This document shows positions 1 through 64,000 of a stretch of 64,000 bases of DNA, piece by piece. Source of the DNA: an uncultured Cohaesibacter sp. (lineage in GTDB: Bacteria > Pseudomonadota > Alphaproteobacteria > Rhizobiales > Cohaesibacteraceae); contig NZ_OY761553.1 of NCBI RefSeq assembly GCF_963664735.1, positions 3,841,001 through 3,905,000 on the forward strand. Reading direction: 5' to 3'. The position numbers and the translations under genes were made by a program. Within the stretch, counting starts at the first letter, position 1, and each line of letters begins with the position of its first letter. The notes under the pieces were generated by a model, which was not told the DNA's origin, did not search any database, and saw nothing but the letters and a program-made list of their open reading frames with translations.

Positions 1-264
1 AATGTGACCGTGCCGCAGCTGATGCCGACGACCTTCTTTGTGTCGGTCATGCTGACGATCAACTCGTTCAAGGTGTTCGATCAGGTTTACATGATCACAC
101 AAGGTGGGCCGGGAACATCAACGCTTGTGCTGGTCTATCACATTTATAACGAAGCGTTCATTTCCTGGGATCTTGGATATTCAAGCATGGTGGCGCTGGT
201 TCTTTTCGCACTGGTTCTGCTGGTTACGCTGGTTCAGTTCCGTTACTCGAGAAATATGGATTAG
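1..264 (+). CDS. Sugar ABC transporter permease (MalF-type), C-terminal part
   Basis: This is the C-terminal end of a gene that begins before the window. About 87 residues are visible, in frame from the first base to the TAG at 262-264. The fragment has two hydrophobic membrane segments and a stretch around FKVFDQVYMITQGGPG, which is typical of MalF/UgpA-type sugar permeases just after the EAA loop. The product should be one half of the membrane channel of an ABC importer. It is followed 11 bp later by the partner MalG-type permease and then by the ATPase and binding protein, so the whole importer is encoded here. The sugar cannot be read from this fragment. The family call is secure; the true start is unseen. 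Confidence 0.9.
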   Translation, partial: NVTVPQLMPTTFFVSVMLTINSFKVFDQVYMITQGGPGTSTLVLVYHIYNEAFISWDLGYSSMVALVLFALVLLVTLVQFRYSRNMD

Positions 265-275
265 GGAGCGGGACC

Positions 276-1112
276 ATGAAGCTTTTTGGCAAGAAAATCA
301 AAGTCAGCAGAATTCTGATCTATCTTTTGATCATCGGTGTGACCATCCTCATGTTGCTGCCATTCGTCTGGATGCTATCGGCTTCGCTGAAACTGAACCG
401 GGAAGTGTTCGAATTCCCGATCCAGTGGATTCCGCCACATCCGCGCTGGCAGAATTATGTCGATATCTGGACCAAGATCCCGATGCTGACCTTCGTGTTC
501 AATACCGCAAAGATCACGATCATCGTGACGCTGCTGCAGCTGTTCACTTCCAGCTTTGCGGCCTATGCTTTTGCGAAGCTCAAATTCCCTTATCGGGATG
601 TCTTGTTTCTTGGCTATATCGCGACCATCGCCATGCCTTGGCAGGTCTATATGGTGCCGCAGTTCCTCTTCATGCGTGAGATCGGGCTTTATAATTCCCA
701 TTGGGCCTTGATTTGTTTGCAGGCATTTACAGCGTTTGGCGTGTTCCTGATGCGGCAGTTTTATATGTCAGTGCCGGATGAATTATGCGAGGCGGCGCGC
801 GTTGATGGCATGAATGAGTATCAGATCTGGTGGTCAATCATGTTGCCGCTTTCAAAGCCTGCGCTTTCCACGCTGACGATTTTCACCTTCGTTTTTGCCT
901 GGAACGACTTCCTTGGCCCAATGATCTATCTGACCAAGACGGAGCTCAAGACCATCCAGATCGGGTTGCGTATGTTCATTTCGCAATATTCTGCGGAATA
1001 TGGGTTGATCATGGCCGCCTCGGTTGTCGCCATCATTCCAGTGCTTATCGTCTTCCTGTCGTTGCAACGCTTCTTTGTTGAAGGTGTGGCCAGTACGGGG
1101 CTTAAGGGATGA
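276..1112 (+). CDS. Carbohydrate ABC transporter permease (MalG-type)
   Basis: A 278-residue inner-membrane protein, the usual length for MalG/UgpE/LacG permeases. It shows an N-terminal membrane segment at about residues 13-35, several more hydrophobic segments, and the EAA loop region at about 168-190 (DELCEAARVDGMNEYQIWW), which contacts the ATPase. A GGGAG ribosome site precedes the ATG by a normal distance. The gene lies 11 bp after the MalF-type permease and its stop overlaps the region of the next gene's start, so it is clearly in an operon with the GH88 hydrolase. It pairs with the upstream permease to move an oligosaccharide across the inner membrane. Confidence 0.95.
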   Translation: MKLFGKKIKVSRILIYLLIIGVTILMLLPFVWMLSASLKLNREVFEFPIQWIPPHPRWQNYVDIWTKIPMLTFVFNTAKITIIVTLLQLFTSSFAAYAFAKLKFPYRDVLFLGYIATIAMPWQVYMVPQFLFMREIGLYNSHWALICLQAFTAFGVFLMRQFYMSVPDELCEAARVDGMNEYQIWWSIMLPLSKPALSTLTIFTFVFAWNDFLGPMIYLTKTELKTIQIGLRMFISQYSAEYGLIMAASVVAIIPVLIVFLSLQRFFVEGVASTGLKG

Positions 1113-1117
1113 CCGAT

Positions 1118-2293
1118 ATGGCAGAGATTCAGGCAGAGTTTTCTCTAGAACCGATAAGCGCCGATGATGTGAAGGCTGCTGGCGAGATCGCTGTAGCGCA
1201 AGTGTTGCGCAATCTTCCCGATTTTACGTATCGCATGCAAAATCATTCAAGCGTTGGTGGCTTCTATCCCGCCTGCGACAATGTGCAGTGGACTTGCGGT
1301 TTCTGGCCGGGTGAAGTGTGGCTGGCTTATGAGTGGACCGGCAATGAGACCTTCCGGCATGCAGCCCAGATCATGGTGCAGAGCTTCCTTCATCGCATCG
1401 AGAATAAAATCGAGGTCGATCACCACGACATGGGCTTTCTTTATAGCCCTTCTTGCGTGGCGGCGTGGAAGCTGGTGAATGATGAAGACGGGCGCAAGGC
1501 GGCCATTCTGGCCGCAGATCAATTGATTGCGCGTTATCATGAAGTTGGCCAGTTCATTCAGGCCTGGGGCGCGATGGGCGAGCAAGAGAATTATCGCTAC
1601 ATCATAGATTGCTTGCTGAACCTGCCGTTACTCTATTGGGCTTCGCGCGAAACCGGCCTTGCCAAATATGCGGACATCGCCCGCGTTCACGCAGCAACAA
1701 CGCTGAAGCATTCAATCCGGCCCGATTATTCCACTTATCACACCTTCTTCATGGACCCTGAGACGGGCGACCCTGTCAAAGGTGTGACGTGTCAGGGTTA
1801 TCGGGATGATAGTGACTGGGCGCGTGGGCAGGCATGGAGCATCTATGGCATGGCGCTTTCCTATCGCTATGACAGGCGGGATGATTACCGAGAGATGTTT
1901 GATCATCTGCTTGGCTTCTTTCTCAAGCGTTTGCCCTCTGACATGGTTCCCTATTGGGACATGATTTTTAGTGACGGCGATAGCGAGCCCAGAGATTCCT
2001 CCTCGGCGGCGATTGTGGCTTGCGGTCTTTTGGAGATGGCTGACATTGTTGGCGGTTCTAAAGCGCAAGCCTATAGCTCGCTGGCCCGCCAGTTCGTGGG
2101 CAGTCTCTATCGTGACTATGCCGTCAAGGACCCTGCTGTCTCGAACGGTCTTTTGCTTCACGGCACCTATTCGAAGAAGTCCCCCTACAACACCTGCACC
2201 CCCGAGGGGGTCGATGAGTGTGTGTCATGGGGCGACTATTATTATCTTGAAGCGTTGACGCGCTTGTCCCGAAATTGGTCTTCCTACTGGTAA
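1118..2293 (+). CDS. GH88 unsaturated glucuronyl hydrolase
   Basis: A 391-residue cytoplasmic enzyme of glycoside hydrolase family 88, whose members remove the 4,5-unsaturated uronic acid that polysaccharide lyases leave at the non-reducing end of oligosaccharides. Numbering from the upstream ATG at 1109, the family's two aspartate motifs are visible: HHDMGFLY at 105-112 (D107) and IIDCLLNLPLLYW at 165-177 (D167). The GQAWSIYG motif is at 240-247. There is no signal peptide, so it acts on imported sugar. An ATG at 1109 overlaps the permease stop, but the AAGGG site at 1104-1108 abuts it; the ATG at 1118 has proper spacing and was chosen. The gene sits inside the sugar importer operon. GH105 is a possible alternative, but the motifs fit GH88 better. 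Confidence 0.93.
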   Translation: MAEIQAEFSLEPISADDVKAAGEIAVAQVLRNLPDFTYRMQNHSSVGGFYPACDNVQWTCGFWPGEVWLAYEWTGNETFRHAAQIMVQSFLHRIENKIEVDHHDMGFLYSPSCVAAWKLVNDEDGRKAAILAADQLIARYHEVGQFIQAWGAMGEQENYRYIIDCLLNLPLLYWASRETGLAKYADIARVHAATTLKHSIRPDYSTYHTFFMDPETGDPVKGVTCQGYRDDSDWARGQAWSIYGMALSYRYDRRDDYREMFDHLLGFFLKRLPSDMVPYWDMIFSDGDSEPRDSSSAAIVACGLLEMADIVGGSKAQAYSSLARQFVGSLYRDYAVKDPAVSNGLLLHGTYSKKSPYNTCTPEGVDECVSWGDYYYLEALTRLSRNWSSYW

Positions 2294-2324
2294 TCAGAGA
2301 ATGACAAGATTTGGAGTTATGTGA

Positions 2325-3434
2325 ATGTCCGGCATTTCGCTCAGAAAACTCAACAAAACATACGGTTCTCTGACCGTTGTTCACGATATCGATCTGGAGA
2401 TTGCCGATAAGGAATTCATCATTCTGGTCGGTCCTTCGGGGTGCGGTAAGTCTACCACATTGCGCATGATCGCCGGACTGGAGGAGATCTCTTCAGGAGA
2501 GCTCTATATCGGGGATGATCTGGTCAACGATATTCCATCCAAAGACCGTGACATAGCCATGGTATTTCAGAATTATGCGCTCTATCCGCATATGACCGTT
2601 TACAAGAATATGGCATTTGGCCTCCAGCTTCGTAAGGCGCCGGAAGCTGAAATTGACGCCAAGGTGCGAGAAACTGCCAGAATTCTCGATATAGAACATC
2701 TGCTCAATCGCAAGCCAAAAGCACTTTCGGGTGGACAGCGTCAGCGCGTGGCTCTTGGGCGTGCCATGGTGCGTAATCCGGAAGTGTTCCTGCTTGATGA
2801 GCCGCTTTCGAACCTTGATGCCAAGTTGCGCGGTTCCATGCGCTCGGCCATTACCAAATTGCACCGCCAACTGGACAGTACCTTCATTTATGTGACCCAC
2901 GATCAGGTGGAAGCCATGACGATGGCGGATCGCATTGTTGTGATGAAGGATGGATATATCCAGCAGGTCGACACACCGCAGATGCTCTATGACCGGCCGA
3001 TCAACATGTTTGTTGCCGGCTTCATCGGGGCGCCGCAGATGAATATGTTTGACGTGATTATCGAAAAAAACGGCGGGGATTATATTGGTCGCTTTGGCGA
3101 AACAGAATTTCCTCTGCTTCTGGAAGACAGAAAGGCGCGTCTGGAGCCCTATGTCGGCAAGACTGTCGTGTTGGGGTTGCGGCCTGAAAACTTCCATGAA
3201 GCTCAGCCGCATGATGTGGACCCGGCAAAAACCTGCTTGTTCAAGGGCAATATCGAGTTGGCTGAACCCATGGGAGCGGAAATCCATCTCAACCTTGTCA
3301 GCCAAGGGGTCAATATGATCGCTCGGGTGTCCCCTCGTTGTGAAGCACGTGACGGGGAAGACGTAACGCTCTTTGCCGATCTGGTTAATCCGCATTTGTT
3401 TGACAAGGAAACAGAAAAGTCGATCCTTTTCTGA
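2325..3434 (+). CDS. Sugar ABC transporter ATP-binding protein (UgpC/MsmK/MalK family)
   Basis: A 369-residue ATPase that energises the importer. Walker A (GPSGCGKS, residues 36-43), the Q-loop, the signature LSGGQRQR, Walker B ending LLDEPLSNLD and the switch histidine in YVTHDQ are all present. After about residue 235 follows the regulatory OB-fold (TOBE) domain characteristic of the MalK/UgpC group. GGAG lies 9 bp before the ATG. It follows the GH88 gene by 31 bp and precedes the DUF624 gene by 29 bp. Such ATPases can serve more than one sugar importer in a cell, so its substrate range may exceed this operon. Confidence 0.96.
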   Translation: MSGISLRKLNKTYGSLTVVHDIDLEIADKEFIILVGPSGCGKSTTLRMIAGLEEISSGELYIGDDLVNDIPSKDRDIAMVFQNYALYPHMTVYKNMAFGLQLRKAPEAEIDAKVRETARILDIEHLLNRKPKALSGGQRQRVALGRAMVRNPEVFLLDEPLSNLDAKLRGSMRSAITKLHRQLDSTFIYVTHDQVEAMTMADRIVVMKDGYIQQVDTPQMLYDRPINMFVAGFIGAPQMNMFDVIIEKNGGDYIGRFGETEFPLLLEDRKARLEPYVGKTVVLGLRPENFHEAQPHDVDPAKTCLFKGNIELAEPMGAEIHLNLVSQGVNMIARVSPRCEARDGEDVTLFADLVNPHLFDKETEKSILF

Positions 3435-3463
3435 TCTGAAGGGCTCACTGGGGGGGCTTTGCC

Positions 3464-4159
3464 ATGCAATGGCTGACAAACTGGATGATGAAAGAAGGGC
3501 CAGGCATCCGCAAGGATGAGCCGAAGAAGACCGGCTTGGCGCTTTTCTTCAGTATTCTGGCGCGTGAGCCGTGGGAGCTTTTCAAACTTAACCTCTTGAT
3601 GCTGGTGCTTTCCATTCCGGTCGTAACCATTCCAGCCAATTTTGCCGCAGGCTGCCGCATATGCACCCTGATGATCGAGGATGAGGTGGTGTTTCTGTGG
3701 CGCGATTATTGGCGGGCTTTTGCGCGTTTGGGGCCGAAGGCTACGGGCTATGGGCTTGTCTTGGCGCTTGGGCTGTCCCTGTGCGGTTATGCCTTTTTCA
3801 TATACAGCCAGTTCGCGCTCAATGATGTGATCTATATTGCTCCCGCTGTCTTGGCGTTTTTTGTTTTCCTGTTCCTGATGATGGTTGGGGTTTGCCTCTT
3901 TGCGCTTCTGGCAAAGGGTAATATGGCACCTGTCGATATGGTGAAGGCTGCCCTCGTGGCGTCTCTGGCCCGGCCTCTCTCTGTTATTGCGGGTGTCGGC
4001 TTTGCCGCTCTTCTGTGGCTGGCGCACATCGTTTTTTATCCGGCATCCATTTTTTTGCCGGTCGTTCTCAACTTTTCTCTCGGTGCGTTTGCGATGATGT
4101 TCGGAGCGTATCGGGCCACTGATTTCGCGCTAGGGGTGGAAAGCTCTGTGAACTCCTGA
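3464..4159 (+). CDS. YesL-like DUF624 membrane protein
   Basis: A 231-residue protein with about five hydrophobic membrane segments. It matches the DUF624/YesL group in layout: an N-terminal PWELFKLNLLML segment, a central cytoplasmic stretch (VVFLWRDYWRAFARLGPKATGYG), then pairs of helices. YesL genes are recurrent companions of sugar ABC importers, as in the Bacillus yes rhamnogalacturonan operon, but their molecular role is not established; an accessory or regulatory role in uptake is the usual guess. A run of seven G bases provides the ribosome site before the ATG. It lies between the ATPase and binding-protein genes and is surely cotranscribed with them. Confidence 0.85.
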   Translation: MQWLTNWMMKEGPGIRKDEPKKTGLALFFSILAREPWELFKLNLLMLVLSIPVVTIPANFAAGCRICTLMIEDEVVFLWRDYWRAFARLGPKATGYGLVLALGLSLCGYAFFIYSQFALNDVIYIAPAVLAFFVFLFLMMVGVCLFALLAKGNMAPVDMVKAALVASLARPLSVIAGVGFAALLWLAHIVFYPASIFLPVVLNFSLGAFAMMFGAYRATDFALGVESSVNS

Positions 4160-4214
4160 AAGGGCGCGGAAGTTTTTGCATCAACATGATGCAAGTTTGA
4201 TTGGAGGAACAAAC

Positions 4215-5480
4215 ATGAATAGAATTACCAAAGCTGCTCTTATGATTACAGCTGGTCTGATGCCTTTTGCCGCTCAAATGGCCAGCGCTGAAACCATTAA
4301 CTGGGCCTTGTGGGATTGGAACAAGACCGCCTATTACAAACCATTGATCAGTGCCTTCGAGGCCAAATATCCAGACATCAAGGTTGAATATACCGATTTG
4401 GGCTCCAGCGATTACACAACCATGCTGATGACTCAGCTTTCCGGCGGTGGATCTGATATTGACGTTGTGCAAGTCAAGGATATTCCAAGCTACGCAAACT
4501 TGATGAAGACCAAATCCATCATCAGCCTCAATGATGATATCAAGGCCTCAGGCATCGATGCATCCTCTTATGGTGGGCTGATTGAAGAATTGACCGTGGA
4601 AGGCAATACCTATGCTTTGCCATTCCGCTCTGACAGTTGGCTGGTCTATTACAATAAGGACTTGTTTGACAAAGCCGGAGTTGCCTATCCAAGCAATGAT
4701 ATGTCCTGGGATGAATTCGCTAACATTGCCCGCAAGGTAACCAGCGGCTTTGGTGCCAACAAGAATTATGGCGCCCTTTTCCATACGTGGCGTTCTACCG
4801 TCGAGCTGCCTTGCATTCTTGATGGCAAGCACTCACTTGATGGTGGCGACTATGGGTTCCTTAAATCCTGCTATGAGCGCGTGCTGAAATTGCAGGAAGA
4901 GAAAGTCGTTCCTTCTTATGCGACGCTGAAAACTTCTGGCACGCACTATTCGGGCCCATTCTTTAACGGTCAGGTCGCCATGTTGCCAATGGGCAGCTGG
5001 TTTATCGGCACCCAGATCGCCAAGGTCGCAAGCGGGGAGTCCCTTTCCAAAAACTGGGGTCTTGTAAAATATCCAACACCTGAAGGCGTAGCCGCAGGCA
5101 CGACCGCAGCAACAATCACCTCATTGGCTGTCAGCACCAATTCCAAGCACAAAGATGCAGCTCTCAAGTTCATCAACTTTGTTGCCGGCCCGGAAGGGGC
5201 AAAAGTGGTTGCTGAAACCGGCACTCTGCCAGCCATCAAGAATGACGAAGTTCTGAGCGTGATTGCTTCCAAGGAAGGCTTCCCGCAGGATGCCAATTCC
5301 AAGGCTGCCCTGCAAACGGTCAAAGGTTATCTGGAAATGCCGGTTAACCTGTTGGCTGCCAAAATGGAAGTGGTCCTCAACCGAGCTCATGATTCCATCA
5401 TGACTGACAATATTTCCATTGAAGATGGCCTCAAGGAAATGAACGAAGGCGTTCAGGCTATCATCAAGGAAGCAAAATAA
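4215..5480 (+). CDS. Sugar ABC transporter substrate-binding protein
   Basis: A 421-residue periplasmic binding protein of the extracellular solute-binding family 1 (MalE-like). The ATG at 4215 is chosen because GGAGG lies at 4203-4207 and a signal peptide follows at once (positively charged start, hydrophobic core, cleavage near ASA-ET at about residue 24). An in-frame TTG at 4176 would bury the signal peptide. The mature part begins with the ETINWALWDWNK strand and has the FEAKYPDIKVEY pattern of the family. It is the last gene of the importer set and is followed by a strong terminator at 5539-5570, after which the beta-galactosidase gene begins. Confidence 0.94.
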   Translation: MNRITKAALMITAGLMPFAAQMASAETINWALWDWNKTAYYKPLISAFEAKYPDIKVEYTDLGSSDYTTMLMTQLSGGGSDIDVVQVKDIPSYANLMKTKSIISLNDDIKASGIDASSYGGLIEELTVEGNTYALPFRSDSWLVYYNKDLFDKAGVAYPSNDMSWDEFANIARKVTSGFGANKNYGALFHTWRSTVELPCILDGKHSLDGGDYGFLKSCYERVLKLQEEKVVPSYATLKTSGTHYSGPFFNGQVAMLPMGSWFIGTQIAKVASGESLSKNWGLVKYPTPEGVAAGTTAATITSLAVSTNSKHKDAALKFINFVAGPEGAKVVAETGTLPAIKNDEVLSVIASKEGFPQDANSKAALQTVKGYLEMPVNLLAAKMEVVLNRAHDSIMTDNISIEDGLKEMNEGVQAIIKEAK

Positions 5481-5538
5481 TCAGTGACGCAACGGATGCA
5501 GGCAATTGCACCCGTTGTGCATCTGGCGAATAATATCT

Positions 5539-5570
5539 GATCGACCGTCAAAGCTTGGCGGTCGATTTTC
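5539..5570 (+). terminator. Rho-independent terminator after the binding-protein gene
   Basis: A perfect 8-bp stem, ATCGACCG (5540-5547) with CGGTCGAT (5559-5566), is followed by TTTTC. It lies 59 bp past the binding-protein stop and 84 bp before the beta-galactosidase start. It probably limits readthrough from the importer operon into the GH2 gene, so the two enzymes downstream may need readthrough or their own promoter. Confidence 0.8.
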
Positions 5571-5653
5571 TTGCCCTCGTTCTTCGTTCAGGCCAGCTTT
5601 CGGGTTTGAAGCATTTGTGAATGAAGATACTGACTTTCGAAAAGGTTTGCAGC

Positions 5654-8600
5654 ATGACGACATATCCAGATCTTGACTGGTTGTCTGATCCTGAGGTTTT
5701 TGCGGTTGGACGCCTTGGGGCCTATTCCGATCACATTGCCTATCCTTGCGTTGATGCGGCCAAGGCCCGGGGGGCGAGCGCTTTTCGTCAGAGCCTTAAT
5801 GGCACATGGCAATTTAGCCATGCTAACAAAGTGGCGGACAGGCCAATAGGCTTTGAAGCTGAAAGTTTCGATGCTTCTGGCTGGGGGGATATCGAAGTTC
5901 CCGGTTACATGCAGCTACAGGGCTATGGCTCAAACCAATATGTAAATACCCAATATCCATGGGATGGCGTTGAGTATCTTCGTCCACCACACATTCCTGA
6001 AGCCAATCTGGTCGGTTCCTACCGGACGCAATTTGCCTTTGCAAAGCAGGAAGGGGCAGGGCGTGTCGTGCTCACCTTCGATGGCGTGGAGACGGCCTTT
6101 TTCGTTTGGCTTAATGGAGCCTTCGTCGGCTATAGCGAGGATAGCTTCACTCCGGCGCATTTCGATGTTACCGAACTTGTGCGAGAGGGCGACAATCTGT
6201 TGGCGGTGCAGGTATTTCAGCGCTCATCGGCCAGCTGGATCGAGGATCAGGATTTCTGGCGCCTCACCGGCATTTTCCGCGATGTCTGGATTGAGCAGCA
6301 ACCGTGGCTTCACTTGCAGGATCTGTTTGTCAAAACTGATCTTGATGACGATTTCTCTTCCGCTGTGTTGCATCTGGATATGGCTCTCGCCGCGCCTGCC
6401 GGTGGCTCGGTGGATGTTTGCCTCTGTGACCCTGATGGCAAGAGCGTTGCCTCAATGGACGGGGTGGCTGTTGAGGCCAAGATGGATCTCTGCTTCAGTG
6501 TTGATGATCCCCGGCTCTGGAGCGCCGAGGCGCCTCATCTTTACAGCGTGATGCTGACGCTGAGGAATGCGGATGGCTCTGTCTCTGAAGTGGTGCCGCA
6601 ACGGGTCGGTTTCCGCCGGTTCGAGATGGTCAACAAGGTTATGGTGCTCAATGGCAAACGGATTGTTTTTGCCGGTATCAACCGGCATGATTTTGACGCG
6701 CGTTGCGGCAGGGCGGTGACCTATGAGCAAATGCTGTGGGACGTGAAATTCTTCAAGCAGCACAATATCAATGCGGTGAGAACCTGCCACTATCCGAACC
6801 AATCTGTTTTCTATGATCTTTGCGATGAATATGGGCTCTATCTGATTGATGAGGCCAACCTTGAATCCCATGGTTCCTGGCAGAAGGATGGCAAGTGCGA
6901 TCCGGAATGGACCGTGCCCAATGACGATCCAAGGTGGCATGACTGCGTGCTGGATCGTGCCAAATCCATGCTGGAGCGGGACAAGAACCATCCTGCTATT
7001 CTGATCTGGTCCTGTGGTAACGAGAGCTACGGTGGCAAGGCGATCTTCGATATGTCGGAATATTACCGTCAGCGCGACCCGTCCCGCTTGGTGCATTATG
7101 AGGGCATCGTCTGGGATCGCCGCTATAATGGCACATCCGACATGGAAAGCCACATGTATACCAAGCCGCAGGATGTGGAAGCTTATCTGCGCAATGACCC
7201 TCAGAAGCCTTTCATTTTGTGCGAATATATGCACGCAATGGGCAATAGCTGTGGCGGGATGCATCTCTACACCGATCTTGTCGATAAATACACGCTCTAT
7301 CAGGGTGGTTTCATCTGGGACTATATCGATCAGGCGATTGCAATCGGCGATTCCGAGGATGAAAGCGACCATCGGCTTGGCTATGGCGGAGACTTTGGAG
7401 ACCGGCCTAGTGACTATGAGTTTTGTGCGGACGGGATCGTGACTGCATGGCGTGAACTGACGCCAAAGGTTCAGGAGGTCAAAAGCCTCTATCAGCCATA
7501 CGATCTGACAGCGGACCAAAATGGTGTTTCTATTCGCAACAAGAATCTGTTTGTCTCGTCGGAAGGGCTGGTGCTTGCCTATCGGCTGCTTTTGGATGGC
7601 GAAGAGATTTTCAGCGGCAAGAAAGCTTGTGATGTGGCAGCTGGTGCTACAGAATTTGTCGTGCTGGATTTGCCTCAGGCAACCGAGCCGGGTGAATATG
7701 TGGTCCAATGCTCTCTATGCTTGGGTGCTGCGACACTTTGGGCTGATGCCGGGCACGAGCTGGCCTTTGGTGAAACGGTCTGGACTGTTGAGGGCGTGCT
7801 TGCGGCTCCTGCTGTCTCCAGCCTCACGCTCATTCACGGTGATCTTAATTTCGGGGTTGAAACAGAGGCGTTCAAGACCCTCTTTTCTATGGTGTTTGGC
7901 GGGCTTTCTTCCATCAAGGCAAATGGGCTGGAATTCATCCGCCGCCCGCCGCGTCTCACCTTCTGGCGGGCAATGGTGGACAATGACCGCGGTCGGCATC
8001 AGGGCTTTGAAATGGCCCAATGGCAGACCGCAAGTCTCTATTATAAGCGCATTGGCTATGAGGTTGGCGAGATCGATGGCGAGCCGACGATTTCCTACCG
8101 TTTCGCATTGCCGAACCTGCCGATTGAGCCAATCGTAGTCTATCGTGTCGGCAAGGATGGCCTCATCCATGTGGAGGCGCATTATCCGGGTGCGGAAGGC
8201 CTGCCCAACATGCCGATCTTCGGCTTGCAGCTGACCATGGATGCGCAGTTTGATCGCTTCCGCTTCTATGGCCTCGGACCAGATGAGAATTATTGTGACC
8301 GCATGCGCGGTGCGCGGCTTGGTATCTTCGAGAGTACGGTGGCAGACAACTTGCCAGCCTATCTGGTGCCGCAGGAAAGTGGCAATCGCATGGGTGTGCG
8401 TTGGGCCGAAATGGTGAATGGCGACGGTGTCGGCTTGCGGTTTGTGGCGGAAGGCGATCCGTTTGAATTCGGGGCGCTGCCATGGGGCACAATGGAGCTC
8501 GAAAGCGCATTGAGGGTCGAAGAATTGCCTCCGGTCTATCGCTCGGTTGTTACCATCGCTGCCAGACAGATGGGGATTGGCGGGGACGACAGCTGGGGGG

Positions 8601-8680
8601 CGCCAGTGCATGATCCATATCGCATTGCTGCAAGTGAACCAATGACGTTGAAATTCTCGATCGCACCGGTTGGTCTTTAA
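5654..8680 (+). CDS. GH2 beta-galactosidase (LacZ-type)
   Basis: A 1008-residue cytoplasmic enzyme with the LacZ domain order: sugar-binding jelly roll, immunoglobulin-like domain, TIM barrel, and a C-terminal beta-galactosidase small-chain domain. The acid/base glutamate is in LIWSCGNES and the nucleophile in LCEYMHAMGNS, about residues 457 and 524 from this start. The N-terminal YSDHIAYP and LNGTWQF motifs are also LacZ-like. The ATG at 5654 follows AAAGG with good spacing; an in-frame ATG at 5621 has no ribosome site. No signal peptide is visible, so it should cleave an imported beta-galactoside. Next to GH88 and DUF2264, its natural substrate is probably an acidic oligosaccharide fragment and not lactose. 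Specificity cannot be read from sequence alone. Confidence 0.93.
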   Translation: MTTYPDLDWLSDPEVFAVGRLGAYSDHIAYPCVDAAKARGASAFRQSLNGTWQFSHANKVADRPIGFEAESFDASGWGDIEVPGYMQLQGYGSNQYVNTQYPWDGVEYLRPPHIPEANLVGSYRTQFAFAKQEGAGRVVLTFDGVETAFFVWLNGAFVGYSEDSFTPAHFDVTELVREGDNLLAVQVFQRSSASWIEDQDFWRLTGIFRDVWIEQQPWLHLQDLFVKTDLDDDFSSAVLHLDMALAAPAGGSVDVCLCDPDGKSVASMDGVAVEAKMDLCFSVDDPRLWSAEAPHLYSVMLTLRNADGSVSEVVPQRVGFRRFEMVNKVMVLNGKRIVFAGINRHDFDARCGRAVTYEQMLWDVKFFKQHNINAVRTCHYPNQSVFYDLCDEYGLYLIDEANLESHGSWQKDGKCDPEWTVPNDDPRWHDCVLDRAKSMLERDKNHPAILIWSCGNESYGGKAIFDMSEYYRQRDPSRLVHYEGIVWDRRYNGTSDMESHMYTKPQDVEAYLRNDPQKPFILCEYMHAMGNSCGGMHLYTDLVDKYTLYQGGFIWDYIDQAIAIGDSEDESDHRLGYGGDFGDRPSDYEFCADGIVTAWRELTPKVQEVKSLYQPYDLTADQNGVSIRNKNLFVSSEGLVLAYRLLLDGEEIFSGKKACDVAAGATEFVVLDLPQATEPGEYVVQCSLCLGAATLWADAGHELAFGETVWTVEGVLAAPAVSSLTLIHGDLNFGVETEAFKTLFSMVFGGLSSIKANGLEFIRRPPRLTFWRAMVDNDRGRHQGFEMAQWQTASLYYKRIGYEVGEIDGEPTISYRFALPNLPIEPIVVYRVGKDGLIHVEAHYPGAEGLPNMPIFGLQLTMDAQFDRFRFYGLGPDENYCDRMRGARLGIFESTVADNLPAYLVPQESGNRMGVRWAEMVNGDGVGLRFVAEGDPFEFGALPWGTMELESALRVEELPPVYRSVVTIAARQMGIGGDDSWGAPVHDPYRIAASEPMTLKFSIAPVGL

Positions 8681-8709
8681 TTCGTATATTTGTTGAAGAG
8701 GATAAGGTT

Positions 8710-10602
8710 ATGCTGAAAAACGCCAGTGCCTGGGACCGGTTGTCCGTGACGCGCCAAATGGCTGCGAAAAATCCGATGCATGGGAACCCTCTGAAGACCC
8801 GCGCGGATCTTTGCAAGGCGGTTGAGGGTTTTTATGAGCCGCTAAAGCCGTATTTCTCTGAGGGCAACGGGCGCTTGAGGCTGGCGGTTTCCGCCACCCA
8901 TTACGATCAGACGGCAGCTGAAATGGAGGCTTTTGTGCGTCCGCTCTGGGGGCTGGTGCCGATGGTGGCCGGGGGCTTTCCATTTGCTGATGCTTCCCGC
9001 TATGTGGAAGGCTTGGCCCATGGTATGGACCCCGAGCATGAGGATTATTGGGGCGAAGTCGGCCCATATGATCAGCGCATGGTGGAGATGGCTGGGATTG
9101 CGACGGCCATTCTGCTTGCCTCGGATAGCTTTTGGGAGCCGATGGATGACGCCGCCAAGGATAAGGCCGAGAAATGGCTTCTTTCGGTCAATGATCATGA
9201 TATGCCGGACAATAACTGGCTGTTCTTTCGCATCCTGACCAATCTTGCCATGCGCAAGGTCGGGCGGGGATGGTCGGAGGAGATTGTGCGGCAGGGGCTG
9301 GACAGGATCGAGACCTTCTATCTTGGTGATGGTTATTACAAGGATGGCGAATGGGCGCAGCGGGATTACTATCTGCCGATGGCGCTGCATTTTTATGGGT
9401 TGATGGTGGCCGGGCTGGCGGGGGATCTGTTCCCAGATTATGCCAAGCGCTACCGTGAGCGGGCGCGTCTGTTTGCCAAGGATTTTCAGCACTGGTTTGC
9501 CGAGGACGGGGCCGCCATTCCCTTTGGCCGCTCCCTGACCTATCGCTTTGCGCAAGGGGCCTTCTGGGCGGGGTGTGCCTTTGCCGGTGAAGAAGTTTTG
9601 CCATGGGGACAGATGAAGGGGCAGTTGCTGCGTCATTTGCGCTGGTGGTCTGAGCAACCTTTCGCAGAGCGGGACGGTGTGATGAGCATCGGTTATGTCT
9701 ATCCGAACCTGTTCATGAGCGAAGCCTACAATGCGCCGGGCTCACCTTATTGGGCGCTCAAGACTTTTCTGGTGCTCGCCTTGCCGGAGGATCATCCCTT
9801 CTGGGCGGCAGAAGAGGAAGAGCTGCCCACTGCTACCGGCGAAACCATTCTGGCTCCCGCTGCCGGTTTTGCCATTCGCCGTTCCGAGGGCGATGCGGTT
9901 TTACTTATGGGCGGGCAAGATGGTCATGAGCATCGGGTTTATGATGCCAAATACGGGCGATTTGCCTATTCCTCTGCCTTTGCCTTTTCAGTCAAAAGCG
10001 ATGCGACAACGCCGGACTATGCGGATCGATCGGCCGTTGACAGCGGTATGATGGCGTCTTTCGATAATCTTTGTTGGATGTCGCGTGGCCATATTCTGAA
10101 GGCGGGTATTGATGACGGTGTTGTCTATGGTACATGGGCTCCAGATGACCGGCTGGAAGTGACCAGCTGGCTCGATTTTGCCTCCAAAGGCTGGCATGTG
10201 CGTCTTCATCGGGTTCGTGCACAGTTTCCGGTCTATCTCGCAGAGAGCGGCTTTTCAGTAGACCGCACCGCCGAAAAGGATCCCGGCTTTGCAGACGGGC
10301 TGGTGCAAGGCGTTGGCAAAGCGATCATTCGTACACCTGATGCAGTCTCCGCAATCAAGGATCTTGTCATGGATCGTGAGGGCGTGATCGTGCGGGCGTC
10401 GCCGAACACAAACATTCGTTATCCGCGCACTCTGTTTCCTCGTCTCAGCGGTCTGGTTCCTGCTGGAGAGCATGTGATCGCGACCGCTGTTTATGCTGTC
10501 CCCTCAGGGCAGGGTGATATCGGGCCGTTGATTCTGTCTGATAAAATGCGCTCGCTCTTTCAAAGTTTCGCGATTGAAAAAGTCGTCAAACTGGATGTTT
10601 GA
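8710..10602 (+). CDS. DUF2264 domain protein (probable glycoside hydrolase)
   Basis: A 630-residue protein without signal peptide, 29 bp after the beta-galactosidase stop. The N-terminal 360 residues carry the DUF2264 pattern: NPLKTRADL near residue 25, FVRPLWGLVPMVAGG near residue 76, YYLPMALHFYG and aromatic-rich helices as in an alpha-toroid. The remainder is beta-rich. As I recall, DUF2264 proteins have been linked to CAZy family GH154, which has beta-glucuronidase activity; this should be checked. That activity would suit an island that already has an unsaturated-uronyl hydrolase and a beta-galactosidase. The membership call is good; the exact reaction is inference. Confidence 0.85.
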   Translation: MLKNASAWDRLSVTRQMAAKNPMHGNPLKTRADLCKAVEGFYEPLKPYFSEGNGRLRLAVSATHYDQTAAEMEAFVRPLWGLVPMVAGGFPFADASRYVEGLAHGMDPEHEDYWGEVGPYDQRMVEMAGIATAILLASDSFWEPMDDAAKDKAEKWLLSVNDHDMPDNNWLFFRILTNLAMRKVGRGWSEEIVRQGLDRIETFYLGDGYYKDGEWAQRDYYLPMALHFYGLMVAGLAGDLFPDYAKRYRERARLFAKDFQHWFAEDGAAIPFGRSLTYRFAQGAFWAGCAFAGEEVLPWGQMKGQLLRHLRWWSEQPFAERDGVMSIGYVYPNLFMSEAYNAPGSPYWALKTFLVLALPEDHPFWAAEEEELPTATGETILAPAAGFAIRRSEGDAVLLMGGQDGHEHRVYDAKYGRFAYSSAFAFSVKSDATTPDYADRSAVDSGMMASFDNLCWMSRGHILKAGIDDGVVYGTWAPDDRLEVTSWLDFASKGWHVRLHRVRAQFPVYLAESGFSVDRTAEKDPGFADGLVQGVGKAIIRTPDAVSAIKDLVMDREGVIVRASPNTNIRYPRTLFPRLSGLVPAGEHVIATAVYAVPSGQGDIGPLILSDKMRSLFQSFAIEKVVKLDV

Positions 10603-11160
10603 GGGGGCAAACCGCTATCCGCTTTCTATCAAATATTGTTTCAAATTGTTTGGAAGGCGTAATGTTTCCTTTTGCCAATTGCGGCTCTGTGAATGGGAAT
10701 GAACGAAATAATTATTTATTTTCAATTGCTTACAAATTCATCTGGATATTCTCTGCTTGAAAATCCAGATGAAACATTCTGCCTGACCGCGTGATTGGGG
10801 GCCGATTTGCTCAGGGCGCATTGGTTGGCATTTTCCGATTTGTAATTTATATTTAACCTTGCGTTGCTCAGACATGTTACCCGATTTTGGGCAGAGATTT
10901 TGAAACAGAATTTCTCTTCAGTTCGGGTGGGTATGTGGAACATTTCATAAATCCACACCATGACGTCGTTTTGTCATATTGCAGTTTGGAACGCATGGTA
11001 TCTAGGCGCTCTCTTGGATTAGAAAATCCAGCCAGAGTGTTATTCGTTGAATTTTCTTCTGTTTAGCCATTCTCGATGGGCTCTCCATTGAGAAAGGACT
11101 GACGAAGTTGGCAACGGCTTGGGACTATTCGTACAATACAAATTGGTGGGTCAGTTGGCG
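10603..11160 (+). other. AT-rich intergenic region
   Basis: No convincing gene is seen between the DUF2264 and FabI-like genes, though a tryptophan-rich reading frame begins at TTG 11108 (see findings). The stretch is visibly richer in A and T than the genes on each side. It holds the inverted repeat at 10739-10771 and probably the promoter of the FabI-like gene. A 79-codon minus-strand frame at 10722-10961 has no recognisable motif. Confidence 0.6.
10739..10771. repeat. Inverted repeat upstream of the FabI-like gene
   Basis: CATCTGGAT at 10739-10747 is the exact reverse complement of ATCCAGATG at 10763-10771, with a 15-bp spacer. No T run follows on either strand, so it is more likely an operator or an RNA structure than a terminator. 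Confidence 0.55.
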
Positions 11161-11997
11161 ATGGGTTGGCAAGGTCAGGTTCTTAAATACAGTGCATTTC
11201 TTGAAAAGCGTAATTTTCGTGCGCCGTTGGCTGATAATGAGCCGCGTTACGGAAATGGCCGGTCAGGATCGGCTGTAGCCCCTGTTGGCAAGGCCATGAT
11301 CGTTGGGGTGAGTTCTCGCCGTTCCATCGGGTTTGGTATTGCCGAACAGTTGGCCGATCATGGCTGGGAGACGTTGGTCACCACACGCCGGAAAGAGAAA
11401 CTCCTTGAAATGTCTGGCCGTCACGACGTTCGTGAGTTGGATTACAGTCAGAGTTTTGACGATATTGCAGATGTGACCGATCTTACGGGGCTGGTTTTCT
11501 GCATTGCCAAATCGAGCGTTACCAGCCAGAAGGGCTTGCTGGGCACAAGCAAGGACGAGTTCCTTCAGACGATGTGCGACAGCGCCTACTCTTATATCGC
11601 CGTTGTAAACGAAGCGCTGAAGAACAATCCGAACCTAAAGTCCATCGTTGCGCTGTCTTTTCTGGGTGGAGAAAAAGTAATCCCCGGATATGACGCGATT
11701 GGTGTCGCCAAAGCGGCGCTTGAGCAGACCAACCGCATTCTTGCTTCCGAGCTTGGCGAGAGGGGCATCCGCTGCAACATCGTTTCTGCAGGGTCGGTGC
11801 GCACTCCGGCTTCTCGCGTTTTGCCTGACTTTACAAAAATGCATGCTCTACTGAGCCAGCATTCCTTTTTGCGCCGCCCTGTCACTAATGAAGAGATTGC
11901 GGGTAGTGTAGAATTCCTGCTTAGCGACGCTTCAGGCGGTATGACCGGTGAAGTGTTGCAGGTCAATGGCGGGCTCAATCACACGGTCGCGCTGTAG
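11161..11997 (+). CDS. FabI-like short-chain dehydrogenase/reductase
   Basis: A Rossmann-fold oxidoreductase most like enoyl-ACP reductase I. The cofactor region reads GVSSRRSIGFGIA, as in FabI. The active-site segment is SFLGGEKVIPGYDAIGVAKA, keeping the FabI-specific Tyr-x6-Lys. The outer tyrosine of FabI (SYLG) is phenylalanine here, and overall similarity is divergent, so a reductase with another acyl or carbonyl substrate is possible. The end, GEVLQVNGG, fits SDR enzymes. The start is uncertain: ATG 11161 gives 278 residues with a roughly 45-residue extension; TTG 11119 and 11227 and ATG 11296 are alternatives, none with a strong ribosome site. It stands alone and ends in a terminator. 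Confidence 0.82.
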   Translation: MGWQGQVLKYSAFLEKRNFRAPLADNEPRYGNGRSGSAVAPVGKAMIVGVSSRRSIGFGIAEQLADHGWETLVTTRRKEKLLEMSGRHDVRELDYSQSFDDIADVTDLTGLVFCIAKSSVTSQKGLLGTSKDEFLQTMCDSAYSYIAVVNEALKNNPNLKSIVALSFLGGEKVIPGYDAIGVAKAALEQTNRILASELGERGIRCNIVSAGSVRTPASRVLPDFTKMHALLSQHSFLRRPVTNEEIAGSVEFLLSDASGGMTGEVLQVNGGLNHTVAL

Positions 11998-12030
11998 TTG
12001 GTATGATCTCAGATACGGTTTGAAAAATTC

Positions 12031-12072
12031 AAGGGCCTATCCTTCGAGACAAGGATAAGCCCTTTTGCTTTT
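12031..12072. terminator. Bidirectional terminator
   Basis: AAGGGC-TATCCTT pairs with AAGGATA-GCCCTT, with T-rich sequence after the stem on the plus strand and A-rich sequence before it. It lies between the convergent FabI-like gene and the YjdM-like gene and can serve both. Confidence 0.8.
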
Positions 12073-12104
12073 CATGGGGCAGTGAAGTCGAAGGAAATCA
12101 ACTC

Positions 12105-12452
12105 CTAATCCGAGACCTTTTTGACGAATTCCGATTTCAAGCCCATGGCTCCGATACCTGGAATTTTGCAGTCAATGTCATGGTCGCCGCCAACGACGCG
12201 AATGTTTTTCACTTTGGTGCCCACTTTTACCACGTCATTTGTGCCCTTGATCTTGAGATCCTTAATGACGGTCACGGTGTCGCCGTCGCTTAGAGGAGTG
12301 CCGTTGGCGTCACGGATGATATCGGCAACGTCGCTCTCGGCAGTGGTCGTTGTGGCAGACCATTCATGGGCGCATTCCGGGCAGATCAAAAGAGCGCCGT
12401 CTTCATAGGTATAGGCACTACCGCATTCCGGGCAGGCTGGCAAATCGGTCAT
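12105..12452 (-). CDS. yjdM: YjdM (PhnA-type) zinc-ribbon protein
   Basis: A 115-residue protein with an N-terminal zinc ribbon ([10 protein letters not shown] and ICPECAHEW, two CxxC pairs at residues 7-10 and 24-27) and the C-terminal PhnA domain ([23 protein letters not shown]). The group was named PhnA from the E. coli phosphonate region, but it is not a phosphonoacetate hydrolase and its function is unknown. AGGA lies 10 nt before the ATG. It is apparently monocistronic. The family call is firm and the cellular role is open. Confidence 0.93.
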
Positions 12453-12559
12453 GTCAGGTCTTCCTGTGCTGGAGGGACGTGGAGTTGGCCTATCCCTGTG
12501 TTCAATTCTTCGGAAGTCCCTGCCATGTTATGTCCTAAAGTGCAAGCCCGGCCGTGTGA

Positions 12560-14002
12560 TCAGATGCCGCCGATGCAGACATATTTGATTTCGAGATAGT
12601 CTTCGATGCCGTATTTTGAGCCCTCGCGGCCAAGGCCTGACTGCTTGATGCCGCCAAAGGGCGCAACTTCCGTTGAGACCAGGCCGGTGTTGACGCCGAT
12701 CATGCCGGTTTCCATCGCTTCCGCCACGCGCCAGACGCGGGACAGGTCATTGGCGAAGAAATATCCTGCAAGGCCAAATTCGGTGTCATTGGCCATGGCG
12801 ATGACTTCTTCTTCGGTTTTGAAGCGAATGAGCGGGGCGACCGGTCCGAAGGTTTCTTCGTTCGAGACGAGGGCGTTGACGGGAACGTCGGCAATGACGG
12901 TCGGCTCAAAGAATGTGCCCTCAAGGCGAGAGCCTCCCGTTAAGACTTTTGCGCCTTTTTCAGAAGCATCCCTGAGGTGGGTTTCTACCTTTTCAACCGC
13001 ATCCATATTGATCAGGGGGCCAACGGTTACCCCTTCGTCCATGCCGTTGCCGGGTTTGAGCTTGGCCACTGCTGCGGTCAGCTTTTCAGCAAAGGCATCA
13101 TAAACGGCATCCTGCACATAAAGGCGGTTGGCACAAACGCAGGTTTGGCCGTTATTGCGATATTTGGCGATCATTGCGCCTTCAACAGCCGCGTCCAGAT
13201 CCGCGTCATCGAATACGATGAACGGTGCGTTGCCGCCAAGCTCCATGCTGACTTTCTTGATACTGTCTGCGCATTGGTGCATCAGGATCTTGCCGACGCG
13301 GGTCGAACCGGTAAAAGTGATCTTGGCGATTTTCGGGTTTGCACAAAGCTCTTGTCCGGTGGCTGCGGAGTGGCTGTTCGGAACAACGTTGAAGACCCCT
13401 GCGGGCACGCCTGCGCGTTCAGCCAATACCGCCATGGCGATGGCCGACAGTGGGGTAAGTTCGGCTGGGCGAGCAACAAAACTGCACCCTACAGCCAGTG
13501 CCGGGCCGACCTTGCGGGCAATCATTGCATTGGGGAAGTTCCATGGCGTGATGGAGCCAACAACGCCAATCGGCTGCTTGAGCACCATGAGGCGTTTATC
13601 GCGCTGGTGGCCGGGGATGATGTCGCCATAGACTCGTTTGGCTTCTTCTGAAAACCACTCGATGAAAGAAGCGCCATAATGGATTTCGCCGATTGCTTCA
13701 GGCAAAGGCTTGCCCATTTCGGCACACAGGATCAGGCCAAGATCTTCGGCATTCTCGGTGATTAGGTCGAACCATTTTCTCAGGATCGTGCCGCGTTCCT
13801 TGCCCGTGCGTTTGGCCCATTCCTTCTGTGCTTCGTAAGCTCCGTCAATGGCGGCCTTTACATCTTCGATGCTGCAATCGGATACTTTGGCGATAACCTC
13901 TCCAGTCGCGGGATTGGTTACATCAAAGGTGGTTTCCAGCTGTTTCCATTCGCCGTTGATATAGGCACGGGTTTCGAGAAGGCTTTTGTCTTTGAGGTTC
14001 AT
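12560..14002 (-). CDS. gabD: NAD(P)-dependent succinate-semialdehyde dehydrogenase
   Basis: A 480-residue aldehyde dehydrogenase, oxidising succinate semialdehyde to succinate in 4-aminobutyrate breakdown. Visible motifs are the cofactor site TPWNFPNAMIARK, the catalytic glutamate in MELGGNAPFIVFDDADLD, and the catalytic cysteine in NNGQTCVCAN. The double cysteine spaced CVC is typical of GabD enzymes. The start at the second Met (14002) matches the usual N-terminus (MNLKDKSLLETRAYINGEW); an upstream ATG at 14047 adds an unrelated 15-residue segment. No GABA transaminase is adjacent; the class III aminotransferase at 24935 is distant. Related semialdehydes are possible substrates. Confidence 0.92.
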   Translation of the reverse strand: MNLKDKSLLETRAYINGEWKQLETTFDVTNPATGEVIAKVSDCSIEDVKAAIDGAYEAQKEWAKRTGKERGTILRKWFDLITENAEDLGLILCAEMGKPLPEAIGEIHYGASFIEWFSEEAKRVYGDIIPGHQRDKRLMVLKQPIGVVGSITPWNFPNAMIARKVGPALAVGCSFVARPAELTPLSAIAMAVLAERAGVPAGVFNVVPNSHSAATGQELCANPKIAKITFTGSTRVGKILMHQCADSIKKVSMELGGNAPFIVFDDADLDAAVEGAMIAKYRNNGQTCVCANRLYVQDAVYDAFAEKLTAAVAKLKPGNGMDEGVTVGPLINMDAVEKVETHLRDASEKGAKVLTGGSRLEGTFFEPTVIADVPVNALVSNEETFGPVAPLIRFKTEEEVIAMANDTEFGLAGYFFANDLSRVWRVAEAMETGMIGVNTGLVSTEVAPFGGIKQSGLGREGSKYGIEDYLEIKYVCIGGI

Positions 14003-14196
14003 GTCGCTTGTTCTTTCGCACGGAGGAGGCTGGATCAGATCGGGCAAGTCCAGTCATATCTGAAAGGTTGGGGAGAGCCTAAGGGATCGCCCAAGGCGCC
14101 GCAAGCCATGCGTGTCGGTTTTATACGGTACTTTTTGATGCGCGAGTGGGGGGGGGGAGATTGACCGATGATCTTGAGATCACTTAATGGCAAAAT

Positions 14197-14225
14197 GAAA
14201 GGCCGCCATAAAGGCGACCTTTTGT
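14197..14225 (-). terminator. Terminator of the chemoreceptor gene
   Basis: Reading the minus strand, AAGGTCGCC pairs with GGCGGCCTT around a TTTAT loop and is followed by TTTC. It lies about 25 bp past the chemoreceptor stop. Confidence 0.75.
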
Positions 14226-14250
14226 GGTTCTTGTTATGAGATGTTGCTGG

Positions 14251-16365
14251 TTAAGATCCAACAACCTTGCGAATGTCTTCAAAAAAGCCGTTGACGCTCT
14301 GGCGCAGGCTTGCAGATCGACTGGTCAATTCGCTTGCGGATTCACTGACGTTGCGAGCAGCTTCGCCTGTTTCACTGGCTGATGTCGATACTCCGGCGAT
14401 GTTGGACGACACTTCGCGCGTGCCTGCGGAGGCTTCCTGAATATTACGGGCGATCTCCTGCGTCGCCTGGCCCTGTTGCTGCACGGCTTCAGCGATCGCT
14501 TCGGCGATCTGGTTCATATGTTCGATGGTGGCAGAGATTTCGCTAATCGCGTGGACTGCTCCATCGGTTTCGTTTTGAACCGCTTGAATTTGCTGGGCAA
14601 TTTCATCTGTTGCCTTGGATGTCTGTTCGGCCAGCCCTTTAACCTCGGCTGCCACGACAGCAAAGCCTTTGCCAGCTTCTCCGGCTCTGGCTGCTTCGAT
14701 CGTGGCGTTCAGGGCAAGCAGATTGGTCTGCTCGGCCACGTCTGTAATCAACCGAACGACTTCGCCGATGCGTCCTGCCGCTTTGGACAGGCCTTCAATT
14801 TTGCCGTTTGTGCGGGTGGCTTGCTGAACGGCTTCCGAAGCAATTTGATTTGATTGCTCCACCTGACGATTGATTTCATTAACCGATGCGAACAGTTCTT
14901 CAGCTGCCGAGGCAACTGCCTCCACATTTGCCGAGGCTTCTTCGGAAGCGGCCGCAACAGCGTTGGAACGCGTGGATGTACTATCCGCGCCGTGTGTGAG
15001 CTGTTGGGAGGTCAAATCGAGGCGCTCGACAGAACTGGAAACCGTATCCAGCAGACCCGAGATCTGGGCGTCGAATGCCTTGGCCAATTCATTGACTTTT
15101 GCTGCCCGACGCAATTGCTCTTCTTTCTCGATTTCCTGAGCCTTGGTGAGCTGTTCTGCTGTCTGAGAGCTTTCACGGAAGATTTCAAGAGCCTGGTTGA
15201 TCTGGCCAATTTCATCTTTGCGGCCAAGGTAGCCGATGGCGACATCATATTGACGGTTGATCAGGGCCTGAATGGTTTCGGTAGTCTTGGTCAAAGGCTT
15301 GCGGATGACCGATTGGCCGGCAATGAACAGGGCAAGAGACACGGCAAGGATCAGGAACAGGCCGGTGATGATGACTGATATGGTAATCTGTCGACTCGCG
15401 GCATAAACGCTGTCAACCGGGATGGATACAATCAGCGCCAGAGAGTTGCCTGTATTTCCGATAGGGACCGGATCAACAAAGCGGATAACGTCTGCGCCCA
15501 ATGCATTTGAATAGCCTTCAAAGCTAATCGGATTGCCTGCTTTGATCGCATTGAAGAGTTCATTCTTGTGGGAGAGATCTGCTTCACTTCTTCCTTCTGC
15601 CCAGTCTTTACCTAGCAGTGATTTGTTCGAATGGGCGATCCATTTGCCTTCACGCGAGATCAGCTCTACCGAACCGCTACCTAGCGGCTTGATCGAAGAG
15701 AGGTAATCTGACAATTGGGTAAGAATGATATCGGTACCGGCTACGCCGATGATGTTTTTGTCGGCATCCTTGATCGGTACTGCAAGGGAAATGCCGGTAA
15801 CGGTTTTTCCGCCCATATCCCAGCTGTAGGGCTCTGTCGCATAGGGCTTGCCGCTATCGTAGGCACCATAAAACCAGCTTAGCTGTTCGCGCGTCTTTTC
15901 GTCCATGTCGGCGATGGTCCGAAAACCGATCGACTTGTCCGGGTTGCGGAAGAAATAGGGCCGCCAGATACCTGAATCATCATGGTACTTTGAATTGGCG
16001 GCCTTGTTGTCTGCTCCGTCGAGTTTATTGTCGATTACAGCGCCCCAAGTGCCAGACAGTTCGGGATTGTTTTCCAACATGTGCAGTAACAGGCCAGACC
16101 ATGCTTGCCGGTCGGTCATGTTTTCCTGTTTGAGGCTGGTTAGAGAATGCGCAATGTTACCGGCCGATGTCAGTCCATATTGGAGGGTGTTTTTTACCTC
16201 TGCAACTTGTGTTTCGGTTACGGCTTTGGCTTCCCGAAATGTTGTTTCTTTAGTTATGGAGGAGCTTTGCCAGCCTATAAATGTGATCCCAGCCGCCAAA
16301 ACCACTATGAGGGGAATAATGCTGGCAACGAGCATTTTTGTGGTGATCATCATTTTTGAAAACAT
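14251..16365 (-). CDS. Methyl-accepting chemotaxis protein with periplasmic Cache sensor
   Basis: A 704-residue chemoreceptor. An N-terminal membrane helix (about 10-30) is followed by a large periplasmic double-Cache sensor with the WYxxA-like segment [19 protein letters not shown] and the [15 protein letters not shown] strand. A second membrane helix at about 330-352 leads to a HAMP domain and a long cytoplasmic coiled coil. The hairpin tip [19 protein letters not shown] is nearly invariant in the family. The C-terminus ([10 protein letters not shown]) has no CheR-binding pentapeptide, so adaptation would rely on other receptors. Cache sensors of this type often bind amino or organic acids; the ligand here is unknown. 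It is transcribed alone with its own terminator. Confidence 0.95.
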
Positions 16366-16950
16366 GCTTCAGATCTCTTCTATATGCCGACTGATCGTCA
16401 CGCTGGTTTTTTACGGTAATTTTTCTTAGTAAAGATCCTAGTGCAATTTTATTAAGTAATTCTTTTTATTTCTTCATAATTTGCGATGTTTGAATTTGTT
16501 AAGTTTGTTATAGTTTAAGTGTTATTACGTGTTTTTTCATTGTTGGTTTAAGCATCTGTTGGGTGTTATCCGCGCGTATAAACCGCACAATTCCCCTGCT
16601 GAAAAGAATCGGCTCCGATGATGGTGCTACGGGTCGTGCACCGGAAGCTTCCGGCAATTTCCTGCAACTGACAAATCTTGCCATGTTTGGGTGGGGCATG
16701 CGACGGATGTTGAATTGGAATGGCTCCGGTGAGTGACTAAACACTTGATCGCAAAGGGGGCGTGCTCGATAAAGTGCCAGCAATTCTGATTGACGTCATA
16801 TTGCTAACTTGAATGTCAATCACTGGTTGACGCATAGTGCGCTTGCTCACTTCGAATTTTCCTCGATGGTGAAAGTTCGGAGCTCATCTCTAGGCTTAGC
16901 AGAACACCTGCATGAATGCTCGGAATTCGGGAACCGGAAAGGTAGACAAA
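16366..16950. other. Divergent promoter region between chemoreceptor and icd
   Basis: A 585-bp region with no credible gene; a 91-codon minus frame at 16508-16783 lacks motifs. The part near the chemoreceptor is very AT-rich (around 16440-16540). The icd-proximal part holds the inverted repeat at 16787-16822. Confidence 0.6.
16787..16822. promoter_or_regulatory. Inverted repeat upstream of icd
   Basis: TGATTGAC (16787-16794) and GTCAATCA (16815-16822) are exact reverse complements separated by 20 bp. The left arm overlaps an 8-bp palindrome TGACGTCA at 16791-16798. It is 129 bp upstream of the icd start, a plausible operator position. No regulator is assigned. Confidence 0.45.
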
Positions 16951-19173
16951 ATGGCCGATCAGTCGAACCCAGATATCATTTATACGATTGTTGACGAGGC
17001 GCCGGAATTGGCAAGTGCTTCGCTTCTGCCAATCATTCGCTCTTTTGCGGATGCGGCGGGTGTTACGGTCGGGACCAAGGATATTTCTCTGGCCGGGCGC
17101 ATCATTGCGACTTTCCCCGAGAAACTGTCTGAAGCGCAGAAACAGAGTGATGATCTTGCCGAGCTGGGCGAGTTGGTCAAGACCGCAGATGCCAATGTCA
17201 TCAAGCTGCCGAATATTTCGGCCTCCGTGCCTCAGCTGGTTGCGGCCATCGAAGAACTCAAAGCTCGGGGCTATGATCTGCCTGACTATCCAGAAGAGCC
17301 GAAGAGTGATGAAGAAAAGGCCGTTCGTGCTCGCTATGATGCTATTAAAGGGTCCGCAGTGAATCCCGTGCTGCGCGAAGGCAACTCCGATCGACGTGCT
17401 GCCAAGGCGGTCAAGAATTTTGCTCAGAAAAATCCTCATTCCATGGGTGCTTGGGCTTCTGATAGCAAGACTCACGTTTCTTCCATGCCGGGTGGAGACT
17501 TCTACGCCAACGAGACTTCGGCTACCCTTTCAGCGGATCAGGCCGGAGCTGCCAAGATCGAGTTTGTCGCCAAAGATGGCAGCGTGAGCGTTCTCAAGGA
17601 CGCCTGGAAGCTGACCGAAGGCGAGGTCGTTGATGCGACCTTCATGTCTGCCAAGGCTCTGGAAGCGTTTCTTGCCGATGAAATCGAGAAAACCAAGAAC
17701 GACGGCATCATGTTCTCGCTGCACATGAAAGCGACCATGATGAAAGTCTCTGACCCGATCATCTTCGGTCATGCGGTAAAAGCCTGGATGGCTCCGATTT
17801 TCGAGAAATATGGTGACGCTCTGAAAGCTGCTGGCGTGAATGTCAATTCCGGTATGGGGGATGTGCTTGCGCGCATTGCAAGCCTGCCGAATGCTGCGGA
17901 AATTCAAGCCGATATTGACGCCTTGGCTGCGGATCGTCCCGCTATCTATATGGTGGACAGCGATAAGGGCATTACCAACCTCCACGTTCCTTCCGATGTC
18001 ATTATTGACGCTTCCATGCCTGCACTGATCCGCGCTGGTGGCAAGGGCTGGGATGCCAAGGGTGAGAAGGGTGACGTCAACTGCGTAATTCCAGATAACT
18101 GCTACGCACCGGTTTATGATGAGACCATCAGTTTCTTCAAGGCCAATGGGGCATTGAACCCGGCAACCGCTGGCACAGTTCAGAATGTCGGCCTGATGGC
18201 TCAGAAGGCTGAGGAATACGGCTCTCATCCGACCACGTTTGAAATGCCGGCTGACGGGTCCATTCGCATCGTGTTGGCAAATGGCGATGTGCTGCATAGT
18301 CACGATGTTGAAGCGGGTGATATCTGGCGTTCTTCTACCGCGAAGAAAGCTCCTATCGAAAACTGGATCCAGCTCGCTCTGGATCGTCAGCGGCTCACCG
18401 GTTTCGAGGCCATTTTCTGGCTTGATGAAAATCGTGCCCATGATGCCGAGCTGATCAAATATGTCAAACCTGCACTGGAAGCGGCCGGTGTTGCTGACAA
18501 GTTCCAGATCATGACGCCGCGCGATGCTACGCGCGCTTCGCTTGAAACAATTACTGCAGGCAAAGATAGCATTGCCATTACCGGCAACGTTCTGCGTGAC
18601 TATCTGACAGACCTGTTCCCGATCATGGAGCTTGGAACGTCGGCCAAGATGCTGTCTATCGTCAAGTTGATGAATGGTGGTGGTTTGTTCGAAACCGGTG
18701 CTGGCGGATCGGCTCCAAAGCATGTTCAGCAGTTGATCGGGGAAAACCACTTGCGCTGGGATTCCATGGGTGAATTCTGTGCCTTGAGCGAAAGCCTGAA
18801 TTTCCTTGCTGATATGAAGAGCAACAAGAAGGCTGGCGTCTTGGGGGCTGCAGCTGAAGCTGCGACACAGGGCATTCTGGATTACAACCGGTCTCCATCA
18901 CGCAAAGTCGGTCAGCCTGATAACCGCGATAGCCATTACTGGTTCGCGCGCTATTGGGCTGAAGCTTTGGCTGCCCAGCAGGATGATGCCGAACTGGCGG
19001 CTCATTTTGCTCCGATTGCCAAGGCACTGGCCGAAAAGGAAGCTGATATCCTCAAGGAACTGGCGGGTGTTCAGGGGGCGGCTGCAGATATCGGTGGCTA
19101 CTACCATCCAAGTGTTGAGAAGAAAGCTACCGTTATGCGTCCGAGCGCATCGTTGAATGCGATCATTGGCTAA
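16951..19173 (+). CDS. icd: NADP-dependent isocitrate dehydrogenase, monomeric type
   Basis: A 740-residue enzyme converting isocitrate to 2-oxoglutarate and CO2 with NADPH production in the citric acid cycle. The length and sequence fit the monomeric IDH-II class (about 740 residues) and not the 400-residue dimeric type: [14 protein letters not shown] at the N-terminus, [30 protein letters not shown] and [12 protein letters not shown]-like motifs near the end. The ATG at 16951 follows AAAGG with correct spacing and gives the family's usual N-terminus; an upstream ATG at 16912 does not. It is a single-gene unit closed by a perfect 11-bp terminator. Confidence 0.97.
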
Positions 19174-19585
19174 TTCTGCCTTGATGCAAAAATAAGGGCT
19201 CTGCAAAGAGTCTCAGAATTGGGAGGGCGTCCGATCATATCGGGCGCCCTTTTGTGTCTTTACGTATAAGTTGGAGGCTCTGGGGGTACTATTTCGATAT
19301 CTGGGAAGGGTAGGTATGACCTTGCTGCATATCATCTATCATGTCGCAGTCGCTATTCTAGAAATTTCCTATATGTTAGAAGATGTCTGGAAGTGACCAT
19401 TAGTATGACCATCGAGCTGGGAAACATTCTTATGATGTGGCCCGGTCGAATTTCTCGCGTCTCTCAGTGACCTGATGAAATTTTGTGGAAATTTGCGGGA
19501 ACCTGTGCCCTGTGGCAGCACTCTGTCATATCTGCGCGTTCCTGCTAAGCTAATACCATGCAGTAAGCAACTTGGAGAAATCTAT
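19174..19585 (+). other. Intergenic region before iolG
   Basis: It holds the icd terminator at 19225-19256; beyond that I see no gene or clear repeat. The promoter of the downstream dehydrogenase should lie here. Confidence 0.5.
19225..19256 (+). terminator. Terminator of icd
   Basis: GGGCGTCCGAT (19225-19235) pairs over 11 bp with ATCGGGCGCCC (19239-19249), with a 3-base loop and one G-T pair, followed by TTTTGTG. Confidence 0.88.
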
Positions 19586-20578
19586 ATGATCCGTATCGGT
19601 CTTTTGGGAGCCGGCCGTATTGGCCAAATTCACGCTAGATCAGTGAGCGCGCTAGATAATGTGGAGATCGTCGCTATTCATGATCCTGCGGATGAAGCCG
19701 CTGCCTTTGTACAGGCCATGACCGGCGCGGCACGGGCTTCATTGTTGGAGATCGTTGACGATCCGGAAATTGACGCCGTTATTATTGCTTCGCCAGCACC
19801 ATTGCATGCCGAACAGATTATGGAAGCAGCGCAAGGCGGCAAGCATATCTTTTGCGAAAAGCCTATCGATTTGAACATGGACCGTGTTCGTGAGTGCGTT
19901 GCCGCTGTAGAGAAATCTGGTGTCAAGATGATGGTCGGTTTTAACCATCGCTTCGATACCAACTTCAACGCCGTTAAACGCAACATTGAGAACGGGGAAG
20001 TGGGCGAGGTTGAGCTGGTTCAGATCACTTCGCGTGATCCATCTGCTCCATCTCTCGAATATTTGAAGACATCAGGCGGCATTTTCGTCGACATGATGCT
20101 TCATGACTTCGATATGGCCCGGTATGTGCTGGATGATGAAATCGTAGAAGTTACCGCTACCGGTTCTGTGCTGACCGACCCTGCAATCGGGAAGATCGGT
20201 GATTTGGATACCGCTACCGCTACAGTTAAGACAGCCAAAGGCCGCATTGCTGTTATCACAAACAGCCGTCGTTCGAGCTACGGTTATGATCAGCGCGTAG
20301 AGGTGCATGGTTCCAAGGGCATGGTGCGGGCAAACAACCTGCGCGGAACGTCCGTGACACTGGCAAATTCTACCGGTTATCGCAGTGATCCGCTGCTTGA
20401 CTATTTCCAGGAACGCTACGCCGTTTCTTATAAGTCTGAGTTGCAGACTTTCTGCCGCGTGATCTCCGGTCAGGACGAGAAGCATCCCGATCATATTGAT
20501 GGTCTGAAGGCCATTGAACTGGCTGAGGCTGCTTGGGAATCCTACCGTACGGGCCGCACGATCAAGGTCGGTCAATGA
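19586..20578 (+). CDS. iolG: Inositol 2-dehydrogenase-like oxidoreductase (Gfo/Idh/MocA family)
   Basis: A 330-residue NAD(P)-dependent dehydrogenase. The N-terminal Rossmann fold has GLLGAGRIGQIHA, followed by the family EKP motif (HIFCEKPIDLN) at about residue 93. The second domain has GGIFVDMMLHDFDMARY, which carries the catalytic His-Asp region. The sequence closely follows IolG enzymes that oxidise myo-inositol to 2-keto-myo-inositol, but no other iol gene is nearby, so a related polyol is possible. The ATG at 19586 has GGAG 8 bp upstream; the longer frame from 19475 is not homologous. It is monocistronic with its own terminator. Confidence 0.88.
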   Translation: MIRIGLLGAGRIGQIHARSVSALDNVEIVAIHDPADEAAAFVQAMTGAARASLLEIVDDPEIDAVIIASPAPLHAEQIMEAAQGGKHIFCEKPIDLNMDRVRECVAAVEKSGVKMMVGFNHRFDTNFNAVKRNIENGEVGEVELVQITSRDPSAPSLEYLKTSGGIFVDMMLHDFDMARYVLDDEIVEVTATGSVLTDPAIGKIGDLDTATATVKTAKGRIAVITNSRRSSYGYDQRVEVHGSKGMVRANNLRGTSVTLANSTGYRSDPLLDYFQERYAVSYKSELQTFCRVISGQDEKHPDHIDGLKAIELAEAAWESYRTGRTIKVGQ

Positions 20579-20610
20579 TCTCAAGACAAGTTTTGTGATT
20601 ATGCAACAGG

Positions 20611-20634
20611 AGGGTCGCGAAAGCGGCCTTTTTG
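20611..20634 (+). terminator. Terminator of iolG
   Basis: AGGGTCGC (20611-20618) pairs with GCGGCCTT (20623-20630) around a GAAA tetraloop with two wobble pairs, followed by TTTGTTG. Confidence 0.75.
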
Positions 20635-20664
20635 TTGTTATATAGCTCAGCCGGTTAAGCGGAC

Positions 20665-21003
20665 TTAGTCAGATTCATTGCAGAAAATATCGTAGACGAG
20701 ATCCATAATCCGTCGCGCACGGTCGTCGGTCAAATGGTAGTAAATCGATTTACCTTCTCTACGAGATTCAATCAGGCCTTCAAGGCGCAATCGGGAGAGT
20801 TGCTGCGATACGGCTGCCTGACGGGCAGACAGAAGATCTTCCAATTCCGTGACGGATTTCTCCCCGTTTGCCAAGTGGCACAGAATCATCAGCCGGCCGT
20901 CGTGCCCTATCGCCTTAAGGAGACTAGAGGCCTGGGGTGCAACGCTTGCCATTTTTTCCAAAGAGGTATCGTCCATATCCTCACTGAACGCACGTGTGGA
21001 CAT
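20665..21003 (-). CDS. ArsR-family regulator of the BigR/SqrR type
   Basis: A 112-residue winged-helix repressor. The recognition helix region is SARQAAVSQQLSRLRLEGLI and the wing is REGKSIYYHL. Two cysteines at positions 42 and 108 match in number and spacing the pair that forms a persulfide bridge in SqrR and BigR, which sense reactive sulfur. Metal-binding CxC motifs of ArsR/SmtB sensors are absent. Unlike typical BigR genes, it has no sulfur dioxygenase or sulfide-quinone reductase next to it in this window; neighbours are a dehydrogenase and a GGDEF/EAL protein. The function assignment rests on cysteine positions and helix similarity. Confidence 0.85.
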   Translation of the reverse strand: MSTRAFSEDMDDTSLEKMASVAPQASSLLKAIGHDGRLMILCHLANGEKSVTELEDLLSARQAAVSQQLSRLRLEGLIESRREGKSIYYHLTDDRARRIMDLVYDIFCNESD

Positions 21004-21209
21004 TCAATATCACCATTTTTGTTTTTTGTTGATGCAAATCTTGATCGCAGGGCTGCTAGGTCGCCCGGTAGATTAACATTTGGGCAATGAAATCATATTC
21101 GCGATAGTGTTGCATACCGCTATACTACGAAGAATCCACAAACAATATTGGAAAAATGCAATGTTTTCGGGATGAATAGTGGCATCTCGTTTGCCTTTAT
21201 TTGGCTAAA

Positions 21210-24041
21210 TTACCTATATAGCCAGTTTTCTGGAGTGTAATTACTTTTTTCTTGTTTCTGATTTTTTGTATCCAGAAATGCAAAGAATTCATTGAATTCC
21301 ATTGGCTTGCCAAAAAAGAATCCTTGGCCTTGATGGCACCCAGCGAGAGCGAGGACATTCGCCTGCTCTTCATTCTCCATGCCTTCTGCAATGATTTTTA
21401 TGTCCATTCCGTGGGCCAGAGCTGTGACCGCATTTATGACGGCCAGAGAGTCCATCGAATATGGGAGATCTTTGACGAAGGCTCGGTCGATCTTGATTTT
21501 ATCCAGAGGGAAGCGGTGAATGTAGCTCAGTGAAGAGTATCCTGTGCCAAAATCGTCCAGCGCGATCTTGATACCATGGTCTCTTATGGCTGTGAGCTGC
21601 CTGATGATGTCTTCTGAGTCTGCAATGAAAAGAGACTCTGTGATTTCCATATGCAGGCGCTCTCTTGGCAGACCTGAAATAGTCAAGGCTTGTTCCAGAT
21701 CCTGCAAAATGTTGGAGCGTTGAAACTGAACCGCGGAGACATTGACTGCCACGCTTATCGGTTTTGGCCATTTCATGGCTTCGATGCATGCGGTTTTCAT
21801 TATCCAGCGACCAAGCTCGACAATCTTTCCCGTCTCCTCAAGGATGGGAATGAAGTGGTCGGGCCGGATAAGACCTAATTCCCTGTGCTTCCAGCGTGCG
21901 AGCGCTTCGCAGCCAACGGTTTCTCTGCTTTTTAAATCAACCTGAGGTTGGTAATATAGCTGAAACTCTTCACGCTCGAAGGCGCCCAGAATTTCTCTTT
22001 CCAGCAGGCGCTGCCGTTCGACTTCCTTAGCAAGGTTAGGCGAATAGAGTATATTGCTCTCGCCAGTTTCCCGTGCGCGATCAAGAGCGATGATCGATGC
22101 TTCTGCAACATCCTTTGCGGTTTGCATGGCGTCACTATCGAAGCTTGCTATACCCAACAGCCCTCCGGCGATGATGCCGTGGCCACGCAGGTCATAGGTC
22201 TGGTCAAGACATTTCATGATTGCGGATTTGAGATCATCCAGATCCTGAGGGGCCTCAAGCTGTTTGTAGAGAAGAAAAACTTTGTCGTCGGTGCACCCTA
22301 CTGCATCGAATAGGGTCAATGAACTGAGAGCCTTGCCAATCTGGCGGACAAGGATGTCGCAATAATCAGGGCCGAGCATCTGGTTGACCTTGTCCAGCCG
22401 TCTCGCCTCGCAGGCAAAGACAAGAGCTGAGGCCTTGTCTGCTTGATAGGCGGGGGTGTTTTCGAGCCGGTTGCAAAAGCCTTGCAGGTTGTAAAGATCG
22501 GTTAGCTGATCATGATCGGCCAAGCGCTCCAGTCTCATTTGTTCACGACGCGCCTCGGTTACGTCATGGAACAGCAGCGTGACGACCTTGTCTTCCTTTT
22601 GCTGGGTGTCTCCATCTGGGGCGATAAAGGAGGGTGTTATGGAATATTCGAAATAGCGTGTTTCTTGCTGCCTTTTGATTTCGATGAACTGCAGGCCGGT
22701 TGGTGCCTTAGATATATCGGGGCTATCGAGGCATTCCTTAATTCTCTTGCCAAATTCCCAAGGCAATGCCTCAAACGTTTTGTCTCCCTTTTTTGAACGA
22801 TAGCCAAAGGTTTCGAAAATTGAGACTGCTTGCTGGCTGATGCCGATGATGCGTCCGTTACCGCCGGCTATGACGATGCCGGTGAGGCTGTCCTTGACAA
22901 CGGTGTTCAGCAAATCGGTAATGCTCTCGCCGTGTTTGTGCGAAAGGTTTAGCAGCAGTGATTTGAAGCTGATCTCTGTGAGTGTCAGAGCCACCACACT
23001 GCTCAGCAGGGTTGCCAGTAGCATGCCTGTATCAAGTAGCAGATTTTGGTCGGTATAAAGTCTGTAGCCAAGTAGTTCTACCCCTGCGGCCAGCCCAATG
23101 AGGCCAATGATCCTGCTATAGGTATTGAAATTTTTGAAAATCAGGATGAAGAGTAAGGGTAAAGCCAGCAGCGCAGCGAGAAAATAGATCCAGCTATGGG
23201 GCGCATTTCTGACTGCATTGCCCTGCAACAGGTTCTCCGCTGCAATGATTTGCAGTTTGGGGCCACTGATGACGCCGAAAACGGGAACGGCCATAGTGTC
23301 CCGTAGTTCCGCAGCGCCGGCGCCAATCAACACTTTTCGGTTTTTAAGAGCGCCTTCAGGAATGCTGCCTTCCAAAAGGTCGATGACCGAATAGGTGGGA
23401 ATGCTGTCCGGGTTGATGTTGAAGTTGATGATCTGACTGTCTGCAACGATGTCCTGAAGATTACCCAGCGTGCTGGTCAAGGAGGGAAAGAGTTCCCCGC
23501 CGATATTCTGAGCAAGGGGAAAGGTGCGAACAAAGCCGTCCGTGTCTGCGATTACATTGACCGTGGCAAGCCAGGCACGATCTGCCAGCAGATCCGTAGG
23601 GCGATTGATGCGCAGATTATCCGGGTTCATTCTGGCTGTTGCAAATTGCTGGAAAACGGCAAGAGTTACCGGTCCGGGGGCTTCTTCCAGCGCTTGAGCA
23701 AAGACTGTATCCTGTCCATCCGGCGCTTCAGACGAAAAATCGATATCGAATGCGATTTCGTCGGCTCCGGCCTCAAAGGTTTTACGAATAATATCTGCGT
23801 AGATAGAGCGCTTCCATGGCCATATGCCGATGGAGGTCAGGCTTTTGTTGTCGATTTCCAGCAGCACGATTTTCCCGGATGCCGGGATGGATCGTGTGGA
23901 CATGCGTTGTTCGGTGATCGCGTGATCGATATGCTGAAACCAGCCATTTTCGCGGGCGAATGCACAGCCTGCGAAAATGAGCAATAGTGTCAATATGCGA
24001 TAGAGTGCCACCCGCTTCATTGCGTCGCCCGAAAGATTCAT
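21210..24041 (-). CDS. CHASE2-PAS-GGDEF-EAL protein, probable c-di-GMP phosphodiesterase
   Basis: A 943-residue membrane signalling protein. Order: N-terminal membrane helix; periplasmic CHASE2 sensor (VLLEIDNKSLTSIGIWPWKR) to about residue 290; three membrane helices to about 365; a PAS domain; GGDEF domain; EAL domain from about 670. The GGDEF motif is replaced by CTDDKVF, so cyclase activity is unlikely. The EAL domain keeps the residues needed for hydrolysis: CEALARW, AVNVSAVQF, MEITES, ALDDFGTGYSS, KIKIDRAF, IAEGMEN and GQGFFFGKP. I therefore expect it to degrade c-di-GMP in response to a periplasmic signal. A second Met at 24020 is an alternative start. It is transcribed alone. Confidence 0.93.
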   Translation of the reverse strand: MNLSGDAMKRVALYRILTLLLIFAGCAFARENGWFQHIDHAITEQRMSTRSIPASGKIVLLEIDNKSLTSIGIWPWKRSIYADIIRKTFEAGADEIAFDIDFSSEAPDGQDTVFAQALEEAPGPVTLAVFQQFATARMNPDNLRINRPTDLLADRAWLATVNVIADTDGFVRTFPLAQNIGGELFPSLTSTLGNLQDIVADSQIINFNINPDSIPTYSVIDLLEGSIPEGALKNRKVLIGAGAAELRDTMAVPVFGVISGPKLQIIAAENLLQGNAVRNAPHSWIYFLAALLALPLLFILIFKNFNTYSRIIGLIGLAAGVELLGYRLYTDQNLLLDTGMLLATLLSSVVALTLTEISFKSLLLNLSHKHGESITDLLNTVVKDSLTGIVIAGGNGRIIGISQQAVSIFETFGYRSKKGDKTFEALPWEFGKRIKECLDSPDISKAPTGLQFIEIKRQQETRYFEYSITPSFIAPDGDTQQKEDKVVTLLFHDVTEARREQMRLERLADHDQLTDLYNLQGFCNRLENTPAYQADKASALVFACEARRLDKVNQMLGPDYCDILVRQIGKALSSLTLFDAVGCTDDKVFLLYKQLEAPQDLDDLKSAIMKCLDQTYDLRGHGIIAGGLLGIASFDSDAMQTAKDVAEASIIALDRARETGESNILYSPNLAKEVERQRLLEREILGAFEREEFQLYYQPQVDLKSRETVGCEALARWKHRELGLIRPDHFIPILEETGKIVELGRWIMKTACIEAMKWPKPISVAVNVSAVQFQRSNILQDLEQALTISGLPRERLHMEITESLFIADSEDIIRQLTAIRDHGIKIALDDFGTGYSSLSYIHRFPLDKIKIDRAFVKDLPYSMDSLAVINAVTALAHGMDIKIIAEGMENEEQANVLALAGCHQGQGFFFGKPMEFNEFFAFLDTKNQKQEKSNYTPENWLYR

Positions 24042-24134
24042 TATCTATTTGATCAAACAATAGAAATGAAAGATTGAGCAATGATTTTCAAATTGGCGAA
24101 AATGGAGCTTTCTATGCTTATGGAAAACAACCGG

Positions 24135-24938
24135 TTAATGGCCGGAAGTCTGACTTTTTATAAGGTCTGAAACACGATCGGCATTGTCTTTGGCAACAGA
24201 ACCATCTGCATTGAACATATTGTTTTCAAAGCCGATTCTGACTTTCCCGCCGAGTTCTTGCGCTCTTCTTAGGCAGTTTGTTTCCTCAGCTCCGAAAGCA
24301 CAAGAGGCCCAGTCTGCCTTGATATTGAGAGCGGTTTCCAGCGTTTGCTTGGCCTTGATGAATGGGACAAGATCATCCGGTGTGGAAACCTGCCCCGTCG
24401 TGTAGCGTCCCAAAACAAACAGGAGCTGCAGAGACGAGGCCGGTATGATGTCGCGTTTGCAAAGATCGAGTAGCTGCTCTACTTCTTTGCCACTGTAAAG
24501 AATGTGCTGAATGGCGACCGCCTTGTCCGCTTGTTCATGATAAAAGCGCATGACTTGGGGTGTTTCACCGTCGCTCAGCATTTCCTTTACAGAGATCGAG
24601 ACAGCTGCGGGTTCCACAGCTTCCACCACGGCCCGCTGTTCGGCGGGGCCATATTGTCCCACGGCCTCTGTTGTGATCTGGGCATAGAGTGTCGGGGTTT
24701 GCGTTGCCAACTCTGCGAGCAGCTCCTTATAGAGGCCTGGATCTAGAATATGCTTGCCTTGAGCATCGCGCACATGGGCATGGATGCCATCAGCTCCGGC
24801 TTTTTGGCAGGCGATTGCTGTTGCAACCGTTTCCTCGATGGTGATCGGCAGGGCGGGATGGTCCGCCTTGCCTTTGCGTGCACCGTTGGGTGCGATCATG
24901 ATCGAGGGAAGAACTGCGTATGTTGCAGCTGCAGTCAT
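24135..24938 (-). CDS. BKACE-family beta-keto acid cleavage enzyme (DUF849)
   Basis: A 267-residue TIM-barrel enzyme of the group that reacts a beta-keto acid with acetyl-CoA to give acetoacetate and a new CoA ester. Signs are the N-terminal IMIAPNGA stretch, the metal-binding GADGIHAHVRDAQGKH motif (residues about 49-64), and KVRIGFENNMFNADG near the end. Its start overlaps the stop of the upstream aminotransferase in an ATGA, indicating translational coupling. The family is known for different beta-keto substrates (3-keto-5-aminohexanoate, dehydrocarnitine and others); the substrate should be whatever the aminotransferase makes. No CoA transferase or thiolase lies nearby to use the products. 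Confidence 0.9.
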   Translation of the reverse strand: MTAAATYAVLPSIMIAPNGARKGKADHPALPITIEETVATAIACQKAGADGIHAHVRDAQGKHILDPGLYKELLAELATQTPTLYAQITTEAVGQYGPAEQRAVVEAVEPAAVSISVKEMLSDGETPQVMRFYHEQADKAVAIQHILYSGKEVEQLLDLCKRDIIPASSLQLLFVLGRYTTGQVSTPDDLVPFIKAKQTLETALNIKADWASCAFGAEETNCLRRAQELGGKVRIGFENNMFNADGSVAKDNADRVSDLIKSQTSGH

Positions 24939-26257
24939 GGCAGCACCTTGTCCATTGCAATTTGCAATTTGCCAACAAGCTCCTCGATATGTTCGTCCTC
25001 ATAGATGAACGGAGGCGCAAGCAGGATGTGATCGCCAAATTTGCCGTCGATTGTGCCACTCATCGGATAGCAGATAAGGCCAGCCTCAAAGGCTTCCTTT
25101 TTCAGATGCTTGGCTGTTGCGAGGGACGGATCAAACGGTTTTTTGGTTGCCTTGTCCTCAACAAACTCAATACCAAGGAACATGCCTCTGCCGCGAATGT
25201 CGCCGACAAAGGGGTGTGACCCGAATGCGTCTTCAAGTGCGGAGCGCAGCTTTTTGCCCGTTTCTGCGGCGCGTTTCACAAGGCCACCGTCAGTGAGTTT
25301 GGTCAGAACAGCCAAGGCGCCAGCGGCCGCTGTCGGGTGCCCGATATAGGTGTGGCCGTGCTGGAAGAAGCCTGTTCCTTCCTCAATTGCTTTATATATG
25401 GTGCCGGTGCAGAGCATGGCGCCAATTGGCTGATATCCTGCGCCTAGACCTTTGGCTGTGGTCAGGATGTCGGGAGAGATGCCGTCCTGTTCGCACGCAA
25501 ACAGAGTTCCGGTGCGGCCCATGCCACACATGACTTCATCGAGCACCAAAAGGATGCCATATTTGTCGCAGATTTCGCGGATGCGCTTGAAATAGCCTTC
25601 GACCGGAGGCAAAGCGCCAGCTGTTGCGCCGACAACGGGCTCGGCGAAGAAGGCCATGACCTTTTCCGCACCTACGCGCAGGATTTCGGTTTCCAGTTCA
25701 TTGGCAACGCGCTGGCCATAGTCAAAGGCGCTCTCGCCTTCCTTGCGGTCACGATATTCGTAGCAGGGAGAGATGTGGCTGGTTTCGATCATCAGGGGGG
25801 CGAAAGGCTCGCGGCGCCAGAGGTTGCCACCGGTAGCCAGTGCTCCGAGTGTGTTGCCATGATAGCTCTGGCGGCGGGCGATGATGTGGCGGCGCTGGGG
25901 TTGGCCGATCTCAAGGAAATATTGGCGTGCCAGTTTGATTGCCGACTCAACAGCTTCCGAGCCGCCGGAAACGAAATAGACCCGATCAAGCCCATCGGGA
26001 GCGTGTTCAATCAGTTTGTCGGCAAGGGCTTCTGTCGGTTTGGAGGTAAAGAAGCTGGTGTGGGCAAAAGGCACGGCATCGAGCTGCGCCTTGATGGCAT
26101 TGATGACGTCCGTGTCGCCATGGCCCAAACAGGACACTGCGGCTCCCCCTGATCCATCCAAATAGCATTTTCCTTTAGTATCATAGAGGTAAACGCCTTT
26201 TCCGTGGTCTACTGTGGGAAGATTGGACTTGGTGTGTCTAGGGAATATGTGGGACAT
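24935..26257 (-). CDS. Class III aminotransferase (PLP-dependent)
   Basis: A 440-residue aminotransferase. The PLP lysine is in LTTAKGLGAGYQPIGAM, the ring-stacking aspartate in LVLDEVMCGMGRTG, and the phosphate site in YFVSGGSEAVESAIKLARQY. The start at 26257 (MSHIFPRHT) is where family members begin; the frame runs upstream to 26344 with unrelated sequence. It is the first gene of a minus-strand operon whose second gene, the BKACE enzyme, overlaps it by 4 bp. Family members act on omega- or beta-amino acids. With BKACE downstream, the expected product is a beta-keto acid, so a beta-amino acid or similar amine is a reasonable substrate. This is inference. Confidence 0.92.
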   Translation of the reverse strand: MSHIFPRHTKSNLPTVDHGKGVYLYDTKGKCYLDGSGGAAVSCLGHGDTDVINAIKAQLDAVPFAHTSFFTSKPTEALADKLIEHAPDGLDRVYFVSGGSEAVESAIKLARQYFLEIGQPQRRHIIARRQSYHGNTLGALATGGNLWRREPFAPLMIETSHISPCYEYRDRKEGESAFDYGQRVANELETEILRVGAEKVMAFFAEPVVGATAGALPPVEGYFKRIREICDKYGILLVLDEVMCGMGRTGTLFACEQDGISPDILTTAKGLGAGYQPIGAMLCTGTIYKAIEEGTGFFQHGHTYIGHPTAAAGALAVLTKLTDGGLVKRAAETGKKLRSALEDAFGSHPFVGDIRGRGMFLGIEFVEDKATKKPFDPSLATAKHLKKEAFEAGLICYPMSGTIDGKFGDHILLAPPFIYEDEHIEELVGKLQIAMDKVLP

Positions 26258-26364
26258 GGGGGTGCCTGCTTCATAGGGCGGAGGAATACCTTCGCAGCAA
26301 TGGATATGTCTGGTCGATCTCGTAATGTGTAAGGAACGACCCAAGGGCTGAGGTATATATCAAA

Positions 26365-26378
26365 GAAACATTTGTTTC
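26365..26378. promoter_or_regulatory. Palindrome in the aminotransferase/RpiR divergent promoter
   Basis: GAAACATTTGTTTC is a perfect 14-bp palindrome between two divergent genes, 107 bp from the aminotransferase start and 76 bp from the regulator start. GAAA/TTTC palindromes are common operators of RpiR-family regulators, so the neighbouring RpiR gene is the natural candidate to bind it. A looser GAAA-N5-TTTC copy lies at 27323-27335, just before the TAXI binding-protein gene. Confidence 0.5.
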
Positions 26379-26454
26379 AACTATTGACTTTCAATAAAAC
26401 AATTGGAATTTTAGTCGCAATAATACGACTTTCGACGGAGTGGTTTCTACGAGT

Positions 26455-27315
26455 ATGCGATCGGTAAAAGACAGAGTTTCCGGCAAATATGGTCAGCTTA
26501 GCGAGCGGTTGAAACAGGCCGCTGACTTTGTTGTCGACAATGAGGTTGCTGTCGCGACTCACTCTTTGCGCACCGTTTCCGGTATGGCCGGTCTGGCGCC
26601 TTCCACTTTTACGCGGCTTTCCCAGTCTCTCGGTTTTTCCAATTATGAGGAAATGCGGGACATGTGTCGCGAGCGGGTCGGCCATCAGGCCATGTCTTTT
26701 TCTGAAAGAGCCGGTCTTCTGGTCAAAGATGGCTCTCGTGGTGATTCTCGTTCTTTTTTTGAGCGTCAGGTTTCTGCCAGTCTGGAAAATCTTGGCAAAC
26801 TGGAGCGCGATATAGATCAGGAACAGCTGGTTTCCGTTGTTGACCGGCTCAATAATGCAAGACAGGTATTGCTGTTTGGTGCGTTCAGTTCCACCGGGTT
26901 CATGGAATATCTCGGTTATCTTGCGCAGTATTTTGCTGACAATTGGAAAGTTGTGGGCCGCATGGGCGCCTCGCTCAGCTCTGCCATGGTGGGCCTCAAT
27001 GAGCAGGATGCGATGGTTATTCTGACCAAGGCTCCATATGCCAAAAGGGCGATCGTTGCAGCTGAAATGGCGGCTGATGCCGGAGCCTATCTTGTTGTTA
27101 TTACAGATGACATAGCTTGTCCGGCTTTGACACGAGCTTCAGCAAATTTTATCTTGCCGACAGAGAGTCCACAATTCTTTTCTTCTTATGCTGCAACGCT
27201 TGTGCTAATTGAGACACTTGTCGGAATGCTGGTTGCTAGAGCGGGGGATAGTGCTCGTACCAGAATTGAAGAAGTCGAAAACCGAAATCACCGATATGGT
27301 GAATTTTGGCATTGA
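26455..27315 (+). CDS. MurR/RpiR-family transcriptional regulator
   Basis: A 286-residue regulator with an N-terminal RpiR-type helix-turn-helix (VSGMAGLAPSTFTRLSQSLGF, around residues 42-62) and a C-terminal SIS domain that normally binds a phosphosugar or similar ligand (residues about 115-250, with LLFGAFSSTGFMEYL). The ATG at 26455 was chosen; a GTG at 26440 overlaps the GGAG ribosome site itself. It is divergent from the aminotransferase operon and 42 bp upstream of the TRAP binding protein, so it may control both. The SIS ligand could be the transported compound or a breakdown product. Confidence 0.9.
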   Translation: MRSVKDRVSGKYGQLSERLKQAADFVVDNEVAVATHSLRTVSGMAGLAPSTFTRLSQSLGFSNYEEMRDMCRERVGHQAMSFSERAGLLVKDGSRGDSRSFFERQVSASLENLGKLERDIDQEQLVSVVDRLNNARQVLLFGAFSSTGFMEYLGYLAQYFADNWKVVGRMGASLSSAMVGLNEQDAMVILTKAPYAKRAIVAAEMAADAGAYLVVITDDIACPALTRASANFILPTESPQFFSSYAATLVLIETLVGMLVARAGDSARTRIEEVENRNHRYGEFWH

Positions 27316-27357
27316 ATCAACTTGAAAATAACTTTCGATCAACTCAGGGAGAACTAT

Positions 27358-28323
27358 ATGTTGAAAAAATTGACAATCACTGCAGCCGCAGTCGCGGCGG
27401 GTTTGAGCTTTTCTCAGGCTGCATTTGCTGAAAGCTTTATTTCTATCGGTACTGGCGGGGTAACCGGCGTTTATTATCCAACCGGTGGTGCTATTTGCCG
27501 TCTGGTTAACAAAGGTCGCAAGGAACACGGTATTCGTTGTTCCGTCGAATCAACAGGTGGTTCTGTTTACAACATCAACACGATTCGCGATGGCGAACTG
27601 CAGTTCGGTGTTGCTCAGTCTGACTGGCAGTATCATGCTTACCACGGCACCTCGAAATTCGAGGACAAAGGCCCGTTTGAAGATCTGCGCGCCGTTTTCT
27701 CCATCCATCCTGAACCATTTACCGTTGTCGCTCGTGCTGATGCAGGCGTGAAAAACTTTGCCGATCTTAAAGGCAAACGCGTCAATATCGGTAACCCGGG
27801 CTCTGGCCAGCGTGGCACCATGGAAGTTCTCATGGAAGCCCTCGGCTGGACCAACGATGACTTTGCTCTGGCTACCGAGCTGAAAGCTGCAGAACAGTCT
27901 GCCGCTCTTTGCGATAACCAGATTGACGCAATGGTTTACACCGTTGGCCATCCGTCCGGTTCCATTCAGGAAGCAACAACTGCTTGTGATTCTGTTCTGG
28001 TAACCGTTGATGGTCCGGCTGTTGCAAAACTCATCTCAGACAATGCTTACTATCGTTCTGCTACCATCCCTGGCGGTATGTATCGCGGTAACCCTGATGA
28101 TGTGAAAACCTTCGGTGTTGGTGCAACTCTGGTAACCTCTGCCAAGGTTTCTGAAGATGCTGTTTACACGGTTGTGAAATCCGTCTTCGAAAACTTCGAT
28201 GCGTTTAAAAAACTGCATCCTGCATTTGCTCATCTGAAACCAGAGGAAATGATCAAAGACGGTCTGTCTGCTCCTCTGCATCCGGGCGCTGTAAAATATT
28301 ACAAAGAAAAAGGCTGGATGTAA
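27358..28323 (+). CDS. TAXI-family TRAP transporter solute-binding protein
   Basis: A 321-residue periplasmic receptor. A signal peptide ([15 protein letters not shown], cleavage near AFA-ES at about residue 23) is followed by [20 protein letters not shown], the hallmark start of mature TAXI proteins, and later [26 protein letters not shown] precedes the ATG at 27358. TAXI receptors feed fused TRAP permeases driven by ion gradients; known or suspected ligands include glutamate and other dicarboxylates. The following gene is such a permease. A stable stem-loop after the stop probably keeps this transcript more abundant than the permease's. Confidence 0.95.
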
Positions 28324-28336
28324 GCCTTCTGTTTTC

Positions 28337-28362
28337 GGCTTCGGGGCTTTCGTCCCGGAGCC
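28337..28362 (+). ncRNA. Intercistronic stem-loop after the TAXI gene
   Basis: GGCTTCGGG (28337-28345) pairs over 9 bp, one a wobble, with CCCGGAGCC (28354-28362). There is no T run after it. Position and strength suit an mRNA-stabilising or processing hairpin between binding-protein and permease genes rather than a terminator. It is a structure in the mRNA, not a separate RNA gene. Confidence 0.55.
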
Positions 28363-28513
28363 ACCAATCACTTGTCCAGGCCGAATCCAGTGCATTTGGG
28401 TTTGGCTTTCCATAATAAATAATATGCTATCGCCAATCGGCGCAGAGAGACCAGTGTGATGGTTTCGGGTTGATTACCCCGTGCTAGCGAGCGATGGCTG
28501 GGGGCTGCTATCT

Positions 28514-31126
28514 ATGTCACAGAAAAAAGCGTCTGGGCGGCCGCTTTCTGAAGAAGAACTTCAGGAGCTGGTTGCCTCTACAGATGCGGGAGCGCGGAAT
28601 CCGATCGGTCCAGTCGGAACCTTTTTGGCCATTGTAGCCCTTGTTTGGGCGGCTTTTCAGGTTTTGCTGGCTTCGCCGATTTCCAACTATGTCCTGCCTT
28701 CGGATCTGATCAATAACTCGCGCCAGGTTCATCTGGCTTTTGCGATTTTTCTTGCCTATATGGCCTATCCTGCGCTGAAAAGCAGTCCACGTCATCACAT
28801 TCCGGTTCAGGATTGGATCTTTGCGCTGGCAGGGACGTTTATCGCGCTATACGGCTTTTTCTTCTATCAGAAGGTTGTCAATAACGGCGGTCTGGCCGAT
28901 GACATTGACAAATGGGTGGCTCTTGCAGGCCTCATTCTGCTGTTCGAAGCTGCGCGCCGCGCTCTTGGCCCGGCCATGGCAACAATTGCCGTTATCTTTC
29001 TGATTTATGTGTTTTTCGGCTCGTCCGAATGGGTGCCTGAAGTTATCCGCTGGAAAGGCGCATCCCTCAAGAAAGCCATGAGCCATATGTGGATCACGTC
29101 TGAAGGCGTGTTCGGTATTGCGCTCGGCGTTTCGACCAAATTCGTATTTTTGTTTGTGCTGTTCGGGGCCTTGCTGGATAAGGCTGGAGCGGGGAACTAT
29201 TTCATCAAGATGGCTTTTGCTGCGCTGGGCCACTTGAAAGGCGGGCCAGCCAAGGCGGCCGTTGTCGGCTCTGCTGCGACAGGACTTATTTCTGGCTCTT
29301 CCATCGCTAACGTTGTAACCACCGGTACTTTCACGATTCCTCTCATGAAACGTGTAGGCTTTACATCCGAGCAGGCGGGGTCTGTTGAAGTGGCGTCCTC
29401 GGTGAACGGGCAAATCATGCCTCCGGTTATGGGCGCGGCTGCGTTTCTGATGGTGGAATATGTGGGCATTTCCTACATGGAAGTGATCACACATGCTTTC
29501 TTGCCTGCGATCCTGTCCTATGTTGCGCTGGTCTATATTGTGCATCTGGAAGCGGTGAAGCGGAATATGCCAACCATCGGCACCAAAGCGGTGTCTACCA
29601 TGCGCACGATTTTGGGGATGCTGTTCTTCTTTATCGGATTTGCGGCTCTCTGCTATGGCATCAAATATCCAATTGGCTGGATTGTGGCAGTCGTGCCAGA
29701 AGAGGCAAGCTGGATATTGGCTGCGATTGTGTTCGTTGCTTATCTTCTTCTGCTCAAGCTGGCCGCTTCGGTTGAGGATTTGCAGCCGGATGATCCAAAT
29801 GCCAAAGATATCGTGCTGCCAGAGGTCAAGGATATCTACAAATCCGGTCTTTACTTCCTGCTGCCGATTGTCGTGCTGGTCTACTTCCTGATGATTGAGC
29901 AGAAATCTCCCGGGCTTTCCGCCTTCTGGGCAACTGCGCTGTTGTTTGTCATTCTGCTGACCCAGCGTCCGCTCAAGGCTATGTTCCGTGGAGAGAATGA
30001 ATATGTGAATGCCTTCAAGGCCGGTGTGAATGATCTCGGTATCGGTATGATCGATGGTTCGCGCAACATGATCGGTATCGGTCTTGCTACGGCAACTGCC
30101 GGTGTGATCGTGGGTACCGTAACACTGACCGGTATCGGGCAGGTTATGGCTGACCTTGTCGAGTTGATGTCTGGTGGTAACCTCGTCCTGATGTTGATTT
30201 TTGTGGCCATGCTGTCACTTGTTTTGGGCATGGGACTACCGACAACGGCCAACTATATCGTTGTTTCCTCGCTGATGGCCGGTGTGGTCGTCCAGCTGGG
30301 TGCTCAGTCCGGACTGGTGGTGCCGCTGATCGCGGTGCATCTGTTTGTGTTCTATTTCGGCATCATGGCCGATGTGACACCGCCGGTGGGGCTGGCCTCC
30401 TTTGCTGCGGCTGCGGTGTCGGGGGGCGATGCGATTAAAACGGGCTTTACCGCTTTCTTCTATTCGCTCCGTACCGTTGCATTGCCGTTCGTGTTCATCT
30501 TCAATACCGATTTGCTGTGGTATGAAGTGACCTGGTATCAGGGCCTGCTGGTTGCGATCATCAGTATGATAGCGGTGCTGGTCTTTACCGCAGGTACGAT
30601 GGGCTATTTCCTTACCAAAAACCGCATCTATGAGAGCGTTGCCTTGGTGTTGATTGCCTTCATTCTGTTCCGCCCTGATTTCTTCATGAACCGGATTCAG
30701 CCTCCTTATGAAGTGGTGAACCCGGAGCAGGTCACGGAAGCTTTCGGCAAGATTCCTGCCGGGCATGAAATGCGGCTCAATATCGCCGGGCCGGACTTCG
30801 ATACGGGGTCAAACAAGGAAACGACCCTGGTGATCACGTCTGGTGCAGAGCAGGGAGGGGAAGCTCGTCTTTCAGCGCTCGGTCTTGCCGTGCTTGATGA
30901 AGACGGATTTGCCAAACTGGATGAGCCAATGCCGGGAACGCCGTTCTTTGATACGCTCGGTGGCTTTGACTTCTATGCTGATGATCCGGTCCATATTACC
31001 CACGCGGAAATCAAGGCCGATCAGCTGCCTAAAGATTTGATCTACATTCCGGGCTTGCTGTTGCTCGGTGGCGTTTACCTGCTTCAGCGTGCTCGTGCCG
31101 GACGTAAGGAGGAGGTCCCCGCATGA
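28514..31126 (+). CDS. TRAP transporter fused permease (DctQM type) with C-terminal DUF3394
   Basis: An 870-residue membrane protein combining the small (DctQ-like) and large (DctM-like) TRAP subunits in one chain, as is usual for TAXI systems. Hydrophobic helices run from about residue 35. Conserved DctM stretches include GSAATGLISGSSIANVVTTG, VNGQIMPPVMGAAAFLM and GMGLPTTANYIVV. After the last large membrane region, residues about 740-850 form a soluble domain resembling DUF3394, then a final helix. ATG 28514 was preferred to the GTG at 28481, which gives an unrelated extension. It works with the TAXI receptor; its stop overlaps the stress-protein gene by 4 bp. Confidence 0.95.
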   Translation: MSQKKASGRPLSEEELQELVASTDAGARNPIGPVGTFLAIVALVWAAFQVLLASPISNYVLPSDLINNSRQVHLAFAIFLAYMAYPALKSSPRHHIPVQDWIFALAGTFIALYGFFFYQKVVNNGGLADDIDKWVALAGLILLFEAARRALGPAMATIAVIFLIYVFFGSSEWVPEVIRWKGASLKKAMSHMWITSEGVFGIALGVSTKFVFLFVLFGALLDKAGAGNYFIKMAFAALGHLKGGPAKAAVVGSAATGLISGSSIANVVTTGTFTIPLMKRVGFTSEQAGSVEVASSVNGQIMPPVMGAAAFLMVEYVGISYMEVITHAFLPAILSYVALVYIVHLEAVKRNMPTIGTKAVSTMRTILGMLFFFIGFAALCYGIKYPIGWIVAVVPEEASWILAAIVFVAYLLLLKLAASVEDLQPDDPNAKDIVLPEVKDIYKSGLYFLLPIVVLVYFLMIEQKSPGLSAFWATALLFVILLTQRPLKAMFRGENEYVNAFKAGVNDLGIGMIDGSRNMIGIGLATATAGVIVGTVTLTGIGQVMADLVELMSGGNLVLMLIFVAMLSLVLGMGLPTTANYIVVSSLMAGVVVQLGAQSGLVVPLIAVHLFVFYFGIMADVTPPVGLASFAAAAVSGGDAIKTGFTAFFYSLRTVALPFVFIFNTDLLWYEVTWYQGLLVAIISMIAVLVFTAGTMGYFLTKNRIYESVALVLIAFILFRPDFFMNRIQPPYEVVNPEQVTEAFGKIPAGHEMRLNIAGPDFDTGSNKETTLVITSGAEQGGEARLSALGLAVLDEDGFAKLDEPMPGTPFFDTLGGFDFYADDPVHITHAEIKADQLPKDLIYIPGLLLLGGVYLLQRARAGRKEEVPA

Positions 31127-31557
31127 TCAAAAATGTTTTGTGTGCTCTTGATATCACTCAGGACAACGATGCTAAGGTGCTGGAAACAGCGAGCAAAATA
31201 GCCAAGCTGGAGGAAGCGCGGCTGGATGTCGTGACTGTTGTGCCCAATTTCAGCATTTCTCTGGTCGGATCCTATTTCGACGAGAAATTTCAGAATCAGG
31301 CCGTACAGGACGCCAAAGTTGCGTTGAAGAAGCGCGTTGCTGACATTTTAGGGGCGGATCACGTTGAAAATCTGCGCCACATCGTTGCGTCTGGCTCGAT
31401 CTATGAGGAGATTCTGGAAACCGCCGAACAGGCAGATTCAGACCTCATTGTAATTGGCGCCCATAAGCCCGATTTGCGTGAAATGCTGATCGGTCCGAAC
31501 GCCGCGCGCGTGGTTCGCCACTCCAAGTGTTCGGTTTATGTGGTGCGTGAAAACTAG
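31123..31557 (+). CDS. Universal stress protein, TRAP-associated
   Basis: A 144-residue UspA-domain protein with NVLCALDITQDND at the start and SDLIVIGAHKPDLREMLIGPNAARVVRHSKCSV-type ending; the classical G2xG9xGS nucleotide motif is altered, with no second glycine in the usual place. The ATG overlaps the permease stop in ATGA, so expression is coupled to the transporter. In Halomonas the TRAP-linked stress protein TeaD binds ATP and tunes transport; a similar modulator role is a fair guess here. It closes the operon, followed by a strong terminator. Confidence 0.93.
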   Translation: MIKNVLCALDITQDNDAKVLETASKIAKLEEARLDVVTVVPNFSISLVGSYFDEKFQNQAVQDAKVALKKRVADILGADHVENLRHIVASGSIYEEILETAEQADSDLIVIGAHKPDLREMLIGPNAARVVRHSKCSVYVVREN

Positions 31558-31583
31558 GCGCTTGCATCGTGCTAAATGAATAA

Positions 31584-31615
31584 AAGGCCGCCCGAGCAGT
31601 CGGGTGGCCTTTTTG
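31584..31615. terminator. Strong terminator after the TRAP operon
   Basis: AAGGCCGCCCGA (31584-31595) pairs over 12 bp with TCGGGTGGCCTT (31600-31611) around GCAG, followed by TTTT and preceded by A bases. It can stop both the TRAP operon and the convergent methylglyoxal synthase gene. Confidence 0.9.
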
Positions 31616-31650
31616 ATATGTACCAGATTTCAAGCCAGGCTTTTAGCCAA

Positions 31651-32079
31651 TCAGAGATCAATGGTGCCGTATTTTTCCATCATCAATCCGCGGATGATCA
31701 TGTTTGCAGAGCGGCGGCTCTGTGCCATCGGTAAATCATAAACCACTGCCAGGCGGTTCAATGCTTTCACATCCACATCGTGGGGCATCGGAGAAAGCGG
31801 ATCAACAAAGAAGATGAGGCCATCAAGTTTGCCTTCAGCAATCATTGCGCCGATTTGCTGGTCTCCGCCGAGCGGACCAGAGAAAAGCGGCGTGATATCG
31901 AGTTCGGGATAGGCCTTCTTGATGCGTCCACCCGTTGTGCCGGTGCCCACGAAGGTGGCTTTTCTCAGAAGATTGATATGTTTGCCGACCCAGTCAACAA
32001 TATCGTCTTTTTTCGCGTCATGGGCCACCAGTGCGATGCGAAGGGGAGCATCATCATCTTTGCTGTCATTGTCTTGCAT
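31651..32079 (-). CDS. mgsA: Methylglyoxal synthase
   Basis: A 142-residue enzyme converting dihydroxyacetone phosphate to methylglyoxal and phosphate, a bypass used when sugar phosphates accumulate. Conserved stretches are [13 protein letters not shown] (14-26), [10 protein letters not shown] (44-53), [16 protein letters not shown] (65-80, phosphate binding) and the catalytic [21 protein letters not shown] region. The start at 32079 has GAGGA 8 bp upstream; the frame runs to 32145 without homology. It is monocistronic, convergent with the TRAP operon and 178 bp downstream of the arginase stop on the same strand. No glyoxalase gene is visible in the window. Confidence 0.97.
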
Positions 32080-32257
32080 GGGGCATTTCCTCGTGCCGTT
32101 GTGACCTGTCGGCGAGTCTTTTGTGATGCGAAAGGTCCTTGTCATTCCTTACAGTTTTAGGCACGAAAAGATTTTTGTCTAGTTAATCAATGCGTTCTGT
32201 TTGGTCAGGGGAAGGGGAATTGTCGAAAAGGATAGCAAATAGCGCAATAATCATCCT

Positions 32258-33229
32258 TTACAAAAGCCGGTGCCTTGGTCCGGGGCGCCGCGTGGGCCTA
32301 TCGAAAATCTTCCTACCGAACAGAGAGGCTGTAAGATCTGTCAGAAGTTCTGCGGTTTTACCGCGATGATCAAGAAACGGGTTGAGCTCTACCAGATCAA
32401 GGGATGTGACACAGCCGCTTTCATGCAAAAGCTCCATGATGAGATGGGCTTCGCGCAGGGTTGCTCCACCCGGAACCGTGGTGCCAACAGCCGGGGCAAT
32501 ATCGGGGTCGAGAAAGTCCACGTCGAGGCTCACATGCAGCATGGCGTCCCGTGACTTGACCTCGTCGATCAATTCCATCAAGGGGCGGATGACGCCCATT
32601 TCGTCGAGTACGCGCATATCATTGATTTTGACATGATGGCTTCTGAGAAGGTCTCGCTCCTGTTGATCAATGCTGCGGATTCCCATCATGTGGACATGGG
32701 CCGGATTAACAGGATGAGCGAGGGGTGTTTCATACAGCCCGCTCAACTCAGGCAAGCCGCAAAAGGCAGCAACGGACATGCCGTGCATGTTGCCGGATTC
32801 TGAAGTGAGAGGCGTGTTGAAGTCCGTATGGGCGTCGAGCCAGAGCACAAACAGATCTCTCCCCTGATCTGCGGCATGGCGGGCGATGCCGGCAACAGAT
32901 CCTATTGAGAGAGAATGATCCCCGCCCATGAATAGTGGAAATCCCGTTTTCGCCATTTCATACGCCTTGGTGGATAGTGTGCGTGTCCAACCCGCTATGG
33001 TCTCAAATGCGTGGGCTTTGCCAATGTGCGGGATGGTCGCCGGTGGCTCATGTGGGGAGAGGTTGCCGTGATCGTTGCAAGCAAAGCCAAGTCCTTTCAA
33101 GGTCTGCAAGATTCCTGCGGTCCTGAGGGCATCTGGCCCCATGAGACAGCCTTTCTCGTGGGTTCCGTCTTGCACGGGAATGCCGAGCAGGTGGATGACT
33201 GGTGGTGTATCTTGCTCTAGCGTTGGCAT
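32258..33229 (-). CDS. rocF: Arginase
   Basis: A 323-residue manganese enzyme hydrolysing arginine to ornithine and urea. The metal-binding motifs are GGDHS (102-106), DAHTDFN (132-138) and SLDVDFLDPDIAP, and the NMHGMSVAAF segment is present, favouring arginase over agmatinase. No ornithine cyclodeaminase or aminotransferase gene lies adjacent, so it is a stand-alone catabolic gene here. No clear terminator follows. Confidence 0.94.
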   Translation of the reverse strand: MPTLEQDTPPVIHLLGIPVQDGTHEKGCLMGPDALRTAGILQTLKGLGFACNDHGNLSPHEPPATIPHIGKAHAFETIAGWTRTLSTKAYEMAKTGFPLFMGGDHSLSIGSVAGIARHAADQGRDLFVLWLDAHTDFNTPLTSESGNMHGMSVAAFCGLPELSGLYETPLAHPVNPAHVHMMGIRSIDQQERDLLRSHHVKINDMRVLDEMGVIRPLMELIDEVKSRDAMLHVSLDVDFLDPDIAPAVGTTVPGGATLREAHLIMELLHESGCVTSLDLVELNPFLDHRGKTAELLTDLTASLFGRKIFDRPTRRPGPRHRLL

Positions 33230-33385
33230 TGACTCATTCAGCTCCGTTGATTGTGCAAACTGGTCTCACGGGGGAATTAACCGCAGCTACCGGCTAACCA
33301 AAAGGGGCTATCTTTTATAAAAATCGTCAGAAAATATGCAATTTGTCAGGGTTTTTTGCTCAAACTGTCAGTCGAGTGGCCATAA

Positions 33386-33412
33386 TGAAAAGGCCGCTAT
33401 GGTAGCGGCCTA
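33386..33412 (-). terminator. Terminator of the asmA-like gene
   Basis: On the minus strand AGGCCGCTA pairs with TAGCGGCCT around a 3-base loop and is followed by TTTTC. It lies 36 bp past the AsmA-like stop. Confidence 0.85.
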
Positions 33413-33447
33413 TATAGTGCAGTCAGAGTGTATCATTCGAGCTGGAG

Positions 33448-36400
33448 CTAATTACCGAACAAGCCTTTTGTTATGTTCTTGAAAAGCTGTTCGTTTATTT
33501 GGGGCTGCTGCTTGCTGTTATTGTTCTGCTTGTTGCCGGTTTGGCCCTGAATAATCTGATTGAGGTCGATGCCAAGCTTATCGGACTGCTTCTGAATTTC
33601 CTTGGTGACATTCTTTCCAATCTTGTCGATTGCCTTGGAGGCTGCTTTGCCAGTCTCCCCCATTTGATTGAGTGAATTGAGGATAGCCTGAGGATTTTCC
33701 AAAATGCCCGGAATGTCCGGATAGATACGAGGTTGGGTGAGTTTGCCCTTGATTATGATCGGAATTGGTACCCCGTCAGCATTGACCGGCCCGCCTTGCC
33801 CTTTGAGTTTTGCAATGACCTTTGGTGTTGCTTTGTAGTTTACCGTCATGGCTGGAAGGTTGATTGTCCCCTCACCGGTCAAGCGCAATAGTGGGCTTAA
33901 CATCGTAAGGTCATTGTTGTTTGCGATGCCGTTCTTGAAATCGAAACTTGCTGTTAGTGCTGAAAAATCAGTGCTTTGCTCTTCTGAGGATGCCCACCCG
34001 TCCAGAATATTGCCTTGTAGACTGCGCAGCATTTGCGGAATGTTGATGCCATTGATCTGTCCATCGTTGATTTGCAGTTTGCTGGTTCCATTCAGGTGTT
34101 TGATGATGTCAGCCTGGCTTGTTCCTTGCGCTGTCAGATCAAGAGAAACTCCGCCCTTGCCGCTCAAATAGCGCATGCCGATGGTATCGGTAAGAAATGG
34201 CTTCATGTTGAGGTTCGCGAGACTAAAGCGAGCTCCCATCTTTGCTGGCACAGCATTGGCATCGACTGTGACGCTGCCACTACCCTGTCCGCTATAGAGC
34301 CCCATTTTGCTTAGTGTCGTGGAAAGCTGACCATTGTCGACTTTGACGGCAAGATCTACCGGCCCTATGACAATGTCTCTGGCGACAAGCGATTTGGCTG
34401 AGAAGGCGAGATCTGCCTTAATGGTCTTGAGGCCGGAGAAATCGATTGGGCTTTGATCCCAGCCTGCTTGAGCACCTTTTGCGCTCGCTACTGAGCCTCC
34501 AGCTGTGCGGCCTTGTTTTTGGCCATCGCCAAGAAACGGTGTGGCATCAAGCATCGAGAAATCGAGCTTGCCCGACACAGAGGGAATGGTTCCTGCAATG
34601 TAGGTCAGGCTGCCTGCGCCCTTTGTCTGTCCCATTTGCAAGGACATCTGATCTAGAGAGGCCTTGTTTGTGCCGATATTGACGAGGCCAGAGAAGAAAA
34701 CAGGCAGATCCGGGGTGCCGCTGGTCACGTCTCGCCCTAGCCAGGCGAGCAATTTTTTGCTTGAGGCGGTTTTGATCGTCAGCTTACTTCCCGATAGCGT
34801 GCTGTTTTCCGGATTTATGCGGCCTGCAAGAGCCAAGGCCCAGAGCTTGCTCTGCACCGACAGGCTGGCCGGGACGGGTGCGTTGGCCAGAAGGTCAGCA
34901 AGCCCGATCTCGCTATTATAGCGGATGGCCTCGCCATTCCATTGAAAGCCGCCCGCGATGGTGATCGGATCGTCCAGATTGGCGATGGTGATGCTGCTTG
35001 AGATGTTGGTAACATCCCCTGTTTTCCTGTTAGGAATGGCTGCTTCAAGAGCGGGATTGCTGTAGCGGCCTTTTTGCAGCGTCAGTTTGCCTGCGAGATT
35101 TCCCCTCTTTGCGATTTCATCAAGGGTAAGTCCCTGAGATGCAAAATTGATGTCGGCAGAAATTTCGCCGGATAGCGGGCTCGATTGACCAGCGAGTTTG
35201 GCGGTCTCTACTGCATCCAGTTCGTGCGCATTAACATTACCAGACCAGAGCTGCTTGTTTGTATCTCCTGAAAATTTGGCGCGCAGATTTCCCTTGGCCA
35301 GATTGGCGGACCTAAGGTCGATGTTGACCATTCCATTGATAACATGCGCCAGTAATTTGATCTGCCTTAGCGATTGGCCCTGATAAGTTATCCGACCAGA
35401 GCGGAAATCGAGCGTTGCGTTAAAATCTTGCAGAGCAGACAAGTCCAGAGGCGGAGCACTCTTGGCTTTTGGTGATTTTGAGTTGGTGGTGCTTGCGTTG
35501 TCGCTGGTCTTCGTTGGTGTTGTCTGCGGCTTTACTATCTCGTCGAGATCAAGAACGGAGCTGTCTATCGCAACTCTTACAAGGGGAAGGCCCCCCTTGC
35601 TTTTCGTAAAGAGTCTGGCTGCGGCTGCTATCTTCTGTTTGTCGAGAGAGAGCGCAAGGCTTGGCAGGCTGATTTCGTCTTTCGTGGCGACAACGGAGCC
35701 TTCAATGCTGGCTGAACTGACATCAAGAATGTCAGCCGGAGCACCAATCCAACTCATGAACTGTGTCACGTTGCCGATATTGCTGGCGTAGTTTGCAACA
35801 AAAATCTGTTCGCCTTTTAGCGACAGACTGCCGATGAGCTTGGTTTTGAGCAAGTCGCTATCAATGTTCAGGTCAACCCGCGTAGGGGTGCCATTGATGG
35901 CATTTGCCGTATTTGCCAGATTGGCTGTAATGGACAGGGTTCGGTCATGATAGGGCAGTGTTGCTTCCAGTTCTGACGCGCCGTTGAAGTCTGGAATTCG
36001 AACTGTTGCGTCAAGGCCAGAAAAAAGGGCGGTGGCGTGCCCTCCTTCATCAACGGAGATCAATTGTCCATTATTGATTGTCAATCGGCGAATGCTGAGC
36101 GCTGAAAGGTTAATATTGTCAGTGGAGGCGCTTGTTTCGGTTGCTGTTGATGTGCCTCCTGCAGAAGCTGCTTGCTCAGAGCCCGTGGTCTGAGAGCCTT
36201 CTTGGGAGGCCCCTTGATTGAGCGTTATAACCGGCTGATCAAGGGTAATGCCGGTGATATCTGCTTTGCCTTTCAACAGGGGGGGGAGCGCCAGCGCAAA
36301 GTCCAAATTTCTGACAGAAAAGAGAGCCTTGTTTTGCGCGTCCTTTAATGAAACCTGTTCGGTGGTCAGCTTGATGCCGGTGATAAAGGATAAGGAAACA

Positions 36401-36555
36401 TCGCCATCAATCGCCAACGTCATGCCCGATTGGTCTTTGACGAGTTGTACGACCTGTGTTTTCAAATAGTCGGTTGAAAGAAATGCGGGGATCAGAAAAA
36501 GAGCTAATACAATCAGGATGATTGTAGAAATGATGGAAATGACAATATTTCGCAC
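33448..36555 (-). CDS. AsmA-family protein
   Basis: A 1035-residue protein with one N-terminal membrane helix (residues about 4-22) and a very long periplasmic beta-rich region. The AsmA domain opens with DYLKTQVVQLVKDQSGM and LAIDGDVSLSF, and the C-terminal third has the SGKGGVSLDLTAQG and IKHLNGTSKLQINDGQINGIN pattern. AsmA-like proteins are thought to form hydrophobic grooves bridging inner and outer membranes for phospholipid transport. A Ser/Thr-rich linker near residues 110-145 and a Gln/Asn-rich tail are seen. The start is GTG (36553-36555 on the plus strand reads CAC) with GGGAGAG upstream. It is monocistronic. Confidence 0.92.
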   Translation of the reverse strand: MRNIVISIISTIILIVLALFLIPAFLSTDYLKTQVVQLVKDQSGMTLAIDGDVSLSFITGIKLTTEQVSLKDAQNKALFSVRNLDFALALPPLLKGKADITGITLDQPVITLNQGASQEGSQTTGSEQAASAGGTSTATETSASTDNINLSALSIRRLTINNGQLISVDEGGHATALFSGLDATVRIPDFNGASELEATLPYHDRTLSITANLANTANAINGTPTRVDLNIDSDLLKTKLIGSLSLKGEQIFVANYASNIGNVTQFMSWIGAPADILDVSSASIEGSVVATKDEISLPSLALSLDKQKIAAAARLFTKSKGGLPLVRVAIDSSVLDLDEIVKPQTTPTKTSDNASTTNSKSPKAKSAPPLDLSALQDFNATLDFRSGRITYQGQSLRQIKLLAHVINGMVNIDLRSANLAKGNLRAKFSGDTNKQLWSGNVNAHELDAVETAKLAGQSSPLSGEISADINFASQGLTLDEIAKRGNLAGKLTLQKGRYSNPALEAAIPNRKTGDVTNISSSITIANLDDPITIAGGFQWNGEAIRYNSEIGLADLLANAPVPASLSVQSKLWALALAGRINPENSTLSGSKLTIKTASSKKLLAWLGRDVTSGTPDLPVFFSGLVNIGTNKASLDQMSLQMGQTKGAGSLTYIAGTIPSVSGKLDFSMLDATPFLGDGQKQGRTAGGSVASAKGAQAGWDQSPIDFSGLKTIKADLAFSAKSLVARDIVIGPVDLAVKVDNGQLSTTLSKMGLYSGQGSGSVTVDANAVPAKMGARFSLANLNMKPFLTDTIGMRYLSGKGGVSLDLTAQGTSQADIIKHLNGTSKLQINDGQINGINIPQMLRSLQGNILDGWASSEEQSTDFSALTASFDFKNGIANNNDLTMLSPLLRLTGEGTINLPAMTVNYKATPKVIAKLKGQGGPVNADGVPIPIIIKGKLTQPRIYPDIPGILENPQAILNSLNQMGETGKAASKAIDKIGKNVTKEIQKQSDKLGIDLNQIIQGQTGNKQNNNSKQQPQINEQLFKNITKGLFGN

Positions 36556-36633
36556 TTAACTCTCCCGCATTTCGCGCAACTGAGCCGGTTTGCGCTGGAT
36601 CTCATGTTTCGGTACGAATCAAACCTTGTTGAA

Positions 36634-36648
36634 ATATCATAATGATAT
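36634..36648. promoter_or_regulatory. Palindrome between the asmA-like gene and pgi
   Basis: ATATCATAATGATAT is a perfect 15-bp palindrome centred on A36641, 79 bp upstream of the asmA-like start and about 200 bp upstream of pgi, in a divergent promoter region. Being AT-rich it could occur by chance; it may be an operator for either gene. Confidence 0.35.
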
Positions 36649-36848
36649 ACCCTTAGGATCTACAATCCAGTTGAGCTATTCAGCTGATTTTTACGGGTTT
36701 TAGACAAAGAACAGGCATTTTTTCCTAACTTCTCGGTAGGTGGAAAACTATACTATTGCCGTTATTTGTTGATAGAACTCAAATGACTTGTCACATATTG
36801 GTTCTACAAGTTTGTGGTCGTTTTAAGTGTATTTGATTGGGGTTGGAA

Positions 36849-38474
36849 ATGAGCTCTTTGGAAGTCGTTTGGTCTGATTTGGTTCGTCACCGTCAGGAAA
36901 TGTCTGATTTTACCCTGCGCTCTGCTTTTGCTGAAGACGCGGAAAGATTCGAACGTTATTCAGCGGAAATGGACGGATGCTTGACGCTCGACTATTCGCG
37001 CAATCGCATCCAGGACAAAACCCTGATGTTGCTTGAAAATCTGTTGCTTCAGGCTGATGTTGCCGAGCGCTACAAGGAAATGAAAGCCGGTGTTGCGATC
37101 AACAATACCGAAAAGCGCTCCGTCCTTCACATTGCCCTGCGCGGCAGTGTCGACGAAGATCTGGTGGTTAACGGACAGCCGATCGCAGCTGACGTGAAAG
37201 CCGTTAAAGAACGTCTTTATGCCTTTGCCAAAGGAGTTCGCGGGGGATCTATCGCGGCAAAAGATGGCAAACCATTCACCGATGTGGTCAATATCGGTAT
37301 CGGAGGCTCTGACCTTGGTCCTCACATGGTGACCGCAGGTCTTGCCGCTTTCCATGACGGGCCACGGGTGCATTTCGTTTCCAACGTGGACGGCGCTCAC
37401 ATGGGCGATACACTCAAGAAACTTGATCCCGCTCGTACCCTGTTTCTTGTAGCGTCAAAAACCTTCACGACACAGGAAACCATGACCAACGCGCGCGCTG
37501 CCAAGACATGGCTTGTTGCTGCGCTGGGCGAAGATGCTGTCGGCGATCATTTCGCCGCTCTTTCCACCAACAAGGAAGGTGTGGAAGGCTTCGGTATCAG
37601 CACCGAGCGGATGTTTGAATTCTGGGATTGGGTCGGTGGTCGTTATTCGGTCTGGTCTGCTATCGGTTTGCCGGTGATGATTGCGATCGGGCCTGAAGGG
37701 TTCGAAGACTTTCTGGACGGTGCCCGCTCGATGGACCATCACTTCGAAACTGCTCCATTCCGCGAGAACCTGCCGATGCTCATGGCTGCGCTCGGCCTCT
37801 GGTATCGCAACATCTGGGCTTGCACTTCGCTTGCCGTTTTGCCTTATGACCAGCGGCTTGAATATTTCTCGGCCTTCCTGCAGCAGCTTGATATGGAATC
37901 CAACGGCAAGCGGGTGCGCCGCGATGGCTCCGAGATTCACCGGGCGTCCGGCCCTGTCATTTGGGGCCAGTCTGGCACCAATGGTCAGCATGCCTTCTAT
38001 CAGGAACTGCATCAGGGGCATGATATTACCCCTTGCGAGTTCCTCGTTGCTGCCAAGCCGACGGATGCTGACGAAGGTCAGCATGAGCTACTTATTTCCA
38101 ACTGTCTGGCTCAGGTGGAGGCGTTGGCGTTTGGCCGCACGGCTGAAGAAGCAAAGGCTCAGCTGGAGGCTGCGGGCAAATCCCCTGAAGAAGTGGCCGC
38201 TCTCGTGCCGCACAAAGTCTTTCCGGGGAACCGCCCGACCTCGCTTCTGTTCTATGATCAACTGACCCCGAAAATGCTGGGGCGTCTGATCGCGCTTTAT
38301 GAGCACAAGGTGTTCGTTCAGGGCGTTGTCTGGGGCGTGAACAGCTATGACCAGTGGGGCGTTGAGCTTGGCAAGGAACTGGCCAACAAGCTCGCACCGG
38401 CCGTCAAATCGGCTGAACGCGGCGCAGGCGACCCGGCCATTCTCGACCGCCTCAAAGCCTATCGCGCCAAATAA
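36849..38474 (+). CDS. pgi: Glucose-6-phosphate isomerase
   Basis: A 541-residue enzyme interconverting glucose 6-phosphate and fructose 6-phosphate. Family signatures are visible: NIGIGGSDLGPHM, the FLVASKTFTTQETMTNA phosphate-binding stretch, GGRYSVWSAIGLP, and WGQSGTNGQHAFYQELHQG with the catalytic Glu/His. A lysine near the end in EHKVFVQGVVWGVNSYDQWG is also conserved. The ATG at 36849 starts four codons inside a longer TTG frame and gives a normal N-terminus. It stands alone, with a terminator at 38518-38548. Confidence 0.97.
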   Translation: MSSLEVVWSDLVRHRQEMSDFTLRSAFAEDAERFERYSAEMDGCLTLDYSRNRIQDKTLMLLENLLLQADVAERYKEMKAGVAINNTEKRSVLHIALRGSVDEDLVVNGQPIAADVKAVKERLYAFAKGVRGGSIAAKDGKPFTDVVNIGIGGSDLGPHMVTAGLAAFHDGPRVHFVSNVDGAHMGDTLKKLDPARTLFLVASKTFTTQETMTNARAAKTWLVAALGEDAVGDHFAALSTNKEGVEGFGISTERMFEFWDWVGGRYSVWSAIGLPVMIAIGPEGFEDFLDGARSMDHHFETAPFRENLPMLMAALGLWYRNIWACTSLAVLPYDQRLEYFSAFLQQLDMESNGKRVRRDGSEIHRASGPVIWGQSGTNGQHAFYQELHQGHDITPCEFLVAAKPTDADEGQHELLISNCLAQVEALAFGRTAEEAKAQLEAAGKSPEEVAALVPHKVFPGNRPTSLLFYDQLTPKMLGRLIALYEHKVFVQGVVWGVNSYDQWGVELGKELANKLAPAVKSAERGAGDPAILDRLKAYRAK

Positions 38475-38517
38475 ACCTCAATTAGCGACAAGACCGCTTT
38501 TGGCGAACCCGCTATCC

Positions 38518-38548
38518 AGCCCGTCGGATCAAACCGGCGGGTTTTTTG
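38518..38548 (+). terminator. Terminator of pgi
   Basis: CCCGTCGG (38520-38527) pairs with CCGGCGGG (38534-38541) around ATCAAA, followed by six T bases. Confidence 0.88.
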
Positions 38549-38803
38549 TATCTACAATAAACCTACTCCACCGGTGGAGATCATGCTTTAATTTTGTTTG
38601 TAGTATGCAAAAACAGCCAAATCTTACGCTTTATTGAAAGAGCAATAGACTGCAGAAGACATCTAGACGGAAGTATTATCGTAAATGCGGCTTAATAGAG
38701 CATTGTAAGCTTAGCGATGCCGCGAAGCACAATTTTCGGGAATTCTTAGTGTTACGGCAACAAAAGCACGGAAAATAGTAGTAATGGTCATGGTGTATGT
38801 GTC

Positions 38804-38840
38804 TTGATTTGTATCATTGACGTATTCTTGTTTGTATTCA
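38804..38840 (+). repeat. Two near-identical direct repeats upstream of the peptide gene
   Basis: TTGATTTGTATCA at 38804-38816 and TTGTTTGTATTCA at 38828-38840 share most bases and start 24 bp apart, close to two helical turns. Their position 70-110 bp before the peptide start suits an activator or repressor site. It is weak evidence on its own because the region is AT-rich. Confidence 0.35.
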
Positions 38841-38850
38841 ACTCTAAGTC

Positions 38851-38864
38851 GGCAACTAATTGCC
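38851..38864. promoter_or_regulatory. Palindrome GGCAA-N4-TTGCC before the peptide gene
   Basis: GGCAACTAATTGCC has 5-bp perfect arms around four bases, 48 bp upstream of the peptide ATG. It could be an operator or part of the 5' leader. Confidence 0.4.
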
Positions 38865-38912
38865 GTACTGGTAAGTCAAGCGTAGAGGTGAGCAAGACGT
38901 CGGAGGATTGAG

Positions 38913-39113
38913 ATGGCGAAAACATATACGAAGGAAAGCGCGCTCAAAGAGATTAGAGCTGCAAAGGCGGAATTGGAACGACTTGAAGAGAAAATCGAAA
39001 ACGGCGTGCGAGATGTCGCCGATTGTTCTTGTAGTAATCCTCCTTGCAGCGGCATGGATCCAGTTAGTTATCTGACTGCAGTTGGTGGTGCTTTGGCTGG
39101 TGGCGTCCTGTAG
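38913..39113 (+). CDS. Cys-containing 66-residue peptide, candidate RiPP precursor
   Basis: I do not recognise a named family. The first 36 residues are a charged, probably helical leader rich in Lys, Glu and Ala (KEIRAAKAELERLEEKIEN). A short core-like segment holds three cysteines at 38, 40 and 45 (DCSCSNPPCSGMD), and the tail is hydrophobic and glycine-rich (AVGGALAGGVL). GGAGGA just before the ATG is a strong ribosome site. The next gene, 86 bp away, is a radical SAM/SPASM enzyme, so this is most likely the substrate of a thioether- or crosslink-forming maturase. Cys45 and Asp49 form a C-x3-D unit, the spacing crosslinked in the ranthipeptide freyrasin; one unit proves nothing. No leader-cleavage motif is certain. 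Confidence 0.75.
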   Translation: MAKTYTKESALKEIRAAKAELERLEEKIENGVRDVADCSCSNPPCSGMDPVSYLTAVGGALAGGVL

Positions 39114-39129
39114 CCATCTGCTGAGAAAA

Positions 39130-39161
39130 TGCGGCGTGGACTATTGTCAGGCTGCGCCGCA
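39130..39161 (+). ncRNA. Stem-loop between peptide gene and radical SAM gene
   Basis: TGCGGCG (39130-39136) pairs with CGCCGCA (39155-39161) over 7 GC-rich base pairs with an 18-base loop. No T run follows, so it is not a standard terminator. Its place after a small precursor gene suits partial attenuation or 3' protection, giving more peptide than enzyme. It is part of the mRNA. Confidence 0.5.
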
Positions 39162-39199
39162 CGAGAAGCTGAATCTGATTGTCGGTTGAGGAAAGCACT

Positions 39200-40576
39200 A
39201 TGGGTGATTGGCCGGTTTTTGCGGGAAAGCTCTTCAATGATGAAAATGGGAGAAAATTCTACAATTCGTTGTCCGGCGAGCTAACCGATGTTTCAGAAAA
39301 TTTGGCAAATGTTTGCCGGGTTCACTCCGATCCCCGAGGCGGTTGCTTTTTGCCGCGCACAAACTCGGCTGCCGCGGATATGTCTCCCAGAATTGTAAAT
39401 CCGTACGAAGCTGAAAAAATCAGCAACTCACTGCAATCCCGGTTAAGGCTGCTTATTCTGGAGCTGACGCAAAACTGCAATTTAGCCTGCGCCTATTGCA
39501 TCGACGGGGATGCTTACCAGCAAAAGAATTGTATGACCCGACAAAATATGCGCCGAAGGGATGCTTTCCGCGCAGTTGACCTACTATTTGAGCGGAGCTC
39601 GGAACAAAAAAATCCGCTTTCTATTTCATTTTATGGCGGTGAACCGCTGTTGCGATTTCATTTGCTGCGCGATGTTGTCGCATATGCCCGAAAAAGGGGG
39701 GAAGTAGAGGAGCGGCAACTTGTCTTTGGAATGACGACAAATGGTACGCTTTTCGACGAACGGATTATCGACTTTCTGGCTGACAATGAAGTTCACTGTC
39801 TGATTTCTCTGGATGGAACGGCCACAATACACGACTCCTTTCGTCGCTCTAGAAAGGGCGAAGCAACTTTTAACAAGGTTATGGCGGGGTTGGACCTAAT
39901 TCGCCTTCGAAGGCCTGAATATTACCAGCGTTTCATCCAGATTTCAGTCGTTGTCATGCCCACTGCTGATCTTGACGCGCTTCAGGTGTTCTTCGATGCA
40001 CTTGATCTTCCGATGAAGGCCAATTTTGTTGAGTCTTACGGTTTGGACCTCGAAAACGGGGCTGCAAAGATAGATGTGGGCAGTATAGCAGCAGGATTGC
40101 GCACCCGTATGCAGGAGAATGGTCCTGATTATATTGAAAGTGCTCGCAGTGATCGTGATTTTGCCGCCTGTCTCTTGCGTAGCCTTATTGGCCGGATGCA
40201 GGGCGACGGCAAGAGCGTGGAATGTGGGCTCGGTCAATGTATTCCCGGCGTTTCGCGGCTTCTCATGGCTGCAGATGGCTGGTTCTATCCTTGCGAAAAA
40301 CTCGCGGGACATTCCTTCGCTCGAATTGGTCACATAGGCAGCAAAAAGGCTCTGCTTGAGGAAGAAAGAGTCAATCGCTTGGTTCAGGACTTCTACGATT
40401 TGGCCGAGCGTAAATGTGATGGGTGCTGGTTGGCTCCGCGCTGTTCTATGTGCCTGGCGTTATGTGTTTCCGGGGATCTCGTCTCGGAGGACAAATTCGA
40501 CTATTGTTGTCGTGGGCAACGAGCCGGTGGCAATTTTGGAGTTGAATTTCTGCGCGCCACAGGCATAGGGGGGTGA
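39200..40576 (+). CDS. Radical SAM/SPASM peptide maturase
   Basis: A 458-residue enzyme. The radical SAM cluster motif CNLACAYC (C93, C97, C100) binds the 4Fe-4S cluster that cleaves SAM; YGGEP follows at 145-149. The C-terminal SPASM domain supplies auxiliary cluster ligands: C342, C347, GWFYPC (C365), then C406, C409, C415, C418, C422 and C436/C437. The first 85 residues precede the barrel and may recognise the leader. ATG 39200 has GAGGA with 7-8 bp spacing; TTG 39179 is less likely. Immediately after a Cys-bearing small peptide gene, it is best read as its maturase. Anaerobic sulfatase maturase is an alternative, but no sulfatase is here. No protease or exporter gene accompanies it. Confidence 0.9.
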   Translation: MGDWPVFAGKLFNDENGRKFYNSLSGELTDVSENLANVCRVHSDPRGGCFLPRTNSAAADMSPRIVNPYEAEKISNSLQSRLRLLILELTQNCNLACAYCIDGDAYQQKNCMTRQNMRRRDAFRAVDLLFERSSEQKNPLSISFYGGEPLLRFHLLRDVVAYARKRGEVEERQLVFGMTTNGTLFDERIIDFLADNEVHCLISLDGTATIHDSFRRSRKGEATFNKVMAGLDLIRLRRPEYYQRFIQISVVVMPTADLDALQVFFDALDLPMKANFVESYGLDLENGAAKIDVGSIAAGLRTRMQENGPDYIESARSDRDFAACLLRSLIGRMQGDGKSVECGLGQCIPGVSRLLMAADGWFYPCEKLAGHSFARIGHIGSKKALLEEERVNRLVQDFYDLAERKCDGCWLAPRCSMCLALCVSGDLVSEDKFDYCCRGQRAGGNFGVEFLRATGIGG

Positions 40577-40721
40577 ACACACGACCGGCGGTGACAATTC
40601 AATTTTCTAAATTTGGCCTTGCGGATAACCCGGTTTCTTTGATTCCTTGCGCAGCTTCCGGATTGTAGTCTGTCCGTCATATAAATGTTCGCGCTGTCCG
40701 CAGTTTGGCCATTCCGCAGTG

Positions 40722-42377
40722 TCAATCGTGCGGTTTCCGCTTCGCCTCAGCCTTTCTTCTGGCAATGGTTTTGTGCAGGTCCGGGGCCGCGTTTATGAGG
40801 GCTTTGGTGTAGGGCTGCTGCGGGTTTTGGAAAATGCCTTCCGTCCGGCCCCGTTCGATGATCTTGCCGCGATACATGACCATGACTTCATCTGTGATCG
40901 AGCGGACCACAGAGAGGTCGTGGCTGATGAACAGGTAGGATAGGTCAAGCCGGTCTCTGAGATCTGTGAAAAGGTCCAGAATCTGGGCGCGAATGGAAAC
41001 GTCAAGGGCCGAGACGGGCTCATCGGCGATAATGATGCGTGGTTTGGTGATCAGGGCACGGGCGATGGCGATGCGCTGGCGTTCGCCGCCGGAAAATTCA
41101 TGGGGGAATTTCTCCGCATCCTCTGTTGCCAGGCCAACCTGTCGTAGCGTTGTTGCAATGCGCCTGTTCCGCTCATCGTTGTTGACGTCTTTCTGGAACA
41201 GGTAGAGAGGCTCAGCGATGGAACGTCCGATTTTGTGGCGTGGGTTGAAGGAACCGTTGGGGTCCTGAAAGACGATCTGGATATCTCGCCGGACCTGACG
41301 CAAATCGGTCTTGTTGGCCGAATAGGGGTCGTGATGTCCGATCCTGATCGCCCCTTTCTGTGGTGCTTCTAGGCCGAGAAGTGCTCGTGCTAGGGTGGAT
41401 TTGCCACAGCCGGATTCCCCGACAAGGCCGATGCTTTGTCCCTTGTGGATCGTCAGGTCCACGCCATCCACGGCTCTTGTGCTGCGCCGTTCGAGATAGG
41501 GGAATTGTCGTGGCAGGGGATAGGTGCGCACAACGGAGTTGGCGCTCAAAATGGGGGGCTCTTTTTCAAGGGCAGGATCGTCGCTGAAAACGGGTGGCTT
41601 TTGGCGCGTCGGCTGGTGTGTTGAGGCTGCAAACAGCTTCTGGCTATAGGGGTGGCTGAGCGTGTCGAACAGCTTGGGCAGCGGGCCTTGTTCTACGATC
41701 TTGCCTTTCTTCATGATGGCAATCGTGTGTGCCATGTCGGCGACAACGGCCAAATCGTGGGAGATCAGCATCAGCGCGGATTGATCTTCGCTCATCAGGC
41801 CCCGCAGTAGCTGCAGGATTTCGGCTTGTGAGGTGACATCAAGTGCAGTCGTCGGCTCGTCCGCGATGATCAGATCTGGTTTCATGGCGATGGCCATGGC
41901 GATGACGACGCGCTGGCGCTGCCCGCCTGAAAGCTGATGGGGGAAACGGTCTGGCGCAACCTGCTCAGGGCTTAGGCCGACCCGCTCCAGCTGTCGTTTT
42001 GCCAGTTTCTCTGCTTCATGACGGGTGACGGAGCTATGTTGGAGTATGCATTCCTCCACCTGTGCACCGATTGCCTTGAGCGGGTTTAACGCGGTCATTG
42101 GCTCTTGGAATACCATGCCCATCCGGTTGCCGCGCCAGCCGCAAAGCTGCCGTTCGGAGAGGGCGATCAGGTTTGTTTCTGCCAGATGAATGGAGCCGGA
42201 AAGGTGGCTTTGTCTCGGCAGGAGCTGCATGATCGAGAGCGCCGTCAGGCTCTTGCCTGAGCCGGATTCGCCCACCAGTCCAAGGCACTGGCCGCGTTCC
42301 AGCGAGAAGGAGACGTCCTTCAAAATGGGCTTGTCGCCAATGGTCAGACAGAGATTTTCAAGGGTCAGCAGGCTCAT
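40722..42377 (-). CDS. Peptide-type ABC transporter, fused double ATPase (DppD-DppF)
   Basis: A 551-residue protein made of two complete ATPase modules. The first has [11 protein letters not shown] and LSGGQRQR; the second, after a linker near residue 270, has [11 protein letters not shown] and FSGGERQR. Each half also has a Walker B ([24 protein letters not shown]). Fused forms like this drive dipeptide/oligopeptide/nickel-type importers. It is the last gene of a four-gene minus-strand operon; its start overlaps the stop of the permease by 4 bp. It converges on the radical SAM gene, with 145 bp between their ends and no clear terminator. Confidence 0.95.
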
Positions 42378-43273
42378 GATGCTTTGCTCCCGCCAATATC
42401 AAGGCTTGAGCGGATCTTCGGATCAAGCATATCCCTAAGGCCGTCGCCAAGCAGGTTGAGGCCAAGCACGGTGAGGATGATTGCCATTCCGGGGATGATC
42501 GCCAGTTGCGGGGCCATCATCAGCCATGTCTGGGCTTCCGAGAGCATTTGCCCCCAGCTGGGCATTGGCGGCTGGGTGCCAAGGCCGACGTAAGAGAGCC
42601 CTGCTTCGGCCAATATTCCAAGCGAGAACTGGATGGTGCCTTGCACGATCAACAGATTGGCAATATTGGGCAAAATATGCTCGATGGTGATGCGCACCGA
42701 TCCCTTGCCAGAGAGGCGGGCGGCCATAATATATTCTCTCGTCCAGAGACTAAGCGCGGCTCCTCTTGAAAGGCGCGCGAATACCGGAATGTTGAAGATG
42801 CCGATGGCGATGATGGCATTGATGGCACCGGGGCCTGCGAGGGCGGTGATCATGATCGCTGATATGATGGCCGGGAAGGCAAAAATGAAATCGCCCATGC
42901 GCATGATTGCTTCGTCCAGCCAGCCTCCTTTGGCCGCAGCCCAACAACCGAAAGGAACGCCGAGCCCGGCGCCGATGCCCACTGCGACAAGCGCGACGGC
43001 AATGGAATTTCGCGCGCCCAGCATGATCATGGAAAAGAGATCATGGCCGTAATGGTCGGTGCCGAGCCAGTGGCTCGCGCTGATTGGCTTGAGCCGTTCG
43101 GCGATGTTGACCGTGAGCGCGTCGTGGGGTGTCCAGACAAAGGAGATTAAGGCTATTGCGACAAAGAACAGCGTGATGAAGCCCCCGATCACGAAGGATG
43201 GAGAATGCATGCCCTTTGCAAGAAAGCTGCGATATCTGTGGGCGTCCGTCGAGAAGAGATGCGGCTTGGTCAT
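42374..43273 (-). CDS. Peptide-type ABC transporter permease (DppC-like)
   Basis: A 299-residue inner-membrane protein. It has the N-terminal helix typical of DppC (FVIGGFITLFFVAIALISFVW), the short periplasmic domain with ISASHWLGTDHYGHDLFSM, and the EAA loop around TREYIMAARLSGKGSVRI. Its start overlaps the preceding permease by 4 bp and its stop overlaps the ATPase start, so the three are coupled. It forms the channel together with the DppB-like protein. Confidence 0.95.
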   Translation of the reverse strand: MTKPHLFSTDAHRYRSFLAKGMHSPSFVIGGFITLFFVAIALISFVWTPHDALTVNIAERLKPISASHWLGTDHYGHDLFSMIMLGARNSIAVALVAVGIGAGLGVPFGCWAAAKGGWLDEAIMRMGDFIFAFPAIISAIMITALAGPGAINAIIAIGIFNIPVFARLSRGAALSLWTREYIMAARLSGKGSVRITIEHILPNIANLLIVQGTIQFSLGILAEAGLSYVGLGTQPPMPSWGQMLSEAQTWLMMAPQLAIIPGMAIILTVLGLNLLGDGLRDMLDPKIRSSLDIGGSKAS

Positions 43274-44226
43274 TGGCTTATCTGCCTGCGATGAAGGCGC
43301 GGATCGATCAAGCCATATGTGATGTCCACGAGGAAGTTGACGAGTATGACCGTTGCGACCAGCAGCATGATGACGGCTTTCACCGTTATCAGATCGCGCT
43401 GGTTGATTGCCTGAAATACCAGCCTGCCGAGGCCGGGCAGGGAGAAGACATTTTCAATGATGACCGTGCCTGCCAACAGGAACGAGAATTGCAGCCCCAT
43501 GATGGTGATGACGGGAATGAGCGCATTGCGCAGGCCATGGCGTGCAAGGGTTTGCCTTAAATTGAGGCCCTTGGCGCGTGCGGTGCGCATATAGTCTTCA
43601 TGGAGCACTTCCAGCATGGATGAGCGCATGATGCGCACAAGGATTGAGGCTTGCGGCAGGGCAAGCGCAATAGCGGGCAAGAGGAGTGCCCTTATCGCTG
43701 GCCAAAAACCCGCATCCCAGCCGGGGAAGCCCCCCGAAGGGAACAACTGCAGCATGACCGCAAAGACCAGAACGAGCAACATGGCAAACCAGAAATTGGG
43801 AATGGCAATGCCAATTTGCGTTACGCCAATGAGACTGACATCGGGCCAGCGCCCGTGATTGCTGGCTGCCAGAATTCCCAAGGGGAGCGCGAGCAATGTC
43901 GAGAGCATAAGGGCCATGAGCGAAAGGGGCAGGGAAATGGCGAGACGTTCCACGATGAGCTCTGTGACAGGCACAGAATAAGTATAACTGACGCCAAAAT
44001 CACCTTGCAGCATGCCGGTGATCCAATGCCAATAACGGCTGATCAGAGGAAGGTTGAGGCCCAATTGCTCCCGCAGCGCTGCCAGCGTGTCTTCCTGCGC
44101 ATTTATGCCAAGGATCAGCTGGGCGGGGTCGCCGGGCAGAATTTCCATGACCGCAAAAATGAAGAGCGAGGCTGCCGCAAGGGTTATACAGAGAGAAGCA
44201 AAGCGACGCAGGGAATAGGTGATCAT
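43270..44226 (-). CDS. Peptide-type ABC transporter permease (DppB-like)
   Basis: A 318-residue inner-membrane protein with the DppB start (MITYSLRRFASLCITLAAASL), the LPGDPAQLILG motif after the first helix, and the EAA region EVLHEDYMRTARAKGL. The ATG at 44226 gives the normal family N-terminus; upstream codons to 44289 do not. It lies 94 bp after the binding-protein stop and overlaps the next permease by 4 bp. Confidence 0.95.
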   Translation of the reverse strand: MITYSLRRFASLCITLAAASLFIFAVMEILPGDPAQLILGINAQEDTLAALREQLGLNLPLISRYWHWITGMLQGDFGVSYTYSVPVTELIVERLAISLPLSLMALMLSTLLALPLGILAASNHGRWPDVSLIGVTQIGIAIPNFWFAMLLVLVFAVMLQLFPSGGFPGWDAGFWPAIRALLLPAIALALPQASILVRIMRSSMLEVLHEDYMRTARAKGLNLRQTLARHGLRNALIPVITIMGLQFSFLLAGTVIIENVFSLPGLGRLVFQAINQRDLITVKAVIMLLVATVILVNFLVDITYGLIDPRLHRRQISQ

Positions 44227-44320
44227 GGCGATGGGCTGTATCTGCCGGCATGTGATGCGAAAAAGGGTATGGCAAGAACCATCTGCCATACCCGAAGGTC
44301 TTTTAAACCGAAATGACGGA

Positions 44321-45808
44321 TTAGTCCATCCATTCTACCGCAGTTAGATCATTGGCCTGAATGGGAGCATTTGCCCAGAGGCCTTTGATTTTTGCGTTCC
44401 AGACCCCGGTTTTGGGGAGCTGGAAGAGGAAGCCGTTGACTGCGTCATCATTGAGTTTTTTCTGAGCCTGATGCAGCAGTTCCGTGCGTTCTGCTTCATC
44501 TGCCGTCGCGTTGAGCTTGGCGATGATTGCCTTGAACTCGTCGCTCTTGTAGTTGAAGTAATAGTCATCACGGGCGTAGATGTCGATATCCATTGGCTCG
44601 GTATGAGAGATAATGGTCAGGTCATAATCCTTGCCCTTGAACACATTGCTCAACCACTGGGCCCATTCCACATTGATCAATTCCAGCTCGATGCCAACCT
44701 TTTTGAAGTCTGAGGCGATGATGAGTCCGGAGCGACGGGCATAGTCGGTTGGCGGCAGGAACAGGCGCGCCTTGAAACCGTTTTCAAGACCAGCTTCCTT
44801 GAGAAGTTCCCTGGCTTTTTCCGGATTATAGTCATAGACATGGGACAGATCGACATAGGCCGGATTGTGGGGCGCGAAGTGTGAGCCGATGAGCGTGCCG
44901 TACCCGAACATGGCGCCATCAATGAGTGACTGACGGTTGATCGCATAGGCCATGGCCTTCCGCACGCGGATATCGTTGAAGGGTTTTATGCCATTGTTGG
45001 TGGCCAGAATGGTTTCCCCTTCCGTGGTGCCAACAACCACTTTGAAACGAGGATCGTTCCCAAATTGCGATAACATCTCCGGGGCCGGGAAGATGGGGAA
45101 TGCGTCCACATCGCCAGCCATCAGGGCGGAAAGAGCCGCTGCCGCATCGGCAACAATCTTGAATGTTGCCTTCTCAAGCTTGGCTGGGGTGCCCCAATAG
45201 TCTGGACTTCTTATAAGCGAAATGGAATCACCCTTGACCCATTTTGCCAGTTTGAAGGGGCCGGTGCCTATCGGGTTGCTCTTGTTGGTGTCTGCGCTTT
45301 CCGGTGCGACCATGACGGCATCGCCCCAGCCCAGATTGAACAACATGGAGCCGGTCGGGCGCTTGAGCGTCATTTCGACTGTGTATTTGTCCTTGGCAGT
45401 GACACTATCGATGGGCTCGAACAGAGCTTTCTGGGCGTTGACCGAATTTTCCCCGCGCGCGCGATCGAGCGAAAATACCACGTCGTCAGCATCGAAATCA
45501 CTGCCATCATGGAATTTGACACCCTGATGCAGCTTGAAGTCATAGGTGAGCCCATCGGCCGAGATCGTCCAGCTTTCAGCGAGAGCCGGTTTGATTTCCC
45601 CATGCTCGTCGATGCGTGTGAGACCCTCGAAGATGTTGGCGTAGGTAATCTCGTCGATAGCTGCCGCCGCTCCGGCCGTTGGGTCCAGATGAGGCGGCTC
45701 AAGGCGAACACCCAAAATGATATCATTTCGCGCAGCCATTGCTCCTGACGTGAAAAGCGTTGCTGCCATGGACAAGGTGACAACCCAATTTCTTGCTGAT
45801 TTTGTCAT
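44321..45808 (-). CDS. Peptide-type ABC transporter substrate-binding protein
   Basis: A 495-residue periplasmic protein of solute-binding family 5 (DppA/OppA). A signal peptide ends near AMA-AR at residue 26. The mature start (DIILGVRLEPPHLDPTAG), YANIFEGLTRIDEHGEIKPALAESW and LTYDFKLHQGVKFHDGSDFDADDVVFS are hallmarks. It is the first gene of the importer operon. GGAG lies 10 nt before the ATG. The ligand may be a peptide or another small molecule; the family is broad. Confidence 0.95.
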   Translation of the reverse strand: MTKSARNWVVTLSMAATLFTSGAMAARNDIILGVRLEPPHLDPTAGAAAAIDEITYANIFEGLTRIDEHGEIKPALAESWTISADGLTYDFKLHQGVKFHDGSDFDADDVVFSLDRARGENSVNAQKALFEPIDSVTAKDKYTVEMTLKRPTGSMLFNLGWGDAVMVAPESADTNKSNPIGTGPFKLAKWVKGDSISLIRSPDYWGTPAKLEKATFKIVADAAAALSALMAGDVDAFPIFPAPEMLSQFGNDPRFKVVVGTTEGETILATNNGIKPFNDIRVRKAMAYAINRQSLIDGAMFGYGTLIGSHFAPHNPAYVDLSHVYDYNPEKARELLKEAGLENGFKARLFLPPTDYARRSGLIIASDFKKVGIELELINVEWAQWLSNVFKGKDYDLTIISHTEPMDIDIYARDDYYFNYKSDEFKAIIAKLNATADEAERTELLHQAQKKLNDDAVNGFLFQLPKTGVWNAKIKGLWANAPIQANDLTAVEWMD

Positions 45809-46021
45809 GGTTGATAATCTCCGACCGTCTTCTTTTTGCCGCGCAGCTTCATCTGTGGAACTGGCAGGCGTGATTGCAGAGCGCAGAGTGTCTTTTGTAG
45901 CACGTTTATCGCTCCCCCCTAATGCGGCGTGTTATTGCACAGCAGGCGGCTGAGGGCAGCCATGACTTCCGTCGAACCTGATGATTTGGGGAACCGCATA
46001 TTTTGCGCGTGTGTTAGCACA

Positions 46022-46047
46022 AAAAGGGCGCCCGAAGGCACCCTTTT
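46022..46047 (-). terminator. Terminator of the TPP-enzyme gene
   Basis: On the minus strand AAGGGTGCC pairs with GGCGCCCTT around TTCG, followed by TTT. It lies 41 bp past the stop of the TPP enzyme and separates it from the downstream importer operon. Confidence 0.88.
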
Positions 46048-46087
46048 CATGAATATTGTACGATTTGTTGCAGAAAAACTGGCGATT

Positions 46088-47755
46088 TCAGCTTTTGTTG
46101 CGGAAATCGGTGATGGTCTTCACTGGGGTCAAGGCTTCCTGCTCGGTGACAATTTCAATCAATGCAGGGCCGTCATGGGCCATCATGCGTTCAAATGCGG
46201 CAGGGAATTCTTCGGTTTTGAGCACTTTCTCGGAATGCCCCCCCATGGCTGCTGCCATAGCGGTAAAGTCCGGGTTTGTCAGAGACGTGCCTGAAATGCG
46301 GGTTGGGTATTCCCGCTCCTGATGCATGCGGATGGTGCCATACATGGAGTTGTTGACGACAATAACCTTGATGGGGGCGCCTTCCTGCGCGGCGGTGGCA
46401 AATTCCTGGCAGGTCATCTGGAAGCAGCCATCGCCAGCAAAGCAGATAGCCGGGCGTGAGGGATCCTGAATGGCTGCTGCAACGACTGCAGGCATGCCAT
46501 AGCCCATGGAGCCTGACGTCGGGGCGAGTTGGGTGCGCCAGCCTCGGTATTTGATGAAGCGATGAACCCAGATGGCATAGTTGCCTGCGCCGTTGGTGAA
46601 GACAGTGTTGTCCGGTGTGTTGGCTACCACATGCTTGACGATTTCAGCCATTTGAACGTCGCCGGGGAGTTTGCGCTCGGGGATTGCGCTGAAAGCGTCA
46701 TAGCCGGCGCGCGCATCGCTTACCCATTCTGCATCAACTGTCGTGCGGATCTGGCCAAGTTCACCGAGCATCAGGGCCATGGTCTCATGACGGGCGGCGA
46801 TGGCGAGCGTTGGCTGGTAGACGCGACCCAGTTCTTCCGGATCGGCGTGAATGTGAATGAGTGTCTGGCTCGGGACGGGAGTGTTGATGAGTGTATAGCC
46901 GGAGGTGGTCATTTCACCCAGTCGCGCTCCCAGCACGATAAGGAGATCGCTCTGTTTGACCCGTTTGGCAAGGGCCGGGTCGATGCCGATGCCCACATGT
47001 CCTGCGAAATTGGGGTGATTGTTGGGGAAATAGTCCTGACAGCGGAAGGATGTGCCAACTGGAATGCCATTCTTCTCTGCAAAGCTGGTCACAGCTTCTT
47101 TCGCTTTCAGAGACCATCCGCCGCCGCCGACGATCATGAATGGACGCTCGGCCTTGTCGACCAGAGATTCCAGTTCAGCAAGTGCGGCAGCAGAAGGGGC
47201 GCTGTCCGCCGGGGTTGCCTTGGCAGGAAGAATTGCGGGTTTTTCGATTTCCTTGACGAGCATGTCTTCTGGCAGGGCCAGAACAACCGGGCCGGGGCGC
47301 CCTGAAAGGGCCGTGCGATAGGCGCGGGCGATATATTCGGGAATGCGGGCTGCATCATCGATCTGGGCGACCCATTTGGCCATTTGTCCAAACATGCGGC
47401 GATAGTCGATTTCCTGAAAGGCCTCGCGTTCGATCTGATCGCTGGCGACTTGTCCGATGAACAGGATCATCGGAGTGGAATCCTGAAAGGCCACATGCAC
47501 ACCGGAGCTGGCATTGGTGGCGCCGGGACCACGAGTGACCATGCACAATCCAACTTCGCCGGTCAGCTTGGACCAGGCATCGGCCATCATGGACGCGCCG
47601 CCTTCCTGTCGGGCGTTGATGTAGCGTAGGGAAGGGGCATCATAAATTGCGTTCAAAACGGCGAGATAGCTTTCGCCGGGAACGCCGAAAATGGCTGAAG
47701 CGCCCTGTTCTACGAGGCAATCAACAAGAAGGGTTGCACCTGTTGTCAGCGTCAT
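46088..47755 (-). CDS. Acetolactate synthase-like TPP-dependent enzyme
   Basis: A 555-residue thiamine pyrophosphate enzyme with the three-domain layout of acetolactate synthase and its relatives. The cofactor-activating glutamate is in NARQEGGASMMADAW, and the TPP/Mg motif is GDGCFQMTCQEFATA followed by VVNNSMYG. No regulatory small subunit (ilvH) is adjacent, so a role in branched amino acid synthesis is not assured; related decarboxylases and carboligases share this fold. ATG 47755 has AAAGGA at 8 nt; the frame extends to 47800 without homology. The leader upstream can fold into a nested hairpin (47905-47952). A LysR gene lies upstream on the same strand. Confidence 0.88.
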   Translation of the reverse strand: MTLTTGATLLVDCLVEQGASAIFGVPGESYLAVLNAIYDAPSLRYINARQEGGASMMADAWSKLTGEVGLCMVTRGPGATNASSGVHVAFQDSTPMILFIGQVASDQIEREAFQEIDYRRMFGQMAKWVAQIDDAARIPEYIARAYRTALSGRPGPVVLALPEDMLVKEIEKPAILPAKATPADSAPSAAALAELESLVDKAERPFMIVGGGGWSLKAKEAVTSFAEKNGIPVGTSFRCQDYFPNNHPNFAGHVGIGIDPALAKRVKQSDLLIVLGARLGEMTTSGYTLINTPVPSQTLIHIHADPEELGRVYQPTLAIAARHETMALMLGELGQIRTTVDAEWVSDARAGYDAFSAIPERKLPGDVQMAEIVKHVVANTPDNTVFTNGAGNYAIWVHRFIKYRGWRTQLAPTSGSMGYGMPAVVAAAIQDPSRPAICFAGDGCFQMTCQEFATAAQEGAPIKVIVVNNSMYGTIRMHQEREYPTRISGTSLTNPDFTAMAAAMGGHSEKVLKTEEFPAAFERMMAHDGPALIEIVTEQEALTPVKTITDFRNKS

Positions 47756-48083
47756 GTCGCTGTCCTTTTCTTCATGGAACCGCTTGGTCTGGCTCGACAA
47801 GAAGGAGCTGCGGTTGTCGGATGATATCGTCTGGTTTGTTGTCGAAATTTCGGAAACCGAATTTGAAATATAGCTGGATGGCCAGTGTCTCGCATTTGGC
47901 CATAGGCCTACCTCGCCCTACCGGTTACTATGTTCCCGGTATGGAGTAGGCCCCGTTAGGTGCAATAGTAGTGCGGCTGAGCCTGTGCAGGAAGCGATGA
48001 AATTTCAATCGCTCATGACATTTGTTTATAGGCGACTTGGAACTCTGGGCCTGTCTCTCATATGAGATTCTCAGGTCATTGCC
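47756..48083 (-). other. Intergenic region upstream of the TPP-enzyme gene
   Basis: A 328-bp stretch without a gene. It contains the nested inverted repeat at 47905-47952, and the promoter of the TPP-enzyme gene should be here. I looked for a TPP riboswitch signature and did not find one. Confidence 0.5.
47905..47952 (-). promoter_or_regulatory. Nested inverted repeats upstream of the TPP-enzyme gene
   Basis: Outer arms GGCCTAC (47905-47911) and GTAGGCC (47946-47952) enclose inner arms ACCGG (47920-47924) and CCGGT (47936-47940). The two perfect pairs are collinear, so one 48-nt branched or interrupted hairpin could form in RNA, or a dimeric protein could bind. It is 150 bp from the start codon. 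Confidence 0.45.
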
Positions 48084-49025
48084 CTAGGAATGGTGTTCTT
48101 GCTCCCGGATGAGGGCGCTGTTCATCTTCTTTTTGGTGCTCAGAGCTTCGCGCATGACCCATGTGCGGAAGGTTTGCAGATTCGGACTGGCCCGTTTTGC
48201 CTGCGGATATACGAAGTAATAGTCACCATTGGACGGGGTCAGTTGGTTGTCCAGCTGCACAAGCTCTCCGCTTGCCAATTCTTCTTCTGCGAGCAGGCGT
48301 GGCAATATGGCAATACCCATTTTCGAAGCAGCAGCGCGGATGACCATATGAAAATGTTCAAAGCGTGGACCAACATGAGGGTTGGGATGGGTGTAGCCGG
48401 TGCGGCTAAACCAATGCGACCATAAGGACGGGCGAGACGTTGCCTGCAGCAACGGATGGCGCAACAACAACTCTTGCAGGCCGACTTCTTTCAGTTCACC
48501 CAGCATGTCTGGATGTGCCATTGGAACCACAAATTCAGGCATCAGCTCATCGGTCAGGGCGTTTGGCCACGCGCCTTCGCCAAAGTGAAATGCCGCGTCG
48601 ATATCAAGCCCGTTAAACTCAAACGGCTCAAGCTTGGTGACAATCTGAATGAGGATTTCTGGATGCGCTGTCGTAAATTTCGTCAGGCGCGGAACGAGCC
48701 AGCGGGCTCCCAACGTGGGCAAGCACGCGATGGTCAACTCACCACCCTGTCCCCGGTAGGCCAAAAGCTCCAGCGTTGCCGTTTCTATGTCTTGCAGTTT
48801 GGTGCGGATCTTGTGGGCATAGGCAGCGCCGGCTTCGGTTAGCACAAGCCCGGAACCGGTTCGCTCGAACAGTCGAAGGCCAAGCAAATCTTCCATGGAG
48901 CGCATCTGGCGGGAGATGGCGCTTTGAGTGACACCCAGTTCGCTGGCGGCTTTGGTGAAGCTGAGGTGGCGGGCGGCGGCCTCGAAGGCGCGCAAGGCAG
49001 AGAGTGAAGGAAGATAATTTAGCAT
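48084..49025 (-). CDS. LysR-family regulator (GcvA-like)
   Basis: A 313-residue regulator. The N-terminal helix-turn-helix reads FTKAASELGVTQSAISRQMRSME; the opening LPSLSALRAFEAAARHLS is typical of the GcvA branch of LysR proteins. The remainder is the periplasmic-binding-like effector domain. The Met at 49025 gives the family N-terminus, while upstream codons to 49088 do not align. It is divergent from the tautomerase gene, and two T-N11-A palindromes lie in the shared promoter at 49185-49234. It is on the same strand as the TPP enzyme and may also regulate that. Confidence 0.93.
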   Translation of the reverse strand: MLNYLPSLSALRAFEAAARHLSFTKAASELGVTQSAISRQMRSMEDLLGLRLFERTGSGLVLTEAGAAYAHKIRTKLQDIETATLELLAYRGQGGELTIACLPTLGARWLVPRLTKFTTAHPEILIQIVTKLEPFEFNGLDIDAAFHFGEGAWPNALTDELMPEFVVPMAHPDMLGELKEVGLQELLLRHPLLQATSRPSLWSHWFSRTGYTHPNPHVGPRFEHFHMVIRAAASKMGIAILPRLLAEEELASGELVQLDNQLTPSNGDYYFVYPQAKRASPNLQTFRTWVMREALSTKKKMNSALIREQEHHS

Positions 49026-49184
49026 GGTATGAGTTTTTATTATGGTTCGTTTGCGGTTTTTGTCTCGTAGGTTTGAGCTTTTCACCAATCGGGCCGGAAA
49101 TCAAAGGAAAAGGCGTGGCTTCTGTGCTGAAAGTTCAAATTTCAGTGATCAACCTATGAAAATACATCATGCCAGATTCTTATT

Positions 49185-49234
49185 GCTACTATTTTAGTAG
49201 CATGATATTGTTCCTTTGCTACAAAAATAGTAGC
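49185..49234. promoter_or_regulatory. Tandem LysR-type operator candidates
   Basis: GCTACTATTTTAGTAGC (49185-49201) and GCTACAAAAATAGTAGC (49218-49234) have identical 5-bp arms GCTAC/GTAGC around 7 bp. Both fit the T-N11-A form of LysR boxes, and their centres are 33 bp apart, about three helical turns. They lie between the divergent LysR and tautomerase genes, ending 39 bp before the latter. Confidence 0.65.
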
Positions 49235-49272
49235 AGAAAAATCTATCCATTTGTGCTCTATTGGAGGCTATT

Positions 49273-49470
49273 ATGCCAGTTATCACCATGACGCTAGGCG
49301 AAGACCAAATTGATCTGCAACAGAAAAATGAATTTATTCAAACCGTGACGAAATCCGCTTCTGCAATCACCAAGATTCCCGAGCAATCTTTCATCGTTTT
49401 TATTGAACAGCTTAATTGCGACAATATCGGCGTCGGAGGCATTTCTCTCACCGAAAAAAGAAAACTTTGA
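49273..49470 (+). CDS. 4-oxalocrotonate tautomerase-family protein
   Basis: A 65-residue enzyme, the usual size of the short tautomerases. The mature chain would begin with Pro after the initiator Met (MPVITMTLGED), the catalytic base of the family. GGAGG lies 8 bp upstream of ATG 49273. Residues such as the TKIPEQSFIVFIEQ strand fit. Members isomerise keto-enol compounds in aromatic degradation, but no meta-cleavage pathway is nearby. It is divergent from the LysR gene, which is the probable regulator. Confidence 0.9.
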   Translation: MPVITMTLGEDQIDLQQKNEFIQTVTKSASAITKIPEQSFIVFIEQLNCDNIGVGGISLTEKRKL

Positions 49471-49571
49471 GCTTGTTGATTTTGACAGCTGGGCGGGATC
49501 CAGATTGCCCTTTCTTTTTTGTTTCTTTTCGTTAGTCTGAGATACGTAACATAGACAGAAAAGAGAAACAG

Positions 49572-49931
49572 ATGGCGATACCACGCCCCGGAAATCCTGT
49601 CCGAGGCTCCCAGAGCGGAGCCCCGGTCATGGCAGCATTTGATCTGTTAGGCCGTCGTTGGGCCATGGGGATCATCTGGAACCTCAATATGGGGCCTGCC
49701 ACCTTCAGAACATTGCAGGATCACTGCGAAACCATTTCTCCCTCCATTCTGAATAGTCGCTTGAAAGATCTGCGTGAAGCGGGGCTGATCGAAAAGACGG
49801 CGCAAGGCTATGCTCTGACCCGTCTGGGAGAGGAGCTCTTTGCTTTGCTGAAACCTCTGGCGGACTGGTCTGTTCGCTGGGCTGAGAAGTTGTCAAATGA
49901 AAGCGCAGTGGTGGATTCCGACAAGAAATGA
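49572..49931 (+). CDS. HxlR-family winged-helix regulator
   Basis: A 119-residue transcription factor. The HxlR domain starts with DLLGRRWAMGIIWNLNMGPATFRTLQ and continues ISPSILNSRLKDLREAGLIEK with the wing GYALTRLGEEL. The conserved cysteine found near the N-terminus in some redox-sensing members is not obvious; the single Cys is in DHCETIS. The gene follows the tautomerase by 101 bp on the same strand and could be cotranscribed. Effector unknown. Confidence 0.93.
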   Translation: MAIPRPGNPVRGSQSGAPVMAAFDLLGRRWAMGIIWNLNMGPATFRTLQDHCETISPSILNSRLKDLREAGLIEKTAQGYALTRLGEELFALLKPLADWSVRWAEKLSNESAVVDSDKK

Positions 49932-50101
49932 AGAATCTCTTGCAAAAGGCCATGTCAAATTCAGTATTTATGCCCATATAAGTATGTAGATTCCTTGATT
50001 GCGCTTAGCTGGCGGGATTGAAGGATTGAGGGAAAAGCGATAAATGTCGGTTATGGCAAATGGTGCGTTCTTGCCCGATGCTTTTAGACAGGTGGTGAAT
50101 T

Positions 50102-50551
50102 ATGAGATTGACTCAGCAAGCAAATTATTCGGTACGCATTTTGATGTATTGTGCAGCCAAGAAAGAAGAGTTTGCCAAGGTCAGTGAAATTGCTCAGGTT
50201 TTCGGGATTTCGGAATATCACCTGTTCAAGATTCTTCCTATTCTGGTTTCCAATGGCTTTATCACGACCCATCGTGGTCGCAATGGCGGGTTGAAGCTGG
50301 CCAAGGAACCTACCGAGATTACTCTGGGGCAAATTATTCGGGCCGCAGAAGAGAATTTCCATCTTGCCGATTGTTTTGATGAAGGCAGTTACGATTGTCC
50401 CTTGTTGTCCATGTGCGATTTCAATCAGGCGCTCAATGATGCTCTGGAATCCTTCCTTCAGGCTTTGGATAAATATACCCTGGCTGATCTTACGGCCAAA
50501 GAAGGGGATATGCGCAATCTGCTCAATATCGCACAAGTGGAAACAGCCTGA
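50102..50551 (+). CDS. rirA: Iron-responsive Rrf2-family regulator RirA
   Basis: A 149-residue repressor of iron uptake genes in rhizobia and relatives. The N-terminal helix-turn-helix is VSEIAQVFGISEYHLFKILP and the wing RGRNGGLKL. Three cysteines at positions 91, 99 and 105 (ADCF...YDCPLLSMCDF) have the spacing of the RirA iron-sulfur cluster ligands. This argues for RirA over NsrR or IscR, which share the fold. Zur lies 101 bp downstream on the same strand, making a small metal-regulation pair. Confidence 0.92.
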   Translation: MRLTQQANYSVRILMYCAAKKEEFAKVSEIAQVFGISEYHLFKILPILVSNGFITTHRGRNGGLKLAKEPTEITLGQIIRAAEENFHLADCFDEGSYDCPLLSMCDFNQALNDALESFLQALDKYTLADLTAKEGDMRNLLNIAQVETA

Positions 50552-50652
50552 GCTTGCCTGCTTCAAAATGAAGAATTGATGAGTCTTTGTGACATGGGTT
50601 AAGTGATATGTGCTTGAAAACGTCTTTGTAAGTGAAGGCAAGGGGAGATTGA

Positions 50653-51156
50653 ATGATCGAATTGAGCGAGCATGACCACAGCTTTTGCATCGAGCGCGTG
50701 CTGAGTGACGCTAAAGCCGTTTGCGCTGAAAAAGGTGTCCGCTTGACCGATCAGCGTTTGGCTGTTTTGCGTGTTCTGGCCGCGAGCCATGTGCCTGCCA
50801 GTGCATATGATATTCTCAATCAACTCAACAAGGAGCGTAAGGAGAAGGGGGAAGCCATGTTGGCTCCGGTCTCCATCTATCGTGCTTTGGAATTTCTTAT
50901 CCAGCACGGCATTATTCACCGCATCGAAAGCCGCAATGCTTATGTCGCTTGTAGTGAAAGCTCCGAGACACGTCACCACCATGGGCAGATTACTATCTTT
51001 TTGTTGTGCGATAAATGCGGACGTGCGGCGGAGTTTCAGTCAGAAAGCCTTGGGGGACTTATCGAAACCATTGCCAAGGAGGCCAAATTCAGCCCCAATG
51101 CTCCGGTAATGGAAATTCGCGGCCTTTGTGAGGATTGTCGGAAAGCAGGCCTTTAG
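50653..51156 (+). CDS. zur: Fur-family regulator, probably Zur
   Basis: A 167-residue metal-dependent repressor. The winged helix includes LTDQRLAVLRVLAASHVPASAYDIL and VSIYRALEFLIQHGIIHRI. The metal sites include a His/Glu-rich ETRHHHGQ region and the structural zinc pair CDKC (FLLCDKCGRAAEF) with a second CEDC near the C-terminus. The long form with LSDAKAVCAEKGVRL and the HDHSFCIE N-terminus fits Zur rather than Fur. No zinc transporter is adjacent. The start has GGGGAG upstream. Confidence 0.88.
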   Translation: MIELSEHDHSFCIERVLSDAKAVCAEKGVRLTDQRLAVLRVLAASHVPASAYDILNQLNKERKEKGEAMLAPVSIYRALEFLIQHGIIHRIESRNAYVACSESSETRHHHGQITIFLLCDKCGRAAEFQSESLGGLIETIAKEAKFSPNAPVMEIRGLCEDCRKAGL

Positions 51157-51276
51157 GCCCGTTACGGCCGGTGGTTGCTGGCTTGCATGTGCTGATTAAC
51201 TTGCCATATAAAGCATCATAATTTTCTTCACCCCGTTTCGTAATTGCATGTTTTATGGGGGGAAAAGAGAGGATCC

Positions 51277-52542
51277 ATGTCTCTTTCATCGCCTGATCTT
51301 GAAAATGCCCCTCAGTTTTTGACAGCTCCCTTGCCAAGACGCATAACCCATGCCGTGAAGGTCGGGTCTGTTGTGGTTGGCGGCGGCGAGCCGATCGTGG
51401 TGCAGTCCATGACCAATACGGACACGGCAGATGTGGATAGCACTGTTGCCCAAGTGGCCGCCCTGCACCGGGCTGGCTCCGAGCTGGTACGCATCACGGT
51501 TGACCGGGACGAAGCTGCCAAGGCTGTGCCTCTCATCAAGGAACGGCTGCTGCGGCTTGGGATTGATGTGCCTCTGGTTGGAGATTTCCACTATATCGGA
51601 CACAAGCTGCTTGGAGAAAATCCGGCCTGTGCGGAAGCGCTCGATAAATATCGGATCAATCCGGGTAACGTCGGGTTCAAAGACAAGAGAGACAAACAAT
51701 TCTCGGAAATGATCGAGCTGGCCAATCGTCATGACAAGCCGGTGCGCATTGGGGTCAACTGGGGCTCTCTGGATCAGGAATTGCTGACCCGCCTCATGGA
51801 TGAAAATTCGTTAAGTGACCATCCGATGCCTGCTCAGAAGGTGATGCATGAAGCGATCATCCAGTCGGCCCTGCTATCGGCGCAAAGAGCCGAAGAGCTT
51901 GGCATGGGGGCTGACAAGATCATTCTGTCGGCAAAGGTGTCTCAGGTTCAGGATCTGATCGCCGTCAACACCGAGCTATCCCGCCGTTCCGACTATGCCT
52001 TGCATCTGGGCTTGACCGAGGCTGGCATGGGCACAAAGGGGATCGTGGCGTCTGCGGCTTCCATGGGCATGGTTCTGCAACAGGGGATTGGCGATACTAT
52101 TCGTGTCTCTCTGACGCCTGAGCCCGGGGGTGATCGCACAAGGGAAGTGCAGGTGGCTCAGGAGCTTCTGCAGTGTATGGGCTTCCGTTCTTTCATCCCG
52201 ATTGTGGCCGCTTGTCCGGGCTGTGGTCGTACCACATCGACTGTCTTTCAAGAGCTGGCGCAGGCCATTCAAAACGATATTCGGGACAACATGCCTGTCT
52301 GGCGTGAGAAATATCCCGGCGTCGAAGCGCTCAATGTCGCCGTGATGGGGTGCATTGTAAACGGGCCGGGCGAATCCAAGCACGCTGATATTGGTATTTC
52401 ATTGCCGGGTACGGGCGAAACGCCTGCGGCTCCGGTCTTTGTGGATGGCGAGAAAGTGGCAACTCTGCGTGGTGCGGATATTGCTCAAGACTTCCATGAG
52501 ATGGTGCTCGACTATATCGAAAAGCGCTTTGGTCAGGCATAG
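51277..52542 (+). CDS. ispG: 4-hydroxy-3-methylbut-2-enyl diphosphate synthase (flavodoxin type)
   Basis: A 421-residue iron-sulfur enzyme of the non-mevalonate isoprenoid pathway (GcpE). Motifs: [16 protein letters not shown] at the N-terminus, [21 protein letters not shown], and the C-terminal cluster ligands in [14 protein letters not shown] and [26 protein letters not shown] precedes ATG 51277; an upstream ATG at 51244 is in unrelated sequence. It is convergent with ispA, another isoprenoid gene, with only 33 bp between their ends. Confidence 0.97.
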
Positions 52543-52575
52543 GTGCTTTTTCGACAGGATGGTTGTCTTGTCCGT

Positions 52576-53490
52576 TCAGCTCTTGCGCGTTGCGATGAAG
52601 CGGGCCGTTGCTGTGAGCGTGTCGGCCTGATTGCCAAATGGCGCGAGCAAGGCTTCCGCTTCCTTGATCAGCGTGTTCAGTTCTGACCGGGTGGCGTCAA
52701 TGCCGTGCAGACTGACGAGCGTTGCCTTTTCTGCCTTCAAGTCCTTGCCTGCGGTCTTGCCCAACTGGGCAGAGGTGGCCGTGACATCAAGAAGATCGTC
52801 CGCAAGCTGGAATGCAAGGCCGATGATCGTGCCAAAGCGTGTGACAGCAGCGCGCTCTTTGGCACTTGCCTGAGCCAACATGGCACCAGCCTCGCAGGCA
52901 AATCGTAGCAACGCCCCTGTTTTCATTTGCTCTAGCTGCCGGATTTCCCCTTCTGTAAGGCTTTTTCCTTCAGCCGCAAGATCAAGGCTTTGTCCTCCAG
53001 CCATGCCGCCGATACCGGCATTTTGCGCGAGCCCGCGCACAAGTTCTGCTCGTACATCTGCTTGATAGTGGGTCTTCTCGTCGGCCATGATGTCAAAGGC
53101 AATGGTCAGCAAGCTATCGCCAGCCAGAATGGCTGTTGCTTCGTCGAAGGCCACATGAACTGTCGGTTTGCCGCGGCGCAGGGCGTCGTCGTCCATGGCT
53201 GGCAAGTCGTCATGGATGAGGCTGTAGCTGTGCACGCATTCCAATGCGCAGGCTGCGCGCAATACGCCGGGATGCTCATAGCCGAGCATCTTGGCGGTTT
53301 CGATCATCAGGAAGGGGCGAATGCGTTTTCCGCCATTCAGAATCCCGTGGCGCATGGCTGCCAGCAGTCGTGGAGGGCGATATTGTTCCGCGCCCCTTGG
53401 GTCGTCGGACAGCAATCCCTCCAATTTCTGCGCCACTTCTTCTGCGCAGGCTTTCAGGCGAGCTTCTATTGGTTGCGACTGTTGGGACAT
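52576..53490 (-). CDS. ispA: Farnesyl diphosphate synthase (short-chain prenyltransferase)
   Basis: A 304-residue prenyl diphosphate synthase. The first Asp-rich motif HDDLPAMDDD (DDx4D, about 94-102) and the second QLADDLLD bind magnesium and substrates; GGKRIRPFL is also conserved. It elongates isoprenyl units to farnesyl diphosphate for quinones and undecaprenyl carriers. The Met at 53490 was preferred because GGGAGAG lies 9 nt before it; the Met at 53499 sits only 2 nt after that site. No exodeoxyribonuclease small subunit gene (xseB), a frequent upstream partner, was found. Geranylgeranyl specificity is less likely but not excluded. Confidence 0.95.
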   Translation of the reverse strand: MSQQSQPIEARLKACAEEVAQKLEGLLSDDPRGAEQYRPPRLLAAMRHGILNGGKRIRPFLMIETAKMLGYEHPGVLRAACALECVHSYSLIHDDLPAMDDDALRRGKPTVHVAFDEATAILAGDSLLTIAFDIMADEKTHYQADVRAELVRGLAQNAGIGGMAGGQSLDLAAEGKSLTEGEIRQLEQMKTGALLRFACEAGAMLAQASAKERAAVTRFGTIIGLAFQLADDLLDVTATSAQLGKTAGKDLKAEKATLVSLHGIDATRSELNTLIKEAEALLAPFGNQADTLTATARFIATRKS

Positions 53491-53738
53491 ACGCGACATC
53501 TCTCCCTAAACCTGGTTATCCAGCGTTGCGCCTCTGCCGCTGCGACATGCTTTGGGGCCACAGACCGGCGACAATTGCTTTTGCAAATACTGAGGTTCTA
53601 ACCGCTTCTTATAATGAAAACAATAGAAGCGCAGCCAAGGGCATTTCGCAAGCAAATCTCAGGAAAGAGCATACCCCTATCTGCGGATGGCAGAAGAGAA
53701 AGCGGAAGAGTTTGCACAATCAAAAGGGAGGAAATTAT

Positions 53739-53779
53739 AAAAAGCCCCGGCAACAGGCGCGGCTTTCTGTTGCCGGGGC
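53739..53779 (-). terminator. Terminator of the ahpC-ahpD unit
   Basis: GCCCCGGCAACAG (53744-53756) pairs perfectly over 13 bp with CTGTTGCCGGGGC (53767-53779). Read on the minus strand it is followed by TTTTT, 28 bp after the ahpD stop. Confidence 0.92.
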
Positions 53780-53806
53780 GAGTTTGCCCGTCTTATGTCA
53801 GGCGTC

Positions 53807-54325
53807 TTAAGCTGCTTCCAATGCAATGGCTGCAGACTGGATGATGGCGGCAAAGCGAATCGCCGTCTGGATCTGTTCGGTGGTCATGCCACCCTGACGC
53901 AATACTGCTTCGTGTGAGTCGATGCACATGCCACAGCCGTTGATGGCGGAAACGGCGAGGCTCCAGAGCTCGAAATCCACCTTGTCTACGCCCGGGCGAC
54001 CGATGAAATTCATGCGCAATTTTGCTTGCAGGGAAGCGTATTCCTTGTTGGAAGCAAGATGGACGAAACGATAATAGACGTTGTTCATGCCCATCATGGT
54101 TGCCGCGCCTTTGGCTGCGGTCAGGGCTTCTGGGGAGAGTTTGTCGGCAGCTTCTGCCAAAAAGGCTTCGCGGATGGCTGGATTGCGGGTTGCGATGGCG
54201 CAAGCAACCATCAGGCCGTATTTCTGCTGATCTGTCAGGCTTTCGTCCCCTGCAATGTTGGACAGGTTCAGCTTCACGTCCTTGGCGAAGTCAGGCATGT
54301 GGGATTTGAGGCTATCGATGGTCAT
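53807..54325 (-). CDS. ahpD: Alkyl hydroperoxide reductase AhpD
   Basis: A 172-residue thiol peroxidase partner of the AhpD/carboxymuconolactone decarboxylase fold. The catalytic CxxC is at 131-134 ([11 protein letters not shown]) with the downstream His of the proton relay. AhpD recycles AhpC in bacteria lacking AhpF, and ahpC sits 159 bp upstream on the same strand. A hairpin at 54448-54471 separates the two genes. Length and motif fit the mycobacterial and rhizobial enzymes. Confidence 0.96.
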
Positions 54326-54447
54326 TGCAATGTCTCTTTCTTCAAATTCGGTTGAAATCGTCCAAGCAGCACCGTTGCCGCGCCAGCATGTGTCGCAGGA
54401 TTTCAGAGGCTGTTGGTGTGTGGAATGGGTACAGAGTGACTTGAGAA

Positions 54448-54471
54448 GAGGACGGGTATGACCCCGTCCTC
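54448..54471 (-). terminator. Hairpin between ahpC and ahpD
   Basis: GAGGACGGG (54448-54456) pairs with CCCGTCCTC (54463-54471). Read on the minus strand it is followed only by TTCTC, so it is a weak terminator or a processing hairpin that could make ahpC mRNA more abundant than ahpD. Confidence 0.5.
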
Positions 54472-54484
54472 AATAGTGGGTTGA

Positions 54485-55036
54485 TTAGCCAACCAGTGTT
54501 GCGCCGCCGATGTCACGGTTGCATGGGCACAGTTCGTCTGTCTGCAGGGCGTCGAGAACGCGCAGGGTGTCTTTCGGGTTACGACCAACATTGAGGTTGG
54601 TTGCATAGACGTGCTGGATGGTGTTGTCAGGGTCAACAACATAGGTGTAACGGTAAGCTACGCCGTCCGGATGGCGTACGCCAAGGCCGTCGATCAGTTC
54701 GCCTTTGGTGTCTGCAAAGCTCCAGATAGGCAGTCTGTTGAGATCCGGATGATCACGACGCCATGCCAGTTTTACGAATTCGTTGTCAGTGGAGCCGCCC
54801 ATAACGACAGCGTCGCGATCTTCGAACTCGTCTTTCAGACGAGCAAATTCTGCGATTTCGGTCGGGCAAACAAAGGTGAAGTCTTTCGGATAGAAGAAGA
54901 TGACTTTCCATTTGCCATCGAAGCTTTTCTCGGTGATTGGCTCAAATGCCTCAACGCCGTCTTCAACAATTTCATTAAAACCAGGTTTTACGCCTGTTAC
55001 AGTAAATTCAGGAAGTTTATCGCCAATGCCAAGCAT
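54485..55036 (-). CDS. ahpC: Peroxiredoxin AhpC
   Basis: A 183-residue 2-Cys peroxiredoxin that reduces hydrogen and organic peroxides. The peroxidatic cysteine is C57 in DFTFVCPTE; the resolving cysteine lies in the C-terminal TDELCPCNRDIGG, an arrangement seen in AhpD-linked AhpCs. The Met at 55036 has GGAG upstream and yields the normal N-terminus (MLGIGDKLPEFTV); the frame runs on to 55156 without similarity. It is divergent from oxyR across a palindromic promoter region and followed by ahpD. Confidence 0.96.
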   Translation of the reverse strand: MLGIGDKLPEFTVTGVKPGFNEIVEDGVEAFEPITEKSFDGKWKVIFFYPKDFTFVCPTEIAEFARLKDEFEDRDAVVMGGSTDNEFVKLAWRRDHPDLNRLPIWSFADTKGELIDGLGVRHPDGVAYRYTYVVDPDNTIQHVYATNLNVGRNPKDTLRVLDALQTDELCPCNRDIGGATLVG

Positions 55037-55166
55037 ATTTTTTCTCCAGGATTCTGACCTCTTGGGAGCAAGGTCTAGATTAGAATGATTCAAAATTCTT
55101 CCTCTATGAACCATATTTTGGACAGCTCTGCAAACATCAAATTTCGAATTTGCCAATCGATTTTTT

Positions 55167-55200
55167 CGATCATATAGTGTTTTTACGTGCTATCTGATCG
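55167..55200. promoter_or_regulatory. Palindrome between ahpC and oxyR, candidate OxyR site
   Basis: CGATCATATAG (55167-55177) and CTATCTGATCG (55190-55200) are reverse complements at 10 of 11 positions around a 12-bp spacer. The ATAG...CTAT core recalls OxyR half-sites. It lies 131 bp upstream of ahpC and 46 bp upstream of oxyR. Confidence 0.6.
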
Positions 55201-55245
55201 AACGGGTCGATTGGACAAGCCGTTCAAGCCCGGAGCCTTGCATTC

Positions 55246-56160
55246 ATGACCATCCGTCCCACTTTGCGACAACTTCATTATCTGTCCGCACTGGCTGAAA
55301 AACGGTCTTTTCGAGAGGCTGCTGCGGCCTGTCTGGTGTCTCAATCCACATTGAGTGCGGGGATTCGTCAGCTGGAAGAGATTCTGCAGGTAACTCTTGT
55401 GGATAGAGAAAGCGATCATTTCCGATTGACAGTCATGGGTGTGGAAATTCTGGAGCGGGCGCGGTGCCTGCTGCGTGATGCGGATGATCTTGTCGCGGTG
55501 GCGCAACGGCATGACAAGCCGTTGGCGGGGCGCTTGCGCCTTGGGGTCATTCCGTCTATCGGACCTTTTCTTCTGCCTCGGGCCTTGCCCGGGTTGCGAA
55601 AGGATTTTCCTGAATTGAAGCTCTATCTGCGCGAAGCTCTTTCGCGGCAGTTGCTAGATGATGTCCGGGCAGGTCGCCTTGATGCGGCGGTGCTCGCCTT
55701 GCCTTATCCTATTGATGATTTTGCATGCGAGAGTCTCGGTATGGATGGTTTTCGCGTTGCTTTGCCGCTGGATCACCCCTCTGTTGACAAGGAGGTCATA
55801 TCCTCTGAGACGCTCAAGAATGAAGCGCTGATCCTGCTTGAAGACGGCCATTGTATACGAGACCACATCTTGTCCTGTCTTGATTTGGGAAATGCAGCTC
55901 GACGCTCGCGCGAGAGCGGGACGGACTATATTGAGGCAACGAGCCTCATTACGATTGTGCAGATGGTGGCCAATGGTCTCGGGATTACCTTGTTGCCTGA
56001 GATCGCCCTGAAAACCGGATTTGTCGAAGGGCTTGACATCGCGCTCAGGGATCTTGCCGAGCAGCCTGCTGAGCGGGAGATTGCCATTGTCTGGCGTAAA
56101 AATTCAGCCTTCGAGCCGAACATTCGACTCCTGGCGGGGCAGCTTTCAGACTTTGTGTAG
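55246..56160 (+). CDS. oxyR: Peroxide-sensing LysR-type regulator OxyR
   Basis: A 304-residue activator. The helix-turn-helix is FREAAAACLVSQSTLSAGIRQLE, with the OxyR-typical LRQLHYLSALAEKRSF start. The redox pair is C203 and C211 in LLEDGHCIRDHILSC, equivalent to the E. coli C199/C208 disulfide, although the spacing is one residue shorter. Divergent placement opposite ahpC-ahpD with a shared palindrome makes the function assignment strong. Confidence 0.94.
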   Translation: MTIRPTLRQLHYLSALAEKRSFREAAAACLVSQSTLSAGIRQLEEILQVTLVDRESDHFRLTVMGVEILERARCLLRDADDLVAVAQRHDKPLAGRLRLGVIPSIGPFLLPRALPGLRKDFPELKLYLREALSRQLLDDVRAGRLDAAVLALPYPIDDFACESLGMDGFRVALPLDHPSVDKEVISSETLKNEALILLEDGHCIRDHILSCLDLGNAARRSRESGTDYIEATSLITIVQMVANGLGITLLPEIALKTGFVEGLDIALRDLAEQPAEREIAIVWRKNSAFEPNIRLLAGQLSDFV

Positions 56161-56467
56161 ATTCTGGCTCTTGCCTTACCACAAACATTTACCATGTCTT
56201 GCCAATCTTCCCCAATTCTTCCTCTGATGCTAAAGAGCATGCGATTCTCTTTGTTGAAGGGCTTGAATTTTTTGCTATTTGGGATAAGAAGAGGGCGAAG
56301 TAACGCTATTTGATCAAAGAATCTCGTGAAAGCAGTCTTTTTTTGAAAGATTGCACTGGTCAAGTGCGTTCCGGTTCTGTATAAGGTCCGCAACCTCTTC
56401 CATTAGAGTTATCGCCGCGACAGGGCTTGTCTCTGTAAAGCGGTCTATTGACGACGGAGTTTTGACC
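56161..56467 (+). other. Intergenic region between oxyR and rpmF
   Basis: A 307-bp stretch without a gene. It should hold the rpmF promoter. A hairpin is possible at 56332-56354 (GCAGTCTTT with AAAGATTGC, one wobble), 114 bp before the L32 start. Confidence 0.45.
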
Positions 56468-56647
56468 ATGGCTGTGCCAAAAAGTAAAGTGACCCGTATG
56501 AAGCGTGGCTTCCGCCGCTCTGCGGACGCACTCAAGCAGTCGGTCTATGTCGAAGACAAGGATTCTGGCGAACTGCGCCGTCCTCATCATATCGACCTGA
56601 AGACCGGCATGTATCGTGGTCGTCAGATTTTGGAAGCTAAAGACTAA
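56468..56647 (+). CDS. rpmF: 50S ribosomal protein L32
   Basis: A 59-residue ribosomal protein with the L32 signature start [22 protein letters not shown] and the conserved RPHHID segment. The zinc-binding cysteines of some L32 proteins are absent, as is common in alphaproteobacteria. The open frame extends upstream to 56351 but homology begins at this Met. It is a single-gene unit ending in a strong terminator. Confidence 0.98.
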
Positions 56648-56973
56648 GCCCTTGCGGTTTGGCTTTGGTGCCCTGTGACGATGAAAATTTAAAAAGGTCG
56701 GATTTTATCCGGCCTTTTTTTATGCGCATTTGTTGTGAAAGAGATTGTCTTATCCGTTGGCAAATCGGTGCGCATGTCAGACTATAAGGCTCGGTTCCCG
56801 AGCCTGTTGAGGGATCGCGGGCCTTGGTTTAAAGCAGGACGCTCAGGAGTGGTATTCTGAGCCGATATGATAGGCCCTGTACCGGATCGTGTCTTTGACC
56901 CAAAGGCGCGTCGCATTTTGCCAAAATCATTTGTTATCTGCTCACCGCAGGCCATTCTGCAGGGAGATTTGCA
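56648..56973 (+). other. Intergenic region after rpmF
   Basis: It holds the rpmF terminator at 56691-56721. The rest shows no gene or repeat that I can support. Confidence 0.45.
56691..56721 (+). terminator. Terminator of rpmF
   Basis: AAAAAGGTCGGA (56691-56702) pairs with TCCGGCCTTTTT (56708-56719) with one G-T pair, running into a T tract. Confidence 0.85.
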
Positions 56974-57393
56974 ATGCTCTTTAACATTCCGCTCTTGATC
57001 GCGCCTTTGGCCGTTTATAATTTTTTCGCTTTCGGATTGCTCGGCGCTTCTGTTGGTGATCCCTGGAGCGTGCCCATCTTGACTATCGAAATGATTTCTT
57101 CGGCACGTTGGACACTGACGTTGGGTGATATCATGATCGTGGCGGCGTTGGTGTTGTTGTTTGTGGAAATCCTGAAAGCGACAAGAACCGGCGTTAGCTC
57201 AATTATCGACCATATCCTGTCGACCCTGCTTTTCATCATCTATCTTGTTGAATTTTTGCTTGTCAGAGAAACTGCCACATCGGTGTTCTTCATCTTGATG
57301 ATCATTTCTTTGGTGGATGTGATTGCTGGCTATTCGGTAACCATCACCGGTGCGCGGCGGGATATGTCATTCGGGCCGGGGCCACACGCCTAA
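56974..57393 (+). CDS. Small membrane protein of unknown function
   Basis: A 139-residue hydrophobic protein with four predicted membrane segments at about residues 3-27, 46-66, 74-94 and 98-122, joined by short loops, and a short basic-to-polar tail (GARRDMSFGPGPHA). I do not recognise a named family. AGGGAG precedes the ATG by a normal distance, and the length and composition support a real gene. It lies 53 bp before the gamma-glutamyltransferase gene on the same strand, so cotranscription is likely. Confidence 0.8.
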   Translation: MLFNIPLLIAPLAVYNFFAFGLLGASVGDPWSVPILTIEMISSARWTLTLGDIMIVAALVLLFVEILKATRTGVSSIIDHILSTLLFIIYLVEFLLVRETATSVFFILMIISLVDVIAGYSVTITGARRDMSFGPGPHA

Positions 57394-57446
57394 AAGGGTT
57401 CTCTCATTTCAATTCTCTATATTTTGGGGCTTTAGGAGCTGGTGCA

Positions 57447-59033
57447 TTGAGAAATTTTCAAGTTCCCGGGCGTTCTCCGGTCTTCGCAGAACAAGGCGTA
57501 TGCGCCACCTCTCACCCGATTGCCAGCGCTGTGGCCATCTCTATTTTGCAAAAGGGTGGCAATGCGGTTGATGCGGCTGTGGCTGCGGGTGCAACGCTTT
57601 GTGTGGTTGAACCGCATATGACCGGTATCGGTGGTGACTGTTTTGCTATTGTTGCTGAAGCAGATGGACAGGTCTTTGGCTATAATGGATCTGGTCGTTC
57701 CGCAAAAGCGGCGGTGACCGACTGGTTCATTTATCAAGGGATTGATGAAATTTCCGAAGATAGCATTCATGCCGTGACTGTGCCTGGTGCCTTGAAATGC
57801 TGGGAGCACCTTGTGCAAACCCATGGTCGCTTGGGGTTTGACGAGGTTCTGGCTCCCGCGATCGATTATGCCGAACGCGGCGTTGCCGCCGCACCGCGTG
57901 TTGCTACAGATTGGGCCAAGCTTGCTGAAGGGCTCAAGAATGACCCCGGTGCGGCAAAGCATTTTCTGATTGGTGACAGAGCTCCGCTAGTGGGTGAGCG
58001 TTATAGTCTGCCTGCTCTTGGCCAGACCTTGCGCAAAGTGGCAGAAAATGGTTCTGACGCTTTCTATTACGGTGAGATTGCAGCGGAAATTTCTGCGCTT
58101 GTTCGGGGTTATGGCGGTCTCTTGACCGAAGAGGATATGGCGGGAATTTCCTGTGATCCTGTCGTGCCAGTGAAAGCTTCCTATCGTGGGGTAGATGTTC
58201 TGGAATTGCCGCCAAATGGGCAGGGTATTACTGCTTTGACGCTCTTGAAGATCCTTGAACAGTTTGATTTGGCCGGGCTCGATCCGCATGGTGCTGAGCG
58301 GCATCATTTGCAATTGGAGGCCGGGCGGCTGGCCTACGCGATGCGCGATGCCTTTATTGCTGCGCCGGAGCATATGGCTGTTGATGTCGAAACGCTGGTT
58401 TCTGAGGCTTATGCCAGTGAGTTGGCGCGCAGCATCTCTCCTTTGAGGCGAAATGATGCGCTGCCATCGGTTGTCCCGTCCCAATCTGATACAATTTATT
58501 TAACGGTTGCAGACAGTGAGGGGCGCGCCATCTCCTTTATCAATTCCGTCTATCGTGGCTTTGGTGCGCGGGTCTGTACCAAGAAAAGTGGCGTGATGTT
58601 GCAAAATCGTGGTGCCTGCTTTGTGGTGGATCCCGGCCATCCCAATTGTATTGATGGCGGAAAGAGGCCTTTGCATACCATCATTCCTGCCATGGCCCTC
58701 AAGGCTGGCAAGCCGTGGCTGTCATTTGGGGTCATGGGGGGCGCTTATCAGGCGCAAGGTCATGCTCAGGTCATCTCCAATATGGTTGATTTTGGCATGG
58801 ACCCTCAAGAGGCTCTGGATTGCGAGAGGGTGTTCTGGAATGACAGCGGCACCATTGCTGCCGAGGATGGTCTTTCCGAAGAAGCCTATCAGGCTCTCGC
58901 CGCCATGGGGCACCCGATGATGCGGGCGAAGACACCGCATGGTGGTGGGCAAGTAATTGAAATAAATAGGGATACCAAGATCTATCAGGCAGCCTCTGAT
59001 CCTCGCAAGGATGGCTTGGCGATAGGTTTTTAG
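57447..59033 (+). CDS. ggt: Gamma-glutamyltransferase
   Basis: A 528-residue enzyme of the Ntn-hydrolase family that transfers or hydrolyses gamma-glutamyl groups such as in glutathione. The self-cleavage and nucleophile threonine should be T349 in SQSDTIYLTVAD. Other conserved pieces are ATSHPIASAVAISILQKGGNAVDAAVA, PHMTGIGGDCFAIV and the oxyanion-like FGVMGGAYQAQGH. The start is a TTG with AGGAG about 9 nt upstream; no earlier in-frame start fits. No signal peptide is visible, unlike periplasmic E. coli Ggt, so a cytoplasmic role in gamma-glutamyl compound use is possible. Confidence 0.93.
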   Translation: MRNFQVPGRSPVFAEQGVCATSHPIASAVAISILQKGGNAVDAAVAAGATLCVVEPHMTGIGGDCFAIVAEADGQVFGYNGSGRSAKAAVTDWFIYQGIDEISEDSIHAVTVPGALKCWEHLVQTHGRLGFDEVLAPAIDYAERGVAAAPRVATDWAKLAEGLKNDPGAAKHFLIGDRAPLVGERYSLPALGQTLRKVAENGSDAFYYGEIAAEISALVRGYGGLLTEEDMAGISCDPVVPVKASYRGVDVLELPPNGQGITALTLLKILEQFDLAGLDPHGAERHHLQLEAGRLAYAMRDAFIAAPEHMAVDVETLVSEAYASELARSISPLRRNDALPSVVPSQSDTIYLTVADSEGRAISFINSVYRGFGARVCTKKSGVMLQNRGACFVVDPGHPNCIDGGKRPLHTIIPAMALKAGKPWLSFGVMGGAYQAQGHAQVISNMVDFGMDPQEALDCERVFWNDSGTIAAEDGLSEEAYQALAAMGHPMMRAKTPHGGGQVIEINRDTKIYQAASDPRKDGLAIGF

Positions 59034-59078
59034 GCGGGCTTGAACGGGTGTTCTGATGGTTGGACATCCGTTTCTGTG

Positions 59079-59104
59079 ATAGCCACGGCTGATGTCGTGG
59101 CTAT
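59079..59104 (+). terminator. Hairpin after ggt
   Basis: ATAGCCACG (59079-59087) pairs perfectly with CGTGGCTAT (59096-59104), followed by TTGC. It is 46 bp past the ggt stop; a weak T tail makes it a moderate terminator. Confidence 0.5.
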
Positions 59105-59126
59105 TTGCAAAGCGCAACGGGTTGTG

Positions 59127-59459
59127 TCAGATCACATTCCTCAAGACAGGCATATCTGCAACCGTTTGTGGGCGACGGCGGGCCTGGCCATAGGCGCGGG
59201 CTGCCTCGCGTGGGCTTCTTGCGGCGCTGTGGCGACGGTTGATACGGCTCAGCTCACTGCTCAGGATCTGTGCCTGAATGTAAGCCTGCTGATTGGTTGC
59301 ATATTGCAACGCCGCAGAAACCGGAACTGGAGCATCGCTGCGCTCAACGGGGACGACTGATCGCTCGGCTTGCGCTCTGCCGTCTATCAGAAGCCGCTGA
59401 AACTGTGAACTTCTGTCAGCAGGGTTATAAAGTGCTGGTACAACTCTTAAACCAGACAT
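59127..59459 (-). CDS. Hypothetical protein, 110 residues
   Basis: I do not recognise this protein. It is basic and Ala/Arg/Gln-rich, with a likely helix NQQAYIQAQILSSELSRINRR and an Arg-rich second half, and no membrane segment. In its favour are GGGAAGG ahead of the ATG at 8-9 nt spacing and the lack of any plausible gene on the opposite strand. Overlapping plus-strand frames look less coding. It is divergent from the GGDEF/EAL gene and convergent with ggt. Confidence 0.55.
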   Translation of the reverse strand: MSGLRVVPALYNPADRSSQFQRLLIDGRAQAERSVVPVERSDAPVPVSAALQYATNQQAYIQAQILSSELSRINRRHSAARSPREAARAYGQARRRPQTVADMPVLRNVI

Positions 59460-59779
59460 TGTTGACGCCTTCCCGCTATTGTCTCAATTTGGGACAATAT
59501 TCTTTGTTTTTTTCTATCTACGGGAAGAAATTGCAAGAAGTGAGCCAGATCGTTAACACTCTGTTAATAATTGGTCACTCCCGGTAAGTCGTTAAATGGT
59601 GATCAAATTTGGCAAAAATTAACTACGCTTGTGTCAAAATTGGCTTGAGGCTTTCTGTCCGGTTCTTGATGTGGTTCCCTCGCATCAAATTGGCAGGGAA
59701 AGTATCGGGATCACTTACTGGTGCAGCGTCATAGGCGGTAGAATCGGCGTGCATCATCAGGCAGAGAGGGCAAAACGGG
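59460..59779. other. Divergent intergenic region before the GGDEF/EAL gene
   Basis: A 320-bp AT-rich stretch without a gene. It has the palindrome TTAACA-CTC-TGTTAA at 59553-59567 and should contain promoters for the divergent hypothetical gene and the GGDEF/EAL gene. Confidence 0.5.
59553..59567. promoter_or_regulatory. Palindrome TTAACA-N3-TGTTAA
   Basis: A perfect 6-bp inverted repeat around three bases, between two divergent genes and 213 bp before the GGDEF/EAL start. It is an operator candidate with no assigned regulator. Confidence 0.4.
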
Positions 59780-61495
59780 TTGGAAACTTCATCTTCCCGA
59801 ACCAAAGCAGATATGCAGGCGCGCGATATTCTCACTTCCATCGGCGAAGTGGTGTATGACTGGCAAGCGGCCAGCGATCGCCTGCGTTGGAGCAACAATG
59901 CCTTTGATGTGCTGCAGACCGACATTCTATCTGTTTTCCCGAACGGCAAATCTTATACTGATCTCATTACTCCGGACACGTTGACCGCTCGCTACAGGGC
60001 TATTTTCGGTTCTGGAAAAAGCGACGATGGTGAAGGGGTGCCATTCGAATGTATCTACTGTCTGGCCCCTCTTGGTTTTGAGAATGAGCTAAGGCTCTGG
60101 GTTGAGGAAAGTGGCCGGTGGTTTGCCGATGGTACGGGGCGTGCAGACCGCGTGCATGGCATCATCCGCGTTGTCAATGAAGAGCAGCACCGCGAGCAGC
60201 GTTTGCGCTTTCTGTCCCAATTTGATGCTTTGACTGGCCTGTTCAATCGTTCGGTCTTTCTGGATCAACTGCAGCAGACGCTTGAGCAGTGTAAGCAAAA
60301 GGGCAAGGACGCCTGTTTCCTGATTGCGCATATCGACAATTTTCGGGTTGTGAACGAGGCCTATGGTTTTGATGTGGCCGATCAGGTGATCTGTGAAGTG
60401 GCCCGACGCATCGCGCGGCGTTTGCGTGACGGCGATCTGGTCGGACGAATATCGGGCACCAAGTTTGGCCTTTTGATCAACAATTGTTCCGAAAAGGAAA
60501 TGGCTGCGGCGGCGGAACGTTTTCTGGATGCCGCACGCGAAGAGCTGATCATTACCGATGCCGGCTCGGTTCATGTCACCTTGACGATGGGCGGGGTTTA
60601 TCTCGGCGAAGGGGTTGAGGATCTGCGGCAGGCCGAGATTTGTGCTCTTGATGCTCTGGATCGGGCCAAGAGCCATAGCCGTGGCACATTCCGTTCCTTC
60701 CATGCCAAGCCATTTGCGCTGGAAGAACGGCAGCAGAAAATCCGCATGTCTGATGAGGTGATTACCGCTTTGAACGAGCGGCGGATCGATCTCGCCTTTC
60801 AGCCGGTTGTTGATGCGCGTTCCGGCGAAGTCGCCTTTCATGAAGTGCTCGTGCGCGTGGATGATCGCGATGGCAAGCCCATTCCGGCAGACAGCTTTGT
60901 GCAATATGCCGAGCAACTTGGTCTCGGGGCAATGCTTGATCATCGCGTTCTTGAGATGACACTTGATCTTTTGTTCAGTCATGAAGAGGCACGGTTGAGC
61001 ATGAATGTCTCACCCGACATCGGGTGCGACAAGGAGTGGATGTGCTATCTGAAGGCTCGGCTTGTCAGTAATCCCGATGTGGCCAAACGCTTGATGATCG
61101 AGATTGCAGAGCGCTCGACACTGGACAATCCTGAAGCGGCTGCCGACTTTGTCAAATCACTCAAGGAACTGGGTATCCGGGTTGCCATCGATGATTTCGG
61201 GGCTGGCTACACATCCTTTCAGCATCTGCAAAAGCTGGATGCAGACATGGTCAAGATTACGGGCAGCCTGATGCATGATATCGCAGAGAACAGCCAGAAC
61301 CGCGCTATCGTGCGCATGTTTGCAGAGCTGGCGAGCGAGTTGGGCTTTGAAGTGGTCGCCAAGTGGGTTGTCAGTGCAGAGGTGGCTGATTTGCTGGCGC
61401 CGCTCAAGATCGCCTATTTGCAAGGGTTCCACTTTGGTGAGCCCGTCAGGACAATTCCTTGGAAACAGGATGATACACAGGCCAGCACGAAATAG
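59780..61495 (+). CDS. GGDEF/EAL protein with degenerate active sites
   Basis: A 571-residue cytoplasmic protein: PAS-like N-terminus (about 15-135), GGDEF domain (about 146-305) and EAL domain (about 325-560). The GGDEF motif reads SGTKF at 225-229, so no cyclase activity is expected. The EAL domain reads HEVLVR (E355 kept), N409, E441, DDFGAG (D471, D472) and K492, but the catalytic glutamate of the usual AEG motif is lysine (K528 in VAKWV). It may therefore be a c-di-GMP receptor or a non-catalytic regulator. The TTG start has AGAGGG 9 nt upstream; ATG 59813 lacks a ribosome site. No membrane helix is seen. Confidence 0.9.
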   Translation: METSSSRTKADMQARDILTSIGEVVYDWQAASDRLRWSNNAFDVLQTDILSVFPNGKSYTDLITPDTLTARYRAIFGSGKSDDGEGVPFECIYCLAPLGFENELRLWVEESGRWFADGTGRADRVHGIIRVVNEEQHREQRLRFLSQFDALTGLFNRSVFLDQLQQTLEQCKQKGKDACFLIAHIDNFRVVNEAYGFDVADQVICEVARRIARRLRDGDLVGRISGTKFGLLINNCSEKEMAAAAERFLDAAREELIITDAGSVHVTLTMGGVYLGEGVEDLRQAEICALDALDRAKSHSRGTFRSFHAKPFALEERQQKIRMSDEVITALNERRIDLAFQPVVDARSGEVAFHEVLVRVDDRDGKPIPADSFVQYAEQLGLGAMLDHRVLEMTLDLLFSHEEARLSMNVSPDIGCDKEWMCYLKARLVSNPDVAKRLMIEIAERSTLDNPEAAADFVKSLKELGIRVAIDDFGAGYTSFQHLQKLDADMVKITGSLMHDIAENSQNRAIVRMFAELASELGFEVVAKWVVSAEVADLLAPLKIAYLQGFHFGEPVRTIPWKQDDTQASTK

Positions 61496-61497
61496 TG

Positions 61498-61520
61498 GCT
61501 GACCAAGGGGTCGGCTTTTG
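61498..61520 (+). terminator. Terminator of the GGDEF/EAL gene
   Basis: GCTGACC (61498-61504) pairs with GGTCGGC (61509-61515), with one T-G pair and a 4-base loop, followed by TTTT. It sits between convergent genes. Confidence 0.75.
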
Positions 61521-61531
61521 GAGGAGGGGCT

Positions 61532-62107
61532 TTAGCGACCGTTGCTCCGGTCCACCAATTCTGAAATGGTTCTCTGCATATCTGCAATCTGATCTTTTAG
61601 CAGTTCAAGTTCGCTAGGCTTGGTTGGTTCTGGCTCTTTCTTTTGTGGCTGCGCGGTGCTGCCAAAGGGCATGAACATTTTCATGGCATTCTCGAAGATT
61701 TCCGAGTTTCGCCGAACCTGTTCCTCCATTGCTTCCATTGCCGAATTGCCGAAGGATTCTGTCATCTTCTTTCTCAGGCTTTCCTGATCCTTGGCAAGAT
61801 TTTTCATCGTGAAATCGAGATAACTCGGCACCAGATTTTGCATCGAATCCCCGTAGAAGCGGATCAATTGACGCAGGAAGGCAATGGGAAGCAGATGTTG
61901 TCCCTTGTTTTCGTGTTCGAAGATAATTTGTGTCAGGACGGAGCGGGTTATGTCCTCGCCGCTTTTGGCGTCGTAGACGACAAAATCTTCCTCGGCTTTT
62001 ACCATGTCGGAGAGATCTTCAAGGGTCACATAGGTGCTGGTGCCGGTGTTGTATAATCTGCGGTTTGCATATTTTTTTATGACAGTCTGTTCTGCTTGTT
62101 TCGTCAT
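61532..62107 (-). CDS. phaR: Polyhydroxyalkanoate synthesis repressor PhaR
   Basis: A 191-residue DNA- and granule-binding protein. The N-terminal DNA-binding domain is KKYANRRLYNTGTSTYVTLEDL, followed by the PHB-accumulation regulatory domain (VLTQIIFEHENKGQHLLPIAFLRQLIRFYGDSM). The C-terminus has a long helical part and a short coiled-coil end. PhaR represses phasin and PHA genes until it is titrated by granules. It is divergent from phbB, 594 bp away. Confidence 0.96.
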   Translation of the reverse strand: MTKQAEQTVIKKYANRRLYNTGTSTYVTLEDLSDMVKAEEDFVVYDAKSGEDITRSVLTQIIFEHENKGQHLLPIAFLRQLIRFYGDSMQNLVPSYLDFTMKNLAKDQESLRKKMTESFGNSAMEAMEEQVRRNSEIFENAMKMFMPFGSTAQPQKKEPEPTKPSELELLKDQIADMQRTISELVDRSNGR

Positions 62108-62701
62108 GTATGCAAGGCCTCGTGGACGGAGTCACAGTTGGGGGCGCGTTAATTTTCTTCGCTTGACTTGACTATAATCTAAATTGTTCATGGTGCATTG
62201 CCAAGAGGTGGCTACCTATCCTTTTAGCAAGTGCAAAAAGATAAATGTGACCAGTAAAAGGGCATGACTATTTTCTAGGTCTTTCAGACTAGGCCCATGG
62301 CTTAATTGACTCCTTGCCGCTTTCTGAACGATTTTCAGGGACCAAAATTCAAATTTGGAATTGGTTTTTTTGAGAGTTATTTTGCGTTGCAATATGAAAT
62401 TCTTTTCAGAATTCCTGTTTGCAACACAGCAGAGAAGCTCTCAGAGCATGGGCGAGAGGCATCGATCGTTTCTTATGGCTCTGTCTGGCCAAGCTTTAGA
62501 ATAGGCTTCGTCTGAAGAACGCGATGGATAAAGGAAATGTGCTGGGCAGCATTGGGTGGTCAGAAAAGCAAATTATGGAACTGGCTTGCTGCCCTGTTTG
62601 GTGCAACGGACAAAGATATCGAAGACGATAATTCAAGGTGGAGGAACCTGCCCGGCCCGGAGAGGGGGACAGGCAAAGGTTTTTACGAGGGGAGAGAGAC
62701 T
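62108..62701. other. Divergent intergenic region between phaR and phbB
   Basis: A 594-bp stretch with no gene that I can support. The phbB frame runs open to 62537, but that part does not resemble the enzyme. A near-palindrome TTGCGTTGCAA lies at 62382-62392; TGC/GCA motifs are a feature of PhaR sites. Promoters for both genes should be here. Confidence 0.55.
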
Positions 62702-63430
62702 ATGTCCAAGGTTGCTGTTGTAACTGGTGGAACAAGAGGAATTGGTGAAGCGATATCTATCGCTTTGAAGGAGGCTGGCTATTTTGTTGCTGCCAATTAT
62801 GGTGGTAATGACGAAAGAGCACGAGCTTTTACAGAACGCACTGGCATCAAGGCCTACAAGTGGGATGTCGGCGACTATGAGGCGTGCAAGGCTGGTCTGA
62901 AGTGGGTTGAGGAAGATCTGGGGATCATCGACATTGTGGTTAACAATGCGGGGATTACGCGAGACGGCATGTTGCACAAGATGGAGATTGACCAGTGGCA
63001 TGAGGTCATCAATGTCAATCTCAACTCCATGTATTACATGACCAAGCCAATCATTGATGAAATGCGGGCTCGCGGGCATGGGCGCATCATCAATATCTCC
63101 TCGATCAACGGTCAGAAGGGACAGATGGGGCAGACCAACTACTCTGCCGCCAAGGCCGGTGTTATCGGCTTTACCAAGGCGCTGGCGCAGGAAGTTGCGC
63201 GCAAGGGCGTTACGGTAAACTGCATTTGCCCAGGTTATATCGATACGGACATGGTGTCTGCCGTGCCTGAAAAGGTGCTGGAAAGCATCGTGGCCAATAT
63301 TCCTGTTGGGCGTCTGGGGCAGGCCGAAGAAATAGCCGCGCTGGTTTCCTTTTTGGCCTCCGAGCAGGCTGGCTTCATAACCGGGTCGGTCATGACGATC
63401 AACGGTGGCCAGTATATGGCGAACGGCTAA
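62702..63430 (+). CDS. phbB: Acetoacetyl-CoA reductase
   Basis: A 242-residue NADPH-dependent short-chain dehydrogenase making 3-hydroxybutyryl-CoA for polyhydroxybutyrate. Cofactor motif GGTRGIGEAIS, NNAGITRDGMLHKM, the catalytic Tyr-x3-Lys in NYSAAKAGVIGF, and the C-terminal GGQYMANG ending match PhbB closely. GGGGAG precedes ATG 62702 at the usual distance. The usual thiolase phaA is not upstream, so it is transcribed alone here, opposite phaR. FabG is the main alternative, but the ending and the DGMLHKM stretch favour PhbB. Confidence 0.95.
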   Translation: MSKVAVVTGGTRGIGEAISIALKEAGYFVAANYGGNDERARAFTERTGIKAYKWDVGDYEACKAGLKWVEEDLGIIDIVVNNAGITRDGMLHKMEIDQWHEVINVNLNSMYYMTKPIIDEMRARGHGRIINISSINGQKGQMGQTNYSAAKAGVIGFTKALAQEVARKGVTVNCICPGYIDTDMVSAVPEKVLESIVANIPVGRLGQAEEIAALVSFLASEQAGFITGSVMTINGGQYMANG

Positions 63431-63463
63431 ATTTTAGTCACTGCCTAAAAAACGTTTGATAAC

Positions 63464-63498
63464 AAGCCGCGGGAGCTTTTCTTCTGCGGCTTTTTTGT
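63464..63498 (+). terminator. Terminator of phbB
   Basis: AAGCCGC (63464-63470) pairs with GCGGCTT (63486-63492), followed by TTTT and more T-rich sequence, 34 bp past the phbB stop. Confidence 0.78.
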
Positions 63499-63542
63499 TT
63501 TTGCTGAGGCGTTTTGTTTCTTTGGAAGAAATTGGAGTTTCC

Positions 63543-64000
63543 ATGTCCCCTCGTCTCGTTGCAACACTGATTGGCTTTACGGCCATTTTGATGTGGTCTC
63601 TTCTTGCAGTCTTTACGGTGTGGAGCGGAACGGTGCCGCCCTTCCAATTGACTGCCATTTCCTTTGTGGTTGGCGGGTTGGTCGGCTTGATTAGCTGGAT
63701 CAAGCGGCCGGGGGCTATTCGTGTGTTGCGTCAGCCTTGGCCGGTCTGGTGTCTTGGCGTTCTGGGGATCTTTGGCTACCACGCAGCCTATTATTTTGCC
63801 CTGCGTATGGCACCTCCTGTTGAAGCGGGATTGGTCAACTATCTCTGGCCGTTGCTGATCGTTGTTTTTTCTTCTTTTCTTCCGGGGGAACGATTGCGCT
63901 GGTTTCATGCTGGAGGCGCGTTGCTCGGTTTGGCCGGGGCAGTGCTTGTGGTCTCCAAGGGACGAGCCATTTCCATTGATCCGCAATATCTGACCGGTTA
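63543..64000 (+). CDS. EamA-family transporter, partial (cut by window end)
   Basis: An open frame from ATG 63543 runs without a stop to the end of the window (152 residues visible). It has alternating hydrophobic helices starting MSPRLVATLIGFTAILMWS, then PPFQLTAISFVVGGLVG and PPVEAGLVNYLWPLLIV, which is the pattern of drug/metabolite transporters of the EamA group and recalls YddG-type amino acid exporters. GGAG lies 6 nt upstream. The terminator of phbB separates it from that gene. Substrate is unknown. Confidence 0.88.
   Translation, partial: MSPRLVATLIGFTAILMWSLLAVFTVWSGTVPPFQLTAISFVVGGLVGLISWIKRPGAIRVLRQPWPVWCLGVLGIFGYHAAYYFALRMAPPVEAGLVNYLWPLLIVVFSSFLPGERLRWFHAGGALLGLAGAVLVVSKGRAISIDPQYLTG

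Follow-up and report, generated by a model that had tools for sequence, protein, structure and literature searches.

A candidate two-gene RiPP cassette combining a three-cysteine peptide with a divergent radical SAM/SPASM enzyme

An insert of two co-directional genes in the window, that is, in the whole 64,000-nucleotide (64-kb) stretch of DNA analysed here, quite probably constitutes a RiPP cassette that forms Cys thioether rings. The first gene encodes a 66-residue peptide, and the second, located 86 bp downstream, encodes an enzyme that is a deep lone branch of the CcpM/RumMC/Apre_1838/PapB thioether-maturase clade. Judged from sequence, the reading of the pair as a precursor and its maturase is well supported, with exceptions among related loci, because the enzyme belongs to this clade, CxC peptides are enriched near its relatives and the insert consists of two genes. 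The logic of such a pathway is known, and the precursor family and the enzyme branch were not found in the collections searched. The following features were recorded.

38518..38543, plus strand: intrinsic terminator after pgi (terminator search, congener comparison)
38550..40750, no strand: insert of about 2.2 kb, from pgi to the oligopeptide ABC ATPase gene (BLASTN against the stretches from 15 congeners negative)
38902..38906, plus strand: ribosome-binding site GGAGG of the peptide gene, six bases upstream of the ATG (sequence)
38913..39113, plus strand: candidate RiPP precursor gene, 66 aa (ORF call, sequence, structure model)
39130..39161, plus strand: stem-loop between the genes, 10-bp stem, no T run; rejected as a signal, as shuffled versions of the 90-nt stretch fold equally well (z 0.01)
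39188..39191, plus strand: ribosome-binding site GAGG of the enzyme gene, eight bases upstream of the ATG (sequence)
39200..40576, plus strand: radical SAM/SPASM peptide maturase gene, 458 aa from the ATG
40238..40300, plus strand: SPASM clade signature C-I-P-G-x14-C-E-K (sequence patterns)

The insert and the peptide gene

The insert, with a GC content of 0.486 against 0.522 for the window, contains the peptide gene and the enzyme gene only. In the five closest congeners, similarity extends through pgi and the terminator to 38545-38549 and is back at 40750-40762, resuming on the right at the 3' end of the oligopeptide ABC ATPase gene, which lies on the opposite strand and is also present in congeners, where the cassette is absent. 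The interval between pgi and the ABC ATPase gene (38475-40750 of the window) was read in 15 of the 17 congeners. It measures 6-67 bp in five of them, and in the other ten it is occupied by 1.2-7.4 kb of different sequence. Since the interval is near-empty or otherwise filled in these congeners, the cassette represents accessory cargo at a variable place. Transposase-like and sulfotransferase-like frames were recognised by eye in the other cargo of this interval. Direct repeats of at least 13 bases were not seen at the insert ends, and a search of 38470-40760 for sigma-70 promoter-like sites was negative. The enzyme gene has a GC content of 0.501 (window mean for other long ORFs 0.537, sd 0.025) and a GC3 of 0.497 (mean 0.589, sd 0.055); as these values are only mildly low, a strong claim of horizontal transfer from composition was dropped. 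The earlier note on this DNA had remarked that no protease or exporter is adjacent, which is correct as far as the insert is concerned; to its right follows the oligopeptide ABC ATPase gene. A C39 peptidase was not found in the genome by a search that was positive in 8 of 14 control genomes.

The peptide agrees with the description in the earlier note, which reported a strong ribosome site, cysteines at positions 38, 40 and 45, a charged N-terminal half and an unusual hydrophobic, Gly-rich tail. The putative core carries the Cys loop CSCSNPPC, a CxC followed by one more Cys, after which come 21 Cys-free residues. A helix at residues 7-37, an irregular loop carrying the three cysteines and a second helix at 50-62 in the tail were predicted by a single-sequence model, whose mean pLDDT of 67 and pTM of 0.36 make this layout only suggestive. 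The earlier note did not recognise the precursor family, and no NCBIfam or Pfam family reaches its cut-off with the peptide; there was no match to TIGR04065 (CLI_3235-family precursor) up to E 10 and none to any SCIFF model. Searches of the 17 congeners, plasmids and viral contigs yielded no homologue, and the only match in its own genome was the peptide itself; weak matches in the congener search (E 0.14 and worse) were judged to be chance. Under a strict rule (GGAGG or AGGAG), the two strands of the 64-kb window together contain six ORFs that encode 30-110 aa and have a minimum of three Cys, and two of these six have a CxC, namely the peptide and an ORF at 24790-24975 on the minus strand. 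Under a looser ribosome-site rule, seven window ORFs have three Cys and a CxC, the peptide included. A small ORF with CxC is therefore not rare by itself in the window, and the weight of the peptide comes from its position beside the enzyme.

Family and relatives of the enzyme

The 458-residue enzyme with CNLACAYC and a Cys-rich SPASM tail, as previously noted, was confirmed. CNLACAYC occupies residues 93-100 and forms the CX3CX2C motif (C93-x3-C97-x2-C100), and the radical SAM domain PF04055 is matched with 55 bits, above the cut-off of 29.5. Seven SPASM cysteines (347, 365, 406, 409, 415, 418 and 437) do not vary across 49 aligned rows, and the window enzyme retains the complete set of radical SAM and SPASM cysteines. 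The Pfam SPASM model PF13186 did not match the enzyme; it matches 16 of the 49 rows at E 0.01. With the TTG at 39179 as an alternative start, the enzyme would have 465 aa. The structure model of the enzyme (mean pLDDT 79, pTM 0.82) has at its N-terminus predicted strands at 6-14, 17-22 and 27-31 and a helix at 33-41, an arrangement that would be consistent with the beginning of an RRE leader-binding domain; Pfam RRE and PqqD leader-binding models gave no match. CteB, a SCIFF maturase that forms thioethers, is the best match of the enzyme both in fold (5why, E 1.3e-16) and in PDB sequence (5wgg, E 4.2e-25). However, identity in the fold alignment is only 16-17%, the SCIFF maturase profile gives 129 bits against a cut-off of 425, and the peptide, as stated, matches no SCIFF model.

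The five best NCBIfam profiles for the enzyme are all those of peptide maturases. CcpM (TIGR04068) comes first with 241.5 bits, half of its cut-off of 500, and is followed by RumMC (NF035951; 169.4 bits, cut-off 720), PapB (166, cut-off 340), TIGR04148 (164, cut-off 300) and the lachnocin maturase (156, cut-off 550). Among the best 25 of the 73 NCBIfam families matched, the enzyme is under every cut-off. Maturases of the putative sactipeptides of the Apre_1838 family (TIGR04067) share the SPASM signature and a CW-type tail with the window enzyme, but their identity to it is 24-27%, ABC transporter genes adjoin theirs and the peptides differ. All 49 aligned members match RumMC at 1e-40.

Relatives were collected by searching 84,980 species genomes at the DNA level for a pattern of the SPASM signature, C-I-P-G-x14-C-E-[KR]; as the pattern was derived from the signature of the window itself, the hit list is not an unbiased census. 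It gave 79 stretches, 62 with a complete enzyme and 17 without, and together with 11 further enzymes (four viral-contig matches and seven found earlier) 73 complete relatives were obtained, to which the window enzyme has 24-31% identity. The stretches are mostly from Bacillota, and the host of the window is Gram-negative, by its gene content probably an alphaproteobacterium. Ten lie outside Bacillota, in a count that leaves L137, L138, L169 and L186 unplaced: two of WOR-3, three of Aminicenantes and one each of Spirochaetales, Chlorobiaceae, Bradyrhizobium, Woesearchaeota and Prevotellaceae. Protein matches at E ≤1e-25 were present in 5 of 397 genomes of the order and 4 of 398 of the phylum, the genome of the window being counted in each, and no other match exceeded 32% identity. 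Of the 17 congeners that the order search covered, one of them only 64% complete, none matched the enzyme at E 1e-25. A 49-row profile including the window enzyme found only its own genome among 385 of the class (E 1e-60) and among 398 of the phylum (E 1e-55). Scanning of the 84,980 species genomes for close relatives with exact short peptide patterns yielded five pattern matches, none of which is a relative.

The clade assignment rests on the SPASM signature, profile scores and a tree. In the tree of 77 rows, the window enzyme falls within the clade and apart from the outgroups (SH-aLRT 98), where it stands alone with a branch length of 2.53 changes per column; its exact place inside the clade is unsure given the length of this branch. 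When the window enzyme is left out of the profile, it scores 273 bits (L020 345, L021 330 and L069 268), compared with 99-211 bits for eight enzymes outside the clade and 357-569 for eight randomly left-out members. A score between outsiders and left-out members marks it as an outlying clade member. Some further enzymes were observed in this collection. L070, an incomplete viral-labelled contig, has 40% identity over residues 87-239, above any complete relative, and was not accepted as a clade member, its frame starting just before CX3CX2C without the N-terminal domain and its C-terminal part lying off the contig. In L071 (viral-labelled, 3974-5157), a clade enzyme is spread over two frames, one with the radical SAM half and the other with the C-I-P-G...C-E-K half, so that the gene looks broken. 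The clade enzymes of L138 and L159 have 721-726 aa, about 240 residues above most of their kin.

Cysteine-bearing peptides beside related enzymes

The frequency of small Cys peptides was determined in 69 clade loci (the 73 minus four duplicates). The filter accepted an ORF if it encoded 30-110 aa, had a ribosome site, contained at least three Cys and a CxC, and lay no farther from the enzyme than 800 bp on the upstream or 500 bp on the downstream side; other ORFs from these loci with 250 aa or more served as controls. A CxC peptide adjoins the enzyme in 37 of the 69 loci and 5 of 61 control ORFs (Fisher P 1.2e-8, a generous value because a few loci are near-identical). When the CxC requirement was dropped, the counts were 40/69 and 15/61. 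The earlier note had proposed a minimal precursor and radical SAM/SPASM pair, and this part of its proposal is strengthened by the clade, by this enrichment and by the two-gene insert, whereas the freyrasin-type bond attached to it is not.

Homologues without any small Cys peptide nearby had been named there as evidence against the pairing, and on this point the outcome is mixed. Among the 48 loci with full flanks, the filter found a CxC peptide in 26 and none in 22. Two of these 22 (L020 and L201) have a CxC peptide missed by the ribosome-site rule, in L150 a CxC peptide lies about 1.5 kb downstream of the enzyme, the CxC peptide of L141 has only two Cys, and the Cys peptides of L188 and L165 do not contain CxC. 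In the remaining 16 loci, including L182, the closest by score, no Cys peptide was found, and this counts against a strict pairing rule. A wider look at L178, L182, L189, L191, L199 and L200 revealed no convincing precursor.

The peptides beside related enzymes were also compared with that of the window. As in the CcpM/CLI_3235 system (TIGR04068 and TIGR04065), several relatives have a Cys-rich, CxC-bearing small peptide just upstream of the enzyme, and that of L203 matches TIGR04065 (37.5 bits, cut-off 26). Unlike the CLI_3235-family precursors, the window peptide does not have a leader of the MKKLGKK...ETVEAY type, and it has three Cys rather than about six. At least four Cys are present in 15 of 16 clade precursors compared. 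In a shuffling test against these 16, p was above 0.03 for 12; lower values (0 to 0.014, uncorrected for 16 tests) were obtained for L142, L021, L152 and L020. Homology of the window peptide to clade precursors is not claimed, as the results are mostly at chance level and the low p values come partly from shared Cys. In the precursors of L155 and L166, both from outside Bacillota, a Cys cluster also lies mid-peptide before a Gly/hydrophobic tail, and this likeness to the window peptide is a resemblance, not homology. A C-x-C..(N/A)-P arrangement seen by eye in the window, L166 and L201 peptides was set aside, BLASTP of the L201 peptide against that of the window giving no match.

Several individual loci deserve mention. 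In L155 (Chlorobiaceae MAG), the precursor at 6388-6600 begins 30 bp after a CcpM-like enzyme, and in L166 (Bradyrhizobium MAG) a 71-aa precursor ORF lies 87 bp upstream of such an enzyme; neither has a meaningful NCBIfam match. The L201 (Prevotellaceae) peptide, 548 bp upstream of its enzyme, matches TIGR04149 weakly (16.8 bits, cut-off 25). C-C-I-C-x-P-N is common to the L201 and L166 precursors and their enzymes are sisters (SH-aLRT 99), a pattern for which transfer between phyla is a possible origin. L020 and L021 are further enzymes of the order of the window with very Cys-rich peptides adjoining, that of L021 having no NCBIfam match. In L142 (Spirochaetales MAG), three successive Cys-rich precursor paralogues stand upstream of one enzyme.

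Proposed maturation and alternative readings

In maturases of this kind, SAM is cleaved at the first cluster, a hydrogen is abstracted from a core residue, the Cys thioether is closed and the SPASM clusters take electrons. The Cys sulfur is bound to the alpha-carbon in sactipeptides and to the beta- or gamma-carbon in ranthipeptides. If the window pair is active in this way, the 66-residue peptide would be the precursor, its charged N-terminal helix (about residues 5-37) would serve as the leader, bound by the strand-rich N-terminal domain of the enzyme, and the C-terminal part with the three Cys would be the core. SAM would be cleaved at the CX3CX2C cluster, and the auxiliary clusters of the SPASM part would convey electrons. 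At least one of the three Cys would be linked through its sulfur to a carbon of a downstream residue, with a loss of 2 Da per bond. The product would be a small peptide with thioether rings and a hydrophobic helix rich in Gly, and its leader would be removed, and the product exported, by general cell machinery. Several facts count against the cassette reading: the peptide is without a family match or homologue and has only three Cys, the enzyme is below the cut-offs listed and on a long branch, and no processing or export gene is found in the insert.

With regard to the type of ring, a hairpin layout, with the Cys donors first and acceptors within residues 46-66, is favoured as a guess over CX3D links of the freyrasin type, and the core appears to fit it at least as well. 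According to PMC8326336, most sactipeptides are hairpins with the donor Cys first and the acceptors after them. Ruminococcin C, the RumMC sactipeptide, has a first hairpin that likewise starts with CxC, Cys22 and Cys24 being paired with residues 35 and 31 (PMC8172795); it differs from the window peptide in having four Cys and two hairpins. The earlier note had pointed to C45-x3-D49 as the spacing crosslinked in freyrasin, and a ranthipeptide in which a PapB-like enzyme joins C45 to the beta-carbon of D49 must be considered. PapB ranks third among the profile matches, and PMC9413430 describes it as linking Cys to the Asp beta-carbon in CX3D, tolerating many spacings and needing little beyond a Cys and a downstream Asp or Glu. 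PapA, however, receives six CX3D links according to the same paper, whereas the window peptide has a single CX3D; D49 is the sole D or E in residues 38-66 and Cys38 and Cys40 have neither at +4, so that at most one such bond could form. Moreover, PapB scores below CcpM and RumMC and under its own cut-off. The freyrasin-like reading is therefore considered unlikely, and the claim of the earlier note comes down to one spacing match.

The enzyme is far from characterised ones, and radical SAM/SPASM enzymes are known to introduce C-C or C-O crosslinks or epimerisation into other peptides. A change of this kind in the core, with the Cys unmodified or in a disulfide, is nevertheless quite unlikely, as the cyclophane families score much lower (YhhB 97 and FxsB 70 bits) than CcpM and a CxC cluster is common to many clade-adjacent peptides. 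It is also conceivable that a horizontally gained pair is decaying and no longer yields a product, with which the negative search of 17 congeners, the long branch and an insert without an export gene would be compatible; this is improbable given that both frames are intact with good ribosome sites and every cluster cysteine is kept despite about 70% divergence elsewhere. Most improbable is maturation of a protein encoded elsewhere in the genome, as by QhpD or sulfatase maturases, with the small ORF being incidental. PeaB/QhpD-like enzymes, taken as such from their neighbours, score next at about 182-211 bits, and the 16 loci without a Cys peptide would agree with it. The C-x-P-G...C-E-K signature, on the other hand, is absent from PeaB-like enzymes, the QHNDH maturase (QhpD/PeaB) profile gives the window enzyme 142.9 bits against a cut-off of 453, no QHNDH genes or any other gene accompany the pair in the insert, and the small ORF is co-directional, has a strong ribosome site and lies 86 bp upstream.

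For the preferred reading, thioether ring formation by a two-gene cassette, no title reporting this pair was found in a search of a limited literature library, conducted by text and not by sequence. In a survey of SPASM enzymes (PMC9062424), CcpM is among the previously annotated clusters and 22 new putative pathways are listed. It is a tentative and rather doubtful suggestion that the pair founds a new class of precursors in a Gram-negative host, in which a CSCSNPPC loop tied by a divergent maturase would be combined with the Gly-rich hydrophobic helix into a stapled, membrane-inserting product of stand-alone two-gene cargo without a dedicated protease or exporter. As a minimal, self-contained Gram-negative pair with three donor Cys and an unfamiliar peptide, it may offer a simple test of the choice of acceptor carbon, and it would widen the natural range of ringed peptides, a modest rather than startling addition. 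In the viral-labelled contig L081 (1915-3579), two CxxC-repeat peptides lie upstream of a radical SAM enzyme whose tail also has CxxC repeats.
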